From Bacteroidia bacterium (GTDB taxonomy: Bacteria > Bacteroidota > Bacteroidia > Flavobacteriales > Flavobacteriaceae): DNA of 64,000 nucleotides. Shown one piece after another: positions 1 through 64,000 of the stretch (within the stretch, counting starts at the first letter, position 1; the number at the start of each line of letters is the position of its first letter). The notes below the pieces were generated by a model. It saw nothing but the letters and a program-made list of their open reading frames with translations, did not search any database and was not told where the DNA came from. The position numbers and the translations under genes were made by a program. The stretch spans positions 1 to 64,000 of the forward strand of contig JAUIIU010000004.1 in assembly GCA_030431695.1 (NCBI GenBank). Direction: 5' to 3'.

Positions 1-382
1 GCAGGGGAAGCAAATTCAGTACAGCCAGTAACATCCCCGACAATAGACGATTGGTTCTGGACCGATTCATATCCTCAGGGATATGCCTTCTCGTATCCTT
101 TGCAAAAAAGAAAAAGAAGATCGTGATACAGATAAAGATACCGAGCGCAACCTTTTGCAGCATATCGACATACTCCGGATGCATGTCCAGGAAACGCGCG
201 AAGATCAGTGCCACATAGGTCTGAACCATTACAGTAATACAAACCCCGATCGAGAACAAGACCCCTTTCTTTCTTCCTTCCTTCATACTGATCTTGGCTG
301 CCGACATATTAAGTAGCCCGGGAGGGATCACTCCCACAAATGCAGCCAGGAAACCGATTGTGAAATTTAAAAGTAAGGACAT
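1..382 (-). CDS. LysE family translocator, C-terminus missing
   Basis: The start codon is the ATG read leftward from 382, and the frame stays open to the window edge, giving about 127 residues. The N-terminus has a hydrophobic segment followed by GVIPPGLLNMSAAKI, close to the start motif of LysE/RhtB amino-acid exporters, then a second hydrophobic segment (VLFSIGVCITVMVQTYVALIF) and a third around residue 85. Members export amino acids or related metabolites across the inner membrane, but the substrate cannot be read here. It is transcribed away from trmB, which starts at 1089 on the same strand and ends 32 bases upstream, so the two may be co-transcribed. Confidence 0.8.
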   Translation of the reverse strand, partial: MSLLLNFTIGFLAAFVGVIPPGLLNMSAAKISMKEGRKKGVLFSIGVCITVMVQTYVALIFARFLDMHPEYVDMLQKVALGIFICITIFFFFFAKDTRRHIPEDMNRSRTNRLLSGMLLAVLNLLPL

Positions 383-414
383 GAATTGTGGTTGGCCCCG
401 TTAAATTAAAAAAG

Positions 415-1089
415 CTATTTCAATTTGAACCGGATATAGGTGATTTTTTTTCCTTCTTCCAGGTACTGACCCTCGTAATAGGTCTGTATTGATGTTACCT
501 CATCGGGGGAATATTCATTCCCGTATACATCGTGATGGGCGTACTCTATATCGTGACCTAAGCCATGCAGCAATCCCAGGGTATAACCGTGCATGAATTC
601 ACTATCCGTCTTTAAGTGAAGTACGCCATCGGGTTTCAAAATCTCCTTGTATAACTCCAGGAAACTCTTGTTGGTGAGCCTGTGTTTTGTTCGCTTGTAC
701 TTGATCTGAGGATCGGGAAAAGTGATCCAAATCTCTTCCACTTCATTCTCATCAAACAGCCGGTCGAGCAACTCGATCTGGGTCCTCAGAAAACCAACAT
801 TGCCCAGGTTCTCTTCCAACGCTGTCTTTGCTCCTCGCCAAAGCCGTGCTCCCTTGATATCAATTCCAATGAAGTTCTTGCTTGGAAACTTCCTCGCAAG
901 ACTCACACTGTATTCGCCTTTTCCACATCCCAGCTCAAGTACGATGGGGTTGTCATTACCAAAAAAATCGGTTTTCCATTTTCCCTTCAGTTTAAAATCA
1001 CCCGAAAGCACCTCTTTCCTGCCAGGTTGAACAACATTGGAGAAAGTGTCGTTCTCTTTAAATCGTTTCAATTTGTTCTTACTTCCCAA
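415..1089 (-). CDS. trmB: tRNA (guanine-N7-)-methyltransferase TrmB
   Basis: A 224-residue cytoplasmic enzyme that uses S-adenosylmethionine to make m7G at position 46 of tRNAs. The SAM-binding glycine motif ELGCGKG lies at residues 52-58. The family signature near residue 125 reads TFPDPQIKYKRTKHR, a variant of the usual DPWPKKRHHKRR. Length is normal for the family. It is the upstream gene of a possible two-gene unit with the LysE-type exporter. It diverges from the glycosyltransferase at 1168, so the roughly 80 bases between them should hold promoters for both. Confidence 0.95.
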   Translation of the reverse strand: MGSKNKLKRFKENDTFSNVVQPGRKEVLSGDFKLKGKWKTDFFGNDNPIVLELGCGKGEYSVSLARKFPSKNFIGIDIKGARLWRGAKTALEENLGNVGFLRTQIELLDRLFDENEVEEIWITFPDPQIKYKRTKHRLTNKSFLELYKEILKPDGVLHLKTDSEFMHGYTLGLLHGLGHDIEYAHHDVYGNEYSPDEVTSIQTYYEGQYLEEGKKITYIRFKLK

Positions 1090-1150
1090 GTCGTTGATTT
1101 CTTAAAATTTCGGTAAAATTAAGGAAATAATATCCTGCGACTATAATGAG

Positions 1151-1158
1151 TATTTTTG
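1151..1158 (+). promoter_or_regulatory. Bacteroidota -7 promoter element TATTTTTG
   Basis: TATTTTTG matches the TAnnTTTG -7 consensus of the Bacteroidota primary sigma factor. Its last three bases are the TTG that could be read as the start of the glycosyltransferase, which argues for a later start. No -33 TTG is evident at the right distance. Confidence 0.5.
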
Positions 1159-1167
1159 TTTTTAGTC

Positions 1168-2268
1168 GTGAAAGAATTTAACTACAAGTTTGAACGTGTA
1201 AAACGACCCAAAAGGATCCTGGTAGCGCCCCTGCACTGGGGGCTCGGGCATGCAACACGATGTATTCCGCTTATTCGCGAATTAATGAGGATCGGACATG
1301 AGGTTATACTGGCATCCGATGGTGGAGCGCTAAATCTCCTTCGGAAGGAATTCCCGGATCTCACCAGTATCGAACTACCGTCCTACAACATAGAGTACTC
1401 CAAAAAAGGCAGCATGTTCAAATTGAAGTTATTCATGAACTTGCCCCACATCCGCAAAACTATTGGACGAGAGCGAAAAGTAATCAAGAAAATGGTGAAA
1501 GAAGGCCGCATTGACGGGATCATCAGTGACAACCGACTAGGTGTATACTCTAAAAAGGTCCCATCGGTGTTCATCACCCACCAACTGAACGTACTCTCCG
1601 GTAACACCTCCTGGCTCAGCAGTAAAGCACATCAGAAGGTGATCCGGAAATTCGACGAATGCTGGGTGCCGGATATCGAGGGCCCGGGAAACCTGAGCGG
1701 TAAGCTGGGGCACCTGAAAAAACCCTCCTTCTCCGTCAAATATATAGGACTGCTCAGCCGTATGAAGCGAAAGGAATTGCCTGTTGTCTATGATATTCTG
1801 TGCGTGCTCTCCGGCCCGGAACCACAGCGAAGTATGCTGGAGGATAAACTTGTCGGTAGTTTAGATGGAACTGATAAAAAAGTCATGCTTGTCCGTGGTG
1901 TGGTGGAGGAGGAATTCCGCTCCGAGACCAGGAACAATATCACTATCGTCAATTTTCTAACTTCTGAAGGTCTGGAAGAAGTGATCAACCAAAGCGAGTT
2001 GATCATCGCCCGATCGGGGTACACTACCATAATGGATCTTGCAGCTCTTGATAAAAAAGCATTCCTGATCCCGACTCCCGGGCAGTACGAACAGGAATAC
2101 CTGGCCGAGCGACTCAGACTTCAGCGCCTTGTACCAAGTTGTAAACAGGATGAATTCAGTATAGAGAAACTGGCCAAGGTTTCAGATTACAAAAGCCTTT
2201 CGCGATATGAGACCAATTTTAAGCTGCATAATTTATTTCACCTTTTCGAGCGTGAAAGAGAACTCTGA
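1168..2268 (+). CDS. MurG/GT28-like glycosyltransferase
   Basis: About 366 residues. Near the N-terminus is PLHWGLGHATRCIPLI, the glycine-rich nucleotide-sugar loop of GT-B enzymes. Near the C-terminus, SGYTTIMDLAAL and PTPGQYEQEYLAERL resemble the UDP-sugar-binding half of MurG-like proteins. It probably transfers a sugar to a lipid or envelope acceptor; the acceptor is unknown. The TTG at 1156 overlaps a TATTTTTG promoter box, so I prefer GTG at 1168, although either start is possible. Its 3' end overlaps the convergent histidine kinase gene by 36 bases. Confidence 0.75.
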   Translation: MKEFNYKFERVKRPKRILVAPLHWGLGHATRCIPLIRELMRIGHEVILASDGGALNLLRKEFPDLTSIELPSYNIEYSKKGSMFKLKLFMNLPHIRKTIGRERKVIKKMVKEGRIDGIISDNRLGVYSKKVPSVFITHQLNVLSGNTSWLSSKAHQKVIRKFDECWVPDIEGPGNLSGKLGHLKKPSFSVKYIGLLSRMKRKELPVVYDILCVLSGPEPQRSMLEDKLVGSLDGTDKKVMLVRGVVEEEFRSETRNNITIVNFLTSEGLEEVINQSELIIARSGYTTIMDLAALDKKAFLIPTPGQYEQEYLAERLRLQRLVPSCKQDEFSIEKLAKVSDYKSLSRYETNFKLHNLFHLFEREREL

Positions 2269-3276
2269 GCCAATACCAATCTGACTCTCAACATAGATCT
2301 TTTCCTTGTGGGCTTCAACAATATGTTTTACGATCGCAAGACCGAGTCCGCTACCACCTTCTTTCCTGGAACCGCTTTTATCCACCCTAAAGAATCTCTC
2401 GAAAAGCCGTGGAATATTCTCCTTATCGATGCCTTCACCATTGTCCGAAACCCGCACGATCACCTTATTTTTGATCAGGTCTTCGATGCTCACCTCAGTG
2501 GTACCACCAATTTTTCCGTATTTTATTGAATTAACGATTAGGTTGGACAATACCTGCTGAATACGTTCCCGGTCTGCCAGCACCAGAATGCTGTTGGTGT
2601 AGGGCTTGTCGAAGGTAAGGTGGATCTGCTTCTTGGACGCCTTCATTTCGAGCAGGTCGAATACGTTCTGGACCAGTTCTATGATATTGAATTCCTCTTT
2701 GTAAAGGTTGAGATCTCCTACTTCCAGTTTGGTGATCATGTCGAGATCCTTCACAATATAGATCAGTCGTTCCACTCCTTTATTCGCGTTGATGAGGTAC
2801 CGCTTCCGAACGTTCTTATCCTTCATTGCCCCATCCAGCAGGGTAAGGATGTAGCCCTGTACCGTGAACAAGGGGGTTTTAAGCTCGTGCGAAATATTCC
2901 CAATGAACTCCTTACGGTAATTCTCTCTGATCTTCAGGGCTTCGATCTCCAGCTTCTTATCATGCGCAAATCTCTCAACCTCCTTGGTCAGGGTTTCCAT
3001 ATCGGTTGTGATCTGCTGCTCGCTGAAAGTACTTGCATCCAATAGGGCCACATCGTCGTAGATCTTTTTAACCCGTTTGTAAATGAAGCGTTCTACCCTG
3101 AACTGAATGATGAAAAAACTGAAGATATACAAGCCGATGGCGATACCGCCCAGGAACCAGAAGTTGAGTGTATTCGTCAAATAAAAAAAGACACCCAGGG
3201 CGAGTGTCAGAAAAATTGTAATAGCTACCGAAGTATATCCGGCGAACTTATAGGTCTTCTTAAAACTGGTCGACAT
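2233..3276 (-). CDS. PhoR-like sensor histidine kinase
   Basis: A 347-residue inner-membrane kinase. Two membrane segments at about residues 13-35 and 40-58 are separated by only a few residues, so it has almost no periplasmic sensor domain. Then come the dimerization and phosphoacceptor H-box NISHELKTPL with His130, an N-box (SNLIVNSIKYG, about residue 245), the G1 box DNGEGI and the G2 box GSGLGLAI. The start overlaps the stop of the upstream response regulator (TAATG), so the two are co-translated. The short periplasmic loop fits PhoR, which reads phosphate through accessory proteins, but no pst or phoU genes are in the window. Confidence 0.88.
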   Translation of the reverse strand: MSTSFKKTYKFAGYTSVAITIFLTLALGVFFYLTNTLNFWFLGGIAIGLYIFSFFIIQFRVERFIYKRVKKIYDDVALLDASTFSEQQITTDMETLTKEVERFAHDKKLEIEALKIRENYRKEFIGNISHELKTPLFTVQGYILTLLDGAMKDKNVRKRYLINANKGVERLIYIVKDLDMITKLEVGDLNLYKEEFNIIELVQNVFDLLEMKASKKQIHLTFDKPYTNSILVLADRERIQQVLSNLIVNSIKYGKIGGTTEVSIEDLIKNKVIVRVSDNGEGIDKENIPRLFERFFRVDKSGSRKEGGSGLGLAIVKHIVEAHKEKIYVESQIGIGSEFSFTLEKVK

Positions 3277-3959
3277 TATACTACAAACTTATAGCCAACC
3301 CCCTTTACGGTTTTAAAACGTTCGTCCCCGATTTTCTCGCGCAGCTTACGGATGTGCACATCGATGGTTCTTCCGCCTACAACTACTTCATTACCCCAAA
3401 CCCTGTCCAGGATATCTTCTCGCTTGAATACTTTCCCGGGTTTCGACGCAAGAAGGGCCAGCAATTCAAATTCTTTCCTTGGCAAGATGATCTCCTGTTT
3501 TCCTTTCAGGATCTTGTACTCTTCCCTGTTTATGGTCAAGTTACCAATTTTTATCAAACTATCCTCTTCGGAAGTTTCCTTGAATCGCCTCAATAATGCC
3601 TTCACTTTACTTATAAGGACCTTCGGCTTGATGGGTTTGGTGATATAATCGTCGGCCCCGGCCTCAAAGCCGGCCACTTGTGAATAATCTTCTCCCCTGG
3701 CCGTAAGGAATGTGATCACGGTTTCGGAGAGTTCCGGGATCGCCCTTATTTTTTCACAGGCTTCAATCCCGTCCATTTCAGGCATCATAACATCGAGGAT
3801 GATCAGATGCGGTTTTTGCTTCTTTGACTGTGCTATAGCTTCTACACCATTTTCTGCAGTAATGACCTGGTATCCTTCCGAAGAGAGGTTATACCCAATG
3901 ATCTCGAGGATATCCGGTTCGTCATCTACCAGTAAAATTCGAGTGTCTCTTTTCTTCAT
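3276..3959 (-). CDS. PhoB/OmpR-family response regulator
   Basis: A 227-residue DNA-binding regulator paired with the kinase that follows it. The receiver domain occupies residues 1-125, with acidic pocket VDDE at 11-14, phosphoacceptor Asp56 (LDVMMPEMDG) and the conserved Lys in TKPIKP near 108. Residues 130-225 form a winged-helix OmpR/PhoB domain, ending with the typical GRTIDVHIRKLREKIG and VKGVGYKF motifs. Whether the pair responds to phosphate or to another envelope signal cannot be decided from sequence. The AT-rich gap at 3960-4167 holds its promoter and that of the divergent LuxE-like gene. Confidence 0.92.
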   Translation of the reverse strand: MKKRDTRILLVDDEPDILEIIGYNLSSEGYQVITAENGVEAIAQSKKQKPHLIILDVMMPEMDGIEACEKIRAIPELSETVITFLTARGEDYSQVAGFEAGADDYITKPIKPKVLISKVKALLRRFKETSEEDSLIKIGNLTINREEYKILKGKQEIILPRKEFELLALLASKPGKVFKREDILDRVWGNEVVVGGRTIDVHIRKLREKIGDERFKTVKGVGYKFVV

Positions 3960-4116
3960 TTTTTAAATGAACTTTAATAAAGGTTAAAGATACTACTAAT
4001 TCGTTTTTTAAAGTAAAAGCCACCAATTAATAACAATTAAGTAACATTTACCGAAATGCCCTTAAATCAATGCCAGTGTCGAATTGTTCCATTTCCTGAA
4101 GTGCAGAATGAATCAT

Positions 4117-4148
4117 TTGAAATGCGGCAGGTTTATTCCGTAACTTTG
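4117..4148 (+). promoter_or_regulatory. Bacteroidota-type promoter of the LuxE-like gene
   Basis: TTG at 4117-4119, then 21 bases, then TAACTTTG at 4141-4148: both halves of the Bacteroidota promoter at the expected spacing. It lies 19 bases before the ATG at 4168 and probably drives the three-gene unit to 6705. Confidence 0.65.
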
Positions 4149-4167
4149 ACTTGAGTTTCTCAACCAA

Positions 4168-5145
4168 ATGATCCAGGAGGACGAAATATTTTCCATAGAT
4201 TCTTCGGAATCTTTTGAACAGGCTGCATTGGAGACCTTTCGCTACCAATATTCGAATGTCTTAGTTTACCGAAATTTCTGCGATGCGCTGGGAGTCGATA
4301 TTGCTTCAGTAAATAAATCCAGTGACATTCCTTTTCTACCTGTTCAATTCTTTACTTCGGAAAAGGTCATGGCAGATGGTCTCAAACCACAGATCACTTT
4401 CACAAGCAGTGGTACGACCGGGAGTACCAGGGCCAGGCATTATGTCACCAACCCGGAACTGTACCGAAAAAGTTTCCTGCAAGCCTTCCGAAGAGCATAT
4501 GGCGACCCCAAAGAATTCGCAATCCTGGCACTACTGCCCTCCTATCTTGAGCGGAAAGGTTCTTCCCTGGTGTATATGGTGGATCACCTCATCCGGGAAA
4601 GCGAACATCCTGCAAGCGGTTTCTATCTCACCGAACTTGACAAACTTGCAAAGACACTCAACGAACTGGAAGCTTCAGGAACTAAGACCCTGCTTCTGGG
4701 TGTATCCTTCGCCCTGCTGGACCTGGTGGCACAACATTCCTTCAACCTAAGCCATACCATCGTCATGGAAACCGGGGGCATGAAAGGCCGACGAAAAGAA
4801 ATGATACGGGAAGAGCTTCATCAGGTGCTGAAAACAGGCTTCGGTATCTCCAAAATACACAGCGAATACGGCATGACCGAATTGCTGTCGCAGGCATACA
4901 GCAAAGGAGATGGGATCTTTAGCTGTCCACCATGGATGAAGATCATGACCCGCGACCCTGAAGATCCCTTCACCTATATTGAGGAAAAGACTGGCGGGGT
5001 CAATGTGATCGACCTGGCGAACAGGTACTCATGTTCCTTCATCGCCACCCAGGACCTGGGACGATGTTTTTACGATGGTAGTTTTGAAATTTTAGGTAGA
5101 TTTGACACCAGTGATATCCGAGGATGTAATTTAATGGCAATTTAA
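4168..5145 (+). CDS. LuxE/PaaK-like acyl-activating enzyme (ANL superfamily)
   Basis: 325 residues, similar to acyl-protein synthetases such as LuxE and to the adenylating core of phenylacetate-CoA ligase. The phosphate-binding loop TSSGTTGSTRARH is at about residues 79-91, and the HSEYGMTEL motif near residue 235 matches the conserved A5 motif of ANL enzymes. The protein is short and probably lacks the full mobile C-terminal domain. It should form acyl-adenylates and pass the acyl group to a thiol or protein; substrate and acceptor are unknown. Its stop overlaps the start of the next gene (TAATG), which suggests a shared task with the transglutaminase-fold protein. Confidence 0.78.
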   Translation: MIQEDEIFSIDSSESFEQAALETFRYQYSNVLVYRNFCDALGVDIASVNKSSDIPFLPVQFFTSEKVMADGLKPQITFTSSGTTGSTRARHYVTNPELYRKSFLQAFRRAYGDPKEFAILALLPSYLERKGSSLVYMVDHLIRESEHPASGFYLTELDKLAKTLNELEASGTKTLLLGVSFALLDLVAQHSFNLSHTIVMETGGMKGRRKEMIREELHQVLKTGFGISKIHSEYGMTELLSQAYSKGDGIFSCPPWMKIMTRDPEDPFTYIEEKTGGVNVIDLANRYSCSFIATQDLGRCFYDGSFEILGRFDTSDIRGCNLMAI

Positions 5146-6179
5146 TGAACCTTTCTCCGAAAAAAAATGCGAATGGCTGCCTTTGGACCGTGGTCATGTT
5201 CATCGTACTGTTCGTTTCTTTCGGGGTGATCACCATTTCCCTGGACCTTCCCGTTTTGATCACTTTGATGATCTCTGTAGGTGCGGCTATATTTATCGCC
5301 CTTAAACTTGTTGGAAGACCCAAATTAGGGAGCGTGATCGGAAGTTTTGTGGTTGCACTCTTCGTAATGGGGATCTTTGGCGCATTCCTGGGTTTCCTGT
5401 TGGGATCGCTGGATATTGAATCGCCTCAAACTACCTTTAAAAAGGAAGAAGGAGTATATAAGACTTATCGTCACCAGGGGGCAGATTCGGTCGAGGTCTT
5501 TGCAGCCAACAGGGTGTGGCGTGACAACTTCGGGAACGATTTCAGTGCGACTCTTGCTGTACGGGTGGCTGACTATCTCCGACTGAGAAACCATATCGAT
5601 ACATACAAACCCCCTAGCAGCAGGAACTTCTGGGGTAACCTCTACGATTATATTGAAAAAACAGACCGCCCCGCCCTGGATATCATAATCGATAATTTCA
5701 AAACCATACAGCGCGAAGAGCAACTCAACCAAATGGAATTCGCCGAAATGGTAGTTACCTGTATCCAGGACATACCGTACTCTTTTGTATTCCAGGCAGA
5801 GTGCGAGGACCCAAGCGTTTATGAGTATGACATCCGCAGCTTACTTGAAGACTGCCCGGAATGCTGCGTGGGGAACGTTATGTACGGAATTCAGAACCCT
5901 GTATCCTTTATGCAGAATCTCAAAGGCGACTGCGATACCCGTACCGTTATGATCTATTCCATCCTCAAATCATTCAATTATGACGTCGCCATACTCAACA
6001 GCGAATTCTATCGGCATTCCATACTGGGCATCAACCTGCCTGCTTCGGGCTATTCTAAGATACACAACGGAAAAAAATACATGCTCTGGGAAACCACGGC
6101 GAAATATTATTCGGCGGGAAACATTCCTACCACCTATAACGACATCTCCTATTGGGACGTCGTCTTAACCAGCAAATAA
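5145..6179 (+). CDS. membrane-anchored transglutaminase-fold protein
   Basis: 344 residues. Three membrane segments at about 12-31, 34-55 and 62-87 anchor a soluble domain. Within it, KGDCDTRT (Cys263), YRHSILGI (His291) and LWETTAKY (Glu316) have the order and spacing of a transglutaminase-like cysteine protease triad, with Glu where Asp is usual. A Cys-rich patch (DCPECC, about 237-241) precedes the core. I infer a peptidase or acyl-transfer role at the membrane; no substrate is indicated. It sits between a LuxE-like acyl-activating enzyme (overlapping by one base) and a DUF350 protein 7 bases downstream. Confidence 0.65.
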   Translation: MNLSPKKNANGCLWTVVMFIVLFVSFGVITISLDLPVLITLMISVGAAIFIALKLVGRPKLGSVIGSFVVALFVMGIFGAFLGFLLGSLDIESPQTTFKKEEGVYKTYRHQGADSVEVFAANRVWRDNFGNDFSATLAVRVADYLRLRNHIDTYKPPSSRNFWGNLYDYIEKTDRPALDIIIDNFKTIQREEQLNQMEFAEMVVTCIQDIPYSFVFQAECEDPSVYEYDIRSLLEDCPECCVGNVMYGIQNPVSFMQNLKGDCDTRTVMIYSILKSFNYDVAILNSEFYRHSILGINLPASGYSKIHNGKKYMLWETTAKYYSAGNIPTTYNDISYWDVVLTSK

Positions 6180-6186
6180 GCACATT

Positions 6187-6705
6187 ATGAACAGTAAATT
6201 ACTCACCCTGGCCATTATCGAAGTCCTCATCTCCATCGGTGTAACCGTGGCGATCATCTTTGTGTCCTTCAAGATCCTTAAATTCCTGTTCTTCAGAAAT
6301 TCGGACCTCAGAGGAGACAATATGGCCTTTACCATATTCACTTCGGGAATCGTGTTGTCCATCGGACTCATACTTAGCGAGATCCTTCCATCCATCACAA
6401 ACGTGATCCGGTTGAGTACTACACAAACCGAAACCCTCGACACGGTAACCATTGTTTCCTATTCGGGCTTATACCTTGGAATCGGGTTTATGATGGCGGT
6501 TTTCATAAACGTATCGGCCTTCCTGCTGTTCTCAATCCTCACCCGTGGTATCAACGAGTTCAAGGAGATCCAGCAAAATAACGTGTCCGTGGCCATACTG
6601 GTAGTTGCAATACTGCTCAGCATCACGATAATTGTGAAGGAAAGTATTGCCCTGCTCATCAGTGCACTTATTCCTTATCCGGAAATGACAACTTTTTTAC
6701 AGTAG
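6187..6705 (+). CDS. DUF350 family membrane protein
   Basis: 172 residues with four or five hydrophobic segments. The DNMAFTIFTSGIVLSIGLI stretch is the DUF350 signature (compare E. coli YjfL), and a second, weaker copy of the same two-helix unit follows. The biochemical role of DUF350 is not known; members are inner-membrane proteins often placed next to ATP-grasp, PspA-like or transglutaminase genes. Here it closes the unit that begins with the LuxE-like enzyme at 4168, and a terminator-like hairpin follows at 6798. Confidence 0.72.
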   Translation: MNSKLLTLAIIEVLISIGVTVAIIFVSFKILKFLFFRNSDLRGDNMAFTIFTSGIVLSIGLILSEILPSITNVIRLSTTQTETLDTVTIVSYSGLYLGIGFMMAVFINVSAFLLFSILTRGINEFKEIQQNNVSVAILVVAILLSITIIVKESIALLISALIPYPEMTTFLQ

Positions 6706-6797
6706 GATGTAAAGAAACAGTAAATAGTCCGACCAATTTAACATGACGATGAAGCTATGTTAAAGATAGATTCATAATTGGTTGGTTAGTTAATGAT

Positions 6798-6828
6798 GAA
6801 GCCCTGCGGTAATCTACTGCAGGGCTTC
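6798..6828. terminator. bidirectional terminator-like hairpin
   Basis: A perfect 10-base inverted repeat (6798-6807 with 6819-6828, GAAGCCCTGC) separated by 11 bases lies between the convergent DUF350 and tyrS genes. The flanking T-run is weak, so termination is inferred from position and stem strength. Confidence 0.6.
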
Positions 6829-6834
6829 TATACT

Positions 6835-8133
6835 CTAAGTGATGGTGAGGATGAAATAATTCTTTTTCCCTCTCTGAAGAAGTACAAACTTATTATTGAT
6901 TAGGTCGTTTTTCCCGATCACATAATCTTCTGCAACCTTCTCCTTATTCACCGAAATTGAATTCTCCTTCAATGCTCTCCTGGCTTCGCCATTCGATTTA
7001 AGGAAACCGCTTTTTTCGGCGAGGGCTGCGATTATGTCGAGCCCGTTCTCAATTTCTGCTGAAGGTATATCCATTTGCGGAACCCCGTCGAAAACATCGA
7101 GGAAGGTTGCCTCATCCAGTGATTTCAGATCATCGGAAGTAGAACGCCCGAAGAGGATCTCCGATGCCTTCACCGCGTTCTCGTACTCGGTCTCGTCGTG
7201 TACTGTGATGGTCACTTCTTGTGCAAGTCGCTTTTGAAGCAATCTCATATGAGGTGCTTCCCTGTGTTCGGCTATCAAACCATCTATGGTCGGTTTGTCC
7301 AGGAAGGTGAAGATCTTAATATATTTCTCGGCATCCTCATCACTGGTATTTAACCAGTACTGGTAGAATTTGTAGGGAGAGGTTCTTTTGGCGTCCAGCC
7401 ATACATTTCCGCCTTCACTTTTCCCAAATTTACTTCCATCGCTCTTGGTGATCAGTGGACAGGTGAGCGCGTATCCCTTTCCACCGCCTATCCTTCGGAT
7501 CAGTTCGGTGCCCGTGGTGATATTTCCCCATTGGTCGCTTCCACCCATCTGCAGCGTGCAGTTCTGGTGATTGTACAGGTGCAGGAAATCGTATCCCTGG
7601 ACCAGTTGGTATGTGAATTCGGTGAAGGACATTCCTTCGGTGTCATCGCCACTTATCCGGTTCCTGACCGAATCCTTGGCCATCATATAGTTCACCGTGA
7701 TATGTTTCCCCACGTCGCGGATAAAGCCCAGGAAGCTGAACTCCTTCATCCAGTCGTAGTTGTTCACCATCACGGCTTCGTTATCTTCTCCTGAACTAAA
7801 ATCAAGGAATTGAGATAGCTGCGCACGTACACACTCCTGGTTATGGCGAAGTGTTTCCTCGTTCAGCAGGTTTCTTTCCGAAGATTTCCCGGAAGGATCC
7901 CCGATCATCCCCGTGGCACCACCAACAAGTGCAACAGGTTTGTGTCCGCACCTTTGGAAGAAAGCGAGCATCATGATAGGAACCAGGTTCCCGATGTGCA
8001 GTGAATCGGCCGTGGGGTCAAACCCGATATAGGCAGACCGCATCTGTTCCATCAGGTGTTCTTCGGTCTCGGGCATCACATCGTGTATCATGCCCCTCCA
8101 TTTCAGTTCCTCAACAAAGTTTTTAAGCGCCAT
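6835..8133 (-). CDS. tyrS: tyrosyl-tRNA synthetase
   Basis: A 432-residue class I aminoacyl-tRNA synthetase that charges tRNA-Tyr. [15 protein letters not shown] carries the HIGH-type motif, and [12 protein letters not shown] is the KMSKS equivalent. The C-terminal roughly 65 residues form an S4 RNA-binding domain. I place the start at the ATG at 8133 (MALKNF): the upstream in-frame TTG at 8151 lies inside a TATATTTG promoter box. It is flanked by a convergent DUF350 gene and a divergent epimerase gene. Confidence 0.96.
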
Positions 8134-8148
8134 TTTTAACAATTTCAG

Positions 8149-8156
8149 CAAATATA
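8149..8156 (-). promoter_or_regulatory. -7 promoter element TATATTTG of tyrS
   Basis: Read on the minus strand, 8156-8149 is TATATTTG, an exact TAnnTTTG match, 15 bases before the ATG of tyrS. It shows that the in-frame TTG at 8151 is promoter sequence and not the start codon. Confidence 0.55.
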
Positions 8157-8210
8157 ACCTGAAGCCCTAAAAGGAGAAAAGAATACTTTAAAAAAGACTA
8201 TTTTTATGCA

Positions 8211-9215
8211 ATGGTTCTAGTTAGCGGCGGTACAGGATTGGTAGGTTCTCACCTGCTTTATTTTCTTCTGAAAAAAGGCTTGACTGTTCGCGCTACTCAT
8301 AGAAAGAGCAGTGACCTGGAATCGGTTCGGAAGGTTTTTGGCTATTTCACCGAAGACCCGGACCCACTCTACGAACGCATCGAATGGATCGAAGCCAATA
8401 TCACGGATATCCCCGCCCTGGAAACCGCTTTTGATGGAGTGACCGAAGTCTATCATGCCGCGGCCTATATCAGTTTTCATCCCAAGCACTTTCAGAAACT
8501 GAAAAAAGCAAATATTGAAGGAACCGCCAATATGGTAAACCTGAGCCTGAAACACAATGTGCGCAAGTTTTGTTACGTAAGTTCCATTGCGACCCTGGGT
8601 TCTACTTTGGACGGCTCCCTGATCGATGAACAAACCGCCTGGGACCCGGAAGGCGATAACAGCGTTTATGCGATCACTAAATACGGGGCCGAAATGGAGG
8701 TATGGCGGGGTTCCCAGGAAGGTCTTGATGTGATCATCGTGAACCCTGCGGTGATCCTCGGTTCCGGGTACTGGAATTCGGGCAGCGGTGTGATCATCAA
8801 AATGGCCGCAGGTGGTACTAAATACTACACTTCGGGTGGTGTTGCAGTTGTAGACGTGGTCGATGTGGTTCGCGCTATGACAGAGCTGATGGACAGTGAT
8901 ATTCGCAATCAACACTATGTGCTTTCCGCAGAAAACATGTACTACAAGGATCTTATGTCGAACATAGCCGGGGCTGTTGGAGTCGAGCCACCGGGAAGTT
9001 CCATTTCAAAGTGGAAGATCGACCTGTTCCGAAAACTGGACTGGTTGAGTTCCAAACTGTTTAGGACAAGGCGCCGTATGCTGAAAGCTACGGTAAATTC
9101 GATGTTTAAGGTTTCATTCTATGATGGAAGTAAGATCGGGAGAGACCTGGGATTTCAGTATACTCCGGTTTCAGAAACCATTGATCGCGTGGGGAAAAAT
9201 TATATAGAACGATGA
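8211..9215 (+). CDS. NAD(P)-dependent epimerase/dehydratase (extended SDR)
   Basis: 334 residues. The N-terminal Rossmann loop VSGGTGLVGSHLL binds NAD(P), VYHAAAYISFHP is the typical NAG-like strand after it, and SSIATLG...YAITKYGAE supplies the Ser and the YxxxK catalytic pair (Y and K near residue 155). It resembles dihydroflavonol reductase-like and 3-beta-HSD-like SDRs of Bacteroidota. The substrate is not evident. It stands alone, divergent from tyrS and meeting the DUF4296 gene tail to tail with no gap. Confidence 0.85.
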   Translation: MVLVSGGTGLVGSHLLYFLLKKGLTVRATHRKSSDLESVRKVFGYFTEDPDPLYERIEWIEANITDIPALETAFDGVTEVYHAAAYISFHPKHFQKLKKANIEGTANMVNLSLKHNVRKFCYVSSIATLGSTLDGSLIDEQTAWDPEGDNSVYAITKYGAEMEVWRGSQEGLDVIIVNPAVILGSGYWNSGSGVIIKMAAGGTKYYTSGGVAVVDVVDVVRAMTELMDSDIRNQHYVLSAENMYYKDLMSNIAGAVGVEPPGSSISKWKIDLFRKLDWLSSKLFRTRRRMLKATVNSMFKVSFYDGSKIGRDLGFQYTPVSETIDRVGKNYIER

Positions 9216-9638
9216 TCAGTTGGACTCGGCCGGATCGATGAGACCCTTTGCCTTTCGGATACTATCCTGTTTCTTCTGAATCGGGCTTTTCTTCCTGAAA
9301 TTCACGCTGTCCAGTTCCGCGGCCATTTCAGCAAGCCGCTTCTCGATTTCTACAAACATGTTTTCATACGTATCCAGGTCCGAATTATACCAGGCGTGAC
9401 TACGCACGAACCTAAGGCTGTCGATACCATATTTATTGTACAGGAAGGAATCCAGCTTTATACCTCGCTGGCGAATGACCTTATTGTTCACGCTCTTCGC
9501 TGCATTACTTAGATAGGCATCGGTAAGTATATCGATCATCACATCACGTGCGATAAGGTCGTCCGGCATTTCGGGCTTTTCGACATGCTGACAGCCCAGC
9601 ATCAACAGCAATATGGCACAACAGAAATATCGCATCAT
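9216..9638 (-). CDS. DUF4296 lipoprotein
   Basis: 140 residues, starting with a lipoprotein signal whose lipobox LMLGC places the acylated Cys at residue 16. The mature part, with [14 protein letters not shown] and the [15 protein letters not shown] stretch, matches the DUF4296 family, found in Bacteroidota and of unknown function; it ends in a predicted coiled coil. The start overlaps the end of the dihydroorotase gene by four bases (ATGA), so it is the last member of the leftward unit GT2 glycosyltransferase, dihydroorotase, DUF4296. Confidence 0.8.
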
Positions 9639-10975
9639 CTGTTAAATGTGATTCGTTCTCCCCTGCTTCGGTTGGGGAATTTATGATTTTCATACGCCAG
9701 GCAACCATTTACGAAGGTGTGCGTGACCTTCGATCGGAAGGTACGCCCTTCAAATGGTGACCAGCCACATTTGTACAGAATATTCTCTTTGTTCACAGTC
9801 CAGGGTGAGTTGATATCTACCAGAACCAAGTCTGCCTTATACCCTTCACGAATAAAACCCCTGTCCTTGATCTCGAACAATATGGCCGGGTTATGCGCAG
9901 TCTTCTGCACTATGGTCTCAATATCCAGCAATCCGTTGTGATGCATCTCGAACAAAGCCGCCAGGGCATGCTGAACCAATGGTCCACCGGAAGGAGCCTC
10001 GGTATAGACCCCCGCCTTTTCTTCAATAGTGTGCGGCGCATGGTCTGTGGCGATCACATCAATACGATCGTCATTCAGTGCTTTCAGCAATCCTTCACGG
10101 TCTGCCGCGGTCTTTACCGCCGGATTCCATTTGATTCGTGACCCTTTGGTCTTGTAATCTTCATCGGAGAACCACAGGTGATGGATACAAACTTCGGCTG
10201 TGATCTTCTTATCTTTTAGCGGCTTCTTCTTATCGAACAAAGCCGTTTCTTTCTTTGTTGAAAGGTGAAAAACATGTAGTCTTGCCCCTGTCTTTTTTGC
10301 CAGCTTTATGGCATTCGACGACGAGATGTAGCAGGCTTCCTCACTGCGGATCTTCGGGTGCATCTCCATCGGGATATCGTCCCCGTACTTCTCCTTGTAC
10401 TCGGCAAGGTTCTTACGAATGGTAGCCTCATCCTCGCAATGGACGGAGATGAGCAGGTCAGTTCTGCTGAAGATCTTTTCCAGGACCTTCACATCGTCCA
10501 CCAGCATATTCCCCGTACTGGAACCCAGGAATAGTTTGAGACCGGCAACTTTTGTCTTGTCTACCTTCAGGATCTCCTCGAGGTTATCATTGGTGCCCCC
10601 AAACATAAAGGAGTAATTGGCCCAGGATGTTTCCGCGGCCCTGCTGAATTTCTGCTCCAGCAATTCGATGGTAGTCGCCTGGGGCACGGTGTTGGGCATT
10701 TCAATAAAAGTGGTGATCCCACCTGCAACTGCAGCCCTGGATTCGGTTTCTATCGTCGCCTTATGTGTCAATCCGGGCTCCCTGAAGTGAACCTGGTCGT
10801 CTATCATTCCGGGAATCAGATACTGGCCATCTGCGTCGATTACCTTCGTATCTGCCGATTTCACACTAATACTCCCCCCCACTTCCGCGATCCTATCTCC
10901 TTCGATCCGCACATCACCCTGGGTGATTGTGCCCTCATTCACGATATTCGCGTTCTTAATCAGTATTGTACTCAT
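9635..10975 (-). CDS. pyrC: dihydroorotase (class I-type)
   Basis: 446 residues, amidohydrolase fold. It should interconvert carbamoyl-aspartate and dihydroorotate in pyrimidine synthesis. Visible features are the metal motif region [14 protein letters not shown], the carbamylated-Lys strand [13 protein letters not shown], the His-containing SVHCEDE and HVFHLST, and the catalytic Asp in IATDHAPH. The first metal motif reads QVH where most dihydroorotases have HVH; I believe this is shared by Bacteroidota homologs. The gene starts one base inside the stop of the GT2 glycosyltransferase. Confidence 0.88.
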
Positions 10976-11715
10976 CAGATATCGTTAAAATCTGAACCTC
11001 CGAACATACTTCGGAATTTCATCGTTATTACTCCGAAAATCGCTTCGGAAATGATTCCGCCGCTCATTTTCGACTCCCCTTTTGTTCGATCGGTAAATAC
11101 GACCGGCACTTCAACGATCTTGAACTTCGCAAGATATGCCTTGAACTTCATCTCAATCTGAAACGCATAGCCCACGAACCTTATTTTGTCGAGGTTGATT
11201 TTCTCCAGGACCTTTCTTCGGTAACAGACGAAGCCAGCGGTGGTATCGTATATGCGCATCCCTGTTATGATCCGAACGTACTTCGATGCCAGCCACGACA
11301 GCAATACCCTGCTCATAGGCCAGTTTACCACGTTGACGCCCTTGACGTACCGGGAACCGATCGAAAGGTCGGACCCATCTCTGTAACATGCGTTGTACAA
11401 ACGGATCAGATCGTTCGGGTTATGGGAAAAATCCGCGTCCATCTCGAAGATATATTCGTAATCATGCTTCAATGCCCATTTAAACCCGGCTATATATGCT
11501 GTTCCCAGTCCAAGTTTCCCCTTACGTTCAAGAAGAAACAACCGTTCGCCGTATTCAACCTGAAGTTGTTTTACGCTCGAAGCAGTACCATCCGGGGAGT
11601 TATCATCCACAACCAAAATATCGAACTCGCGTTGCAGCGAAAACACATTCCGAATCAGCCTTTCTATGTTCTCCTTTTCGTTATAAGTGGGTATAACCAC
11701 CAATGCGTTCGACAT
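10975..11715 (-). CDS. GT2 glycosyltransferase, polyprenol-phosphate mannosyltransferase-like
   Basis: 246 residues when started at the ATG at 11715 ([16 protein letters not shown]); an upstream TACATTTG promoter box supports this start over the longer frame. The GT2 fold is shown by [31 protein letters not shown] (metal-binding DAD) and GSRYVKG. The spacing matches dolichol/polyprenol monophosphomannose synthases, which load a sugar from a nucleotide onto a lipid-phosphate carrier at the cytoplasmic face. There is no C-terminal membrane anchor. It is the first gene of the unit with dihydroorotase and DUF4296. Confidence 0.85.
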
Positions 11716-11731
11716 GGGGTTGAATTTTGGG

Positions 11732-11739
11732 CAAATGTA
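11732..11739 (-). promoter_or_regulatory. -7 promoter element TACATTTG
   Basis: On the minus strand 11739-11732 reads TACATTTG, matching TAnnTTTG, 16 bases upstream of the chosen start of the GT2 glycosyltransferase at 11715. Confidence 0.45.
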
Positions 11740-11769
11740 CCTTTTTTTAACTAAATATTCTGTGCATTT

Positions 11770-12489
11770 ATGACCAATACAACACTTTTTATCCAATCGA
11801 AAAACCGCTACCTTTACCAAAAAACAAAGGGCTTGGACTACTTTAGCAGAGAGATCGTTTCCAACGACTGGGCTACATACCTGCTGGTTCTGTGTGTACT
11901 GCTGTATTCGCTTTCGCGATACTTATATCCCCAGCGGTTCCTGGAATTCGTGCTACTGCCGATCACCAATAAATATTACCTCGTTCAGGGTAAGAATAAC
12001 GAAATATTCCACCCCTTCAACATCATACTCTTCGTCGCGCAGGTTATTTCGTTCTCATTGTTCATCTTTCTTCTGATCCGGACCTGGGACCCTGAAATCG
12101 CTGCCGGCAATAAATGGTTGTATGTACAAATAGCCACAGGTTACGGCGCATTCCTGCTGGCAAAGTATTACCTGGAGAAGATCATTAGCTCTGTTTTCGA
12201 CCTGGAACCGTTGTTCGATCAGTACCTTTATGAGAAAATAACATACAGGAACCTGCTCGCAATTGCTGTATTCCTGGGCAATCTTGCCTTCTTTTATGTG
12301 TATGAACCCAACTTGAACGTTCTGCTTATTTTCGTGGGAGTCATTGTGATACTCAATGCCATCACAATATTTTACAGCTATAAAACGAACGGAAAACTGA
12401 TTTTAAGGAATTTCTTCTATTTTATTTTGTATCTTTGCGCACTTGAAATTTCACCCTATTTTATTCTTTACAAAGTATTTATAGACTAG
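11770..12489 (+). CDS. DUF4271 membrane protein
   Basis: 239 residues with about six membrane segments. REIVSNDWATYLLVLC near residue 27 and the PYFILYKVF ending match the DUF4271 family of Bacteroidota inner-membrane proteins, of unknown function. The true start may lie closer to residue 25, where the conserved region begins. It is followed after 23 bases by hemD, an arrangement that recurs in this phylum, but its role in heme synthesis is unproven. Confidence 0.75.
   Translation: MTNTTLFIQSKNRYLYQKTKGLDYFSREIVSNDWATYLLVLCVLLYSLSRYLYPQRFLEFVLLPITNKYYLVQGKNNEIFHPFNIILFVAQVISFSLFIFLLIRTWDPEIAAGNKWLYVQIATGYGAFLLAKYYLEKIISSVFDLEPLFDQYLYEKITYRNLLAIAVFLGNLAFFYVYEPNLNVLLIFVGVIVILNAITIFYSYKTNGKLILRNFFYFILYLCALEISPYFILYKVFID
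12428..12435 (+). promoter_or_regulatory. internal -7 element TATCTTTG before hemD
   Basis: TATCTTTG inside the 3' end of the DUF4271 gene matches the -7 consensus and lies 78 bases before the hemD start. It could give hemD independent transcription; no -33 TTG is seen at the right spacing. Confidence 0.3.
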
Positions 12490-12512
12490 GGTGATTTTTA
12501 AAAAGGTAGCCT

Positions 12513-13259
12513 ATGAAAGTGAAGACTATTCTGGTTTCTCAACCGGAGCCGAAAGTTGAAAACTCTCCTTATTTCGACCTGATCGAAAAGCAGAAAGTAA
12601 AGATCGATTTCAGGCCTTTTATTCATGTGGAAGGAGTTTCCAGCAAAGAAGTTCGATCGCAGAAGGTCGATCTGGTGAACTACAGCGCCATCATTCTTAC
12701 GAGCAGGAACGCGGTTGATCACTTTTTCCGAATCGCCGAGGAAATGCGATTCAAGGTGCCGGACACCATGAAATATTTCTGCCAGAGTGAGGCTGTGGCA
12801 TACTACCTTCAGAAATACGTTGTATACCGAAAAAGAAAGATCTACGTTGGAAAGCGAACATTCCAGGAGTTATCTCCACTTATCAAGAAATACAAAACAG
12901 AGAAGTTCCTTTTACCTTCTTCCGATAAACTGAAACCTACCGTACCGGAGATACTCGACGAGTTGGGAGTTAACTGGAAGCAGGCGACGTTCTATAAGAC
13001 CGTAGTGAGCGACCTCAGCGACCTGAGGGATGTCTACTACGATATCCTCGTGTTCTTTAGTCCGAGTGGAATCCAGTCACTGTTGGAAAACTTCCCCGAT
13101 TTCGAGCAAAATAACACTAGAATTGCTGTCTTTGGGAATACTACCATCCAGGCTGCCACGGATCACGGCCTAAGGGTAGACATCAAAGCTCCGACCCCTG
13201 AGACACCATCCATGACAATGGCCCTTGAAAAATACATCAAGGAAGCGAACAAAAAATAA
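12513..13259 (+). CDS. hemD: uroporphyrinogen-III synthase
   Basis: 248 residues. HemD closes and inverts ring D of hydroxymethylbilane to make uroporphyrinogen III for heme and siroheme. The family is weakly conserved; the call rests on the two-domain pattern with TILVSQPEP at the start, AIILTSRNAVDHFF, LLPSSDKLKPTVPEIL, and the late FFSPSGIQSL...AVFGNTTIQAATDHGL signature. It follows the DUF4271 gene as in other flavobacteria and is closed by a strong terminator at 13277. Other tetrapyrrole genes are not in the window. Confidence 0.85.
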   Translation: MKVKTILVSQPEPKVENSPYFDLIEKQKVKIDFRPFIHVEGVSSKEVRSQKVDLVNYSAIILTSRNAVDHFFRIAEEMRFKVPDTMKYFCQSEAVAYYLQKYVVYRKRKIYVGKRTFQELSPLIKKYKTEKFLLPSSDKLKPTVPEILDELGVNWKQATFYKTVVSDLSDLRDVYYDILVFFSPSGIQSLLENFPDFEQNNTRIAVFGNTTIQAATDHGLRVDIKAPTPETPSMTMALEKYIKEANKK

Positions 13260-13276
13260 TTGAGACTTTTATCCAT

Positions 13277-13308
13277 AAAAAAAGCGCTGATCACTCAGCG
13301 CTTTTTTT
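13277..13308. terminator. strong bidirectional intrinsic terminator
   Basis: A perfect 14-base inverted repeat (A7-GCGCTGA at 13277-13290 with TCAGCGC-T7 at 13295-13308) with a 4-base loop lies between the convergent hemD and pckA genes. The A-run and T-run allow it to work in both directions. Confidence 0.9.
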
Positions 13309-13324
13309 GTTGCATCATAAATGA

Positions 13325-14926
13325 TCAAGCAATTTTTGGAGCTCCTGCCATGATCTCTTCATTAGCGTACTCCGCGAATTTCTCGAAATTATCATTAAAG
13401 GACCTGGCGAGTTGCTCGGCCTTTTTATCGTAAGCTTCTTTATTTGCCCAGGTATCCTTCGGATTAAGTACTTCAGAAGGTACATTCGGACACTCCTGCG
13501 GTATGTTAAGTCCGAATATCGGGTGAGTTCTGAACGGAACATTATCCAGCTTACCATCCAGGGCTGCATCGATCATCGCCCTTGTGTATTTCAGCTTCAT
13601 TCGGGAACCGGTACCATAAGGACCACCTGTCCATCCCGTATTCACCAGCCATACATTTACACCGGCCTTCTGCATCTTCTCACTCAACATCTCGGCGTAC
13701 TTGGTTGGGTGTAATGGCATGAAAGGTGCTCCGAAACAGGCTGAAAAGCTCGGAAGTGGCTCATCAATACCTTCCTCGGTACCCGCTACCTTGGCTGTAT
13801 AACCGCTGATAAAGTGATAGGCAGCCTGACCTGGGGTTAGCTTTGAAATCGGTGGCAATACCCCGAATGCGTCGGCGGTGAGGAAAAATATGTTCTTCGG
13901 ATTCTCCCCGATGGAAGGCACCTGTATATTGTCGATATGGTAGATAGGGTAGCTGACGCGAGTATTCTGAGTGATACTCGAATCTTTGAAGTCCACACTG
14001 CCATTATCATCCATGATCACATTCTCGAGAATAGCTCCCGGCTTGATAGCGCGGAAAATATCGGGTTCGTTCTCTTCAGTAAGATCAATGACCTTAGCAT
14101 AACAACCACCCTCGAAATTGAATACTGTATTCTCCGATGTCCAACCGTGCTCATCATCTCCAATGAGTTTTCGCTCCGGCACCGCCGAAAGTGTCGTTTT
14201 ACCTGTTCCGGACAAACCGAAGAACAAGGCGGTTTCTCCATTCGGTCCAACATTGGCCGAGCAGTGCATCGGTAAGGTGTTTCTGAAGACAGGAAGTTCA
14301 AAGTTAAGTGCGGAGAAGATCCCCTTCTTGATCTCACCGGTATAGCCCGTACCTCCGACAATCGCCATTTTCCTGGTGAAGTTGAGGATGGCAAAATTGT
14401 GCTGTCTTGTTCCGTCTTCATCAGGAACAGCCATAAAACCAGGGGCATTCACCACGATCCATTCGGGTTGAAAATCCTCCAACTCACTCTCTTCCGGACG
14501 CAGGAACATATTGTAAACAAATAAATTGCTCCATGGGTACTCGTTGATCACCCGTATGTCGGTTCGGTAGTTAGTGTCGGCACAGGCATAGCTGTCCCTC
14601 ACATAAACGTCTTTACCGGAAAGGTATGCTGTGATCTTCTTATAAAGTTTATCAAACTTATCGGGGTCGAAAGGCTTGTTAACCTTCCCCCACCAAACCC
14701 TGTCGCGGGTGATGTCGTCTTCAACTATAAACCTGTCCTGTGGTGATCTCCCGGTGAATTCCCCTGTGTCGATCGCGAGCGCACCGGAGTCGGCTTCGCG
14801 TCCCATACCTTTTTCAAGGGTTTCGTTGTGTAATTCTTCAGGGGTTAATTGGTACTTTACATTTGCGTTTGTGATTCCGTAATGTTCGAGCGAAATCGAT
14901 TTCGAAGTTTGGTTATTTTCGACCAT
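13325..14926 (-). CDS. pckA: phosphoenolpyruvate carboxykinase (ATP)
   Basis: 533 residues, the normal length for ATP-type PEPCK. It converts oxaloacetate plus ATP to phosphoenolpyruvate in gluconeogenesis. The P-loop GLSGTGKTTLS sits near the middle, preceded by the metal-binding MHCSANVG stretch and followed by LIGDDEHGW. GYTAKVAGTEEG and the GPYGTGSRMKL region match the family. It is transcribed alone, with a TATTTTTG box 24 bases upstream and a shared terminator downstream. Confidence 0.97.
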   Translation of the reverse strand: MVENNQTSKSISLEHYGITNANVKYQLTPEELHNETLEKGMGREADSGALAIDTGEFTGRSPQDRFIVEDDITRDRVWWGKVNKPFDPDKFDKLYKKITAYLSGKDVYVRDSYACADTNYRTDIRVINEYPWSNLFVYNMFLRPEESELEDFQPEWIVVNAPGFMAVPDEDGTRQHNFAILNFTRKMAIVGGTGYTGEIKKGIFSALNFELPVFRNTLPMHCSANVGPNGETALFFGLSGTGKTTLSAVPERKLIGDDEHGWTSENTVFNFEGGCYAKVIDLTEENEPDIFRAIKPGAILENVIMDDNGSVDFKDSSITQNTRVSYPIYHIDNIQVPSIGENPKNIFFLTADAFGVLPPISKLTPGQAAYHFISGYTAKVAGTEEGIDEPLPSFSACFGAPFMPLHPTKYAEMLSEKMQKAGVNVWLVNTGWTGGPYGTGSRMKLKYTRAMIDAALDGKLDNVPFRTHPIFGLNIPQECPNVPSEVLNPKDTWANKEAYDKKAEQLARSFNDNFEKFAEYANEEIMAGAPKIA

Positions 14927-14949
14927 TATTCAGATGTTGTTGTGGGCTA

Positions 14950-14957
14950 CAAAAATA
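14950..14957 (-). promoter_or_regulatory. -7 promoter element TATTTTTG of pckA
   Basis: On the minus strand 14957-14950 reads TATTTTTG, an exact TAnnTTTG match, 23 bases before the pckA start at 14926. Confidence 0.5.
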
Positions 14958-14994
14958 ACAAAAAGGCCTTAGAAAGACGTGAAATTTATGATAT

Positions 14995-15393
14995 TTATCC
15001 CCTGTTAATTGTTAACAATCCATAGGCTAGTCGCAACCATCCCACGATAAATAACAACCCGCCCAGCGGGGTAACAGGCCCCAGGAATGAGACACTGAAT
15101 GACAAGAGGCTTTTCAGGGATAAAACATATATGGAGCCTGAAAAGAACAGAATTCCGAAGATAAAAAAACGAAAGACCCACTTTCGGGTTGATTTCGGAA
15201 TTGCCGCAGCAAATCCAAGAACCAACAAGCCAAGTGAGTGATACATCTGGTATCGAACCCCGGTGTTGAAAGTAGCGATCGCTTCGGCATCTACCAACTT
15301 CTCCAGACCGTGGGCTCCAAAGGCGCCTAGACCAATGGTCAGAGCTAATAACAAAGCGGCCGTAACGGTTATTTTTTTATCGAATTCAGGCAT
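14995..15393 (-). CDS. DUF423 small membrane protein
   Basis: 132 residues with four membrane segments. The GAFGAHGLEK motif and RYQMYHSLGLL are the signature of the DUF423 (YgdD-like) family of inner-membrane proteins, whose function is not established. It is transcribed divergently from the saccharopine dehydrogenase-like gene, with a 70-base gap, and away from pckA by only 68 bases. Nothing nearby indicates a specific role. Confidence 0.8.
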   Translation of the reverse strand: MPEFDKKITVTAALLLALTIGLGAFGAHGLEKLVDAEAIATFNTGVRYQMYHSLGLLVLGFAAAIPKSTRKWVFRFFIFGILFFSGSIYVLSLKSLLSFSVSFLGPVTPLGGLLFIVGWLRLAYGLLTINRG

Positions 15394-15463
15394 AATAAGA
15401 GCGACATTTTTGGTAATTTCGTATAGGGGAAAACAGGGGGTTAAAATTACGAAAAACCATTAG

Positions 15464-16834
15464 ATGAGAAACATTTTAATCATCGGCGCGGGCCGCTCGG
15501 CTACAAGCCTGATCCAGTACATATTAGACAAATCCGAAGAACAGGACCTGCTGGTAACCATAGGGGATATTTCTATTCAAAATGCAAAGCGACTGGCAGG
15601 TGGGCACCCAAACGCAGAAGCGTATGTACTCGATATTCACAACGACCAGGATAGGAGGAATGCTATCAAGGACAGTGATATTGTGATATCTATGTTACCG
15701 GCTCGCTATCACATAGAAGTGGCCCGCGATTGCCTGGAATTCGGGAAGAACCTTGTTACCGCTTCCTATGTAAGCGACGAGATGCAATCCCTTCACCGCA
15801 AAGTGGAAGCCAAAGGGCTTGTATTTATGAACGAGATCGGTGTGGATCCCGGGATCGACCATATGAGTGCCATGCAGGTGATAGACCGGATCCGCGACGG
15901 CGGGGGAAAGATGCTGATGTTCGAATCGTTCACCGGCGGACTGGTTGCCCCTGAAAGCGACGACAACCTGTGGAACTATAAATTCACCTGGAACCCCAGG
16001 AATGTGGTACTGGCCGGGCAAGGCGGGGCAGCAGAGTTCATACAGGAAGGCACCTATAAGTACATCCCCTATCACCGGTTGTTTCGTAGGACGGAATTCC
16101 TCGAGATCGAAGGTTACGGACGCTTTGAAGCATACGCAAACCGGAATTCACTGAAATACCGTAAGATCTACGGACTGGAAGACATACTTACCCTCTATCG
16201 CGGAACGATCCGCCGGGTTGGGTTCAGCAAGGCGTGGAATATCTTTGTGCAGTTGGGAATGACGGACGACAGCTATATCATCCCGAATTCGGAGGAACTG
16301 TCCTACCGACAGTTCGTAAATCTCTTCCTTCCGTATTCACCAACTGATTCCGTGGAACTCAAGCTCCGACACAACCTGAAGATCGACCAGGACGACCTGA
16401 TGTGGGACAAGCTGGTAGAACTCGATATCTTCAATAAGCAAAAGAAGATCGGTATCAAGGAAGCTACCCCGGCTATGGCACTTCAGAAGATACTTATGGA
16501 CAAATGGACCCTGAAGGAACACGAGAAGGACATGATCGTGATGTACCACAAGTTTGGTTACGAGCTCGAAGGCAAGAAGAAACAGATCGATAGCTATATG
16601 GTGATCAAGGGAGAAGACCAGACGTATACAGCTATGGCCAAAACAGTTGGATTACCTGTCGCCATTGCAGCACTGAAGATCCTGAATGGTGAGATCACCA
16701 CTCCCGGCGTTCTTCGACCAATCGCCAAAGAGATCTACGAGCCAATCCTGAAAGAACTGGAAGAACACGGGGTAACCTTTAACGAACACTTCGCAGATTA
16801 CCTGGGGTATAACCCTGAAGGTGTAGGAGGCTAA
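15464..16834 (+). CDS. saccharopine dehydrogenase-like oxidoreductase
   Basis: 456 residues. The Rossmann motif ILIIGAGRSATSL at residues 4-16 binds NAD(P); the domain continues to SMLPARYH and TASYVSDEM, and EIGVDPGIDHMSA near residue 125 is the signature of the saccharopine dehydrogenase (LYS9-type) family. The C-terminal region has the catalytic-domain fold of that family. It could act in lysine degradation by cleaving saccharopine to glutamate and aminoadipate semialdehyde, but no lysine-ketoglutarate reductase is nearby. A paired hairpin repeat follows the gene. Confidence 0.83.
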   Translation: MRNILIIGAGRSATSLIQYILDKSEEQDLLVTIGDISIQNAKRLAGGHPNAEAYVLDIHNDQDRRNAIKDSDIVISMLPARYHIEVARDCLEFGKNLVTASYVSDEMQSLHRKVEAKGLVFMNEIGVDPGIDHMSAMQVIDRIRDGGGKMLMFESFTGGLVAPESDDNLWNYKFTWNPRNVVLAGQGGAAEFIQEGTYKYIPYHRLFRRTEFLEIEGYGRFEAYANRNSLKYRKIYGLEDILTLYRGTIRRVGFSKAWNIFVQLGMTDDSYIIPNSEELSYRQFVNLFLPYSPTDSVELKLRHNLKIDQDDLMWDKLVELDIFNKQKKIGIKEATPAMALQKILMDKWTLKEHEKDMIVMYHKFGYELEGKKKQIDSYMVIKGEDQTYTAMAKTVGLPVAIAALKILNGEITTPGVLRPIAKEIYEPILKELEEHGVTFNEHFADYLGYNPEGVGG

Positions 16835-16850
16835 GAAACTTTAATTTGTT

Positions 16851-16952
16851 GTCACTTCGAGTGATTATTGGACCAGGTCCAATAATCGTATCGAGAAGTA
16901 TTCTTTGTCTGTTCTCGATACGATCAGCCTCCGGCTGACCACTCGAACCGAC
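16851..16952. repeat. REP-like paired inverted-repeat element, copy 1
   Basis: A palindromic block of about 100 bases between convergent genes. The outer arms TTCGAGTG and CACTCGAA and the inner arms TCGTATCGAGAA (16886-16897) and TTCTCGATACGA (16912-16923) are mutually inverted. Each half also contains its own hairpin: ATTATTGGACC with its complement (16864-16886), and TCAGCC-TCC-GGCTGA (16924-16938). A related element with different hairpin stems lies at 53229. This is the structure of a two-unit REP/BIME element. Confidence 0.75.
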
Positions 16953-16958
16953 AAAATC

Positions 16959-17651
16959 TTAATCTCTACCTCCCATAAACATACTGATAAAATATAGCAG
17001 CGTTGCCAGGGATCCAAGGGCGGCAACAACATAAGTACGGGCGGCCCATTTCAGGGCATCTTTTGCTCCTGCATACTCCTGTTGAGTTACCATATTGTTG
17101 TTCTGAAGCCAGGCCAATGCACGATTACTGGCATCGTACTCTACTGGCAAGGTGATGAACGAAAACACCGTAGTCATGGCAAACAGACCTATCCCGACAA
17201 GGAAGATCCAGTTTCCGAAGGCCACCCCAGAAAAGGTGAGTACCAGACCGGCCATGATCACGAAGTTCGAAAGTTTACTGGCTACGCCTACCATCGGCAC
17301 TATGGCCGAACGCATCTGCAGCCAGTTATAGGCGGTCGCATGTTGCACTGCGTGTCCGCATTCGTGTGCAGCAACAGCCGCCGCAGCCGCATTCCGTTGC
17401 ATGTAAACACCTTCACTTAGGTTTACGGTCTTGGTTTGTGGATTATAGTGGTCTGTAAGCATTCCCGGTGTAGAAACTACCTGAACATCATAAATGCCAT
17501 TATCGCTGAGCATCTTCTCGGCGATCTCCTTCCCGCTCATTCCGTTTCGCAACGACACTTTGGAATACTTCCTGAATTTACTTTTTAATTGTCCGCTTAC
17601 GAGCATGCTCACCAAAAAGATCACCCCGGCAAGCAAATAATATCCCATCAT
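16959..17651 (-). CDS. zinc metallopeptidase (YugP/Zn_peptidase_2 family)
   Basis: 230 residues. An N-terminal membrane segment is followed by a soluble stretch with the zinc motif AAHECGHAVQHA near residue 95, then two or three further membrane segments (VIMAGLVLTFSGV, WIFLVGIGLFAM) and a final one. EYDASNRALAWL contains the likely third metal ligand region. This is the layout of YugP-like membrane metallopeptidases; the substrate is unknown. It is a single gene, 62 bases downstream of leuS on the same strand, with the REP-like element just past its end. Confidence 0.87.
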   Translation of the reverse strand: MMGYYLLAGVIFLVSMLVSGQLKSKFRKYSKVSLRNGMSGKEIAEKMLSDNGIYDVQVVSTPGMLTDHYNPQTKTVNLSEGVYMQRNAAAAAVAAHECGHAVQHATAYNWLQMRSAIVPMVGVASKLSNFVIMAGLVLTFSGVAFGNWIFLVGIGLFAMTTVFSFITLPVEYDASNRALAWLQNNNMVTQQEYAGAKDALKWAARTYVVAALGSLATLLYFISMFMGGRD

Positions 17652-17713
17652 AGCTTTTTTGTTTTTTAATTGAATTAAATATACAACCTATATAGCAAAA
17701 AGTATGCTAAATT

Positions 17714-20572
17714 TTAGCCAACGATATTCACGATCTTACCGGGCACTACGATCACCTTCTTTGGTGTGCGACCCTCCAGATAATGGGATGTCTTCTCATG
17801 TGCCATTACGGCAGCCTCTATGTCATCCTTATTCATATCGGCCGGTAATTCCAGCTTAAAACGCATCTTCCCGTTGAAGGACACCGGGTATTCCTTGGTG
17901 CTTTCCACCAGATAGCTCTCCTCGAACTTAGGGAAGGGTGCTTCGGAAATACTTTCCGAATGACCCAGCTTGCTCCATAGTTCCTCGGCTATATGCGGTG
18001 CATAAGGCGAGATCAGGATAAGCAGTGGCTCGAGTATCTCTCTTGCCGAACACTTCTGAGCGGTAAGTTCGTTCACAGCGATCATAAAGGTGGACACCGA
18101 AGTATTAAAACTGAAGTTCTCAATATCTTCTTCCACTTTCTTGATGGTCTTATGGAGCGTCTTCAGGTTCTCTTTTGAAGCGGCTTCATCGGTCACCTTG
18201 AAAGCACCATCAGTACCAGAATGATACAGTTTCCACATTTTCTTCAGGAAACTGTGTACACCCGTGATCCCGGCCGTGCTCCACGGTTTAGCTTGTTCCA
18301 ACGGCCCGAGGAACATTTCATACATTCGAAGAGTATCGGCTCCGTAGCGTTTACAAATGTCGTCCGGGTTTACCACGTTGTATTTGGACTTGGACATCTT
18401 CTCTACTTCCCTCCCTACTTTATATGTACCGTCGTCTTCAGTAATGATTTCCGCGTTCTCAAATTCCGGGCGCCAATGTTTAAAGGCTTCGATATCGAGT
18501 TCATTCGACAAATTAACCATTGACACATCGGCATGGATGGGTTGAACGCTGTAGTTTTCTTTTTTTCCTTCGGAAACCAATACATTCTCTCCTTCCACAC
18601 GATACACGAACGCACTCTCCCCCAGTATCATCCCCTGGTTTATGAGCTTTTTGGCGTGTTCATCAACCGAAAAATAACCGCGATCGTACATGAACTTGGT
18701 CCAGAAACGGCTGTACAACAGGTGCCCGGTGGCGTGTTCGCTACCCCCAATGTAAAGATCCACATTCTCCCAGTAGTCCAAAGCAGCCTTGTCTGCAAAC
18801 TCCTTATCGTTACGCGGGTCCATATAGCGGAACATATAGCAGCTGCTTCCTGCCCAGCCCGGCATGGTGTTCAATTCCAGTGGGAAAACTGTGTTATCGT
18901 CGATCAGGTCATTGCTCACCACCTCGTTCTTCTCCACATCCCATGCCCAGACATCGGCACGGCCCAGGGGTGGGTCACCATCCTCTGTGGGCAAGTATTT
19001 TTCTACTTCGGGAAGTACCAGCGGTAGATGCTCGGTTTCTATCATTTGCGGCAACCCGTTCCTGTAGTACACAGGAAAAGGTTCTCCCCAGTAGCGCTGC
19101 CTTGAGAACACGGCATCCCGAAGCCTGTAGTTCACTTTCCCGGTTCCGGCGCCTTTCTTCTCTAATTCCTCGATCACTTTACGAGTGGCATCCTTAAAGT
19201 TCATGCCGTTCATAAAGTCGCTGTTCGTGATCACCGTATTTTCCTTATCCATAAAGGCTTCTTCGGAAATATCCACGCCCTCAAAGATGTTTGGAATTGG
19301 CAGTTCGTAGAACTTCGCAAAATCGTAATCCCGCTGATCCCCGCAAGGAACCGCCATTACAGCCCCGGTTCCGTAACCGGCAAGCACGTAGTCCCCTATC
19401 CAGATCGGGATATCCTCACCCGTAAACGGATGAACGGCGTAGGCGCCCGTAAACACTCCCGAAATGGTCTTCACATCGGCCATACGTTCTCTTTCACTTC
19501 GTCTTGAAGTGGCTTCAACATAGGCCTCTATCTCTGCTTTTTGCTCCTCTGTTGTGATCTTTGATACAAGGTCGTGTTCGGGAGCTAAGGTCATAAAACT
19601 CACCCCGTAGATGGTATCGGGACGGGTAGTGAATACTTCTATCTTCTCTTCTTCCCCTTTCACATCGAAAGTCACCATGGCTCCTTCCGAGCGTCCGATC
19701 CAGTTGATCTGTGAATCCTTCAACGGTTGCGGCCAGTCGATCTTTTCAAGTCCGTCGAGCAATCGCTGCGCATAGGCGGTGATCCGCATGCTCCACTGCA
19801 TCATTTTCTTCCGGATCACAGGATAGCCGCCCCTTTCGGAAACGCCGTTCACCACCTCGTCGTTGGCCAGAACGGTCCCCAGTTCCGGGCACCAGTTCAC
19901 CTCGGTCTCAGCGAGATAGGTAAGTCTGTACTTTAGTAGAATTCTTTGTTGTACTTCGGAAGTATACGCCTTCCAGTCTTCAGCAGAAAACAATTCAACA
20001 TCATCATCGCAGGCTGCATTCACCTTCGTATTTCCTTCCGAAGAAAATATAGCGATCAGCTCTCCGATACCTTTCGCTTTATCGGCATCATAGTCGTACC
20101 AGCTTTCGAACAACTGTATAAAGATCCACTGCGTCCATTTGTAGTATTTGGGGTCGGAAGTTCGTACCTCCCGGCTCCAGTCGAAGGAAAAACCGATCTT
20201 ATCCAACTGCTTCCTGTAACCCGCGATCTTATTTCCGCTCTTATCAACACCGCCTTCAATATTGACCATAGTCGTCTGCGCAGGATGCTGGCCGGTTTGA
20301 ATGGCATACTGCTCTGCAGGCAAGCCAAAACTATCGTACCCCATGGGATGCAGCACATTGAAACCCTTGTGACGCTTATATCTGGAATACACATCACTGG
20401 CGATATACCCCAGCGGGTGACCCACATGCAGTCCCGCACCCGATGGATAAGGGAACATGTCCAGTACATAGTACTTGGGTTTGTCACTTTGGTTGCTGGC
20501 CTTGAAGGTCTCGTTCTCGGCCCAGTATTCTTGCCATTTGGCTTCTATGTCGTTAAAATGATACTGACTCAT
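17714..20572 (-). CDS. leuS: leucyl-tRNA synthetase
   Basis: 952 residues, slightly longer than the usual 860-880, as is common in Bacteroidota. It charges tRNA-Leu and edits mischarged products. The HIGH motif appears as LHVGHPLGY near residue 48, the CP1 editing domain includes TTRPDTIYG and GTGAVMAVPCGDQRDYDFA, and KMSKSKYN is the catalytic KMSKS loop near residue 715. An insert near residue 185-210 (IFSSEGNTKVNA and following acidic residues) accounts for part of the extra length. A TAAATTTG promoter box lies 23 bases upstream. Confidence 0.97.
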   Translation of the reverse strand: MSQYHFNDIEAKWQEYWAENETFKASNQSDKPKYYVLDMFPYPSGAGLHVGHPLGYIASDVYSRYKRHKGFNVLHPMGYDSFGLPAEQYAIQTGQHPAQTTMVNIEGGVDKSGNKIAGYRKQLDKIGFSFDWSREVRTSDPKYYKWTQWIFIQLFESWYDYDADKAKGIGELIAIFSSEGNTKVNAACDDDVELFSAEDWKAYTSEVQQRILLKYRLTYLAETEVNWCPELGTVLANDEVVNGVSERGGYPVIRKKMMQWSMRITAYAQRLLDGLEKIDWPQPLKDSQINWIGRSEGAMVTFDVKGEEEKIEVFTTRPDTIYGVSFMTLAPEHDLVSKITTEEQKAEIEAYVEATSRRSERERMADVKTISGVFTGAYAVHPFTGEDIPIWIGDYVLAGYGTGAVMAVPCGDQRDYDFAKFYELPIPNIFEGVDISEEAFMDKENTVITNSDFMNGMNFKDATRKVIEELEKKGAGTGKVNYRLRDAVFSRQRYWGEPFPVYYRNGLPQMIETEHLPLVLPEVEKYLPTEDGDPPLGRADVWAWDVEKNEVVSNDLIDDNTVFPLELNTMPGWAGSSCYMFRYMDPRNDKEFADKAALDYWENVDLYIGGSEHATGHLLYSRFWTKFMYDRGYFSVDEHAKKLINQGMILGESAFVYRVEGENVLVSEGKKENYSVQPIHADVSMVNLSNELDIEAFKHWRPEFENAEIITEDDGTYKVGREVEKMSKSKYNVVNPDDICKRYGADTLRMYEMFLGPLEQAKPWSTAGITGVHSFLKKMWKLYHSGTDGAFKVTDEAASKENLKTLHKTIKKVEEDIENFSFNTSVSTFMIAVNELTAQKCSAREILEPLLILISPYAPHIAEELWSKLGHSESISEAPFPKFEESYLVESTKEYPVSFNGKMRFKLELPADMNKDDIEAAVMAHEKTSHYLEGRTPKKVIVVPGKIVNIVG

Positions 20573-20594
20573 AACTCGTATTGCTGCGAAGGTG

Positions 20595-20602
20595 CAAATT
20601 TA
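20595..20602 (-). promoter_or_regulatory. -7 promoter element TAAATTTG of leuS
   Basis: On the minus strand 20602-20595 reads TAAATTTG, matching TAnnTTTG, 22 bases before the leuS ATG. Confidence 0.45.
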
Positions 20603-20634
20603 AGGTTTCTGGACAGATGAAGCCTTGTTTCGGT

Positions 20635-21531
20635 TTAAAAATTGGGATGGAGCAGGCAACCGGAATACAGTATCCACAGCATGGACAAAATAGCCGAAAT
20701 GTTCATCGCGATACCGAAGAGTTTCATCTGGAAGACCGTATAGGGTCTTCCCCGGAACAGGAACAACAGGTCGACCACAAGCCAAAGCGCGAATACAGCA
20801 AGGAATCCCGACAGGACCAGGTCGTCAAACCAATAGTAGAGTATGTACACCTCCACGATCAGCAGTCCCATCATGATTAATTTCGAAGGTATCCTGCCGA
20901 TCAGGGTGGCAGTGGTTCGTTTCCCGGCTTTCAGGTCGGGTTCTATATCCATGATCTCACCGGCCATATGCGCCTGGAATGCAAACAGGCAGAGATATAC
21001 AATGGTTTGCCAGGGGATCATGTCGAGTTCATTCAGCAAAACACTGAAAAAAGTCGTGAACACATATCCAACCTGGATAATGATCTCGAAAGGTGGTCGT
21101 TCCTTGAACCGAAAAGGCTTGAAATTGTACAAAATATTCACCCCGATCATAAAGGCAAGGAGCAACATCATTCTATAGCCCTCAAGTATGGAGAAATAAA
21201 TGATGAATGGCACTATTACCAAGGCGATCTTTTTAGGAACATCCCCCAATTCCCGCTTCGAGAAACTCGCCCCGAACAGGAAATTTCCTTTCCGTTCGTT
21301 AAGTGCGTCGGCTTGCGTATCATTGTAATCGTTTAGTCCGTAGACCAGGTAGTTAAGCGGAAACGTGACAAAGAAGAGCCCGATCCAGAAGACTGGCTGC
21401 TTCCAGAATTCAGCATCAAAACTAAAAGGAACGAGGTAGATCCACACCGTGGGAAACCAGAGTCCGGGCCGTGAGATCTTTAATTCCTGAAGTGGCTTGA
21501 AAGCAGTGATAGTTATGAAAATTATACCCAA
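20635..21531 (-). CDS. UbiA-family prenyltransferase
   Basis: About 298 residues with eight or nine membrane segments. NDYNDTQADALNERKGNF is the first Asp-rich prenyl-diphosphate site, and EIMDIEPDLKAGKRTTAT is the second. The enzyme should transfer an isoprenoid chain to an acceptor in the inner membrane; candidates include carotenoid (lycopene elongase type), quinone or lipid acceptors. The only in-frame start near the conserved N-terminus is TTG at 21531, which overlaps a TATTTTTG promoter box, and no ATG occurs before residue 100, so the start is unsettled. Confidence 0.82.
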   Translation of the reverse strand: MGIIFITITAFKPLQELKISRPGLWFPTVWIYLVPFSFDAEFWKQPVFWIGLFFVTFPLNYLVYGLNDYNDTQADALNERKGNFLFGASFSKRELGDVPKKIALVIVPFIIYFSILEGYRMMLLLAFMIGVNILYNFKPFRFKERPPFEIIIQVGYVFTTFFSVLLNELDMIPWQTIVYLCLFAFQAHMAGEIMDIEPDLKAGKRTTATLIGRIPSKLIMMGLLIVEVYILYYWFDDLVLSGFLAVFALWLVVDLLFLFRGRPYTVFQMKLFGIAMNISAILSMLWILYSGCLLHPNF

Positions 21532-21536
21532 AAATA
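21529..21536 (-). promoter_or_regulatory. -7-like element TATTTTTG overlapping the prenyltransferase start
   Basis: On the minus strand 21536-21529 reads TATTTTTG and its final TTG is also the apparent start codon of the UbiA-family gene. Both cannot be used by one transcript, so either the start or the promoter is elsewhere. Confidence 0.35.
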
Positions 21537-21625
21537 AACCTATTTATAAGATTGTTGAAACTTTCTTCGTTAGAGTGATGAAGAAGTGAAATTCATTGTA
21601 TTTTTACTTCTGAAATTCACCATGC

Positions 21626-22504
21626 ATGGCAACATCTTTTGAACGATACCAGAAACGTCGGCTTATCTCATCTTACTTTTCGGTGGTCATCAGTATAGGG
21701 CTGGTGCTGTTTCTCCTCGGACTGCTCGGGTTATTGGTTCTTAATTCAAAACATGTGGCCGATCATTTCAAGGAGCAGGTACCCATAGTGATATTTCTGA
21801 AGGATACCGCCAAGGAGGTCGAGGTCAACCAATTGAAGCAAAGCCTTGAAATGGCCGATTATACCCGCTACGCAAATTTTGTGAGCAAGGAAGAAGCTGC
21901 CGAGGAACATATGGCTGAGATTGGGGAAGACTATGTTGAATACCTGGGCGAAAATCCGCTCCAGGACAATATAGATGTGCGATTGCGTGCAGATTACGTG
22001 ACTCCCGAAAAAGTGGAGGAGATCATCGCCGAACTCAGGAGCAAGCCATTTGTGGATGATATTGGTTACGACAAACCCCTTATCGAACAGCTTACCAAGA
22101 ATGTGCAGCGAATCAGTTTCTGGGTACTGGTGGTGGCAGCCATCTTCCTGGTGATCGCCATATTGCTTATCAACAGTTCGATACGTTTATCGGTCTATGC
22201 CAAGCGATTCACGATCAAGACAATGCAGATGGTTGGCGCAACCAAACGCTTCATCCGGCGTCCTTTTATATGGAATAGCGTCCGACTGGGTATTATAGGT
22301 TCCATCCTTGCGATGGGCGGAATGGCGGCCATATTGTATTACCTGAACAAGACGTTCCCGGAACTGGGACTTGCCGATGATACCGTACTGATCGTTGGAT
22401 TGTTCGTCTTCATCTTCCTGATGGGGCTTGTAATTACCTGGGTGAGCACGTTTTTCGCAACCCAACGCTTTTTAAACCTTCGAACCGATGAACTATACTA
22501 TTAA
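21626..22504 (+). CDS. ftsX: cell division ABC transporter permease FtsX
   Basis: 292 residues. One N-terminal membrane segment (about 15-38), a periplasmic domain to about 165, then three membrane segments: the FtsX topology. With the ATPase FtsE it signals across the inner membrane to activate septal peptidoglycan hydrolases. MVGATKRFIRRPF after the second helix and the final STFFATQRFLNL match the family. ftsE is not adjacent, as is usual in Bacteroidota. The gene opens a compact rightward unit ending with truB. Confidence 0.92.
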   Translation: MATSFERYQKRRLISSYFSVVISIGLVLFLLGLLGLLVLNSKHVADHFKEQVPIVIFLKDTAKEVEVNQLKQSLEMADYTRYANFVSKEEAAEEHMAEIGEDYVEYLGENPLQDNIDVRLRADYVTPEKVEEIIAELRSKPFVDDIGYDKPLIEQLTKNVQRISFWVLVVAAIFLVIAILLINSSIRLSVYAKRFTIKTMQMVGATKRFIRRPFIWNSVRLGIIGSILAMGGMAAILYYLNKTFPELGLADDTVLIVGLFVFIFLMGLVITWVSTFFATQRFLNLRTDELYY

Positions 22505-22853
22505 AAAGAATGTCTTTCTTATAGCACTGCCGGTATTCTTGCTTATATCAGTGCCGTTATTCATGTCGGGTTGTATCATCCAGAATGCGCAACCTGAAGA
22601 CTGCGAAGTTGTGGAGGTGGTATTGACAGAGGTCAAGGAAGGTTCCTCCTACGATATTGTTTTCAGCGAGGGGAATAAAGATTTCTACTACATCAACAGG
22701 GGGCTGGAACAGGGTCTGACCATTGAAGACCTTCAGCAACAAGTATTGAATAAAAAGGTTACCTTGCACCTGTATAAACTCTGGTACGGAACTTCCGAGC
22801 ATATATCACAATTAAGTGTGGATGGAAACGTTCTGTTTACTGAATTCAACTGA
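22488..22853 (+). CDS. small lipoprotein of unknown function
   Basis: 121 residues starting inside the last 17 bases of ftsX, in another frame. Residues 1-29 form a lipoprotein signal with FMSGC as the lipobox (Cys28). The mature part has no motif I recognise; it is rich in beta-prone stretches (CEVVEVVLTEVKEG, DIVFSEGNKDFYYINRG). Overlap with ftsX and the 2-base gap to DUF3098 indicate translation as part of the ftsX-truB unit. A role in envelope or division is only inferred from position. Confidence 0.7.
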   Translation: MNYTIKKNVFLIALPVFLLISVPLFMSGCIIQNAQPEDCEVVEVVLTEVKEGSSYDIVFSEGNKDFYYINRGLEQGLTIEDLQQQVLNKKVTLHLYKLWYGTSEHISQLSVDGNVLFTEFN

Positions 22854-22855
22854 TC

Positions 22856-23116
22856 ATGGGAGAAAAAAAACGCAAAGAAGCAGCAAAGGTCAACAGCTTT
22901 GTCTTTGAGAAAAAGAACTACAGCTTTATGCTTATTGGTTTGGCGTTCATCGCACTCGGGTTTATCCTGATGGCGGGTGGCGGCAGTGACGACCCGAATG
23001 TGTTCAACCCCGAGATCTACAACTGGCGACGTATTCGTCTCGCCCCGGCACTTGTCCTGATCGGTTTCGGGTTCGAAGTGTATGCCATACTGTTGAATCC
23101 TCGCAAAGAAGAATAA
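22856..23116 (+). CDS. DUF3098 membrane protein
   Basis: 86 residues: a basic N-terminus, FVFEKKNYSFMLIGL, then two membrane segments separated by GGGSDDPNVFNPEIYNWRRI. This is the signature of DUF3098, a Bacteroidota family of unknown function regularly placed between ftsX and uppP, as here. The gap to uppP is 3 bases. The conserved order suggests a link to envelope growth. Confidence 0.85.
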   Translation: MGEKKRKEAAKVNSFVFEKKNYSFMLIGLAFIALGFILMAGGGSDDPNVFNPEIYNWRRIRLAPALVLIGFGFEVYAILLNPRKEE

Positions 23117-23119
23117 TAC

Positions 23120-23914
23120 ATGGACATCTGGGATGCTGTGATCCTTGGCATTGTCCAGGGTTTTACTGAATTTCTACCCGTTTCTTCCAGCGGCCATCTC
23201 GAACTGGGCAAGGCCATACTTGGCGATACCTCGGTTCCGGAGGAAAGCCTGTTATTTACCGTTGTCCTGCATTTCGCAACCGCGCTGAGCACCATTGTCG
23301 TATTCCGAAAAGATGTTTGGGAGATCATTTCCGGACTCCTGAAATTCAAGTGGAATGAAGAGACCAAATATTCCGTGAAGATCATTATCTCTATGATCCC
23401 GGCTGTCGTGGTCGGACTCTTTTTTGAAGAGGAACTCGAGGCTTTTTTTGGTGGAAATATCGCCTTCGTGGGAGCTATGCTGATCGTGACCGCCATACTG
23501 CTATTCCTGGCGGATCGTTCCAAACATACCGGTAAGAAGGTAACAAATGGTAACGCTTTCGTGATCGGTGTTGCACAGGCCATTGCAATGCTACCCGGTA
23601 TCTCCCGAAGCGGTGCGACCATATCAACCTCGGTGTTGTTGGGTAACGATAAAAGCAAAGCTGCCCGCTTTTCATTCCTTATGGTTGTGCCCTTGATACT
23701 TGGAAAGATCGCCAAGGACATCTTCAGTGGTGAACTCAGCACAGATAGCACCAATTTCACTACCCTTGGAGTTGGTTTTGTCGCTGCATTCGTCTGCGGA
23801 CTCATAGCCTGTACCTGGATGATCAAACTGGTAAGGAATAGTAAATTATCCTATTTTGCGATCTACTGTGTGTTGATCGGCCTAACCGCTATCATCGTAA
23901 GCTTCCTGAACTAA
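23120..23914 (+). CDS. uppP: undecaprenyl-diphosphate phosphatase
   Basis: 264 residues with seven or eight membrane segments. It removes a phosphate from undecaprenyl diphosphate to recycle the carrier used for peptidoglycan and surface glycans. QGFTEFLPVSSSGHLEL near the N-terminus and PGISRSGATIS near residue 155 are the two conserved motifs of the BacA/UppP family. The stop and the truB start overlap by one base (TAATG). Confidence 0.95.
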   Translation: MDIWDAVILGIVQGFTEFLPVSSSGHLELGKAILGDTSVPEESLLFTVVLHFATALSTIVVFRKDVWEIISGLLKFKWNEETKYSVKIIISMIPAVVVGLFFEEELEAFFGGNIAFVGAMLIVTAILLFLADRSKHTGKKVTNGNAFVIGVAQAIAMLPGISRSGATISTSVLLGNDKSKAARFSFLMVVPLILGKIAKDIFSGELSTDSTNFTTLGVGFVAAFVCGLIACTWMIKLVRNSKLSYFAIYCVLIGLTAIIVSFLN

Positions 23915-24603
23915 TGACAGCTGAAGATTTCCTGAACGGGCAAGTAATCCTAATAGACAAACCGCTGGAGTGGACCTCCTTCCAGGTGGTGAATAAGTTA
24001 AGGTGGTTGCTGAAAAAAAAATTCGGGCTAAAAAAGATCAAGGTAGGCCATGCGGGAACCCTGGATCCGTTGGCCACCGGGCTGCTTATCATCTGTACTG
24101 GTAAATTCACCAAGAAGATCGAGGAATACCAGGGACAGGAGAAGGAATACGTGGGGACCGTAACCCTTGGAGCTACTACTCCCAGTTACGATATGGAGAC
24201 CGAGATCGACCGTGAATATGACATCTCACATATCAATCATCTGATGATACACGATGCCAGGGTTCAGTTCATAGGAGAAATTCAGCAAAGACCACCGGTA
24301 TTCAGTGCATTGAAAAAGGACGGTAAACGGCTGTACGACTATGCCAGGCAGGGAAAGGAGGTCGATGTACCATTGAGGACAATTACAATTTCCGAATTTG
24401 AGATCACGGGAATAGCGAAACCCCTTGTGGATTTCAGGGTGGTGTGCAGCAAGGGAACCTACATTCGCTCCCTGGCACATGATTACGGCAAGGCTTTGGG
24501 TGCTGGGGGCTACCTTTCAATGCTGAGGCGAACGCGAATTGGCGAATTCAAGGTAGAGAATGCCATGGATATCGAAGCTTTCGAAGCTTCACTAGCAAGT
24601 TAA
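23914..24603 (+). CDS. truB: tRNA pseudouridine(55) synthase
   Basis: 229 residues, forming pseudouridine at position 55 in the T-loop of tRNAs. GHAGTLDPLATGLL holds the catalytic Asp51; RPPVFSALKKDGKRLYDYAR and CSKGTYIRSLAHD are the other conserved motifs. The C-terminal PUA domain of longer bacterial TruB proteins is absent, which is usual in Bacteroidota. It is the last gene of the ftsX unit. Confidence 0.95.
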   Translation: MTAEDFLNGQVILIDKPLEWTSFQVVNKLRWLLKKKFGLKKIKVGHAGTLDPLATGLLIICTGKFTKKIEEYQGQEKEYVGTVTLGATTPSYDMETEIDREYDISHINHLMIHDARVQFIGEIQQRPPVFSALKKDGKRLYDYARQGKEVDVPLRTITISEFEITGIAKPLVDFRVVCSKGTYIRSLAHDYGKALGAGGYLSMLRRTRIGEFKVENAMDIEAFEASLAS

Positions 24604-24627
24604 AAAGCTCACAATCTTCTGGCTTTT
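24603..24627 (+). terminator. weak terminator-like hairpin after truB
   Basis: AAAAGCT (24603-24609) can pair with GGCTTTT (24621-24627) directly after the truB stop. The stem is short with one G-T pair and only a short T-run. Confidence 0.35.
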
Positions 24628-24641
24628 AAGCTGTTTTCGAA

Positions 24642-24649
24642 TATTTTTG
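24642..24649 (+). promoter_or_regulatory. -7 promoter element TATTTTTG
   Basis: TATTTTTG matches TAnnTTTG and lies 24 bases before the ATG at 24674, so the TonB-C-like gene probably has its own promoter after the truB unit. Confidence 0.45.
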
Positions 24650-24673
24650 TATCATTGTTGAAGTTAACGCCCC

Positions 24674-25372
24674 ATGAAGTTTGACTATTCATATCGCGCC
24701 TTCATTATCACCTGCCTGCTGTTCGGAAGCCTTTTTCTGATCCTGTATTCGGCCAAGCTGGGTGCCGGATTCCCGGTGGATGAATCCTCCTATAATATTG
24801 AATACAACGACGAGCTCCCGATTCCCGAGGAAGAACTCGCCAAATTGAATTCGGAAGACCTGAATATTGAGACCACCAGGGCGTATAACGCGGCCGAAAA
24901 ATTCATTTCGGCGCTCGAAGCTTCAGAAAACAATGTAGACGATAAGATAGCTGAAATGGACGCGGCCATTGGAGATACCGAATTCACTTCAGAAGAAAGT
25001 ATCAAGGAAGCCCGGGAGAAACTTAAAGAGACCCGGGATCTCGCCAAAAAGCAAAGGAACTCAAAAAAGAAGAGCAGCGGCTCCGGGAACCGGAACACCA
25101 CTATCAGTTACGAACTGGAGAACCGCCGATCCCTGATCATTCCAAATCCCGTCTATACCTGCGATGCTGGCGGAACTATAGTCATTAATATCCAGGTGAA
25201 CGCCCTGGGTAAGGTCACTAAAACAAGCTTCAATAAAAAGGCGTCCACCACAGATAACGGCTGCCTGATCGAGAGCGCTGAAACCTATGCCAGGCAGGCT
25301 AGGTTCAATACGGCTCCCAAAGTGGATAGCCAAAAGGGAACCATCACCTACAATTTCCCGGGACAGCGGTGA
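24674..25372 (+). CDS. TonB-C-like protein with one membrane anchor and coiled coil
   Basis: 232 residues. A membrane segment at about 10-28 is followed by an acidic region (NDELPIPEEELAKLN), a charged helical stretch (about 75-135) likely to be a coiled coil, and a C-terminal domain (TCDAGGTIVINIQVNALGKVTKTSF...ARFNTAP) that resembles the TonB C-terminal fold. This is the layout of an energy-transducer-like protein: inner-membrane anchor, linker, domain for contact in the periplasm. It meets the thioredoxin-fold gene tail to tail with no gap. No exbB or exbD is nearby, so TonB function is not assured. Confidence 0.6.
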   Translation: MKFDYSYRAFIITCLLFGSLFLILYSAKLGAGFPVDESSYNIEYNDELPIPEEELAKLNSEDLNIETTRAYNAAEKFISALEASENNVDDKIAEMDAAIGDTEFTSEESIKEAREKLKETRDLAKKQRNSKKKSSGSGNRNTTISYELENRRSLIIPNPVYTCDAGGTIVINIQVNALGKVTKTSFNKKASTTDNGCLIESAETYARQARFNTAPKVDSQKGTITYNFPGQR

Positions 25373-25996
25373 TCAAAGAAGCCTGGCGATATCACTCATG
25401 ATACCCTGGCCCTTGTCTTTATTGTACCAAACCTGCAGGTCTTGTTTGAATTCGGGCGTTAATTTACCGTGTTCGGCTTTAAAATTCTCGACCATTTTGG
25501 TTACTTCGGAAGGCCTGGAACCCCATTCCCATACGATCTCATCACTATTCACATCTAACGCCACTAATTTTGGGATAGAGCGTGTTCCATTTGTAAGAAA
25601 TTCGTCCATCAGATCCGGATGCGTATCCCTGTAGATCAATTTCAGGTCTATTCCTTCGGATAATTCCGCGAGTTTGTTCAATACCGGAATCGCATGTGCC
25701 GCGTCACCACACCAACTCTCGGTGATCACCAGCCAGGTCTGCTTACCTGTAAAATTCCTGAATTTATCCGCAACCTCATCAGGTATGATCAATTTTTTAT
25801 CCCAGCGATTCATCCGGGCATTGTTCAGTTTTGTAAACTGAGTATTCGCCTCAGTTTGCTCCGGGCTACTGCTTAAACCTTCACTGGCCAAACGAGTAAG
25901 CTCTTCAGAATAGGTATTGTAATCCATCGCCTCACCCAGTTTTTCCTTAACCAGGCTAAGCTTCTTTTGATCCGTTAATTCCATTAATTTTTCCAT
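25373..25996 (-). CDS. thioredoxin-fold protein with a single active-site Cys
   Basis: 207 residues. The thioredoxin motif reads TESWCGDAAHAIPV at about residue 107, so the second Cys of CxxC is replaced by Ala. RSIPKLVALD contains the cis-Pro. This matches a thioredoxin-like family (Thioredoxin_9) common in Bacteroidota. No signal peptide is present, so it is cytoplasmic. It may act as a monothiol reductase or may have lost disulfide exchange. It is a lone gene, divergent from tag. Confidence 0.75.
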   Translation of the reverse strand: MEKLMELTDQKKLSLVKEKLGEAMDYNTYSEELTRLASEGLSSSPEQTEANTQFTKLNNARMNRWDKKLIIPDEVADKFRNFTGKQTWLVITESWCGDAAHAIPVLNKLAELSEGIDLKLIYRDTHPDLMDEFLTNGTRSIPKLVALDVNSDEIVWEWGSRPSEVTKMVENFKAEHGKLTPEFKQDLQVWYNKDKGQGIMSDIARLL

Positions 25997-26058
25997 AAGT
26001 TATGAGTCGGAAAAATTTAAAAATCTTACTAACTTTCCTATGACAAAAATCAGTGGTT

Positions 26059-26628
26059 ATGACAAAAATTCGATGTGCCTGGTGTGGTGATGATCCCTTA
26101 TATGTGAGTTACCACGATAGTGAATGGGGTGTTCCTGTAAAGGATGATGCTACTTTGTTCGAGTTTTTGATACTGGAGACCTTCCAGGCTGGCCTGAGCT
26201 GGATCACCGTACTAAGGAAGCGGGATAATTTTAGGAAGGCCTTTGATGATTTCGACTACCGTGTAATTGCGAAATACGACCAGGCAAAGATCGATTCGCT
26301 GCTGCAGGATGCAGGTATCATTCGGAATAAATTAAAGATCAGGGCAACCATCACCAATGCCATTGCATTTATGGAAGTTCAGGAGGAGTTTGGCAGTTTC
26401 AGTAATTATATCTGGAGTTTTGTAGACGGCAAACCGATAGTGAACTCATTTAAAAGCATGAAGGAAATTCCTGCGAATACCGCCCTCAGTGATACTATCA
26501 GCAAAGACCTTAAAAAACGTGGGTTCAAGTTTGTTGGAACAACTGTAGTCTACGCCCATATGCAGGCCACGGGAATGGTTAACGATCATGTGGTAGATTG
26601 TTTCAGATACAGGGCATTAAGCACCTAG
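26059..26628 (+). CDS. tag: DNA-3-methyladenine glycosylase I
   Basis: 189 residues from the ATG at 26059; a GTG six bases earlier is in frame but less likely. The enzyme excises 3-methyladenine from alkylated DNA. RCAWCG, YHDSEWGVP and the C-terminal AHMQATGMVNDHVVDC provide the Cys/His residues of the Tag zinc site, and the ILETFQAGLSW stretch has the conserved Glu. A terminator-like hairpin overlaps the stop codon. A 12-base sequence (TATGACAAAAAT) is duplicated across the start region at 26039 and 26058. Confidence 0.94.
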   Translation: MTKIRCAWCGDDPLYVSYHDSEWGVPVKDDATLFEFLILETFQAGLSWITVLRKRDNFRKAFDDFDYRVIAKYDQAKIDSLLQDAGIIRNKLKIRATITNAIAFMEVQEEFGSFSNYIWSFVDGKPIVNSFKSMKEIPANTALSDTISKDLKKRGFKFVGTTVVYAHMQATGMVNDHVVDCFRYRALST

Positions 26629-26645
26629 GAAGTGCTTATTTTTAA
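26618..26645 (+). terminator. intrinsic terminator of tag
   Basis: TAAGCAC (26618-26624) pairs with GTGCTTA (26632-26638) around the tag stop codon, followed by a run of Ts. Confidence 0.55.
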
Positions 26646-26663
26646 AACTTTTTATTACTGAAA

Positions 26664-27008
26664 TTAGTTAGACTCCGCCAGGACAGGGTTCAGGTAAGCA
26701 TTACTCTCAACGTCCAGTTTGAGGGCTTTCAGGGTTTGTTTGTAGCGAAATTTCAACATAGGATCCTTTAATCCTTCTGTTTCGAACAACTTCTCATACC
26801 ATTTCTTGGCTTCAGCGTGATTTCCTTTGAAATAATGACCATTCCCAAGTTCCTTGTAGATAGTAGGTGTTCCATAGCCCTCTTTCACTACCTGTTCATA
26901 AACGGCGGTACGATCCACATCCTTATTTACATCAGTTGTCGATTGAGCATAACTACCCATTGATACACCGATCAGGAGAACTAAAGTACAAGTGAAAAGT
27001 CGATTCAT
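26664..27008 (-). CDS. small secreted TPR-like protein
   Basis: 114 residues from the ATG at 27008. Residues 1-22 form a signal peptide ending in SYAQ. The rest contains one clear tetratricopeptide-like helix pair (IYKELGNGHYFKGNHAEAKKWYEKLF) and a second partial one. It resembles the N-terminal TPR part of flavobacterial OmpA-type proteins but stops before any further domain. The frame continues upstream without an ATG, so the signal-peptide start is preferred. It lies downstream of the deiminase gene, separated by 137 bases. Confidence 0.6.
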   Translation of the reverse strand: MNRLFTCTLVLLIGVSMGSYAQSTTDVNKDVDRTAVYEQVVKEGYGTPTIYKELGNGHYFKGNHAEAKKWYEKLFETEGLKDPMLKFRYKQTLKALKLDVESNAYLNPVLAESN

Positions 27009-27144
27009 TTGCGGGGCGTAAGAAAATTCGCAAGCTAATATGCTGATAATCTGCTTAAAAACCAAATTTTTTCGACAAAGTACAATTAACACGTGTATAA
27101 TCGTACTATCATCGATGTGTGAGCCCCGGTAATTTGGGTGATTC

Positions 27145-28887
27145 CTATAGTTTAACCACCTTTTTAGTGGTTCTGCCAAAGTCACCTTCGAAGCTAACAA
27201 ACAAAGTCCCTCGCCACTGCGGATTAAGCCCCAGGGTGAAGGTACCGTTTCCATTTTGCAGCTCCGTGATCACAAGCTGTTGTCCAAGGATATTGTGAAC
27301 TGTAACAGTGATAGGCCCCGGCAGATTATTCAGATTGAACGATACCGAATCATTGGTAGGATTCGGGAACGGAGCCGATATACGATTCGCACCCAGGTCA
27401 TTTGTCCCCAGGATCTCAGTATTGATCGTCCAGAATCCTTCCGGCGCGACTATAGGCCGTGATAAAACCTTTCCTGAAACTGCCTCAGCCTCGATATAAT
27501 ACTCAACATCCTCAGATCCAACGGACAGGTCGATTGTCCAGTTGTCCCCGGAAGCATTCGTCATGGCCGTTTCATTCCAACCACTGCTGCCCGCTTCACG
27601 CCAGAACACATCAACCGCGCTTACACCGGAGTTATGCTTCACCATGGCATCAAGGGTCACATCTGTATTCACATTGGCCTGGTATACCGGCTGATGAACT
27701 ATCCACAGAGGATCATCAACTCCTATGGTATGGGTAATACAGTGTATTGCACCCACAAGGGCGATAAGGTTCTCTCCGGGGTTATCCACGTCGATCCCTA
27801 CAATGTTATAACCTGGCATCATTTCCTGCCACTGCGCCAGTGCCGGACCATCAACCTCCGGCCGGTAAAAGGGTATCAGGATGGTTTTATTGATGAAGAT
27901 AGAATTGGTGAAATTACGGTAATATCCTCCCGTATCCGGATAGGCACCACCGGAACTCGGCGGGGCATCGATCCATTTCACTCGGTATGGCGTTCCGAAT
28001 GCCGATTGAAAATTATTCAGAACATAGTCGATATTAGTTTCAATTTGCGGACCGTCTGCCACTCCTTCAGGATATTTACTCACGAGCAAGGTCTCCTCGT
28101 CCAGCAATTTCATGTGCATATCGATATGGTTGATCACATCATACGGCAGTGGTGTCATCTTAATATAATTATCGATACCCATATACTGTTGCATGATATT
28201 GTCGATCTGCGCTTCCGTTTTTGCTGAAACTCCGTAAGGGTTACCAGGCGCGTTCTCATTCAGTACTAATTCCGATGCGAACGCATTTCCCAGGCCATCC
28301 GACATATAATTCCCTCCTGTGTTCACGAGGTCGTTTGGTGCTGTATCTGTAATGTATATCGGCATACCAACCAAGGCCGCATGCGCAGATGGCATAACAT
28401 TATCCAGGGGCCTCGGACGATTGTATATCCAGTCTGTTAAGGCTCGCTCCCCTACATCATCCGAATAGATCGTGTTACCGGCATAGTCGCGAATCCAGAT
28501 ACTGTTCGATGGTTCATTCATGAAGGTCACATTGGTAAGGTCAACCCCGTTCGATTGCAGGTAGTTGGATACCGAAGCCTGGTTTTGGGTAGTGATGATC
28601 ACTTTACACTCTTCCACGGCTGCAGCCACGATCTGCCTCAGTATATTCTGGAAGTTCGGTTCCCAGGTAACCAAGAGGTATTCCACTTCTTCCCATTCGG
28701 CGGCGGCCCGCACCGGACCCGCAGGGGGTGGTGTCATTCGAGTACCCGTAAAATTCACTTCGGAAATGATCGATCTCTCGCCTTCTGTAAGACCTGCTGG
28801 CAATACTTCTGTTTGTTGGGCGATCGAGAATGTTGAGAAAAGTCCGAGTAGGACTGAAACTAAGAATATGGGGTAATATCGCTTCAT
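27145..28887 (-). CDS. secreted PPAD-like arginine/agmatine deiminase with T9SS sorting domain
   Basis: 580 residues. A signal peptide ends at IAQQ (about 25). The deiminase domain (about 60-390) carries the pentein active site: WIRDYAGN (Asp134), HIDMH (His254, Asp256), an Asn in NFTNSIF near 328, and Cys383 in GAIHCITH. IYNRPRP (Arg157, Arg159) resembles the segment of Porphyromonas PPAD that binds the substrate C-terminus. An Ig-like domain follows (about 400-485), then a C-terminal sorting domain (APFPNPTNDSVSF ... GRTTKKVVKL) typical of T9SS export. It should act outside the cell on agmatine, peptidyl-arginine or related guanidines. It is a single gene. Confidence 0.85.
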   Translation of the reverse strand: MKRYYPIFLVSVLLGLFSTFSIAQQTEVLPAGLTEGERSIISEVNFTGTRMTPPPAGPVRAAAEWEEVEYLLVTWEPNFQNILRQIVAAAVEECKVIITTQNQASVSNYLQSNGVDLTNVTFMNEPSNSIWIRDYAGNTIYSDDVGERALTDWIYNRPRPLDNVMPSAHAALVGMPIYITDTAPNDLVNTGGNYMSDGLGNAFASELVLNENAPGNPYGVSAKTEAQIDNIMQQYMGIDNYIKMTPLPYDVINHIDMHMKLLDEETLLVSKYPEGVADGPQIETNIDYVLNNFQSAFGTPYRVKWIDAPPSSGGAYPDTGGYYRNFTNSIFINKTILIPFYRPEVDGPALAQWQEMMPGYNIVGIDVDNPGENLIALVGAIHCITHTIGVDDPLWIVHQPVYQANVNTDVTLDAMVKHNSGVSAVDVFWREAGSSGWNETAMTNASGDNWTIDLSVGSEDVEYYIEAEAVSGKVLSRPIVAPEGFWTINTEILGTNDLGANRISAPFPNPTNDSVSFNLNNLPGPITVTVHNILGQQLVITELQNGNGTFTLGLNPQWRGTLFVSFEGDFGRTTKKVVKL

Positions 28888-28950
28888 CGCAACAATTTTA
28901 CTTTTGGTTCACGAATATACGGCTAATTTAAAACATTTTAAACCCCGGGG

Positions 28951-29595
28951 CTAAGTGCTATTCAGGTAGGTTAAAAATGAATCCCTGTCAATTTCCTCGG
29001 CCCCCATGCGTTCGAGGTGTTCGGTGTACATCTGGCAGTCTATCAACTTATAATGCCGGGATTTCAACCGCTCCGTAAGGTAATACAGCGCAACTTTCGA
29101 AGCGTCACTTTCAAGGCTGAACATACTTTCCCCACAAAACACCCCGGCCTCCGCCAGGTCAATTCCATAGAGACCTCCTACGAGTTTTTCATCATCCCAT
29201 ACCTCGACCGAGCGAGCCCAGCCATCATTGTGCAATTCGATATAAGCGTGTAGCATGGCTGCGGTGATCCAGGTTCCGTTCTGGTCGTCCCTTTCGATGG
29301 TGGCACATTCCCGGATGACCTGTTCAAAGGCCTCATCAAACGTGACACGAAAGTGGTTTTTTTCTATTTTCTTCCGAAGAGACCTGGAAACGTACAAATT
29401 ATCGGGAAAAAGGACCATGCGAGGGTCCGGACTCCACCAGAGCAGAGGTTGCCCCTCACTGTACCAAGGAAAGATCCCCGACCTATACGCCAGCTTAAGT
29501 CGCTGCGTAGACAGGTCTCCTCCTACCGCCAGTAAACCTTCTTCCGAGGCTTCGGAAACATGGGGAAACCATAGCTTTTCTGTCAGGAAATTCAT
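28951..29595 (-). CDS. aat: leucyl/phenylalanyl-tRNA-protein transferase
   Basis: 214 residues, cytoplasmic. It adds Leu or Phe from charged tRNA to proteins with N-terminal Lys or Arg, marking them for ClpAP through the N-degron pathway. YRSGIFPWYSEGQPLLWWSPDPR near residue 32-54 is the family signature, and GGLYGIDLAEAGVFCGESMFS, YLTERLKSRHYKLIDCQ complete the GNAT-like core. It lies 2 bases downstream of the fatty-acid transporter gene, so the two are probably co-transcribed, without an obvious functional link. Confidence 0.95.
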   Translation of the reverse strand: MNFLTEKLWFPHVSEASEEGLLAVGGDLSTQRLKLAYRSGIFPWYSEGQPLLWWSPDPRMVLFPDNLYVSRSLRKKIEKNHFRVTFDEAFEQVIRECATIERDDQNGTWITAAMLHAYIELHNDGWARSVEVWDDEKLVGGLYGIDLAEAGVFCGESMFSLESDASKVALYYLTERLKSRHYKLIDCQMYTEHLERMGAEEIDRDSFLTYLNST

Positions 29596-29597
29596 AA

Positions 29598-30974
29598 TTA
29601 CACCAGCAGTAATCCGACAAGGAACACCACGCTTCCCAGTATCATCGCAAGTAAGGTATAGGGAAGGATCTCCTTTGCCTTCAGTTTTGTAATTCCGAGT
29701 AGCGGTAAAGCCCAGAATGGCTGCATCATATTCGTCACCTGGTCACCGTAGGCGAGGGCCATGATGGCTTTTGGAAGAGGCACACCCAATTTAAGTGCCG
29801 ATTCTACCACCACGGGGCCCTGTACAGCCCATTGTCCGCCACCACTAGGCACAAAAATATTGACCAGACCCGCACTGAAGAAGGTATAAATCGGAAGTGT
29901 TGTTTCATTGGCAATGGAAACGAAGAAATCCGAGATCTGAACTATCATTCCACTGTCTCGCATGATGCCCATGATCCCGAAATAGAGCGGAAACTGTATC
30001 AGGATACCGGCAGCACCACGGATGGCTTCATCCAACGCATTCAAAAAGCTGTTGAAACTACCGTGCAGGAGCAGCGCCAGTCCGAACATGAAGAAATTCA
30101 ACATATTGGGCGTGATGATATTCCTGCCCAGCGCTTCGTAATACTGGTAGAAAAAGGCCAGTAGAATGATAATACCGAAGGCAATGCCAAAAACCGGCGA
30201 TCTGTCGATCCTTTCGGCGCCTTTTCCCTGGTTTTCTTCGGAATGGATCCCGGTATAAATAGGCAGGTTAGTAGTTGTTGCGGTAGACTTCTTCCCCAGG
30301 AAGTAAAGCAGCATGGGTACAACGACAAGTATGATTCCGAAGAGAGCAAGATTGAAACCACTGAAAATCGTCTCGCTGAAGGACACCACATCTGGCAATT
30401 GTCCGGCCAGGCTGTTGTCGCCAACCCCCGCCATCAGACTGGCAAGATGGCCGCTTTCGGCCACTTTTAGTGGAGCCGAACCACTCATCCCACCATGCCA
30501 GATCATGAATCCCACATAACCGGAAGCCCCAACAAGGGGGTAATTGATCGCAAAACCGCGAGTTTGGGCCGCCTCGGCAACCTTCCGTGCCATGATCGCC
30601 CCGAATATGAGCCCCAGCCCCCAATTGAAAAAAGAGACAACCATGGTCGACACACTTACCAGGACCACGGCACTTTGAGTAGAGTTCACGAGGTTTGTGA
30701 GGAGTTGTATCAGTTTGTTGATCGGTTTGCTGAGAACCAAAATATGACCAAGCACCAGGATCAGCATCATCTGGTAGGCGAAAACCAACAGCGAGTTGTT
30801 CCATATCCCGTTCTCCCACCAGGATAGAATAGCCAGGAAATGATTCTCGTCCTTAGGAGTATCGGTGAATACCAGGGCGAGAATGATGGTTAGGACAGAA
30901 AGAAGGATCGCGATCGCGAAAGGAGAAGGTAAAAACCGCCTGAATATGGTCTCGATCGTCCGGGTGATGTTCAT
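29598..30974 (-). CDS. short-chain fatty acid transporter (AtoE family)
   Basis: 458 residues with about eleven membrane segments. FNWGLGLIFGAIMARKVA, GYVGFMIWHGGMSGSAPL and FVPSGGGQWAVQGPVV are conserved in AtoE-type short-chain fatty acyl transporters, and the late MALAYGDQVTNMMQPFWALPLL motif is also typical. It should import butyrate or acetoacetate-like acids. No catabolic ato genes lie nearby. It is followed directly by aat and preceded by a strong terminator. Confidence 0.88.
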   Translation of the reverse strand: MNITRTIETIFRRFLPSPFAIAILLSVLTIILALVFTDTPKDENHFLAILSWWENGIWNNSLLVFAYQMMLILVLGHILVLSKPINKLIQLLTNLVNSTQSAVVLVSVSTMVVSFFNWGLGLIFGAIMARKVAEAAQTRGFAINYPLVGASGYVGFMIWHGGMSGSAPLKVAESGHLASLMAGVGDNSLAGQLPDVVSFSETIFSGFNLALFGIILVVVPMLLYFLGKKSTATTTNLPIYTGIHSEENQGKGAERIDRSPVFGIAFGIIILLAFFYQYYEALGRNIITPNMLNFFMFGLALLLHGSFNSFLNALDEAIRGAAGILIQFPLYFGIMGIMRDSGMIVQISDFFVSIANETTLPIYTFFSAGLVNIFVPSGGGQWAVQGPVVVESALKLGVPLPKAIMALAYGDQVTNMMQPFWALPLLGITKLKAKEILPYTLLAMILGSVVFLVGLLLV

Positions 30975-30992
30975 ACTGCTAAAATAAAAAGA

Positions 30993-31030
30993 ATCCCGCT
31001 ACTCGCGTCCGAAGCGGTATGTAGCGGGAT
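30993..31030 (-). terminator. intrinsic terminator after the DUF3127 gene
   Basis: A perfect 10-base inverted repeat, ATCCCGCTAC (30993-31002) with GTAGCGGGAT (31021-31030), followed on the minus strand by a T-rich run. It separates the flavin reductase-DUF3127 unit from the AtoE-type gene. Confidence 0.75.
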
Positions 31031-31050
31031 CTGATTTGTGTATTCCTGAA

Positions 31051-31425
31051 TTAAAACGGCAGATCGTCGTGATCGTCCTCGTTGAAATCGGAGGCAGGTT
31101 CGAACGCATCTTCAGGAGGTAAAGGAGGCATATCTCCCGAGACCGCCTGGTCCATATTCTCGATGCGCCATCCCTGGATTGAGTTAAAATATTTTGTCTC
31201 GCCCTGAGGGTTCACCCATTCGCGCCCTCTCAGGTTAATACTGATCTTCACATTCTGCCCTACCTGGAAATTGTTCAGCAGGTCTGTCTTATCCTGCACG
31301 AATTCGATCATGATATGCTGAGGATATTGTTCTTCGGTGGTGATGACCACTTCCCGTTTCCTGAACCCGTTGTTTCCATAGGTCTTGGTTTCATCTATCA
31401 TTTTGATTTTTCCCTGTACTTCCAT
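31051..31425 (-). CDS. DUF3127 protein
   Basis: 124 residues. KIKMIDETKTYGNNGFRKREVVITTEEQ and NFQVGQNVKISINLRGREW match DUF3127, a small OB-fold-like family common in Bacteroidota. The C-terminus ends in an acidic tail with DDHDDLPF, strikingly similar to the SSB C-terminal tip (this window's SSB ends EEDDDLPF), which suggests contact with SSB-binding proteins or a DNA-related role. It follows the flavin reductase gene by 13 bases. Confidence 0.8.
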   Translation of the reverse strand: MEVQGKIKMIDETKTYGNNGFRKREVVITTEEQYPQHIMIEFVQDKTDLLNNFQVGQNVKISINLRGREWVNPQGETKYFNSIQGWRIENMDQAVSGDMPPLPPEDAFEPASDFNEDDHDDLPF

Positions 31426-31438
31426 CTTTTGTAATTTA

Positions 31439-32266
31439 TTAATCGATTAATATATTCCAGGCGCCATCCACATCGCCTTTCAACAACAGTTGTTGCGCTT
31501 GTTTTTGTTTCTCTTCTGAAGGGCTCATATCCATCCCGACACCCTGTGGTAATTCATCCACATTGGCCAGCATCCCAAGATCATTCCCGGTTAGCACCTT
31601 GCTTCTCCTTACGGCTTCGGGCAGGGCATCCACGCCTATCCCGAGGGTGCTCAATGGTTTTTCTACCTCGAAGAGCCCGTTTTTAGCCCTGCTGTACCAG
31701 TTTCCACCCATTCGGGCCACGGTATCGATCTTCAGCGGATCAATCACACCGTTCTCGTCGAGGATATTTTCGTGCATATGTAATTTCAGCACTTCACAGA
31801 TCACGAGGTTCCCGGCGCCCCCTTCTTCACCTAATGCAATAACCTCATTCACCTTACATTCGAACTGCACCGGAGCTTCTTTTACCCTGGGTGGCCGAAT
31901 TACTTCTGAAGGAATTTCCGTAAAACCTGATTTGGTGAACTCATTTACGCCTTTGGGGTATTCGGTAGAGGACAACGACATTTGCTGCACCATATCGTAG
32001 CTCACAATGTTGATAACTACTTCTTTGATCTCCAGGACATTTTCTAATGTGTGTTTGATTGTATTATCCCTGACCCTTCGGGCTGGCGAAAAAATCATTA
32101 TTGGCGGATTCGCACTGAAAACATTAAAGAAACTGTAGGGTGAAAGGTTCACCTGTCCGTCCTTATCGATCGTACTCGCAAAACAGATCGGCCTGGGTGA
32201 GACCGAGCCGAGCAAATAACCGTGTAACCTTGGAGTTGGTATTTCTTTGGGATCTATTGTGATCAT
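31439..32266 (-). CDS. flavin reductase-like (FMN-binding split barrel) protein
   Basis: 275 residues from the ATG at 32266. GSVSPRPICFASTIDKDGQVNLSPYSFFN is the flavin reductase family signature; MIFSPARRVRDNTIKHTLEN follows. It should bind FMN and may reduce flavin or act on an unknown substrate. A TTG at 32275 is also in frame but is part of a TACCTTTG promoter box. The 3' neighbour is DUF3127. Confidence 0.85.
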   Translation of the reverse strand: MITIDPKEIPTPRLHGYLLGSVSPRPICFASTIDKDGQVNLSPYSFFNVFSANPPIMIFSPARRVRDNTIKHTLENVLEIKEVVINIVSYDMVQQMSLSSTEYPKGVNEFTKSGFTEIPSEVIRPPRVKEAPVQFECKVNEVIALGEEGGAGNLVICEVLKLHMHENILDENGVIDPLKIDTVARMGGNWYSRAKNGLFEVEKPLSTLGIGVDALPEAVRRSKVLTGNDLGMLANVDELPQGVGMDMSPSEEKQKQAQQLLLKGDVDGAWNILID

Positions 32267-32272
32267 CGCCCA

Positions 32273-32280
32273 CAAAGGTA
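32273..32280 (-). promoter_or_regulatory. -7 promoter element TACCTTTG
   Basis: On the minus strand 32280-32273 reads TACCTTTG, matching TAnnTTTG, 6 bases before the ATG at 32266. It removes the apparent TTG start at 32275 and implies a very short leader. Confidence 0.45.
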
Positions 32281-32379
32281 CCCAAACCCTGAGGGTTGTA
32301 AAAATTTGACGTCACAATAATATTAACATATTTGCTTTATATTTATCAAACTTCAAACCCGTTTACGGGTTAGGAAGAA

Positions 32380-33552
32380 ATGATTCTTATGCAGAATAAA
32401 AAATCGCTCCTTCGTTGGTTCTTCGTTTTTCTTTCAATTGCCATAATCACACTGATCTTGTGGAATACTTATGTGTTCTTCACCCAGCTGAAGGACAACG
32501 AACGAAGTAAAATGCAGATCTGGGCAGCCGCACAGAACGAATTCTCTCAAACCGACCTGGAGTCGGATGAGGACATCAGCCCCATTGTGCTACAGGTGCT
32601 TCAGGGTAATATCACGACACCGATGGTGGTATACAGTCACAAGGAGGATACCTACGATGTGAGGAATATAATTGAAAAGGAAACGGATCCCGAGAAGCTT
32701 CGGGAGCAAAGGAAAGAGTTGGCGGAGCAATTCAGCAGTGAATACAAGCCTATCGAGATCCGCTATAATGATGAGGTATTGCAAACCATTTACTACGGAA
32801 ATTCACCCATCATAAACAAACTGAAGTACTACCCGATCGCCCTGATCCTGATCATCCTGCTCTTTTTTACCGCCTTGTATTTCTTCTTCCAGACCTCGAA
32901 ATCTTCGGAACAGAACAAGCTCTGGGCCGGGATGGCGAAAGAAACGGCCCACCAGATCGGGACTCCATTGTCGTCACTCGTTGGGTGGACAGAGATCCTC
33001 AAAGAGGAGCAGGTGAACCCAAGTTATATTGATGAGATGGAAAAGGACATCGACAGGCTCAAGACCATTACCGAACGATTCTCCAAGATAGGGTCGATGC
33101 CTACCCTTACCAAGACAGATATTGTGGCCGAAACACGAAATTCCTTCAGCTATTTGAAGAGTCGGACGTCCAAGCTTATCGAATTCGAGCTGCACCTCCC
33201 TGTTCATCCTGTTTTTGTGAACCTGAACCCCCAACTTTACAGCTGGACGATAGAAAACCTTGTGAAGAATGCTATCGACGCCATGAAAGGCAAGGGAAAG
33301 ATCACTATCAGTATTGAAGCCATGTCGAAAAACGCGCAGATACTGATCACGGATACGGGGCGTGGAATTCAGAAAAGAAACTACAAAAAAGTATTCACCC
33401 CTGGATTTACTACCAAAACAAGGGGCTGGGGACTCGGTTTGTCGCTAGTAAGAAGGATCATTGAGGAATATCACAACGGGAAGATCCGCGTTTCGAAGAG
33501 CAGCATTGGTGAAGGCACCACCATGGAGATACTACTTAAGATCGTTCGATAA
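32380..33552 (+). CDS. orphan sensor histidine kinase
   Basis: 390 residues. Membrane segments at about 11-32 and 152-172 flank a periplasmic domain of roughly 120 residues. The H-box reads KETAHQIGTPLSSLVGW, a variant in which HELKTPL is replaced by HQIGTPL; it is followed by an N-box (ENLVKNAIDAMKGKG), DTGRGI and GWGLGLSLV. No response regulator is adjacent, and the downstream neighbour converges on it, so its partner is elsewhere. A second ATG three codons downstream is equally possible as start. Confidence 0.88.
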   Translation: MILMQNKKSLLRWFFVFLSIAIITLILWNTYVFFTQLKDNERSKMQIWAAAQNEFSQTDLESDEDISPIVLQVLQGNITTPMVVYSHKEDTYDVRNIIEKETDPEKLREQRKELAEQFSSEYKPIEIRYNDEVLQTIYYGNSPIINKLKYYPIALILIILLFFTALYFFFQTSKSSEQNKLWAGMAKETAHQIGTPLSSLVGWTEILKEEQVNPSYIDEMEKDIDRLKTITERFSKIGSMPTLTKTDIVAETRNSFSYLKSRTSKLIEFELHLPVHPVFVNLNPQLYSWTIENLVKNAIDAMKGKGKITISIEAMSKNAQILITDTGRGIQKRNYKKVFTPGFTTKTRGWGLGLSLVRRIIEEYHNGKIRVSKSSIGEGTTMEILLKIVR

Positions 33553-33554
33553 TA

Positions 33555-33944
33555 CTACAAGTTAAGCTGAATCTGCTGTGCCAGTTCGGCCATTTCTTCG
33601 GCCGTCATGGAAGTTTTATGTTGAAAGGTCATTTCTTTCATCTCATTGAGAGGTATAAGATGAACGTGTACATGAGGTACTTCCAGGCCGATCACGGCCA
33701 TTCCCACACGATCACAGGGAACGGTCTGCTCCAGGGCTTTAGCCACTTTTCGGCAGAATCGCATCAGGCCTTCATAAGTAGTGCTGTCCAGGTCGAACAG
33801 CCTGTTGACCTCAATTTTGGGAATGCAAAGTGTATGTCCCTTTGCGTTCGGATTAATATCCAGGAAAGCCAGGAAATTCTCATCCTCCGCTACTTTGTAG
33901 CAGGGAATCTCTCCGTTCACTATTTTCGTGAATATGGTTGCCAT
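33555..33944 (-). CDS. HIT family hydrolase
   Basis: 129 residues. The catalytic histidine triad HVHVHLIPL is near residue 98, preceded by FLDINPNAKGHTLCIPK, the nucleotide-binding part. Members hydrolyse AMP-linked or dinucleoside polyphosphate substrates (HinT/Fhit type). It begins 1 base after the greA stop on the same strand, so it is translated with greA, an arrangement frequent in Bacteroidota. Confidence 0.93.
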   Translation of the reverse strand: MATIFTKIVNGEIPCYKVAEDENFLAFLDINPNAKGHTLCIPKIEVNRLFDLDSTTYEGLMRFCRKVAKALEQTVPCDRVGMAVIGLEVPHVHVHLIPLNEMKEMTFQHKTSMTAEEMAELAQQIQLNL

Positions 33945-33945
33945 T

Positions 33946-34422
33946 TTAGTCGCGTCTTATTTCAAGCACATCGAATTTCATAGTTCCGTTGGGAACTTGT
34001 ATCTCGGCGGTCTCACCTACTTTCTTGCCTAATAATCCTTTACCGATAGGTGAATCTACAGATATTTTCCCGGTTTTCAGATCGGCCTCACTCTGTGCTA
34101 CAAGTTTATAGGTCATCTCCATACCATTCCCCTGGTTCTTGATCTTCACAGTGGAATGCACCAGTACTTTCGATGTGTCAAGGGCAGATTCATCTATAAG
34201 GCGGGCATTGGCAAGAATCTCCTCCATTTTTGAAATGCGCATTTCCAGTAGGCCCTGTGCTTCTTTCGCCGCGTCGTATTCGGCGTTCTCACTTAAGTCT
34301 CCTTTATCCCTGGCATCTGCAATGGCCTGGGAAGCCTTGGGACGTTCCACATCCTTCAGCTGATTCAATTCGTCTCTTAATTTTTTTAGTCCTTCCGCAG
34401 TGTAATAGGATACTTTACTCAT
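33946..34422 (-). CDS. greA: transcription elongation factor GreA
   Basis: 158 residues. GreA inserts its coiled coil into the RNA polymerase secondary channel and stimulates cleavage of backtracked RNA. The N-terminal coiled coil (about 10-75) carries the acidic tip region DLSENAEYDAAKEAQ; the C-terminal FKBP-like domain ends with SPIGKGLLGKKVGETAEIQVPNG. The leader between a TATCTTTG promoter box at 34481-34488 and the start contains a terminator-like hairpin, which hints at attenuation. A HIT gene follows. Confidence 0.96.
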   Translation of the reverse strand: MSKVSYYTAEGLKKLRDELNQLKDVERPKASQAIADARDKGDLSENAEYDAAKEAQGLLEMRISKMEEILANARLIDESALDTSKVLVHSTVKIKNQGNGMEMTYKLVAQSEADLKTGKISVDSPIGKGLLGKKVGETAEIQVPNGTMKFDVLEIRRD

Positions 34423-34447
34423 AACTTCATCGTTTTAACTAAAACAC

Positions 34448-34474
34448 AAAAAATCCCATACGCGACGGGATTTT
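34448..34474 (-). terminator. terminator-like hairpin in the greA leader
   Basis: Read leftward, AAAATCCC (34474-34467) and GGGATTTT (34457-34450) form an 8-base stem with a 9-base loop, followed by a T-run. It lies after the -7 box at 34488-34481 and about 26 bases before the greA ATG, so it would stop transcripts that start at that promoter before they reach greA. Confidence 0.6.
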
Positions 34475-34480
34475 GCGGTT

Positions 34481-34488
34481 CAAAGATA
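34481..34488 (-). promoter_or_regulatory. -7 promoter element TATCTTTG of greA
   Basis: On the minus strand 34488-34481 reads TATCTTTG, an exact TAnnTTTG match, 58 bases before the greA start and just upstream of the leader hairpin. Confidence 0.5.
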
Positions 34489-34544
34489 CGAAAAAATAGT
34501 TCTTCTTGATTTTTCGTACTTTTCGAAACTCAAAAAAATAACCT

Positions 34545-34982
34545 ATGAAAATTAAGTTTGTTGCGCTTCTCATACTGCTGGCAATGGTTTCCTGCAAAAG
34601 CGATGACGGCGGGGTTCAGGACAATAATCCGTACCTCACGGATCCTATCGTAAATCTGAATCTCAACCTGAACCTGCCGCAATATGACCCCCTGAAGTTT
34701 CCAGGCAACAGTCTTGTGATCACACAGCAGGGTATAAAGGGGATCGTGATCTACAATGTGAACAACGACCTCTATACTGCATCCGAACTAAGCGACCCCA
34801 ACCACATCCCGAACAGTTGTTCGAGAATGGAGGTTGATGGTATCATCGTACGCTGTCCATGCGAGAACGATGATAACGAGTACGACATAGTCACCGGGCA
34901 GCACAAGACCAATAATAACGCCTATCCCCTTCAGCAATACAGGATCGTCCGAACCGGCGATGTAATACAGGTTACCAATTAG
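34545..34982 (+). CDS. Rieske-fold-like lipoprotein without cluster ligands
   Basis: 145 residues. Residues 1-18 form a lipoprotein signal (AMVSC lipobox, Cys17). The C-terminal half follows a Rieske domain frame: NSCSRMEVDG, then IVRCPCENDDNEYDIVTGQ, then YPLQQYRIVRTGDVIQV. In true Rieske proteins these positions read CxH and CPCHGS; here both His ligands are missing, so a [2Fe-2S] cluster of Rieske type is not expected. Four Cys remain in the domain or signal. Its stop codon overlaps that of the convergent TonB-dependent receptor (TTAG). Confidence 0.65.
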   Translation: MKIKFVALLILLAMVSCKSDDGGVQDNNPYLTDPIVNLNLNLNLPQYDPLKFPGNSLVITQQGIKGIVIYNVNNDLYTASELSDPNHIPNSCSRMEVDGIIVRCPCENDDNEYDIVTGQHKTNNNAYPLQQYRIVRTGDVIQVTN

Positions 34983-37156
34983 AACAGGATCGTGGCGCCA
35001 AGCAGGAAGTTTATCGTTGCCTGCGGATAGAACCCGGCTCCTTCAACCGTGGTCACAGTACCCGGGTTACTGAAATCATCATCATAGGTAAAGAAATAGC
35101 CGTTTGCCACATACTCCACGTTGAAGATGTTATTCACCAGGGCAGAAAGCACCACAGACCGGGCCAGCGGCACTTCATCCAGTTCATAAACCACGTTGAG
35201 GTCGTTTATGAAATAGCTGTCCAGTTTCGAAACCTCGCTGTCGATATTCCCCATATACTGATCACCAACGAACTTGGATAACAGGGCTACCCGAAGATTC
35301 TTTACAGGGCGGTACTCAAAACTATTCCCACCAACAATGGCCGGGGAGAATGAAATGTTGGTATTTCCCAGGTTGACCAACTGTCCGTCCCTTGAAGTAA
35401 CAAAATCAACATTCTTGTTTGAACTCAGTGCGATATTAGGCCTGATCACAATTGTTTCTGAAACAACTACGGCAGCATCAACCTCCAGGCCAAGTCGGTA
35501 ACTTTTTCCACTGGTAGCACGTATCGGAGCTCCAACATCGTCGATCTCTCCAGTAAGCACCAACTGATCGCGATAGTCCATGAAATAGGCGTTGGTATTC
35601 ACCTGTATTTTTTCCGAATTGAACCGCCAGCCTAATTCATAGTCATTCAGGCTTTCGGGACTGAAGATCCCCTGTTCAAAATCGCTTCTGCGGGGTTCCC
35701 GATTCGCTCTTCCGTAGGAGGCATAGAACTGGTTGGTGCCATTCAGTTCGTAAGACAAGCCCGCTTTTGGGTTGAAGAAACTATAGTTTTCGGATATCTC
35801 CAGGGGAACTTTATCGGAAGTTAGTCCGGTGGTTTCATAATTGATGAACCGGCCCTGGAGGTCCGCATAGACCGACCATTTTTCGTCCAGTTGCCAATTC
35901 GCCTTAGAAAAGATCGTGAACTCACTTTTTTCACCGTTTCCGAAGTAGTATCGATCCCGGATGGATGTATTTCCGGAGAACTGCGACCAGATGACTTCCC
36001 CAAAGTGATCCCCGTCGTAGAAGCTGTAAAAAGCACCGGATGTAATATCGAAGCCCGTTTCCTTATACTGCACGTTGGCATTGATGGCATAAAAATCGTT
36101 GTCGAGCCAACGTCTTCGGATCAGGTCGGCATTCGTAATGGTTTCCCCACCTATCTCGATCGAGCCTATGCCGTGGAAATCCAGGTCGCCATCTTCCTTA
36201 AATTGCTCGAAATAGCCCCTTCCGTAGGTATAATTAAGGGAAATGTTCGAACTCCAGTGATTGTTGTACCGCTGGTTCCACAGCAACTGGTAATGATCCT
36301 GGGCATAATTGTCCACTTCATTATCGTAAAACTGAACCACTCCGTTTGCGTTGGTATACATCCCGGCCGGGTTATAGGTCCTGTCGTTAGCCAGGGTTTC
36401 CGCATCGATCCCGAAATAAGCCTGGTAGGTCTCTTCCCTCCCTCCAAAGGCAAGGAATTTCAATTGGGTATTAAAGTCGCGGTAGGCCGCCTGCAGGAAA
36501 TACGATCTTAGGTCGGAGGTGGCGCGATCCACATAGCCATCGGAGGATATTTTCGACAGTCGCCCGGAAACCTCGAAATGGTCACTCAGCAGGCCTGTAC
36601 TGAACCTCAGGGTATGTTTCAGGGTATTGTAAGATCCGACGGAATTTGCCAATTCGGCATAGGCCTCATCTGAAATAGCATCGGTAAGGATGTTCAAACT
36701 CGCACCGAAGGCACCGGAACCGTTAGTAGAGGTCCCAACACCCCGCTGTAATTGCAGACTTTGAATAGAAGAGGCAAAATCGGGCATATTCACCCAAAAG
36801 GTTCCCTGGCTTTCCGCATCGTTGTATGGTATTCCGTTGAGCGTAACATTAACGCGTGAAGCATCACTCCCCCTCACACGGATATAGGTGTAGCCCACGC
36901 CGGCGCCAGCATCACTGGCAGTGACAACGGATGGCAGGTAATTCAGCAAAATAGGGATATCCTGTCCGAGGTTGCGCTGCTGGAGTTCCTCCTTTTCGAC
37001 ATTCGAATGGGTAATTGGCGCATCTTCCTTCACACGGATGGCCTGGATAAGTACAGCATCGAGATTCTCAACCTCGGTGGAATCCACTGTAACTTCCTGG
37101 GCGATTAGAAACCCGGGGAGAACCAGAAAAATGGACAAAAATGATAACAATTTCAT
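34979..37156 (-). CDS. TonB-dependent receptor under a TPP riboswitch, probable thiamine uptake
   Basis: 725 residues. A signal peptide ends near residue 20 (FLIAQ). The plug domain (about 45-150) includes PSVVTASDAGAGVGYTYIRVRG and LQRGVGTSTNGSGAFG; the remainder is an outer-membrane beta barrel ending in a terminal strand with a hydrophobic last residue (GATILF). It has no N-terminal carboxypeptidase-like domain, so it is not SusC-type. The upstream TPP riboswitch (37261-37395) with terminator predicts expression when thiamine diphosphate is scarce, so the likely ligand is thiamine or a precursor. The barrel alone would not reveal this. Confidence 0.88.
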   Translation of the reverse strand: MKLLSFLSIFLVLPGFLIAQEVTVDSTEVENLDAVLIQAIRVKEDAPITHSNVEKEELQQRNLGQDIPILLNYLPSVVTASDAGAGVGYTYIRVRGSDASRVNVTLNGIPYNDAESQGTFWVNMPDFASSIQSLQLQRGVGTSTNGSGAFGASLNILTDAISDEAYAELANSVGSYNTLKHTLRFSTGLLSDHFEVSGRLSKISSDGYVDRATSDLRSYFLQAAYRDFNTQLKFLAFGGREETYQAYFGIDAETLANDRTYNPAGMYTNANGVVQFYDNEVDNYAQDHYQLLWNQRYNNHWSSNISLNYTYGRGYFEQFKEDGDLDFHGIGSIEIGGETITNADLIRRRWLDNDFYAINANVQYKETGFDITSGAFYSFYDGDHFGEVIWSQFSGNTSIRDRYYFGNGEKSEFTIFSKANWQLDEKWSVYADLQGRFINYETTGLTSDKVPLEISENYSFFNPKAGLSYELNGTNQFYASYGRANREPRRSDFEQGIFSPESLNDYELGWRFNSEKIQVNTNAYFMDYRDQLVLTGEIDDVGAPIRATSGKSYRLGLEVDAAVVVSETIVIRPNIALSSNKNVDFVTSRDGQLVNLGNTNISFSPAIVGGNSFEYRPVKNLRVALLSKFVGDQYMGNIDSEVSKLDSYFINDLNVVYELDEVPLARSVVLSALVNNIFNVEYVANGYFFTYDDDFSNPGTVTTVEGAGFYPQATINFLLGATILF

Positions 37157-37205
37157 TCGTATTGAATTTATACGAATAAAAGGGGCTGTTATTCAGTGTT
37201 AGACA

Positions 37206-37239
37206 TAAAAAAACCTACCGGGTCATCCGATAGGGGTTT
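37206..37239 (-). terminator. expression-platform terminator of the TPP riboswitch
   Basis: Read leftward, a stem formed by CCTATCGG (37234-37227) and CCGGTAGG (37221-37214) with one mismatch is followed by seven Ts. It sits between the aptamer and the receptor start and is the likely ON/OFF element. Confidence 0.65.
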
Positions 37240-37260
37240 CATTGAAGAACCGATCCGGTT

Positions 37261-37395
37261 CTATCCCTTAACAGCATTACCTGTTCAGGTTCAACGGGTA
37301 TGATCTCAGCCAAAACTAGTGTTTAGTATTAAGATTTAAATGTTATATCATTTTTAAACTTAAAACTTAACATTAGTCAAGCACCCCTTTGAGAT
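37261..37395 (-). ncRNA. TPP (thiamine diphosphate) riboswitch
   Basis: Read leftward from 37395, the RNA has the THI-box landmarks in order: GGGGTGCTTG, an AT-rich variable P3 region, GGCTGAGATCATACCCGTT, GAACCTGAACAGGTAATGC and TAAGGGA. These are the conserved pyrimidine- and pyrophosphate-sensor helices of the TPP aptamer. A -7 box TAACTTTG lies just upstream, and a terminator hairpin lies downstream before the TonB-dependent receptor gene. Ligand binding should favour the terminator and reduce receptor synthesis. Confidence 0.95.
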
Positions 37396-37401
37396 GTAGG
37401 G

Positions 37402-37409
37402 CAAAGTTA
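37402..37409 (-). promoter_or_regulatory. -7 promoter element TAACTTTG of the riboswitch transcript
   Basis: On the minus strand 37409-37402 reads TAACTTTG, matching TAnnTTTG; transcription would begin a few bases before the aptamer. It lies between the arfB stop and the riboswitch. Confidence 0.55.
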
Positions 37410-37414
37410 CGCAA

Positions 37415-37819
37415 TTAATCGATGCCGGGTGGTTTGCGTCTAGATTTTTTGAGTGCCTGGCGCTTCTTACTCTCCAGTCTTTTCTCGATAGCACTTCTGC
37501 TGGGCTTTGATTTCTTCCTGGTCTTTCGAACTTTAAGGTTTTCAGTTATGATTTCGAGCAGTCGTTGTATCACTATAGCTTTGTTCCTGTGTTGCGAACG
37601 GGTTTCACCGCAATGTAGTACTATAAAACCTTCCGAATTCAACCTGTTGCCGAGGCGTTCCAGCAACCTGGTTTTCTCTTCATCGGAAATCGCCTCAGAG
37701 TCCCCAATATGAAACCGGACCGATACTTTACTGGAGGTCTTGTTCACATGTTGCCCTCCCGGACCGCTGCTACGGGCCATCGTAAACTGAAGTTCCCTGA
37801 TGATTTGCTCGGTATCCAT
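37415..37819 (-). CDS. arfB: alternative ribosome-rescue factor ArfB (peptidyl-tRNA hydrolase)
   Basis: 134 residues. SSGPGGQHVNKTSSKV near residue 17 holds the catalytic GGQ motif of class I release factors without their stop-codon recognition domains. The C-terminal tail is rich in Lys and Arg (RKTRKKSKPSRSAIEKRLESKK), the tail that senses the empty mRNA channel of stalled ribosomes. It starts at the stop of the DUF4301 gene (one-base overlap) and is the last gene before the riboswitch. Confidence 0.93.
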   Translation of the reverse strand: MDTEQIIRELQFTMARSSGPGGQHVNKTSSKVSVRFHIGDSEAISDEEKTRLLERLGNRLNSEGFIVLHCGETRSQHRNKAIVIQRLLEIITENLKVRKTRKKSKPSRSAIEKRLESKKRQALKKSRRKPPGID

Positions 37820-39348
37820 CAGGCGTTGGGTCTGTGTTCCCTGTTTAGCAGATCGTTCACGGTTTTTACCGGGTTGAAAGTTTCCAGCGGCACTTCTACG
37901 AAGGACGTGTTCCAGTTCGCCATCCCGCCGTTCCAGAGCCCGGGAAGTTCCAAAGCTTTAACGGGGACACCGCCTTCCGATTTCATGGTGATGATACCAC
38001 TACGCGGATCGCTGAATAGTTTCAGGTCGAATTTATTTCCTTTATAATCACGCACCCCGCAAACAATATCCACAGGATTGAAGTGGGTGGCATCATTAAC
38101 GATGGCAGCCATATGGGGATCATCCATGGCGATCTGCGATTTCTCCACGATCTGCAGACTCACCCTTCCGTCCTCACTTTTTACCCAAAAAGGGCCTCCG
38201 CCGGGAGCGCCGGTATTCTTGACCACCCCACAGACCCGGATCGGACGGTTCAGGATGCCAAACAACCTGGCCTGGTCTTCCGGGATATCCTTGATGCTAA
38301 GTTCATTCCACAGGAACGACCGTATTTCCTTTATAATTCCTTCATCTACTTCCTCCTGTTCCAGCATTCCCAGGTAATTGAATACTTTTTTCTGGATCCA
38401 AAGTAGTTTCCCACCCAACAGTTTTTTATTGTGAATAGTAGTGTCTGTATACTCTTCAGCAACAACATTGTCGATATTCTTGATAAAGATCAGGTCCGTA
38501 TCCACCTCGTTCAGGTTTTCGAGCAATGCGCCGTGGCCTGACGGGCGGAAGACCAACTCACCATTTTCATCACGGAATGGCCTGTTGTCTTCGGTTACCG
38601 CAAGGCTGTCCGTTTCTTTTTTCTGAAAGGAATAGGAAATATGGAAATCCGTTTTGGTTTTCTTACTTACGCGTTTCCGAACAGACTCAAATGCTTCCTT
38701 AAAGTAAGGGACGTGCTTTTCAGAAAAGGTAAAGTGAAGATATGCGTCATCATTTACCGCCGAATAGTGGGCCGCCTCGAACAACTGTTCCTCGAAGGCA
38801 GTGGTATAGTACTTGGAATATTTATGAAAAGGTATCAACCCCTTGGGTAAATTCGAGAAATTCAGTCCTTCAGGTTCCAGCATCATTTTTACGAACCAGT
38901 GCATTCGCTGCCCTTTGCTACTCTTTTTGTACTCCGGGCAATGTTTGCGGATCATCTTTCTCACCTCGTTGATGAATGCGAACTCCTTCGAATGCTTGAT
39001 GAATCTTTCCAAGGCCGCAGATGGATTATTGGTGAGATAATCTCTAAGTGATTCTTGTTCCGGGTTGTAACTTACGAGGAAATTATGAAGGAACTCGAAC
39101 ATCCTGGTGGCTGCCCCCGATGCAGGTACAAATTTCACGATGTCCAGACTATCCTTTTGCCGTTCAAACAGGTCCACGAGTTTAACCTGACCTCCTTCAG
39201 GGATGACTTCAATTCCATTCCCTACCGAAGCTGCGGTAACTATATCGACAGGTGGGATTCCAAGGGAGAAGGTTTCTAATTGTCGGTAAATGGTTTGAAG
39301 TGGTATTCCGTGATCCTTTATTTGTTGCAGATCCTTTTTTGTTAACAT
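37819..39348 (-). CDS. DUF4301 protein
   Basis: 509 residues. FVPASGAATRMFEFLHNFL near residue 75 is the DUF4301 hallmark and resembles the glycine-rich loop of nucleotidyltransferases. ENLNEVDTDLIFIKNIDNV and KPVKTV-type stretches further on agree with a UDP-sugar-pyrophosphorylase-like fold. The family is restricted mainly to Bacteroidota and its reaction is unknown to me. It shares one base with the NadR-like kinase gene upstream and with arfB downstream, so all three are co-translated. Confidence 0.82.
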   Translation of the reverse strand: MLTKKDLQQIKDHGIPLQTIYRQLETFSLGIPPVDIVTAASVGNGIEVIPEGGQVKLVDLFERQKDSLDIVKFVPASGAATRMFEFLHNFLVSYNPEQESLRDYLTNNPSAALERFIKHSKEFAFINEVRKMIRKHCPEYKKSSKGQRMHWFVKMMLEPEGLNFSNLPKGLIPFHKYSKYYTTAFEEQLFEAAHYSAVNDDAYLHFTFSEKHVPYFKEAFESVRKRVSKKTKTDFHISYSFQKKETDSLAVTEDNRPFRDENGELVFRPSGHGALLENLNEVDTDLIFIKNIDNVVAEEYTDTTIHNKKLLGGKLLWIQKKVFNYLGMLEQEEVDEGIIKEIRSFLWNELSIKDIPEDQARLFGILNRPIRVCGVVKNTGAPGGGPFWVKSEDGRVSLQIVEKSQIAMDDPHMAAIVNDATHFNPVDIVCGVRDYKGNKFDLKLFSDPRSGIITMKSEGGVPVKALELPGLWNGGMANWNTSFVEVPLETFNPVKTVNDLLNREHRPNA

Positions 39349-39911
39349 TATCTCCCTAGTAATTTTTCTGTTATTGCAATGGCTTTCTCCAAACGCTCCA
39401 ACTTTCCTCCACTCAACTCATGGTAGGGAATGCCATTGGATTTTAATTCGTTCTCAAAAATACGAAATATGCCTTTTCGCTCTTCGGGGCGATCCCGAAG
39501 GTCATCGGGCACCCATGGTGTGTCCACGAAGGTAAGAAAATACAGGTCGTAACGATTCTCCTGAACTGCATTTCTTATGGCTTCCGGACAACTGCCGTCG
39601 TAATAGTATTCGGAATAAACCTTCAGTTCCCGCAGGTCCGTATCACAAAACAGTACTTCCTCTGCATTTTTAGCCTTTAAATTCTCTGAAGCGATCTGTC
39701 CTTCGGCTATGGGCAGAAGGTCATCCCAGCTCACTTTCTCCCCCGTCCGGTCCCACTTTTCCTGGAGGTATTCCCGCATAAACTCCGGCACCCATTCGGT
39801 TCCGAAATGATCCGCCAGGGCCTCGGCCAGGGTAGTCTTCCCGGTGGATTCGGGCCCAAATAACACTACTTTCAGGCAGGTTGCTGGTTCTTGTCTAAGT
39901 GTTTCTTCCAT
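39348..39911 (-). CDS. NadR-like P-loop kinase (nicotinamide riboside or thiamine kinase)
   Basis: 187 residues from the ATG at 39911; a longer reading frame would overlap the transporter gene more. VLFGPESTGKTTLAEAL is the Walker A loop, LFCDTDLRE the Walker B-like strand, and RDRPEERKGIF a lid with basic residues. This is the kinase domain of NadR (AAA_28 type) without the nucleotidyltransferase domain. With a PnuC-type permease next to it, such a kinase traps the imported vitamin by phosphorylation. Nicotinamide riboside is the textbook substrate; thiamine is a serious alternative here because a thiamine-binding protein gene is in the same unit. It overlaps the transporter gene by 40 bases. 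Confidence 0.8.
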   Translation of the reverse strand: MEETLRQEPATCLKVVLFGPESTGKTTLAEALADHFGTEWVPEFMREYLQEKWDRTGEKVSWDDLLPIAEGQIASENLKAKNAEEVLFCDTDLRELKVYSEYYYDGSCPEAIRNAVQENRYDLYFLTFVDTPWVPDDLRDRPEERKGIFRIFENELKSNGIPYHELSGGKLERLEKAIAITEKLLGR

Positions 39912-40504
39912 GCTAGATAACCCTGGATGGCCAGGACGGTAAAAATAAGGTATTGAAGCGACAACATTCCCCAGCCGCGATACGCATAAAGGGGAACCGT
40001 GATCACATCGGCAAATATCCAAAGGGTCCAATTCTCCAGTTTCTTATTGGCCATATACCACATAGCCGTAAAAAAGACCCCGGATGTAAAGATGTCTATA
40101 TAATTGGTGGGCCCAATTTCCGTGCCATAGGCGGTGTACACACCATAGGTAATAGCCATGGTAATGACGAAGAATCCAAAACCGATAAGCTTTTCCCTGC
40201 TGCTGGTTTGGGAGACCGGAACCACAAGTTTACCGTCTTTTCTCCTTGCCCAGTTCCACCAACCATAAATGCTCATGATAGAATAGTAGAAATTCATCAT
40301 CATGTCGCCCATCAATTCGTCGTAGAGGAATAGATACACTGTGATGGTTGTAGCGATCAGGCCTGTAGGATAGACCAGGATATTCCTTTGTTTGGCATAT
40401 ACCACGCTGGCGATCCCGAACACAAAGGCAATGGCTTCAAGAACGATCAAATAGCCTTCCCGCTGGTAATAAGGTTCGAGGAAAAAATCAAAAATGGGGC
40501 TCAT
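39872..40504 (-). CDS. PnuC-family vitamin transporter (PnuC or PnuT)
   Basis: 210 residues with seven membrane segments, full family length. NWTLWIFADVITVPLYAYRGW near residue 145 is the PnuC signature that lines the substrate site. PnuC members carry nicotinamide riboside; PnuT members carry thiamine by facilitated diffusion and rely on a kinase to trap it. The upstream gene, overlapping by 17 bases, encodes a thiamine-binding-type protein, and a TPP riboswitch controls a receptor at the end of the same array, so thiamine is at least as likely as nicotinamide riboside. Confidence 0.85.
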   Translation of the reverse strand: MSPIFDFFLEPYYQREGYLIVLEAIAFVFGIASVVYAKQRNILVYPTGLIATTITVYLFLYDELMGDMMMNFYYSIMSIYGWWNWARRKDGKLVVPVSQTSSREKLIGFGFFVITMAITYGVYTAYGTEIGPTNYIDIFTSGVFFTAMWYMANKKLENWTLWIFADVITVPLYAYRGWGMLSLQYLIFTVLAIQGYLAWKKHLDKNQQPA

Positions 40505-40748
40505 AGTCGCTGCGATCTGTCTTTACGATCTTCATGTGGATCAGGCCTATGTCGATGGCCCCGAAAACATCTTTTATTTCCGAAGTAAGAACTCCCATAA
40601 CTTCGTCGTATTCCCCAAATACCTGGGTACTGAGAGGATTTTCCAAGATGGTAAGCCCGCTCGAACGAAGTGCTTTGATAAATCGAATGATATGAGGTTC
40701 GAAATCATCCTGTAAAGGCGATAGTGTAAGATCAACGGATATTTTCAT
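40488..40748 (-). CDS. thiamine-binding protein (MTH1187/YkoF-like)
   Basis: 86 residues. KISVDLTLSPLQDDFEPHIIRFIKALRSSGL and STQVFGEYDEVMGVLT match the ferredoxin-like Thiamine_BP family (MTH1187, YqgV, YkoF). Members bind thiamine or related pyrimidines; no enzymatic role is certain. No signal peptide is present, so it is cytoplasmic. It overlaps the PnuC-type gene by 17 bases and follows the GGGP synthase-like gene by 8 bases. Confidence 0.78.
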   Translation of the reverse strand: MKISVDLTLSPLQDDFEPHIIRFIKALRSSGLTILENPLSTQVFGEYDEVMGVLTSEIKDVFGAIDIGLIHMKIVKTDRSDYEPHF

Positions 40749-40756
40749 AGGCTGAA

Positions 40757-41458
40757 TCAGTTCTTTTCATAAACGGTTCCCATCACAACCATATCGGCTC
40801 CGGCATCATAGGCCCGTTTCAATTGTTCTTTGGTTCGTATCCCTCCACCCACGATGAGCGGAATCTCAATTTCTTTGCGCACTGAACTAATTATCTCCGG
40901 TCTTACCGGTTCTATAGCACCACTACCCGCTTCCAGGTAGACCAGTTTTTTACCGGTAAGTTCTGCGGCTACGGCCGTATCCACGATCCGCCCCGGATCC
41001 AATTGGGACATGGGAAGAGTTTGAGTAACTCTCGAAACCGCCGAATCATTCCTACCATCTACCAGTATGTAACCAGTGGGGATCACTTCCAGGTCGACAG
41101 ACCGTAACATGGGTACGGCTTTGATCTGTTGATGCACCAGGTATTCCGGGTTATCCCCCGAGAAAAGTGTTAGGAATAGTAAGGCATCGGCATTCCTGGA
41201 GATCTGGCTAACGTCGCCTGGGAAGAGGACAATGGGCTTGGAGGTGTATAATTTCAGAGCATCCACCAAACGCTGGGTATCACCATCAGCCACCGTACTT
41301 CCACCTACAAAGAGATGGGTTGTTTCTGAAGGCAGGCTGCGCAGGAAAGCTGCGGCAGTCTCCGGATCGAATTTCTCAGGATCCAGCAATACGGCAAGCA
41401 GTTTTCGTTTTTCTGAAACGGCCTGGACTATAGCCTTGTAGGTGTTCCGGATTCTCAT
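40757..41458 (-). CDS. geranylgeranylglyceryl phosphate synthase-like protein (PcrB/GGGPS group II)
   Basis: 233 residues, TIM-barrel. LAVLLDPEKFDPE at the N-terminus, LFVGGSTVADG, and the phosphate-binding ends EAGSGAIEPV and IVGGGIRTKEQL match the GGGPS/PcrB family. Group II enzymes of archaea and Bacteroidota join sn-glycerol-1-phosphate with a prenyl diphosphate through an ether bond. The native product in Bacteroidota is not established. It overlaps the PPTase stop by four bases. Confidence 0.88.
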   Translation of the reverse strand: MRIRNTYKAIVQAVSEKRKLLAVLLDPEKFDPETAAAFLRSLPSETTHLFVGGSTVADGDTQRLVDALKLYTSKPIVLFPGDVSQISRNADALLFLTLFSGDNPEYLVHQQIKAVPMLRSVDLEVIPTGYILVDGRNDSAVSRVTQTLPMSQLDPGRIVDTAVAAELTGKKLVYLEAGSGAIEPVRPEIISSVRKEIEIPLIVGGGIRTKEQLKRAYDAGADMVVMGTVYEKN

Positions 41459-42096
41459 TGGCTCTCTTCAGATATTAGCGCGTAGGCACAGGTGAATCCT
41501 TCAAATTCGAGCATGGACACATTATACGACTGCTCCTTCCCGTTAAACGAAACAAATGCCGAGGTTCTCAGTTGGTCCATATCGAATTCTTCAACATAGA
41601 TATGTTGGAGGAAACTCAATCCGGGTGCAGCAAAACTCTTGTACAGGCTTTCTTTAGCTCCCCAGACCATTGTAAGTTTTCTCATGATCAGTTCTACACT
41701 CTCAAGGTGCCGGTATTCCTCGAAAGGCGTAAATTTATGGGCTATCCTTAAGATCTTCGGACGCTGCTTTTCGATATCGATCCCCACTTCCGCACCACCT
41801 ATGATGATCGCAGAAAAGATAAAGGAGTGCGTAATGGAGATGAACCTGTCGTCCTTTAAATGTGGTTTCCCCTGTTCGTCGTAATACAGGTCGTGATCCG
41901 TATAGCCTTCTTCAGCAAGCAAGTGACGAATACTCATAAAACCCCTGCGATGCAGGTCGCTCTTCATACCGTCCACTCTTTCCCGGCAATTTTCAGTTAA
42001 AACAATGCCTTCGGAAAGCTCCTCGAAGGACTCTTCTATCTTCCAAATGAGCACTTTAGTCCTTGCGTCAACTGTTATTGTTTTGTAAAGCGGCAT
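41455..42096 (-). CDS. 4'-phosphopantetheinyl transferase (Sfp type)
   Basis: 213 residues. GVDIEKQRPKI and WGAKESLYKSF are the magnesium-binding and catalytic motifs of Sfp/AcpT-type transferases, which load coenzyme A phosphopantetheine onto carrier proteins. No polyketide or nonribosomal peptide genes are in the window. It is the first gene of the leftward array that ends with arfB, and it diverges from ahcY. Confidence 0.92.
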   Translation of the reverse strand: MPLYKTITVDARTKVLIWKIEESFEELSEGIVLTENCRERVDGMKSDLHRRGFMSIRHLLAEEGYTDHDLYYDEQGKPHLKDDRFISITHSFIFSAIIIGGAEVGIDIEKQRPKILRIAHKFTPFEEYRHLESVELIMRKLTMVWGAKESLYKSFAAPGLSFLQHIYVEEFDMDQLRTSAFVSFNGKEQSYNVSMLEFEGFTCAYALISEESQ

Positions 42097-42117
42097 TAAT
42101 ATCTAAGGGATATTACG

Positions 42118-42125
42118 TATTTTTG
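42118..42125 (+). promoter_or_regulatory. -7 promoter element TATTTTTG of ahcY
   Basis: TATTTTTG matches TAnnTTTG, 48 bases before the ahcY start, inside the 77-base divergent gap with the PPTase gene. No -33 TTG at canonical spacing is seen. Confidence 0.5.
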
Positions 42126-42173
42126 CAGACCGAAATATTTCGGAAGTAAATTGATAAAATCAAAGATACTAAT

Positions 42174-43484
42174 ATGTCAACGAAAACTGTGCCTTACGTA
42201 GCTTACAAAGTAAAAGATATTTCCCTGGCCGACTGGGGACGTAAAGAGATCGAATTGGCAGAGGCAGAAATGCCCGGCCTTATGTCGCTGCGTGAAGAAT
42301 ACAAGGATGTAAAACCACTTAAGGGAGCACGAATCGCCGGATGTCTGCACATGACGATCCAAACTGCGGTTCTAATCGAAACCCTCATAGAACTTGGTGC
42401 CGAAGTTACCTGGAGTTCATGTAATATTTTCTCTACACAGGACCACGCCGCTGCTGCGATCGCTGCTGCCGGTATCCCGGTTTATGCCTGGAAAGGGATG
42501 AACGAGGAGGAATTCGACTGGTGTATCGAGCAAACCCTTTTCTTCGGGGAAGAACGTCAGCCACTGAACATGATACTTGATGACGGCGGCGACCTCACCA
42601 ACATGGTTTTCGACAAATACCCTGAGCTCGCTGCCGGGATCAAAGGTCTTTCGGAAGAAACAACCACAGGGGTACACAGACTATACGACCGCATGAAGAA
42701 CGGTACCCTGGTCATGCCGGCCATTAACGTGAACGACAGTGTGACCAAGTCGAAATTCGACAACAAATACGGATGTAAGGAAAGTGCCGTGGACGCAATC
42801 CGTCGCGCAACCGACGTGATGCTTGCCGGAAAGCGAGTTGTGGTTTGTGGCTACGGTGATGTGGGTAAAGGAACTGCTGCTTCTTTCCGAGGAGCCGGTT
42901 CTATTGTAACCGTAACAGAGATCGACCCGATCTGTGCACTTCAGGCCGCAATGGATGGTTTCGAAGTAAAAAGACTGGAGACCGTTGTAGAAAAGGCAGA
43001 TATTTTCATTACGACCACCGGTAACAAAGATATTATCCAGGGGCGTCATTTCGAGGCCATGAAAGACAAGGCTATCGTTTGTAATATCGGGCACTTCGAC
43101 AACGAGATCGATGTGGCATGGCTGAACGCTAACCATACCAAAGTGGAGATCAAACCACAGGTGGACAAATACGACGTGAATGGCAAGGATATCATTCTTC
43201 TTGCTGAAGGACGCCTGGTAAACCTTGGTTGTGCTACAGGACACCCGAGTTTCGTGATGAGTAATTCTTTCACCAACCAGACACTGGCCCAGATCGAGCT
43301 TTGGAATAACAGTGATAAATACGAAAACAAGGTATATATGCTTCCGAAGCACCTGGATGAAAAAGTAGCCAAGCTACACCTTGAAAAGATAGGTGTAGAG
43401 CTTACCGAACTTCGGGAAGAGCAGGCCAAATATATCGGTGTTAAGGTTGAAGGGCCTTATAAGCCGGAGTATTACAGATATTAG
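42174..43484 (+). CDS. ahcY: adenosylhomocysteinase
   Basis: 436 residues, cytoplasmic. It hydrolyses S-adenosylhomocysteine to adenosine and homocysteine, keeping methylation reactions running. [28 protein letters not shown] and [10 protein letters not shown] are substrate-site motifs; [20 protein letters not shown] is the NAD-binding loop, and the protein ends in [13 protein letters not shown] as AhcY proteins do. It is a single gene with a promoter box upstream and a strong terminator at 43525. Confidence 0.97.
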
Positions 43485-43510
43485 ATTTCTAGATTTCTAG
43501 ATTATTAGAA
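43485..43510 (+). repeat. short tandem repeat after ahcY
   Basis: The 9-base unit AGATTTCTA occurs twice in tandem and is followed by a partial third copy (GATTATTAG), between the ahcY stop and its terminator. It looks like slippage-prone filler DNA. Confidence 0.5.
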
Positions 43511-43524
43511 ACGAAGATTCTTGG

Positions 43525-43551
43525 AAAAGCCTCACCATTGGTGGGGCTTTT
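43525..43551 (+). terminator. intrinsic terminator of ahcY
   Basis: AAAAGCCTCACC (43525-43536) and GGTGGGGCTTTT (43540-43551) form a 12-base stem with one G-T pair and a 3-base loop, followed by more Ts. Confidence 0.85.
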
Positions 43552-43615
43552 TGTTTATTGGGCTCTAATACGGTCCGTGAGTATATTGATAAGAAAAGTG
43601 AGGGCTGCGATTCCT

Positions 43616-44494
43616 TTATTTTTTCCTGATGACCAGGCTGGTTACGTCTCCCGCTTCCAAATTAGTGAGCCCATCAATAACGGTATCGTCGTTCAGGACG
43701 AGTTCTAGTTTTACCGTATTGGCACCTATGCTCCCACTGCTCAATGCTTCGATACGCACACTGGTCTCAGGTTTTTCCAAAGATATCAGAACTTCTCGAG
43801 GCGTATTCTTAACCGTATAGTCTTCCAGTAAAATAGTATCGTCGACCCACATGGAAATCCGGTCACCATCTTCCTGCCCGGCATCGTACAACCTCAGCAT
43901 TATCGAATCCTTTTCGACAAAAACACTTAACACCTCGTCCTTATTCAGCATATTTACCCTGGTACTTTCCAGGTCCTTCACAAGGTTCACCTTGTCTCTT
44001 TTTTCTTTGCCGATAAGAATAGTGCGGTCGATCTTCCTGTCGAGACGCTTTGCACGTTTCAGCACCTTATTGAAGCTCAACATTTCGATAGTACCGTCGA
44101 TGCAGGATTCTCCATTGTCGTAAAGTCCTTCAAAAGACCCCTGTATACCCTGTCGGTCGTCCAGTTTTTTCAACCTCCCGTTAAAATGAACATAGCAAAA
44201 ATCGTTTTGAGTCACATAGGATTTGGTGTAGATAATACCGCTCTCATAGAAATCTATTGCATCCTGCTCTGCGTCATAGGTACCTGTGAGATACGACATG
44301 GTCTCATGCGACCCTCCAAGGTCGGTCACCGAGTATCCCTGGAGCAAGCCATCCGTTTCGCTGAAAGTTATCTTATAGGAAATGAAAGCAGAATCATTTA
44401 GTTTGATCGCACCTATGTATTCATAATCATTTTGGGCTGAAGCAGTTACAAAAAGAAAAAGCGCAAATAGAAGAACTACTGGATTTAATTGCAT
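43616..44494 (-). CDS. secreted protein of unknown function
   Basis: 292 residues when started at the ATG at 44494, which opens a signal peptide (MQLNPVVLLFALFLFVTASAQ). The frame extends 48 bases upstream without a signal-like start. The mature protein begins with a beta-rich region (YEYIGAIKLNDSAFISYKITF...TDLGGSHETMS) with FCYVHFNGRL later, a charged helical segment near residue 150-185, and a C-terminal part with VRIEALSSGSIGANTVKLELVL. I recognise no known domain. It diverges from the TM2 gene and has no partner. Confidence 0.65.
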   Translation of the reverse strand: MQLNPVVLLFALFLFVTASAQNDYEYIGAIKLNDSAFISYKITFSETDGLLQGYSVTDLGGSHETMSYLTGTYDAEQDAIDFYESGIIYTKSYVTQNDFCYVHFNGRLKKLDDRQGIQGSFEGLYDNGESCIDGTIEMLSFNKVLKRAKRLDRKIDRTILIGKEKRDKVNLVKDLESTRVNMLNKDEVLSVFVEKDSIMLRLYDAGQEDGDRISMWVDDTILLEDYTVKNTPREVLISLEKPETSVRIEALSSGSIGANTVKLELVLNDDTVIDGLTNLEAGDVTSLVIRKK

Positions 44495-44544
44495 TAAAAA
44501 GTTATCTTTAAAGAATACAAGTATAACCAAAAATCTATTCATTT

Positions 44545-44877
44545 ATGAAGTTGAAAATTATTATGTCGGTTGCCTTCCTGCTATTCGTTTCGAGTCCGAC
44601 CTTCGCATCGTTTCCAGTTGAAAGAACGGCCGAGACGACGGTTCAGGCCTCGGATCAGGATGCAGCTGAATTTAATCTTGAATCCCCTGCGGCTTCGGCA
44701 GTTGGGGACGACATGTTGGTCTCGCTCCTGTTGTGGTTCTTCCTCGGATGGGCGGCGGCTCACCGTTGGTACCTGGGCAGCCCGGTTGGCTGGAACATAC
44801 TGTTTATAGTCACGGCTGGCGGACTTGGAGTCTGGTGGCTTGTGGACGGGATCCAGATCATTACCGGCACGTATTGA
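44545..44877 (+). CDS. TM2 domain protein
   Basis: 110 residues. A signal peptide (about 1-21, ending in TFA) is followed by a low-complexity acidic stretch and a TM2 domain: LLLWFFLGWAAAHRWYLGS and GGLGVWWLVDGIQII form two membrane helices joined by the typical GxHR and D-containing loop. The function of TM2 proteins in bacteria is not established. A bidirectional terminator follows at 44902. Confidence 0.82.
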   Translation: MKLKIIMSVAFLLFVSSPTFASFPVERTAETTVQASDQDAAEFNLESPAASAVGDDMLVSLLLWFFLGWAAAHRWYLGSPVGWNILFIVTAGGLGVWWLVDGIQIITGTY

Positions 44878-44901
44878 TCATTCCGGTAAGTTCAAGTAAT
44901 A

Positions 44902-44931
44902 AAAAACCCCGACCATCCGGCCGGGGTTTTT
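44902..44931. terminator. bidirectional terminator
   Basis: AAAACCCCG (44903-44911) and CGGGGTTTT (44922-44930) pair around a 10-base loop, with an A-run on one side and a T-run on the other. It lies between the convergent TM2 and rpmA genes. Confidence 0.85.
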
Positions 44932-44951
44932 ATTTTGAGATAACTTTTATC

Positions 44952-45215
44952 TTATGCTTCCGCGTGGGGAACCACACTCACATACGATTTGTTGTTCTTT
45001 TTCTTAGCGAACTGTACGATACCATCAACTTTTGCGTGAAGGGTAAAGTCTTTCCCTGCGTAAACGTTTTCCGCCGGGTGATGTTCCATTCCTCGTTGGC
45101 GTACGATGATGTTTCCGGCAATTGCCTCCTGTCCACCAAAGATCTTAACGCCTAATCGTTTCGATTCCGATTCCCGTCCGTTCTTCGAACTACCTACTCC
45201 TTTTTTATGTGCCAT
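44952..45215 (-). CDS. rpmA: 50S ribosomal protein L27
   Basis: 87 residues. [20 protein letters not shown] and GNIIVRQRG are standard L27; the N-terminal tail reaches the peptidyl-transferase center. It follows rplU by 21 bases in the usual L21-L27 operon and ends at a bidirectional terminator. No N-terminal prosequence is present. Confidence 0.98.
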
Positions 45216-45236
45216 AATTAAGAGGGTTTTATATTA

Positions 45237-45782
45237 TTACTTGCTTAAGGCTTCAATCAATTCGGCTTTCTTCATACTTGAGTAGCCGATAAGACCTTGA
45301 GCTTTTGCCAATTCTTTTAGTTCAGCAACTGTCATCCCTGAAAGATCCTTAGTCGCTTTCTTTGCTGTTTCCTTCGGAGCTTCGGTCTTTGCCGGTGCTG
45401 CCTTTTTAGGTTCAGCCTTTGCCTTCGGAGCTTCTTTCTTAGGCTCAGCTTTCGCGGCTGGCTTTGCGCCTGAGGCCACAATGCTTTCGATCACTATCTC
45501 CGATAGTGGCTGACGGTGACCGTTCTTCACACGGTACCCTTTTCTACGTTTCTTTTTGAAAACGATTACTTTATCACCTTTTAGGTGCTTAACGACCTTA
45601 GCTCCAACCTGAGCGCCGTTTATAGCCGGGGCGCCAACAGTAACTTTGTCACCATCGCCGATAAGAAGGACATTGTCGAAAGATACTTTCTTTCCTTCTT
45701 CAGCGGCAAGACGGTTTACAAAGACCTTTTGATCTTTCGCAACTTTGAATTGCTGCCCTGCTATCTCTACAATTGCATACAT
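45237..45782 (-). CDS. rplU: 50S ribosomal protein L21 with C-terminal Rho-N/SAP-like extension
   Basis: 181 residues from the ATG at 45782 (MYAIVEIAGQQ); the usual L21 is about 100. Residues 1-105 are normal L21, including KVTVGAPAINGAQV and HLKGDKVIVFKKKRRKGYR. A low-complexity linker rich in Lys, Ala, Pro and Glu (about 110-145) follows, then a folded-looking tail (DLSGMTVAELKELAK...SSMKKAELIEALSK) resembling the Rho N-terminal/SAP-like helical domain, which binds nucleic acid in other proteins. A TTG-N19-TATATTTG promoter lies upstream; rpmA follows. Confidence 0.94.
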   Translation of the reverse strand: MYAIVEIAGQQFKVAKDQKVFVNRLAAEEGKKVSFDNVLLIGDGDKVTVGAPAINGAQVGAKVVKHLKGDKVIVFKKKRRKGYRVKNGHRQPLSEIVIESIVASGAKPAAKAEPKKEAPKAKAEPKKAAPAKTEAPKETAKKATKDLSGMTVAELKELAKAQGLIGYSSMKKAELIEALSK

Positions 45783-45845
45783 AGCGTATCGATTAATTAA
45801 TTTGTTTTTAGCTTCCCTTAAGCTTTCTACTGCTTTAGAGGGGTG

Positions 45846-45875
45846 CAAATATAATTCTAAATAATTAATCTACAA
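45846..45875 (-). promoter_or_regulatory. Bacteroidota promoter of rplU-rpmA
   Basis: On the minus strand TTG at 45875-45873, a 19-base spacer, and TATATTTG at 45853-45846 form a full consensus promoter, 64 bases before the rplU ATG at 45782. It also confirms that the frame upstream of that ATG is not coding. Confidence 0.7.
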
Positions 45876-45903
45876 ATTGTTTACTGAAAATAAACCCTTG
45901 ATT

Positions 45904-46344
45904 TTATTGATGTTTCGGATTCCACGATTCCTTTAGCAATTGCATGAATGCAAGGGTAAGAATAAAGGTCGTGGATAAACCCATTATAAGCAACGAAATG
46001 ATCAATATAAGAGAGCCTTTGTTAAAGTTCAGGTTCCAGGAATCGAGGATGGCAATGGCAAATTCCTTATCCACCTGGAAAATGTAAATCGCCATAAAAA
46101 CCGTAAATAATATGGACGCGACACCCCCGGTGAACAATCCTAACTGAAAACCATCCTGGTATTTGAAGCTGGTACTGTTCAACTTGTATTTTTTCAAAGC
46201 GAAGAATATTCCCCCACCTATCAATACACCATTAAGAGCGCTTAAAATTGGGTACTGATGCAATCCAATAAGCTTAGTGAGTAAAAAATAAGCGATGAGG
46301 ACAAGCGCAGTACCAATACCATAAGTTGTATATATCTTTCCCAT
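45904..46344 (-). CDS. DUF4199 membrane protein
   Basis: 146 residues with four membrane segments. YQDGFQLGLFTGGVASILFTVFMAIYIFQ and the LLKESWNPKH ending match DUF4199, a Bacteroidota family of inner-membrane proteins of unknown function. It is the second gene after the DMT exporter on the same strand, 65 bases apart; no functional link is seen. Confidence 0.78.
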   Translation of the reverse strand: MGKIYTTYGIGTALVLIAYFLLTKLIGLHQYPILSALNGVLIGGGIFFALKKYKLNSTSFKYQDGFQLGLFTGGVASILFTVFMAIYIFQVDKEFAIAILDSWNLNFNKGSLILIISLLIMGLSTTFILTLAFMQLLKESWNPKHQ

Positions 46345-46409
46345 GACACAGCTGCTTTGATGTACTTAAATTTCGGAAAAAAATATGAAACTAACTGATA
46401 TTTAGCAGT

Positions 46410-47312
46410 TTATTGTCTTTTATTAGACAAATAAACACCTGTCAGGATCACTGCTGCAGCCAGGGCCTGCAGGATATTGAACTGTTCACCGTCCACCAAC
46501 CCCCAGCCTACGGCCACGATCGGCATGGTATAGGTCACTGAAGAGGCAAATACAGGGCTGGATATTTGTACCAGTTTATTGAACACCACCTTTGCCAGGG
46601 CCGTACCGATTAGCGAAAGGATCACAATGTATCCTGCCGAGATCTGCATCTCCCTTGATGAAAGTATCGTCTCGAAAAACCCCGAGAAATACAGAATGAT
46701 GAGGCCCGGAAGGAATACGAATATGAAATTACCGGTGGTAACAGCCAGGGCACTGATATCGTTCAAATACTTCTTGATGATATTCACGTTAAAGGCGTAG
46801 CCAATCGTTGCCAGCAGAACAAATCCACTGTACCAATAGTTCATTTCGCCATTCAGCGAATCAACAGCCTGGGCCTGCTCGAACAAATTCAGGCCGCCAT
46901 AGATCAGTAATAATGTTCCCACAAAACCTATCACCACTCCAAGCAGCTGTCTTTTTGTCGCCCCGATCGCAAATAGCAGGGAACCAACGATCACCGTGTT
47001 CAGAGGCGTTGTAGAATTGAGAACTGAAGTGATGCCGCTGTCGATATGATTCTGCGCCATGGCAAACAGGAAAGGAGGGAAAAACGAACTTACAAAACCC
47101 GAAATTGCTACCCACAACCAATGCTTTCTCTTGATCTCACGAATACTTCGGAAACCAACAGCAAACAGGATAAGGGATGTGAGGACAATGCGGAGAGACC
47201 CAAGCTGATAATCTGTGAGCCCTACCAGTCCTTTTTTTATAAGGATGAATGAACTCCCCCAGATCATGGAAAGGAGTATGAGATAAAACCATTTCTGCCT
47301 GTAGTTGCTCAT
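46410..47312 (-). CDS. DMT/EamA family exporter
   Basis: 300 residues with ten membrane segments in two homologous EamA halves: MIWGSSFILIKKGL in the first and VTYTMPIVAVGWGLVDGEQ in the second. Members export amino acids, nucleosides or other small metabolites across the inner membrane. The substrate is not evident. The 86-base gap to gldD contains nothing recognisable. Confidence 0.88.
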   Translation of the reverse strand: MSNYRQKWFYLILLSMIWGSSFILIKKGLVGLTDYQLGSLRIVLTSLILFAVGFRSIREIKRKHWLWVAISGFVSSFFPPFLFAMAQNHIDSGITSVLNSTTPLNTVIVGSLLFAIGATKRQLLGVVIGFVGTLLLIYGGLNLFEQAQAVDSLNGEMNYWYSGFVLLATIGYAFNVNIIKKYLNDISALAVTTGNFIFVFLPGLIILYFSGFFETILSSREMQISAGYIVILSLIGTALAKVVFNKLVQISSPVFASSVTYTMPIVAVGWGLVDGEQFNILQALAAAVILTGVYLSNKRQ

Positions 47313-47398
47313 CTCTCAAAAGGATGCTGTAAAAGTCGGGAATTAAGTGGAATCCTGACACTTTTCAGGACACCCTTTTTTTGAAAGTATCGGATAGA

Positions 47399-47956
47399 TC
47401 AATTCCTCCAGTAAACCGATTCCATGATCCTCCTGATATCCTCTCGTAAGTATACCACAGCGGGGTAAAGTGAGTCGAACTTCGGTTTGCTTTCGAAATA
47501 AAGAGAGCCTGTAATAAAATGTTTCAGACTGTCCGTAACATAGAATTGAGATTGTGTCGCTGCATTCCCGTTGATCATATAGAACATACCGTAAACTTTG
47601 TTTACCGAATCTACCCTGGGTTGTTCCAGTATGGTTTCAGCTTTTACGGTATGATCGTAGGTGAGTTTCTGGGCATCGTAAAGAAGTGAATCCAGGTTAT
47701 TGTCCTTTACCTTCTGATACGTAAGGTAAATGGTGGCATTCATTTTAGGATAGACCAGGTTCATCCAGCACCTGTCCTTCAGTACCAGCTCGGCCTGTAA
47801 ATTCTTTTCAAAGCCATAGGGACACTCAGGTGAAACTTTACCGTACTCAGGTGCCGGGTATTCCAACCTAAGCATGGCCGAAGGTTTTACCACCACATCA
47901 TCCTTGCAGGATAATAAGACCGAAAATATCAGAAGACATAGTATTAAACGCATCAT
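47399..47956 (-). CDS. gldD: gliding motility lipoprotein GldD
   Basis: 185 residues. The signal ends in a lipobox VLLSC (Cys17). MLRLEYPAPEYGKVSPECPYGFEKN is the GldD signature. GldD is required for gliding in Flavobacterium and stands next to gldE in the same order; it is thought to help type IX secretion function or folding. Its start overlaps the end of gldE by four bases. Confidence 0.92.
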   Translation of the reverse strand: MMRLILCLLIFSVLLSCKDDVVVKPSAMLRLEYPAPEYGKVSPECPYGFEKNLQAELVLKDRCWMNLVYPKMNATIYLTYQKVKDNNLDSLLYDAQKLTYDHTVKAETILEQPRVDSVNKVYGMFYMINGNAATQSQFYVTDSLKHFITGSLYFESKPKFDSLYPAVVYLREDIRRIMESVYWRN

Positions 47957-49284
47957 TGACTGATTGATAACTTGATTTGCTTGATTCGCCGAAGTTCGAA
48001 CGCCTCAATGATGAACGCATATTCATGAAAGTTTATTACTTCGTCCTTTTTGGGAAATCCCTTTGTGATCTCCAGCAGGAAGCCCGCGAGGGTTTCCGCT
48101 TCCCCTTTGGCCTCGTCAAAAAGTGTTGTGTCTTCCAATTGTATGACCTTGTAAAAATCCTTCAGCGGAGTCTTTCCTTCGAACACAAAATTATTCTCGT
48201 CCAGTTTGGAGAATACCAGGTCGTCGTCGTCGAACTCGTCGCTTATGTCACCTACGATCTCCTCGATAATATCTTCCAGTGAAATGAGTCCGCTGGTGCC
48301 GCCGTATTCATCAACAACAATAGCCAGGTGCATCTTCATGTCCTTGAAGTCGTTCAAAAGGTCGTCCAGCTTTTTATTCTCGGGAACGAAGTAAGCTTCG
48401 CGGATGAGTTTATTCCATTTGAAGGTCTTCTTCTCGATATGCGGCATGAGGTCCTTTACATATAGTATGCCTGTAATATTGTCTATGCTCTCCTTGTAAA
48501 CAGGGATCCTTGAATAACCATTCTCGATGATCTCCTTCATCACCTCCTGGTAACTAAGTGCTTCATTCAGCGCAAAGATCTCCATACGTGGTTTCATTAC
48601 CTGTTTCGCATCAGTATTCCCAAAGGTAACTATCCCCTGTAGTATCTTCTGTTCTTCCTGGGTTGTGTCCTGGTGATCGGTTAGTTCGAGTGCCTGCGAC
48701 AACTGGTCCACACTAATTCCCGATTTCTGCCTTCCAAATCGGTTCTCTATATATATGGTGGCCGAACGCATCGGCAGGCTAAGTGGCGAGAACAAGCGAT
48801 CGAGCACATTCAGCGGATAGGCCATTAGGGCCGAAAAATTCAATTTATTCCTGCTAGCATATACCTTCGGAAGGATCTCCCCGAACAATAAAATAAGGAA
48901 TGTTGCCAACCCGATCTTCAGCAAGAACACAGCGCTTACATCGAAGAAGTAGAGATTGATATCGTAATCCCAGCCTTCGAACCAAACTGTGCTGAGAGAT
49001 TCGAACAACAACACGATGGCGATGTTGATCGTATTGTTAGCGATCAGGATAGTGGCCAGCAATTTCTTTGGCCGCATCAGCAATCGCTGAACGATCGCCA
49101 ATCGCCTGGGGGGAGATTTGTCTTCGTTGGCTTCAAAATCGGTTGGTGACAGCGAAAAGAAAGCTACTTCGGCACCAGAGATCAGGGCAGAACAAATAAG
49201 AAGCAGAACCAGCAACGCTATGCCTACTATCTGGGTAACGTTCATTAAAGCTATAAGCAATAAACTGGGAGGCTCTGGATCCAA
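47953..49284 (-). CDS. gldE: gliding motility-associated protein GldE (CBS/CorC-type)
   Basis: 443 residues. An N-terminal DUF21/CNNM membrane domain (about 20-200, ICSALISGAEVAFFSLS) is followed by a CBS pair (about 220-340, ILYVKDLMPHIEK and LAIVVDEYGGTSGLISLEDIIEEIVGDI) and a C-terminal CorC_HlyC domain. The protein opens with MDPEPPS from a TTG codon; MDPEPPS looks like a conserved GldE N-terminus, so I keep it, though ATG at residue 14 is possible. GldE supports gliding together with GldD. Gene order is mutY-ssb-gldE-gldD, as in related genera. Confidence 0.93.
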   Translation of the reverse strand: MDPEPPSLLLIALMNVTQIVGIALLVLLLICSALISGAEVAFFSLSPTDFEANEDKSPPRRLAIVQRLLMRPKKLLATILIANNTINIAIVLLFESLSTVWFEGWDYDINLYFFDVSAVFLLKIGLATFLILLFGEILPKVYASRNKLNFSALMAYPLNVLDRLFSPLSLPMRSATIYIENRFGRQKSGISVDQLSQALELTDHQDTTQEEQKILQGIVTFGNTDAKQVMKPRMEIFALNEALSYQEVMKEIIENGYSRIPVYKESIDNITGILYVKDLMPHIEKKTFKWNKLIREAYFVPENKKLDDLLNDFKDMKMHLAIVVDEYGGTSGLISLEDIIEEIVGDISDEFDDDDLVFSKLDENNFVFEGKTPLKDFYKVIQLEDTTLFDEAKGEAETLAGFLLEITKGFPKKDEVINFHEYAFIIEAFELRRIKQIKLSISQ

Positions 49285-49304
49285 TATCTGGGTGTTAATT
49301 CAAC

Positions 49305-49757
49305 TTAAAATGGAAGATCATCGTCTTCTTCCCCGATCGACTCTTCCACCTGTGCCTGTGAAGGTGAAGATTGCGCGGGTTGTTGTGACGTGGTGTGCTC
49401 CGGCATGGCACCGCTTTCCGTTTTAGGGGTAAGGAAGGTGAAATCGGTGCATTGTACTTCGGTACTGTAGCGGTCCCTTCCCTGGTCATCCTGCCATTTG
49501 CGGGTTTTCAGCCTGCCTTCAATATAGATCTTATCACCTTTTTTCAGGTATTTTTCACAAATCTCGGCTGCCTTGTTACGCATAACAATGTTGTGCCATT
49601 CGGTATTGGTCACTCGTTCACCGGTAGTCCGGTTGGTGTAGGTTTCGTTCGTAGCCAGTGGGAATCTTCCTATGCTTCCACCACCCTCGAAATAATGCAT
49701 TTTGATCTCATCACCTGTATGCCCTATCAGCATTACTTTGTTCAATGTTCCACTCAT
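49305..49757 (-). CDS. ssb: single-stranded DNA-binding protein
   Basis: 150 residues. The OB-fold domain covers about 1-110 (MSGTLNKVMLIGHTGDEIKM, FPLATNETY, WHNIVMRNKAAEICEKYLKKGDKIYIEGRLKTRKW). A low-complexity linker precedes the acidic tip EEDDDLPF that recruits partner proteins. It lies between mutY and gldE, with 20 bases to gldE, and is probably transcribed with them. Confidence 0.96.
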   Translation of the reverse strand: MSGTLNKVMLIGHTGDEIKMHYFEGGGSIGRFPLATNETYTNRTTGERVTNTEWHNIVMRNKAAEICEKYLKKGDKIYIEGRLKTRKWQDDQGRDRYSTEVQCTDFTFLTPKTESGAMPEHTTSQQPAQSSPSQAQVEESIGEEDDDLPF

Positions 49758-49808
49758 ATCAATACAATCGTTAATCCACGAATTAATAAGATAAAGATAG
49801 CTATTTTT

Positions 49809-50876
49809 TCAGTTCTTAAAAGGGGTAAATTCTGAAATAAAATTTTCGATCAGGACAGGTACCGGGTAAGTGTTTATTTCTGAAACAGGCACGGCATCAC
49901 TAAACTTTTCAGTCGATCTCATTACCCAGAATTTTGTGTATAAATGCTGATGTGAAAGTTTGTGAACGATAGGCCGATCGTTATACGGTACGGGTTCGTC
50001 GTAGCTGCTTGCATCGGTGATCTTCCGGAACTTCTCACTTTTCAGCAGTTCTTCGGAATTGACCTCAGCCTCTGTTTCGATCAACGGGAACTGGTAAAGG
50101 TTTTGCCAAATACCCTTTTCACTTCTCTTTTCCATTCGGGTTTCATCATTTTCCGAAAGGAATACGATATAGTTGAAATAGCGCTTTCTGATCCTTTGTT
50201 TTTTGAGTTTAACCGGTAACTCGTTCACATTGTCCATCTTTCGGGCGTCGCAGATCTCCCCAAAGATACAATTCCCACAAACCGGGTTCCTGGGGACACA
50301 ATGCCTGGCTCCGAACTCCATGATCGCCTGGTTAAAAGTCCCCGGTCTATTAGTATCGATCAGACGTTGTGCAAGCGCTTTAAATTCCTTCTGCCCAGTG
50401 CTACTGTTAATAGGTGTTTCAATTCCGAAGACCCTGGATAGCACCCGGTACACATTACCATCGACCACTGCTGATGGTTCGTCGAAACATATGGATGCTA
50501 TGGCACTTGCCGTGTAGTCACCAATACCTTTTAACTTTAGTAATTCTGTGTGTGAGGAAGGGAATTCACCTTTATATTCTGAAGCGATGGTCTTTGCCGT
50601 TTGGTGTAAATTCCTCGCCCTAGAATAATATCCCAGCCCCTGCCATAGTTTAAGGACAGTCTCTTCGGAGGCCTCAGCAAGATGAAAGACGGTGGGAAAT
50701 GCCTCAATAAAACGCTCATAATATGGAAGTCCCTGCGCTACCCTGGTTTGCTGCAACATGATTTCAGAGAGCCAAATGAAGTACGGATCGGTTTCATTTC
50801 TCCACGGCAAATCCCTTTTGTGTTCTAAGTACCACACTATGAGGGATTTGGAAAATTTCGATGAATTTTCGGACAT
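49809..50876 (-). CDS. mutY: A/G-specific adenine glycosylase
   Basis: 355 residues. MutY removes adenine paired with 8-oxoguanine. SEIMLQQTRVAQGLPYYERF carries the catalytic Glu, LKGIGDYTASAI is the helix-hairpin-helix, VVDGNVYRVLSR has the catalytic Asp, and CVPRNPVCGNCIFGEIC (C-x6-C-x2-C-x5-C) binds a [4Fe-4S] cluster. The C-terminal MutT-like domain that reads 8-oxoguanine is present. A TAATTTTG box is only 4 bases before the ATG, so its transcript may be leaderless. It diverges from HU. Confidence 0.96.
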   Translation of the reverse strand: MSENSSKFSKSLIVWYLEHKRDLPWRNETDPYFIWLSEIMLQQTRVAQGLPYYERFIEAFPTVFHLAEASEETVLKLWQGLGYYSRARNLHQTAKTIASEYKGEFPSSHTELLKLKGIGDYTASAIASICFDEPSAVVDGNVYRVLSRVFGIETPINSSTGQKEFKALAQRLIDTNRPGTFNQAIMEFGARHCVPRNPVCGNCIFGEICDARKMDNVNELPVKLKKQRIRKRYFNYIVFLSENDETRMEKRSEKGIWQNLYQFPLIETEAEVNSEELLKSEKFRKITDASSYDEPVPYNDRPIVHKLSHQHLYTKFWVMRSTEKFSDAVPVSEINTYPVPVLIENFISEFTPFKN

Positions 50877-50880
50877 TTGA

Positions 50881-50888
50881 CAAAATTA
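50881..50888 (-). promoter_or_regulatory. -7 promoter element TAATTTTG of mutY
   Basis: On the minus strand 50888-50881 reads TAATTTTG, matching TAnnTTTG, 4 bases before the mutY ATG. If used, transcription would start at or near the ATG. Confidence 0.4.
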
Positions 50889-50922
50889 GTGGTTATCTAT
50901 TTATTTTTTAAACGATTACCAT

Positions 50923-50954
50923 TTGATATATTGATTATAAAATCCTTATATTTG
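50923..50954 (+). promoter_or_regulatory. Bacteroidota promoter of the HU gene
   Basis: TTG at 50923-50925, a 21-base spacer, then TATATTTG at 50947-50954: a full consensus promoter, 53 bases before the HU start. Confidence 0.7.
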
Positions 50955-51007
50955 CCACCTTGAAAATTTGGAACCCCCAAACTTAGTATAATTTAAAAAT
51001 CAAGAGA

Positions 51008-51298
51008 ATGACGAAAGCAGATATCGTAGCTAAAATTTCAGAAAAATTAGGAATGGAAAAAGGTGATGTACAAGCTACTGTTGAGACCTTTATGGAAGAA
51101 GTTAAGAATTCACTGGAAGGTGGTGACAATGTTTACCTGAGAGGTTTTGGAAGTTTTATCATCAAAAAGAGAGCTGAAAAAACGGGAAGAAACATTTCTA
51201 AAAATACTACGATCAAGATCCCCGCACATAACATTCCAGCCTTCAAACCTGCGAAAATTTTTGTAGAAGGTGTTAAGACGAATGTTGAAGTAAAGTAA
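51008..51298 (+). CDS. HU family DNA-binding protein
   Basis: 96 residues. MTKADIVAKISEKLGMEKGDVQATVETF, then VYLRGFGSFIIKKRAEKTGRN and the IPAHNIPAFKPAK arm, match HU/IHF proteins, dimeric nucleoid proteins that bend DNA. IHF-like or HU-like cannot be decided from sequence alone. It is followed by the bTHX gene after 45 bases, a common order in Bacteroidota. Confidence 0.95.
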   Translation: MTKADIVAKISEKLGMEKGDVQATVETFMEEVKNSLEGGDNVYLRGFGSFIIKKRAEKTGRNISKNTTIKIPAHNIPAFKPAKIFVEGVKTNVEVK

Positions 51299-51343
51299 TA
51301 ATAATCAGCATGTCCGATTTGGGCAGGAACTAAAGAAATCAAT

Positions 51344-51433
51344 ATGCCGAGCGGTAAAAAAAGAAAAAGACATAAGGTAGCGACGCACAAGCGTAAGAAG
51401 CGCAGACGCGCCAACCGCCACAAGAAAAAGTAG
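51344..51433 (+). CDS. 30S ribosomal protein bTHX
   Basis: A 29-residue, extremely basic protein (MPSGKKRKRHKVATHKRKKR followed by RRANRHKKK). It matches the Bacteroidota version of ribosomal protein THX, which packs in the head of the 30S subunit. It is too short for most ORF thresholds and is often missed. The order HU, bTHX, RNase G is typical. A hairpin that overlaps the stop codon (51426-51448) acts as terminator. Confidence 0.88.
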   Translation: MPSGKKRKRHKVATHKRKKRRRANRHKKK

Positions 51434-51448
51434 TTTCGCACTACTTTT
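51426..51448 (+). terminator. intrinsic terminator of the HU-bTHX unit
   Basis: AAAAGTAGT (51426-51434) pairs with ACTACTTTT (51440-51448) around TTCGC, with further Ts beyond. The stem includes the bTHX stop codon. Confidence 0.75.
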
Positions 51449-51597
51449 TTCGTTTAGAAAACACAGAAGACGTTCTTTGAAAATGAAATCGGTTTCGAAC
51501 CTTGATGTTCGGGCGATTTCTACGGGGTAAAACCTGTGAAAATTTATTGTTTAATCCATTTGTCCGCCATTTGCGGATGGATAAAAATTAATGAAAA

Positions 51598-53142
51598 GTG
51601 AGCTACGAATTATTTATCAGATCCAGTTCACAAGAAGTTGATTTTGCCCTTTTAAAAGATGGAAAACTAATCGAATTACACAAGGAGGAAGAGGATACGA
51701 AATTTGCCGTAGGAGATATTTTCCTGGCAAAGATCCGTAAAACCGTTCCCGGGCTCAATGCCGCATTCGTGAATGTGGGTTATGAAAAAGATGCATTTTT
51801 GCATTACCATGACCTTGGGCCCAAGGTACTCTCCTTGCTGAAATTCGTAAAACGTGTAAGCACAGGTAAACTTAAAGAGTATTCTTTAAAAGATTTCCCA
51901 TTTGAAAAGGAGATTGATAAGAATGGAGGCATTAACAGCGCCCTCAAATCGAATCAATCTATTCTGGTACAGATCGTAAAAGAACCTATTTCCACCAAGG
52001 GACCGCGTATCAGTTCCGAGCTATCGATAGCCGGACGATATATTGTCCTGGTACCTTTTTCTGAAAGAGTTTCTGTTTCACAAAAAATAGAATCCAAAGC
52101 TGAAAAAGACCGCCTGATCCGACTCATCAAGAGCATCAGGCCCAAGGGATTTGGTGTCATAATCCGAACTGTGGCAGAGGGCAAAAAAGTAGCTGAACTG
52201 GACAGAGATTTACAAAATCTCACGGATCGCTGGATGGCGATGTGTAAAAAGCTACGAGGGGCGCACCACCCAAGCAAGGTGCTCAGTGAGTTAGATCGCG
52301 GAGCGTCGATATTACGAGATATATTTAACGATTCTTTCTCGGCCATACATATCGACGATGAAACGCTCTACCTCCAGATAAAAGATTATGTGCAGGAAAT
52401 CGCACCGAAACAGGAAGGAATTGTAAAGCTTTATGACTCCAAGGTCCCAATATTCGAAAAGTTCGGGATCGAAAGACAAATAAAGACCTCCTTCGGAAAA
52501 ACGGTATCGGGCAGCAGAGGTGCCTACCTGGTGATAGAACATACGGAAGCCATGCACGTCATCGACGTGAACAGTGGTAACCGTAGTAATAAATCAAAAT
52601 CCCAGGAAGAAACGGCACTGGAAGTGAATTTGATCGCTGCCTCTGAAGTTGCGAGACAACTGCGCTTAAGGGATATGGGAGGAATAATCGTGATAGACTT
52701 CATTGATATGGGGAATGCCGCGAATCGCAAAAAGCTCTACAACCATCTTCGCGAGGAGATGAAAGACGACAGGGCCAAGCACAAGATCCTTCCCCCGAGT
52801 AAATTCGGGTTAATTCAGATTACCCGCCAAAGAGTAAGGCCTGAAATGAACATCAAAACCGCCGAAGAAAACCCGAATACGGGTACTGACGGTGAGATCG
52901 AAGCGCCTATTCTGATAGTGGATAAGATCACTGAAGACCTTGAACGACTTTTCAAGAAAGACTATAAGAAGATCACATTGAACACGCATCCTTTTATAGC
53001 AGCCTTTTTATCAAAAGGTTTTCCATCAGTGCGAACCAAATGGTTCATGAAGCACAAAAAATGGGTAAATATTCAACCTAGAGATGCTTACACGTATCTT
53101 GAATACCACTTTCTAGACAAAGATGGTAATCAGATCAAATAG
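51598..53142 (+). CDS. rng: ribonuclease G
   Basis: 514 residues from a GTG start (MSYELFIRSSS). The RNase E/G catalytic domain starts with an S1 subdomain (FAVGDIFLAKIRKTVPGLNAAFVNVGYEKDAFLHY); HVIDVNSGN and IVIDFIDMGN carry the magnesium-binding Asp residues. The C-terminal scaffold of RNase E is absent. RNase G processes rRNA ends and decays mRNA. The 164-base gap upstream (51434-51597) holds the HU-bTHX terminator, a small TCCGC/GCGGA hairpin at about 51563-51577 and no clear promoter box. Confidence 0.95.
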   Translation: MSYELFIRSSSQEVDFALLKDGKLIELHKEEEDTKFAVGDIFLAKIRKTVPGLNAAFVNVGYEKDAFLHYHDLGPKVLSLLKFVKRVSTGKLKEYSLKDFPFEKEIDKNGGINSALKSNQSILVQIVKEPISTKGPRISSELSIAGRYIVLVPFSERVSVSQKIESKAEKDRLIRLIKSIRPKGFGVIIRTVAEGKKVAELDRDLQNLTDRWMAMCKKLRGAHHPSKVLSELDRGASILRDIFNDSFSAIHIDDETLYLQIKDYVQEIAPKQEGIVKLYDSKVPIFEKFGIERQIKTSFGKTVSGSRGAYLVIEHTEAMHVIDVNSGNRSNKSKSQEETALEVNLIAASEVARQLRLRDMGGIIVIDFIDMGNAANRKKLYNHLREEMKDDRAKHKILPPSKFGLIQITRQRVRPEMNIKTAEENPNTGTDGEIEAPILIVDKITEDLERLFKKDYKKITLNTHPFIAAFLSKGFPSVRTKWFMKHKKWVNIQPRDAYTYLEYHFLDKDGNQIK

Positions 53143-53184
53143 TTCTTCTCCGCCTTTGGCGGCTTCGGACTATTATAATTTTGA

Positions 53185-53220
53185 ACCCTCCTGTGTTTTT
53201 TGCATTGGAGGGTTTTTTAT
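53185..53220 (+). terminator. intrinsic terminator of rng
   Basis: AACCCTCC (53185-53192) and GGAGGGTT (53207-53214) form an 8-base stem followed by six Ts, 42 bases after the rng stop. Confidence 0.85.
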
Positions 53221-53228
53221 TTATTGCA

Positions 53229-53324
53229 GTTCGAGTGATCAACCTTTGGTTGATCGTATCTAGAACCCCTTCCTTACTTCTCAATACAATTTTCCATCTT
53301 CGATGAAAAATCACTCGAAGAGAC
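53229..53324. repeat. REP-like paired inverted-repeat element, copy 2
   Basis: The outer arms TTCGAGTGA and TCACTCGAA and the inner arms GTATCTAGAA and TTCTCAATAC repeat the plan of the element at 16851, with a GATCAACC-TTT-GGTTGATC hairpin (53237-53255) in one half and a TTTTCATC/GATGAAAA hairpin in the other (around 53290-53309). The arms are shared with copy 1; the hairpin stems differ. Confidence 0.7.
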
Positions 53325-53349
53325 ATATGATTGTTACTATATTGCATCT

Positions 53350-53835
53350 ATGAGATCCTACAAAACCTATTCTTTAGATGAGGCCAAAGCCAGGATGGAA
53401 CGCTATTGCGCCTACCGCGAGCGATGCCATAAGGAAGTGACCGAAAAACTTCGGGAAATGCGCATGATACCGGATGCCGTCGATCTCATAATCAATCACC
53501 TCATCACCGAAAACTACCTGAATGAAACACGATTCGCACAGTCCTTTGCGAGAGGGAAATTCAGAATAAAAAAATGGGGAAAGAACCGCATCATCCGCGA
53601 ATTAAAGGCCAGGGATATTTCCCAATTCAACATCAAACTCGCCCTGAAGGAGATCACGGAAACAGATTATTTGACGGCTTTTCATGAATTGTCGGAAAAA
53701 CGTTGGGAACAATTGTCTTCAGAAGAAAACCTTCAGAAGAAAAAAAAGAAATTTGCAGATTACCTACTCTATCGCGGGTGGGAATCGAATCTGATTTGGG
53801 AGAAACTAAATGAGTTGTTGTCACAGAGTTCTTAG
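53350..53835 (+). CDS. recX: regulatory protein RecX
   Basis: 161 residues, built of three-helix repeats. RCHKEVTEKLREMRM, ENYLNETRFAQSFARGKFRIKKWGKNRIIRELKAR and YLLYRGWESNLIWEKL are the three RecX repeats. RecX binds RecA filaments and limits recombination. recA is not in the window. It lies between the REP-like element and a 33-base tandem repeat. Confidence 0.93.
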   Translation: MRSYKTYSLDEAKARMERYCAYRERCHKEVTEKLREMRMIPDAVDLIINHLITENYLNETRFAQSFARGKFRIKKWGKNRIIRELKARDISQFNIKLALKEITETDYLTAFHELSEKRWEQLSSEENLQKKKKKFADYLLYRGWESNLIWEKLNELLSQSS

Positions 53836-53847
53836 ATGGTTAGTACT

Positions 53848-53946
53848 GCTGCGCTGTTAGAATGTTAGATTGTTGGAATCGCTACGCTCTTGGATTGTTA
53901 GAATTTTAGTATCGCGTTGCTCTTCGTATGTAGATGTTTCCAATTA
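53848..53946 (+). repeat. three degenerate 33-base tandem repeats
   Basis: Units at 53848-53880, 53881-53913 and 53914-53946 align without gaps: the first two begin GCTGCGCT and GCTACGCT and share GTTAGA...TT...ATC, and the third is more diverged. They fill the intergenic gap between recX and the convergent cupin gene. Confidence 0.55.
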
Positions 53947-53971
53947 TCCAACATTCTAAGAATCTATAAAT

Positions 53972-54838
53972 CTAAACCTCTATCCCCAGCTTCCTGTGTG
54001 TACGCTGGATGGCCTTTTCATTCTTCCCATCGATCCATGCCTGACCCTTCATTCTTCTCATGAAATTATCGTAGTGCCGCATCACGAAAATATTGTAGAT
54101 CGCCCGCCCCAGGTTCTTCGGGTTCCTGGCGATTGCTCGTAAACTCATTGAAAATCCGGGTGTTACATATCTCATAAAGTGCCAGTAACCTTCGGGCATA
54201 TATAGGACATTTCCGTGTTCCAGGTCACCGATAAATCCCCTGGCTTGCTTTAGCGCCGGCCATTTATCGTAATCCGGACTTACAAAATCAATATCCTCCC
54301 TGGTGATCAGAGAATGTGGGATCTTGTAGAGGTAGTCGTTCTGGTCCTGGTCGAATAGTATCACCTGTTTCTTACCGTGAAAGTGAAAGTGAAAGATATT
54401 GGCCAGGTCAATATCGTAATGCATGAATGTATAACTGTTCTCCCCTCCAAAGAACAGCATGGGCAATCCTTTCATAAGCCGCAGACCGAAATCAGGCCAT
54501 TTGTAGTCTGATTGTAATTCGGGGACCTCTTTCAGGATATTCCATAGGAAAATGCGGTATTTGGTAGGTTCCCGCTTCAGAAGATCAATGTATTCACTCA
54601 TCTTCATCTTCGCATGAGGTTCGTTGAATCCGTCTTTATAATCCACAGGGCGATCATCATAAAGAGGCACTTCCTTGTCGCCGGCAATTTCCGCCATATA
54701 ATCGAGATTCCATTTGCTGAAGGCCGGCCAGTCTTCTATAAACCGCTCTATTATGACAGGCTTCTGAGGCTTAAAGTAATGCTTCAAGAAATCTTTCTTA
54801 CTGATGGTCTCTACTCTGTCAATCTGTTTTAAATCCAT
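53972..54838 (-). CDS. cupin-8 (JmjC-like) oxygenase
   Basis: 288 residues. KPVIIERFIEDWPAFSKWNLDYMAEIAGD is the N-terminal part of the Cupin_8 family. FMHYDIDLANIFHFHFHGKKQVILFD holds the HxD iron ligands (His-Tyr-Asp), and LEHGNVLYMPEGYWHFMRYVTPGFSMSLR the third His. It is probably a 2-oxoglutarate/Fe(II) hydroxylase of protein or small molecule. The target is unknown. Lone gene. Confidence 0.85.
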   Translation of the reverse strand: MDLKQIDRVETISKKDFLKHYFKPQKPVIIERFIEDWPAFSKWNLDYMAEIAGDKEVPLYDDRPVDYKDGFNEPHAKMKMSEYIDLLKREPTKYRIFLWNILKEVPELQSDYKWPDFGLRLMKGLPMLFFGGENSYTFMHYDIDLANIFHFHFHGKKQVILFDQDQNDYLYKIPHSLITREDIDFVSPDYDKWPALKQARGFIGDLEHGNVLYMPEGYWHFMRYVTPGFSMSLRAIARNPKNLGRAIYNIFVMRHYDNFMRRMKGQAWIDGKNEKAIQRTHRKLGIEV

Positions 54839-54890
54839 GCTTAGACGTAAAACGTAAAATTACAAAACTTAACGATAACGTAACATACAA

Positions 54891-54915
54891 AAAAAGCCCC
54901 GACTTCGGGGCTTTT
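54891..54915 (-). terminator. strong terminator of the fibronectin lipoprotein gene
   Basis: AAAAGCCCCG (54892-54901) and CGGGGCTTTT (54906-54915) pair around a 4-base loop. On the minus strand the stem is followed by a T-run. Confidence 0.9.
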
Positions 54916-54931
54916 ACTCTCATAAATGCTT

Positions 54932-55561
54932 TTATGGGTCTGTAGTTACGACCAGCTGGTCTGTGTATTCACTATAACCGTCCACACCACAATTAGCCCG
55001 AACGTAAATCTCGTAGGTGGTGGCAGGTTGCAAACCGGTGATCTCGTAATTGCTTTGAGTAGTTGGGATCACTGTTCCCGTTCCTATGGTGAAACCAACA
55101 GGCCCGTATTCGATCTCCCAGGCTGTTTCGTTATTTTCGGACCATCCTATTCTGGCTGTACTTGAAGAAACACTTATCAGGCTAAGATCTGTAGGAGCAT
55201 TACACAGGACCACAGGCTTTAATGTTGTAAAGCTGATAGATACATAGTTGCTGAATCCATCGCTTCCGCAGTTCGAACGCACATAGGCATCGTATGTCGT
55301 CATAGGCGTGAGGCCGTCAATCACGTAGGAAGTCTGAGATGTTTGGGCAACAGTACCGGTACCCGTAGAGAACCCGGTAAGACCATACTCGATCTCGAAA
55401 GCCGTTTCATCACCGGGATCCCATAAGATCCGCGCAGATTCGGAATTTACCAGGTCGACTGATATCGACAGTGGCTCTAAACAGTTATTATTATTGTCAT
55501 CGTCTTTTTTACAGGAAAATACGGCCACGGATAACATGACCAAAAGGAGCATCTTTTTCAT
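54932..55561 (-). CDS. lipoprotein with two fibronectin type III domains
   Basis: 209 residues. Lipobox VAVFSC (Cys17) is followed by an Asp- and Asn-rich linker and then two FN3 repeats of about 90 residues each. The repeats are very similar to one another (TAFEIEYGLTGFSTGTGTV versus TAWEIEYGPVGFTIGTGTV; TYDAYVRSNCGSDGFSNY versus TYEIYVRANCGVDGYSEY), pointing to a duplication. The acidic residues after the Cys (KKDDDNNNN) fit a surface lipoprotein export signal of Bacteroidota. Its binding partner is unknown. Confidence 0.82.
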   Translation of the reverse strand: MKKMLLLVMLSVAVFSCKKDDDNNNNCLEPLSISVDLVNSESARILWDPGDETAFEIEYGLTGFSTGTGTVAQTSQTSYVIDGLTPMTTYDAYVRSNCGSDGFSNYVSISFTTLKPVVLCNAPTDLSLISVSSSTARIGWSENNETAWEIEYGPVGFTIGTGTVIPTTQSNYEITGLQPATTYEIYVRANCGVDGYSEYTDQLVVTTDP

Positions 55562-55759
55562 GTGAGATTTGTTGCGATTACTTTTGCTTTAACGCTTTCA
55601 GGATTTAAAAATTGTACATTCGATTGTTCAGTAATCAAGATATCCCCGGTGATGGGATATGAATGAATTCCGGTTATCGATATGGGGTCTTGCAATTTTT
55701 CTTTACTTTGAAACAAAAATAAACCTTCATATACATATAAACACAGATAACTACTTAAA

Positions 55760-56215
55760 ATGGAAGAAGAAATAGCACGTCAAAGCTGGTTCAAAAGAAA
55801 CTGGAAATGGGTAGTCCCCACGGGCGGATGTTTATTGATCATTGTTCTGATCGTCGCATTCGCAGGTTCCATTATTTGGGGTGTTACCAGCCTTATGTCC
55901 GATTCCCAGGCTTATGAAGATGCTATGTCCGAAGCTTCCTCGAATATCGAGGTCGTTGAGTTCCTCGGTGAACCAATAGAGACCAACGGAATGGCCGGTG
56001 GAAGTATAAATTATTCCGGTGGGTTTGGTGAGGCTCAATTAAGTATTCCGATCAAAGGGCCAAAAGCGTCAGCAACCATATATGTTTCGGGTGAAGGCGT
56101 TGAAGGCAACTGGAAGTATGACAGGATGGAGGTTTTTATAAAAGACAGTGACCAGGTGATCGATCTCCTTCAGAACAATCCCGAATTACGTCAAATTAAC
56201 CAATTGAACGACTAG
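55760..56215 (+). CDS. Coa1/Tim21-like membrane protein
   Basis: 151 residues. A basic WFKRNWKWVVPTGGCLLIIVLIVAFAG start provides one membrane anchor at about 15-35. The rest (AYEDAMSEASSNIEVVEFLGEPIE...GGSINYSGGFGEAQLSIPIKGPKASATIYVSG) matches the Coa1 domain, named from a mitochondrial cytochrome oxidase assembly factor and frequent in bacteria as a single-anchor protein. A role in oxidase assembly here is only suggested by the name of the family. No cox genes are adjacent. Confidence 0.7.
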   Translation: MEEEIARQSWFKRNWKWVVPTGGCLLIIVLIVAFAGSIIWGVTSLMSDSQAYEDAMSEASSNIEVVEFLGEPIETNGMAGGSINYSGGFGEAQLSIPIKGPKASATIYVSGEGVEGNWKYDRMEVFIKDSDQVIDLLQNNPELRQINQLND

Positions 56216-56264
56216 ATATAGGTATTCCCGAATTAATAAATTACGGATTACTTATCTTATAACT

Positions 56265-56798
56265 ATGGTTTACTACAAACGCGCCGAGACCGATACGGAG
56301 TTGCAACAGATACTTGAGCTTCAGCGCGATAATCTTCCAGCTAGTATTTCTTCTGAAGTGAAGCTGGACGAGGGGTTTGTTACTGTAGAGCACAGTTTCG
56401 AACTACTAAAACGGATGAATTCCCGCTGCCAACACTTCATAGCCAAGGAAAAAGAAAATCTGGTAGGTTATGCACTGTGTATGCATCCCGATTTTGGTGA
56501 GGAGATCGACGTTTTGCGTTCCATGTTCAGGGAAATATCACGAAATTATACTGAAGAGGACTATATCGTAATGGGGCAGGTTTGCATTCACAAAGATTTC
56601 AGAAGAAAAGGCATTTTCAGAAATCTGTACAACGAGATGCTTTTCGGTATACAACCAACTTTCCATACGATAATCACGGAGGTAGATCATGAGAATACCC
56701 GGTCCTTGAACGCCCACTATGCAATTGGATTCGAACATATCTGCACCTATCGATCCGATGATCACAACTGGGCCCTGATCAAGCTTTCAGCAAAATAA
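56265..56798 (+). CDS. GNAT family N-acetyltransferase
   Basis: 177 residues. VMGQVCIHKDFRRKGIFRNLYNEML contains the acetyl-CoA pyrophosphate-binding loop (RRKGIF), followed by EVDHENTRSLNAHYAIGFEHI with the C-terminal GNAT motif. Substrate unknown. It follows the Coa1-like gene by 49 bases on the same strand. Confidence 0.86.
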   Translation: MVYYKRAETDTELQQILELQRDNLPASISSEVKLDEGFVTVEHSFELLKRMNSRCQHFIAKEKENLVGYALCMHPDFGEEIDVLRSMFREISRNYTEEDYIVMGQVCIHKDFRRKGIFRNLYNEMLFGIQPTFHTIITEVDHENTRSLNAHYAIGFEHICTYRSDDHNWALIKLSAK

Positions 56799-56897
56799 TT
56801 CAGCCTTCCAAAATAACACCCACTTGATACAAATATGGAAAATTAATCGTAATATTGCGATGTATAAATATAACATCTCTCCTGAACTGTATTTGAT

Positions 56898-57956
56898 ATG
56901 GGCAAATCGAAGAAATTAAGCTTCCTGGACAACTACCTTACACTGTGGATCTTCATTGCGATGGCCATAGGCGTTGGTGTTGGTTACTTCTTTCCAACTT
57001 TCCCGGATTTTGTCAATTCACTCAGCAGCGGGACAACAAATATACCCATTGCAATAGGCCTGATCCTTATGATGTACCCGCCGCTGGCCAAGGTAAACTA
57101 TGCGCTGCTCCCAAAGGTTTTTCTGAATGTCCGGATCCTGTCCGTTTCGCTGCTGCTGAACTGGATCATAGGACCACTGCTTATGTTCTTCCTGGCGATA
57201 ATCTTCCTGCATGATTACCCTGAATATATGGTTGGGCTCATCCTTATCGGGCTGGCTAGATGTATCGCCATGGTCTTGGTATGGAATGACCTGGCCGAAG
57301 GAAGCAGTGAATACGGGGCCGGACTAGTTGCTCTCAACAGTATTTTCCAGGTTGTGGGTTACAGTTTTTACGCCTGGGTATTCATCACCGTGCTGCCTCC
57401 TTACTTTGGATTCGAGGGGGCTATCGTGGATATATCGATCGCTACTATTGCCGAAAGTGTAGCGATCTACCTGGGAATTCCATTCCTGATGGGTATCCTG
57501 AGTAGGTTGATCCTTGTAAAACTTTACGGTGAGGATTGGTACAACAATATCTTTATACCAAGGATCTCACCGATCACTTTGATCGCGTTGCTCTTTACCA
57601 TAGTTGTGATGTTCTCACTGAAGGGCGAAATGATTGTCGAAATTCCAATGGATGTATTGCTAATTGCCATTCCGCTGCTGATATATTTTGCCCTGATGTT
57701 CCTTATCGGGTTCTTCATCAGCAAGGCCATGGGGGCCGAATACGACAAGAATGCGGCCATCTCTTTCACAGCCGCAGGAAATAATTTCGAATTGGCGATC
57801 GCCGTGGCTATTGCTGTTTTCGGACTGAATTCCGGACAAGCATTTGCCGGCGTGATCGGGCCTTTAGTAGAAGTACCGGCCCTTATCCTCTTGGTGCGTG
57901 TGGCATTTTGGTTACGGAAGAAATACTACGGGAAGTCCAAACCCGCAAATACATAA
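56898..57956 (+). CDS. ACR3-family arsenite efflux permease
   Basis: 352 residues with ten membrane segments. [19 protein letters not shown] in the fourth helix contains the conserved Cys needed for As(III) export, and [18 protein letters not shown] near the end carries the second family signature. It should pump arsenite out of the cell. No arsR, arsC or arsM is adjacent, so control and reduction of arsenate, if present, are elsewhere. A terminator shared with the convergent atpC gene follows. Confidence 0.9.
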
Positions 57957-57959
57957 AAA

Positions 57960-57989
57960 AATCCCAAACTCCTGTTGGAATTTGGGATT
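57960..57989. terminator. bidirectional terminator
   Basis: AATCCCAAA (57960-57968) and TTTGGGATT (57981-57989) form a 9-base stem, with an inner TCC/GGA pairing, between the convergent ACR3 and atpC genes. Confidence 0.75.
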
Positions 57990-58015
57990 AGCAAGTTGAT
58001 GTTCAGTGCCGAATA

Positions 58016-58294
58016 TTAGTCGGCCAGTACGATGATCTTATTGTTATTCAGTTCTACTGTCCCGCTCGTAATTTCCATTGACCATTTCCCATCGGGCTCT
58101 TTTGTGAACTTCTTCTCAAAACCTTCGGCAATGGTAGGATTCCCCCTGAACAATACTTTACCGGCGTCCAGTAACGATACGATAGGTGCGTGATTGTTCA
58201 GCATCTGAAAGGGGCCCTGTACACCGGGAACGGTTACAGATTCCACTTCTCCGGATACCAATGATGCTTCAGGTGTTACGATTTCAAGGTACAT
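58016..58294 (-). CDS. atpC: F1F0 ATP synthase subunit epsilon
   Basis: 92 residues, shorter than the 130-140 of many bacteria and limited to the N-terminal beta sandwich (MYLEIVTPEASLVSGEVESVTVPGVQGPFQMLNNHAP); the C-terminal helical hairpin that inhibits ATPase activity is missing, as is typical for Bacteroidota. It lies 10 bases downstream of atpD. Confidence 0.95.
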   Translation of the reverse strand: MYLEIVTPEASLVSGEVESVTVPGVQGPFQMLNNHAPIVSLLDAGKVLFRGNPTIAEGFEKKFTKEPDGKWSMEITSGTVELNNNKIIVLAD

Positions 58295-58304
58295 AAACTA
58301 TATT

Positions 58305-59813
<1,509 letters not shown>

Positions 59814-59871
59814 CTAAAGGTTTATTTTCTAGTTATTAAGTGTTGTATCTAACACCCTGTTTTTAACGGTG

Positions 59872-59879
59872 CAAAGATA
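59872..59879 (-). promoter_or_regulatory. -7 promoter element TATCTTTG of atpD
   Basis: On the minus strand 59879-59872 reads TATCTTTG, matching TAnnTTTG, 61 bases before the atpD start. Confidence 0.5.
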
Positions 59880-59963
59880 GTTTTTTCTATCTGAATTACG
59901 CAATCGATTCTACTAATTTTTTATGAATGGGTAGGTTAGGAATAACGGTTGACCAACAATTAA

Positions 59964-59996
59964 AAAACCCTCCCGATAATCGATCGAAAGGGTTTT
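59964..59996 (-). terminator. terminator of the GDSL lipoprotein/receptor unit
   Basis: AAAACCCT (59964-59971) pairs with AGGGTTTT (59989-59996), with a CGAT-rich loop; on the minus strand a T-run follows. It lies just past the GDSL gene stop at 60022. Confidence 0.75.
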
Positions 59997-60021
59997 GGTT
60001 TTATAATTTATTGCTGAAGTC

Positions 60022-61524
60022 CTATGGCAGGAACTCCGGGTAGAAGGTCGTGAAATCAGCTGCTTTGAACAATTCACCGGCTGCTTCGAAATTTGTTCCG
60101 AAGGTCTCATCCATAGCCATCAGGATCTGGTTGCCGAGAAAGGCATTTCCACGCGCTGTTGGATGCACCCCGTCCAGCGAGAATACATTTCCGAAAACCA
60201 GGCTGCCATTCAGCATGAATTCGTCGAAAGCCAGTCCTGTGTCGTTCATCTGTTGTAGCAAAGCGTTCGCATCAATTAGGATTGCACCATTGTCACCTGC
60301 CGCCTGAGCGATGATCGCGTTATACGCATCGGTAGCAACAGTTACCTCTCCCACTTCATCTGCGGTAAGTATCCATTGATCCGATAATGGAACGGTAACC
60401 CCATTGATCATGGTTGGATCGTTGTTCACCAGAGTTCCGATGAAAGAACTACTAGGTAGTATAGGCAAGTCGTCCGCTGTTGCTTGTCGGTATGAAGGCA
60501 GCCCCAGCGCCGAAAGATCCGTGAGGTACTCATCCTCGATCACCACGGCATTTTGTCCTTCCACGAAATTCACTGTGCGGGCAGCGGCCTCTTCCGCAGA
60601 GATCAACCCTGCACCCAAAGCTTGTTGCACTCCAGCATTATAAGGCGCATAACCACCATTTACAAGGGCGGCCGTAGCGGCATCCGCCGGTACAGGATTG
60701 TGCGGCACTGTAGTGAAATACGGTATCGTATAAACGTAAGGAATATTCAGCACAACACCCTGGGAGCCATTCCCCGCAAGAGTACTGAGAATAGTATTGT
60801 ACACAAAGGCAAACGCCCCGGGATCAGTAATGTCGTTCGGACCGTAAGTGGTTGGATCCGGATTTCCGGTCTGGTTCATTCCAGCTCCACCAGTTGTGGC
60901 ATAGCCAAGCACGTCGTTATTACCTATCCAAAGGGAATAAAAGCTAGGATTCTGAGCCGCAGCATCCTCGAGCATGGAGGCATTCGGATTCGACGCCATA
61001 CGCGCAAAATACGGGTTTGCCAATCCACCGGCCACACCGGCTACATTTCCGTATCCGTTAGCGATCAGGTGAAAACTCTTTGATCCGGGTACTCCCATAT
61101 TGTTGTATGGGCCGGGTTGGATATTTGTGACTTCGGTCGTTGGTGTCTGGCTGACACGTTCCGGAGCTGCACCGTTAAAGTACAATCTCGGTTCCTGGAT
61201 CTGAATTCCTCCCAGCAACAATCCACCTACATTGTCATTCATCAATGGTTGGGTAAAGTCCCCTCCACCGATCATGGCAAATTTCTGAGATAATAAATTA
61301 GGAAGTGAGTTCTCCTGGGCCAGGATAAACAAAGCACCGTCCGTATAACCGGCCGTTAGTGAGTTACCAATGGCCACGAAGTTAGATACGTTAGCAGATC
61401 CGGCTTGTAGATCGATCACCGGCTCTTCTTCAACAACCGGGATGTCATCATTCTCACAACTGGCGAAAAGCAAAGCGCCTGCAGTTATCGCCAGAAAATA
61501 TTTATTCTTGAATATATTGTTCAT
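60022..61524 (-). CDS. SGNH/GDSL hydrolase lipoprotein
   Basis: 500 residues. A lipoprotein signal ends in LLFASC (Cys23), followed by an acidic stretch that fits surface export. FVAIGNSLTAGYTDGAL near residue 50 is the GDS(L)-like block I with the nucleophile Ser, SLWIGNNDVLGYA near residue 197 is block III with Asn, and DGVHPTARGNAFLGN near residue 460 is block V with Asp and His. It probably is an esterase or acyl-hydrolase acting outside the cell. It lies 10 bases after the TonB-dependent receptor gene, so the two form an operon. Confidence 0.85.
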   Translation of the reverse strand: MNNIFKNKYFLAITAGALLFASCENDDIPVVEEEPVIDLQAGSANVSNFVAIGNSLTAGYTDGALFILAQENSLPNLLSQKFAMIGGGDFTQPLMNDNVGGLLLGGIQIQEPRLYFNGAAPERVSQTPTTEVTNIQPGPYNNMGVPGSKSFHLIANGYGNVAGVAGGLANPYFARMASNPNASMLEDAAAQNPSFYSLWIGNNDVLGYATTGGAGMNQTGNPDPTTYGPNDITDPGAFAFVYNTILSTLAGNGSQGVVLNIPYVYTIPYFTTVPHNPVPADAATAALVNGGYAPYNAGVQQALGAGLISAEEAAARTVNFVEGQNAVVIEDEYLTDLSALGLPSYRQATADDLPILPSSSFIGTLVNNDPTMINGVTVPLSDQWILTADEVGEVTVATDAYNAIIAQAAGDNGAILIDANALLQQMNDTGLAFDEFMLNGSLVFGNVFSLDGVHPTARGNAFLGNQILMAMDETFGTNFEAAGELFKAADFTTFYPEFLP

Positions 61525-61534
61525 ACTGCAGTTT

Positions 61535-64000
61535 TTAAAGGTTGTTAATGATTAAGGAAGCATAGTACTGTGCCCCGATATTTCCTGTTCCGAAAGCGGT
61601 GAAGTACTCTTCGTTCAATACGTTACTGGCACCTACTTTTATCATGGTCTTCCACTTCGGGATCTTGTAGTTCAACTGGGCATCCAGCACGGAGAAGGAC
61701 GGTACGATCCCGTCACCAAACCCTTGCTGCCAGAAGTACTCGTCACTCCAGCGATAATTCGCTCCAAACCCGAAATTCGGGAACAGATCGGTAACGCGGA
61801 AACCTCCTTTAGCTTTGTGCATAGGGGTGTTGAAATTCGTTCTGAAATCCGGATTTGCCTCCTTGTCGTAATCCTGGTCGGCAAAAGTATAATTTGCATT
61901 CAGACTTACTTTCTTCGCTATTCTTGTACTTACAGATACTGACGCTCCATAAGCCTTCACATCCACGTCGGAATTAGTGTAGGTCTGATAGATCTCTGTA
62001 TCGCCGTTTTGAAGAGCAAGCAGCGATAATGAATTATCTCCTACCGTACCATATAATGGAACGATCACGTTCTCATTCGAGATGAAATTGGTGTACTGAG
62101 AGTAGTACGCACTCGCATCGATAATAAAATCGAAGATCTTCCCTCGATAACCCACTTCGTAAACATCGGCTTCCTCTGGTTTAACTAGGTTGATGTTGGC
62201 TGCTTCTGGTGTTCCGTTCAGTACCGAGTTCACTGAGAATGAATTGAAGTACGCATCACGAGCAGAAATGGTTGCAGTAGTCATTCCCGTGGCATTCTGA
62301 CCTCCACCGCTAAGCGGGAAGGGTCGAATGTCCCTGTCCAGGTTATCTTCGGCCGAACCAACCAGGATTGCACGACCTATATCAAGACCGATAAAAAGAT
62401 CCTGGGTGGTTGGGTTACGGAAAGCTGTCTGCCAGGACACCCTGAAATTGTGGTTTCTGTTAGCTCCGGCTGTATATCCAACTGATAAACGAGGTGTGAA
62501 CTGTCCGTCGAAAAGTTCGGATTTGTCATAACGGACAGACCCGGTTAACTTCAGCCTGTCGTCCATCAATTTTTTCTGAATCTGGGTGTATGCACCAACT
62601 TCAGAATACCTGATCGGTCCATCGGCATCTGTAAAAATTGTTCCGGACGAATTAAGTTTGTATTGTCTGTAAGAACCCCCCACCTGGACATCAGCAATAT
62701 CAGCCATTAGGTGAGTAAAGTTGTAATTAGCATCCACGTGGTATAGTTGGGTCTCATCCTTGAACTGTGAGCCCGTAGCTATATCCGGATCGTTGGAAAC
62801 CCTTTCGAATGCTCGTTGGAACTCGGGAGTACCAGGGATAAGTCGACCCGTATCCGCAGTTTGTCTTCCTACCACATGTGCCTGTTCGCTGTTGGCTCCG
62901 CCAAGAACTGCCTGAATATATGCTCCTGCATATTCACCAAACCAGGTAGAATCATCTTTCCATGCACGGTTGATGTTAATACCAGTCAAACGCATATCGT
63001 ATGAGTCGCCAGCATCTTCATCGGTAATATATCCCCGAACAAAGAAATTGTCATTCTTAAATTCCAATTTATGTTGTTGAAGGAAGAAATTTTTTATAGA
63101 ATAGCGGTTCCCTCCCTGGTAGATGGTGCTTCCCACACCTATTTTCCCTACGTAGATCACTTCGAAATCGTTTGCCCATGGGCGGTAGTGTAACGCCGCG
63201 TCGAATTTCACACTTTCGGCGTTGTAATTGGTAAGATCTCTTTCAGCATAACCGGTTCGGCTTACATTCTCGTTTGGAAGGAGATTCTCCGCCCCGGAAG
63301 GAATCAATCCGGCATTTGCAAGGGCAACTCCAACTCCGCGAATATTTGTACTTACCTCATCACCATAGATGTTCAACCCGTCATAGTTCACGTTGCTTTC
63401 ACGGGTCGATCCCGGACTTAATACATCCACATCGCTAACCGCAAACCAGTCTGTTCCGTGTAATATGGAGACATTGGCCTTAGCGGCAAATTTATCACTG
63501 AAGGCATGAGCAACCCTGAGCCCCATATCATAAAATTCGTTGTCACCGGCCGCCTCCTGGGAAGTGATCCCTCTTTTATAATAGGCACTGATCCCCTGGT
63601 GATCGAACGGGTTCTTACTGGTCATGAAGAGTATACCGTTGAAGGCATTCGCTCCATAAAGCGCGGATGAGGCACCCGGCAGGAGTTCAATACTGTTCAC
63701 ATCGAGCTCTGTCATTCCCAACAGGTTACCAAGAACAAAGTTCAGGGCAGGTGAACTGTTGTCCATCCCGTCCACAAGTTGAACAAAGCGCTCGTTTGCG
63801 AAGGTGGCAAAACCACGAGTATTGACCGACTTAAATGTCAAACTGTTTGTGTTGATGTCGACGCCTTTCAGGTTTTCCAGTCCGTCGTAGAAGTCGGCAC
63901 TAGGAGAATACTTTATATCCTGAATATCATATCGCTCAACGGTTACGGGCGACTCAAAGATCCGTTCCGGGGTTCTTGATGCCGAAATTACCACCTCATC
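61535..64000 (-). CDS. TonB-dependent receptor, N-terminus beyond the window
   Basis: At least 822 residues; the frame remains open to base 64000, where it reads DEVVISASRTPERI, the usual beginning of the plug domain, so the signal peptide and any N-terminal domain lie outside. The plug continues to ELLPGASSALYGANAFNGILF, and a long barrel ends with SLIINNL. The gene shares a unit with a GDSL lipoprotein downstream. The pairing suggests uptake of the product of that hydrolase; the ligand is unknown. Confidence 0.9.
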   Translation of the reverse strand, partial: DEVVISASRTPERIFESPVTVERYDIQDIKYSPSADFYDGLENLKGVDINTNSLTFKSVNTRGFATFANERFVQLVDGMDNSSPALNFVLGNLLGMTELDVNSIELLPGASSALYGANAFNGILFMTSKNPFDHQGISAYYKRGITSQEAAGDNEFYDMGLRVAHAFSDKFAAKANVSILHGTDWFAVSDVDVLSPGSTRESNVNYDGLNIYGDEVSTNIRGVGVALANAGLIPSGAENLLPNENVSRTGYAERDLTNYNAESVKFDAALHYRPWANDFEVIYVGKIGVGSTIYQGGNRYSIKNFFLQQHKLEFKNDNFFVRGYITDEDAGDSYDMRLTGININRAWKDDSTWFGEYAGAYIQAVLGGANSEQAHVVGRQTADTGRLIPGTPEFQRAFERVSNDPDIATGSQFKDETQLYHVDANYNFTHLMADIADVQVGGSYRQYKLNSSGTIFTDADGPIRYSEVGAYTQIQKKLMDDRLKLTGSVRYDKSELFDGQFTPRLSVGYTAGANRNHNFRVSWQTAFRNPTTQDLFIGLDIGRAILVGSAEDNLDRDIRPFPLSGGGQNATGMTTATISARDAYFNSFSVNSVLNGTPEAANINLVKPEEADVYEVGYRGKIFDFIIDASAYYSQYTNFISNENVIVPLYGTVGDNSLSLLALQNGDTEIYQTYTNSDVDVKAYGASVSVSTRIAKKVSLNANYTFADQDYDKEANPDFRTNFNTPMHKAKGGFRVTDLFPNFGFGANYRWSDEYFWQQGFGDGIVPSFSVLDAQLNYKIPKWKTMIKVGASNVLNEEYFTAFGTGNIGAQYYASLIINNL

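Follow-up and report, generated by a model that had tools for sequence, protein, structure and literature searches.

Genetic organisation of the locus

The window (the whole 64,000-nucleotide stretch that was analysed) contained a minus-strand array in which a TonB-dependent receptor, a NadR-type kinase, a PnuC-family permease and a Thiamine_BP-type protein lay at the positions where the sequence-only reading had placed them. All features described here were on this strand. The array was preceded by two syntenic neighbours, a 4′-phosphopantetheinyl transferase (41455–42096; PF01648, 1.3e-10) and a GGGPS-family prenyl-glyceryl phosphate synthase (40757–41458; NF003198, 2.2e-76). The Thiamine_BP (YkoF/MTH1187-like) protein of 86 amino acids (40488–40748) scored 24.6 bits (E 2.5e-5) against PF01910, which has a cut-off of 24.9; 15 of its 17 homologues matched PF01910 at E <= 1e-3 and four of the 17 matched Ykof. 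Relatives in this group bind HMP and thiamine. Its gene overlapped that of the permease (39872–40504) by 17 nt, and the permease gene overlapped that of the 187 amino acid kinase (39348–39911; AAA_28, 2.6e-45) by 40 nt; the coordinates confirmed the overlapping arrangement noted earlier.

Behind the kinase was a DUF4301 protein (37819–39348; PF14134, 5e-194) with a nucleotidyltransferase-like fold; the best fold matches to its structure model (pLDDT 92.3) were UDP-sugar pyrophosphorylases. This was followed by an ArfB-type peptidyl-tRNA hydrolase (37415–37819; NF006718, 3.5e-37), a syntenic neighbour by its conserved gene order, whose function is probably unrelated to the locus. A TPP riboswitch aptamer with a long P3 insert (37247–37398) and an intrinsic terminator hairpin (37214–37234) then led the TonB-dependent receptor (34979–37156; PF00593, 4.8e-23; PF07715 (Plug), 3e-12).

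The TPP riboswitch and the receptor

Neither a cmscan of the whole window against Rfam at the gathering score nor a search of the whole genome with RF00059 returned a riboswitch. A focused RF00059 search aligned model positions 1–105 to 37247–37398 at 38.0 bits (gathering score 54.3; E 7e-6), leaving 63 positions of the P3 loop undisplayed. With R1, a model derived from 22 relatives, the site scored 75.4 bits (E 1.1e-17) and nothing else in the genome reached E <= 0.01. The two negative Rfam results were consequently treated as misses, probably owing to the long P3 insert. The aptamer is a member of the TPP riboswitch family, its core and fold being matched end to end. The terminator-like site (37234–37214) was followed by T7 and had a local RNA fold z of -2.97, which agreed with the terminator noted earlier; the hairpin would be the expression platform.

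The aptamer core preceded 82 of 83 homologous receptors. As these were the only 82 core matches on both strands of the 1.95 Mb searched, the pairing of receptor and riboswitch is beyond chance. The counts came from the final core pattern; an initial regular expression was too strict (6 loci) and a second found 74/83. Pattern matches at L219 and L246, which R1 did not confirm, were left out of the counts, as was one at L168. The sole receptor without a core (L104) adjoined PnuC and a bidomain NadR. By its gene context, a TonB-dependent receptor led by a TPP riboswitch, the window receptor is OMthi/Omr1-like, with thiamine as the predicted substrate. The riboswitch governs the receptor and neither the kinase nor the permease, which counts against a thiamine role for the latter two.

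The permease

The window permease was the only PF04973 match in the genome (170.4 bits against a cut-off of 27.3, E 4.7e-50). In a tree whose relatives were labelled from gene context, with no characterised PnuT sequence among them, it fell in a 40-row set (SH-aLRT 95) alongside TPK-linked and riboswitch-linked permeases. Outside this set lay 10 of the 37 kinase-linked permeases, which counts against the thiamine reading. L221, L222, 4QTN, L251 and L253 were dropped before the careful tree was built. An AU test rejected a clade of Flavobacteriaceae permeases with those linked to bidomain NadR (p = 0.0016). On these context labels the phylogeny suggested earlier showed no grouping with PnuC of nicotinamide riboside (NR) salvage, and the window permease is, as judged from sequence and tree, a probable PnuT, that is a thiamine permease.

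The permeases of one family (f23) scored high with the HMM used in this analysis, but count against the thiamine reading. None of 20 loci of 3.5 kb (19 from f23 plus L213) had a TPP riboswitch at the Rfam gathering score, and R1 found none in the same loci plus L218 (0/21). Where visible, the TPK neighbours in f23 were convergent with the permease gene. For both reasons 'TPK-linked' is a weak label in f23. L213 (f11), in which receptor, PnuC and TPK lay in a row, was among the loci lacking a TPP riboswitch.

The single-domain kinase

The NadR model TIGR01526 matched the window kinase below its cut-off (1.4e-29) and over model positions 163–318 only, the kinase half. Domain scans found no NMN adenylyltransferase domain, which is N-terminal in NadR, in this protein, and Pfam found no adenylyltransferase half in the kinases of L228, L241 and L223. 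PF04263, the TPK catalytic domain, matched neither the kinase nor any other protein of the window genome. The structure model (pLDDT 94.3) had the ribosylnicotinamide-kinase fold, with NadR 8x7f as its best match (Z 22.6, TMq 0.84). Two positions that differed from NadR favour the thiamine reading. Among 148 rows of the single-domain kinase, a set that includes close relatives, 143 had E76 and 125 had K97, where NadR had Ile in 6/6 and Gln in 5/6, respectively.

In a quick kinase tree, which carried a warning of meeting long branches, all but one of the seven bidomain rows fell to one side, at a weak support of 79. A careful tree, from which L258 and L256 were dropped beforehand, did not yield one clade, and the joining of Flavobacteriaceae and NadR kinases was not rejected (AU p = 0.166). 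Kinase phylogeny was therefore dropped as proof of a separate origin.

Conservation of gene context

The kinase lay directly behind PnuC in 92 of 105 PnuC loci. In the 92 main-type loci the Thiamine_BP gene directly preceded PnuC in 69, and a receptor and a TPP core each lay downstream in 79; this co-occurrence, a count of which the sequence-only reading had proposed, supports that reading. DUF4301 and the kinase formed one ORF in 17 loci, a fusion seen in some genera. In eight of the 92, DUF4301 was gone and the permease, kinase, riboswitch and receptor lay within about 1.3 kb. In 85 of the 96 kinase genomes of the family, a TPP riboswitch lay on the same strand as the kinase and no more than 13 kb further downstream. 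Among 80 named loci, 52 had a TPP riboswitch, always on the strand of the kinase.

Outside the family, kinase loci were fetched for 31 of 41 kinase genomes. Seven preceded a riboswitch-led receptor (two at weak scores, 28.8–28.9 bits); the TPP riboswitch was absent from the other 24, which counts against the thiamine reading. In two genomes of another family (L250, L252) the kinase came first, 66–69 nt from the riboswitch that leads the receptor, and the 16-kb stretch gave no permease match. L242, L244 and L246 (family f8) had the kinase and, in 16 kb, no permease, receptor or confirmed riboswitch, which counts against the thiamine reading. Since the adjacency persists after gene loss and occurs in other families, mere family-wide synteny was rejected as its explanation. 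Two other arrangements favour the thiamine reading: G017 had no permease beside the kinase and a divergent PnuC behind the riboswitch-led receptor, and G016 had riboswitch, receptor, PnuC′ and TPK in a row with no kinase. None of five bidomain NadR loci, of which L104 was the only one domain-scanned, had a TPP riboswitch. NAD-synthesis genes, whose recurrence beside the pair in related genomes had been named as evidence against the thiamine reading, were absent from beside it among the nine window proteins scanned; bidomain NadR accompanied other PnuC copies.

A gap in thiamine metabolism

A census of 100 genomes of the family of the window genome, one per genus, found the permease in 98, the kinase in 96 and ThiL in 99 at E <= 1e-3 (98 over cut-off). 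TPK was present in six, ThiC in 22 (78 lacked it) and ThiE in 40 at E <= 1e-3, 32 of these at >= 100 bits. The ThiK model TIGR02721 had 11 weak matches and none over cut-off (0/100). ThiE and ThiC were both missing from 67 genomes, and 11 of the 78 genomes lacking ThiC retained ThiE.

With ThiE counted only at >= 100 bits, 65 genomes lacked ThiC, ThiE and TPK; all 65 encoded kinase and permease, as did 57/57 once the eight with a weak ThiE match were removed. The window genome was one of them and had no ThiE match at E <= 1e-3. ThiL was over cut-off in 63 of the 65, the exceptions being G081 (66% complete) and G057. As all these genomes were counted as lacking ThiC, ThiE and TPK and keep kinase and permease, a thiamine-to-TMP kinase is expected in them, and the NadR-type kinase was the only candidate found for this step. 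On the other side, YjbQ or another TMP synthase could replace ThiE. ThiL was also kept in two genomes (G016, G071) where TPK is present but ThiC and ThiE are not, so its retention alone is no proof that TMP is made from thiamine. Of the four family genomes without the kinase, two had TPK and two had ThiC and no permease.

A phylum census covered 296 genomes, uncorrected for kinship, after four weak rows (G131, G183, G379, G386; best match 27–30 bits) and seven bidomain rows (G112, G133, G195, G230, G233, G287, G328; recognised by ORF length and PnuC adjacency) had been dropped from the kinase count. Outside genus g101 no genome had both the single-domain kinase and TPK: 54 had the kinase only, 131 TPK only and 94 neither. 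All 68 kinase genomes had a PnuC-family permease. Kinase and TPK did occur together in 14 of the 17 g101 genomes and in four of the 100 family genera (G003, G051, G061, G071), five genera in all, and these cases count against the thiamine reading.

Discussion

We consider it probable (about 0.8) that the locus serves thiamine acquisition, with a riboswitch-led receptor, a PnuT permease and a NadR-fold thiamine kinase, and with ThiL encoded elsewhere. The observed basis is the gene content, the riboswitch, the cross-genome context, the absence of ThiC, ThiE and TPK with ThiL kept, and the fold; from these we infer the substrates and the direction of flow. The receptor would carry thiamine over the outer membrane and would be repressed at high TPP through the transcriptional riboswitch. 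The permease, acting as PnuT, would pass thiamine through the inner membrane, the kinase would trap it as thiamine monophosphate, and ThiL would make TPP; the likely role of the Thiamine_BP protein is cytoplasmic binding of thiamine or one of its vitamers. One-step synthesis of TPP by the kinase was rejected given ThiL in 63 of the 65 gap genomes, ThiL being found also in the two TPK genomes without ThiE. The sequence-only reading had linked the kinase to thiamine by position only; the pathway gap now adds to that link, and gap and context together support a probable thiamine kinase misannotated as an NR kinase. In this flavobacterium, and in most of the relatives covered, genes that usually carry a vitamin B3 salvage label seem to take up vitamin B1 and to attach its first phosphate; most of these genomes yielded no known enzyme for that step.

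The same genes could instead be a true PnuC and a ribosylnicotinamide kinase for NR salvage, near a riboswitch-led thiamine receptor only through old gene order. The fold match to NadR, NadR chains among the top sequence matches and the residues common to both proteins (those of the P-loop, E43, R46, D90, T91, W133, D136 and R139) favour this, as do the NCBIfam name of the window permease (PnuC, over cut-off) and a gene order broadly kept in the family. We nevertheless regard it as unlikely: the kinase lacks the NMN adenylyltransferase half and is seldom found with TPK, the permease clade with NadR-linked PnuC was rejected, and the five bidomain loci lack TPP riboswitches. Bidomain-length NadR and the single-domain kinase also co-occurred in six of the 296 genomes (G001, G148, G171, G244, G283, G299), and the adjacency of kinase, riboswitch and receptor outlasts the loss of the genes between and recurs in other families, twice with no permease near.

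It is very unlikely that the compound imported by the locus and phosphorylated by the kinase is a vitamer other than thiamine itself (TMP, HMP, thiazole alcohol or some product of degradation). HMP or thiazole would need ThiE to give TMP, and this is missing together with ThiC in 67 of the 100 family genomes, while imported TMP would make the kinase needless. Such a use would fit the HMP binding of Thiamine_BP relatives and the 11 genomes that kept ThiE without ThiC, where it could join salvaged moieties. Marine bacterioplankton can live on B1 degradation products, according to PMC10470507. A two-step route in which the kinase and then nucleotidyl transfer by DUF4301 yield an activated compound with no involvement of thiamine would account for the fused ORFs and the pyrophosphorylase-like fold. 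It is highly improbable: no DUF4301 followed the kinase in 12 main-type loci (L123 at a contig end), nine of which had a downstream core, and the class-level loci L219–L258 had no DUF4301 match. A bolder form of the thiamine reading, which we think quite unlikely, would make NadR-type kinases without the second domain an unrecognised thiamine kinase family across Bacteroidota, with DUF4301 acting next on TMP to give a nucleotide-linked thiamine (e.g. adenosine thiamine diphosphate) or tuning TPP supply.

TPK, the usual activator of imported thiamine, is missing from 94 of the 100 family genomes. If the kinase fills this gap, the NadR-type/AAA kinase label is wrong for a gene present in 96 of them, models of B1 auxotrophy in these bacteria become closable, and a single-domain NadR-type kinase beside PnuC can no longer be taken, as a rule of thumb, for a sign of B3 salvage. 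Among the matches listed from the open PubMed Central subset, none named a NadR-type thiamine kinase.

Parts of the locus resemble several known systems. The 86 amino acid protein is a putative member of the MTH1187/YkoF group (PF01910), from which it differs in falling slightly under the Pfam cut-off and in the overlap of its gene with that of a PnuC-family permease. In E. coli, ThiK (YcfN) and ThiL convert thiamine to TMP and TMP to TPP; the same chemistry is proposed for the window kinase and ThiL, although the window kinase has a P-loop NadR-type fold. The PnuC–NadR systems for NR salvage in Haemophilus and Lactococcus, as outlined in PMC7221760, share the permease family and the kinase fold, whereas the window locus lacks the NMN adenylyltransferase domain, has a TPP riboswitch and encodes a permease that grouped elsewhere. 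OMthi-PnuT-Tnr3 of Bacteroides thetaiotaomicron (BT2390, BT2396–BT2397), a thiamine uptake system described in PMC5613172, likewise comprises a riboswitch-led TonB receptor, a PnuC-family permease and an ATP-dependent thiamine-trapping enzyme, the last being predicted here. The window genome differs in having no Tnr3, which converts thiamine to TPP in one step, and has a NadR-fold kinase beside the permease; its system would need ThiL for the second phosphate, and relative to the Bacteroides system the kinase may take the place of Tnr3.

Organisation of the gene array and its riboswitch

The array in the window is encoded on the minus strand. In transcription order it begins with genes for a phosphopantetheinyl transferase (41455-42096) and a GGGPS-family enzyme (40757-41458), followed by a Thiamine_BP-type protein (40488-40748), a PnuC-family permease (39872-40504) and a single-domain NadR-type kinase (39348-39911), here called the kinase. 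DUF4301 (37819-39348), an ArfB-type hydrolase (37415-37819) and a TPP riboswitch (37247-37398) come next, and a terminator (37234-37214) lies between the riboswitch and the last gene, which encodes a TonB receptor (34979-37156). Analysis of the gene content of the window confirmed the coordinates that the sequence-only reading had assigned to the candidate thiamine cluster genes.

The Rfam TPP gathering threshold misses this riboswitch, which carries a long P3 insert. It scored 38.0 bits (E 7e-6) against a gathering score of 54.3, and the insert is probably the cause of the shortfall. The two aptamer halves lie up to 100 nt apart in its relatives. A TPP riboswitch model built from 22 relatives (R1) gave 75.4 bits and had no other match in the genome at E <= 0.01.

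Conservation of the arrangement

The sample comprised 100 genomes of the window's family, taken to be Flavobacteriaceae on the strength of named relatives, with one genome per genus; PF04973 had 105 matches in 98 of them, and all 105 loci were inspected. In 92 of the 105 the kinase came immediately after the permease. Loci with a permease of the main type also number 92; in them, Thiamine_BP directly preceded the permease in 69/92, DUF4301 lay behind in 78/92, and the downstream receptor and the downstream riboswitch core (the aptamer core sequence pattern) were each found in 79/92, the loci without a given neighbour including contig ends. The core preceded 82 of the 83 homologous receptors, and the total number of core matches in the 1.95 Mb searched was also 82. 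In a group of eight loci (seven from genomes below 2 Mb) DUF4301 has been lost, in seven cases together with ArfB, and permease, kinase, riboswitch and receptor are all retained within ~1.3 kb.

When positions were compared on the genomes, 85 of the 96 that carry the kinase had a TPP riboswitch downstream of it, on the same strand and no more than 13 kb away (median 2.0 kb). A separate named collection showed a riboswitch in 52/80 kinase loci, always on the strand of the kinase; flanks in this collection are at most 6 kb, so riboswitches farther away escape the count.

The metabolic gap

Profile searches of the 100 genomes found thiamine pyrophosphokinase (TPK) in six, ThiC in 22 and the kinase in 96. 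ThiL was found in 99 at E <= 1e-3 (98 over cut-off) and ThiE in 40 at E <= 1e-3, of which the 32 with at least 100 bits were counted as present; ThiK was over cut-off in 0/100, with weak matches in 11. ThiC, ThiE and TPK were all absent from 65 genomes, and the kinase and permease were present in 65/65 of these; with eight weak-ThiE genomes excluded, both were still present in 57/57. Such absence calls hinge on profile sensitivity and on genomes that are 66-100% complete. ThiL was over cut-off in 63 of the 65 gap genomes, G081 (66% complete) having none and G057 a weak match. The window genome, in which nothing matched ThiC, ThiE or TPK down to E <= 1e-3, belongs to this group. By known routes, a cell with such a genome would obtain TPP from thiamine only via TMP, and a thiamine kinase is therefore expected. 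Four genomes had no kinase: G002 and G016 carried TPK, and G020 and G079 carried ThiC and lacked the permease. Two genomes with TPK and neither ThiC nor ThiE also had ThiL.

In a set of 296 Bacteroidota genomes, the kinase was present in 68 (4 weak and 7 bidomain-length rows having been removed beforehand), and a PnuC-family permease in 68/68. Kinase and TPK occurred together in 14, all of one genus (g101), whose kinase forms a fusion with DUF4301. In the other genera, 0 genomes had both, 54 the kinase only, 131 TPK only and 94 neither, as raw counts that include shared ancestry. Four further genera of the 100-genome set (G003, G051, G061 and G071) had both, giving five genera that retain kinase and TPK.

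At 17 loci (L068, L132, L157, L169-L178, L180-L183), kinase and DUF4301 share a single open reading frame, to which the 37819-39911 region of the window corresponds. The DUF4301 model resembled UDP-sugar pyrophosphorylases (TM 0.38-0.52), and among the literature matches listed, DUF4301 was named only by a rumen metaproteome study.

Thiamine or nicotinamide riboside

On the main reading, thiamine would enter through the receptor and a PnuT-like permease and be converted to TMP by the kinase and to TPP by ThiL; a rival is nicotinamide riboside (NR) salvage. The model of the kinase (pLDDT 94.3) adopts the fold of the NadR kinase, its match to 8x7f having Z 22.6 and an rmsd of 2.2 across 178 residues. 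The kinase shares its catalytic residues with NadR; at E76 and K97 the single-domain kinases differ from NadR. In the kinase phylogeny, placing the Flavobacteriaceae kinases and the NadR kinases in one clade was not rejected (AU p = 0.166). Permeases linked to bidomain NadR (NR kinase plus NMN adenylyltransferase) formed a separate clade (100/100), and a single clade of these with the Flavobacteriaceae permeases was rejected (AU p = 0.0016). A larger quick tree placed the window permease in a starred 40-row set with four TPK-linked and four riboswitch-linked permeases, labelled by gene context; 10 of 37 kinase-linked permeases fell outside that set, and the long 4QTN row had no sure position in the quick permease tree. 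A TPP riboswitch was found at 0/5 bidomain NadR loci. The sole homologous receptor without the core (L104) adjoins PnuC and a bidomain NadR, one half of which is cytidylyltransferase-like; the genome (G001) also carries an ordinary kinase locus. In L104, receptor, PnuC and bidomain NadR are consecutive without a TPP riboswitch (L104:8812-12426), likely a complete NR system in a flavobacterium.

Replacements within the family also bear on the substrate. The order in G016, which lacks the kinase, is riboswitch, receptor, divergent PnuC and TPK, the arrangement described for gut Bacteroidetes (PMC5613172). In G017 Thiamine_BP and the kinase are without their neighbouring permease, and a divergent PnuC comes immediately after the receptor with its riboswitch. 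A further PnuC type, in four genomes, has a TPP-riboswitch-like element directly upstream with weak scores (19.5-29.4 bits, one partial). G016, G017 and this riboswitch-preceded PnuC type suggest that thiamine is the substrate they share. Permeases of family f23, which score highly with the permease HMM, count against it: no riboswitch was found in their 3.5-kb loci (Rfam 0/20, R1 0/21, both sets including L213 from f11), and such TPK neighbours as were observed run convergently.

Outside the family the kinase occurred in 41 genomes, and 31 of these loci were extracted. A riboswitch on the kinase strand preceded a homologous receptor in seven (L223, L225, L231, L234, L240, L250 and L252; weak scores in L225 and L231), and no such riboswitch-led receptor was found in the other 24. 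In L250 and L252, 66-69 nt separate the end of the kinase from the riboswitch after it, and the 16-kb stretch gave no permease match, so the kinase stays with the putative thiamine receptor even where the permease is missing.

Other PnuC and kinase loci

Weak TPP-riboswitch matches directly before a divergent PnuC lie in L084:9559-11335, L092:735-2492, L093:8688-10423 and L095:9526-11282. In all four the PnuC gene overlaps that of a ~340-aa acyl-CoA-dehydrogenase-like protein, for which the top NCBIfam model in L092 was HsaA monooxygenase, far under cut-off; the two could be a new thiamine or vitamer salvage pair. The second PnuC of G033 is behind a 5'-nucleotidase (PF06189) gene (L081:6594-8055), which suggests nucleoside or NR uptake. 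In L254:6121-8649 the gene immediately before a kinase relative encodes a dehydrogenase E1, of a TPP-dependent enzyme family.

Comparison with known systems

TonB receptors led by TPP riboswitches, and PnuT, are known B1 uptake genes in Bacteroidetes (PMC5613172), omr1 and pnuC are reported to have dominated Bacteroidetes B1 expression (PMC12442306), and PnuT genes are occasionally under TPP riboswitches (PMC7749635). None of the matches listed from open PubMed Central identified a thiamine kinase of the NadR type, and the system is therefore taken as a new form of PnuT system. What is new is a PnuT system in which a candidate NadR-family kinase and ThiL replace thiamine pyrophosphokinase: the known PnuT system uses thiamine pyrophosphokinase, whereas the window-type system has the candidate kinase and ThiL instead.
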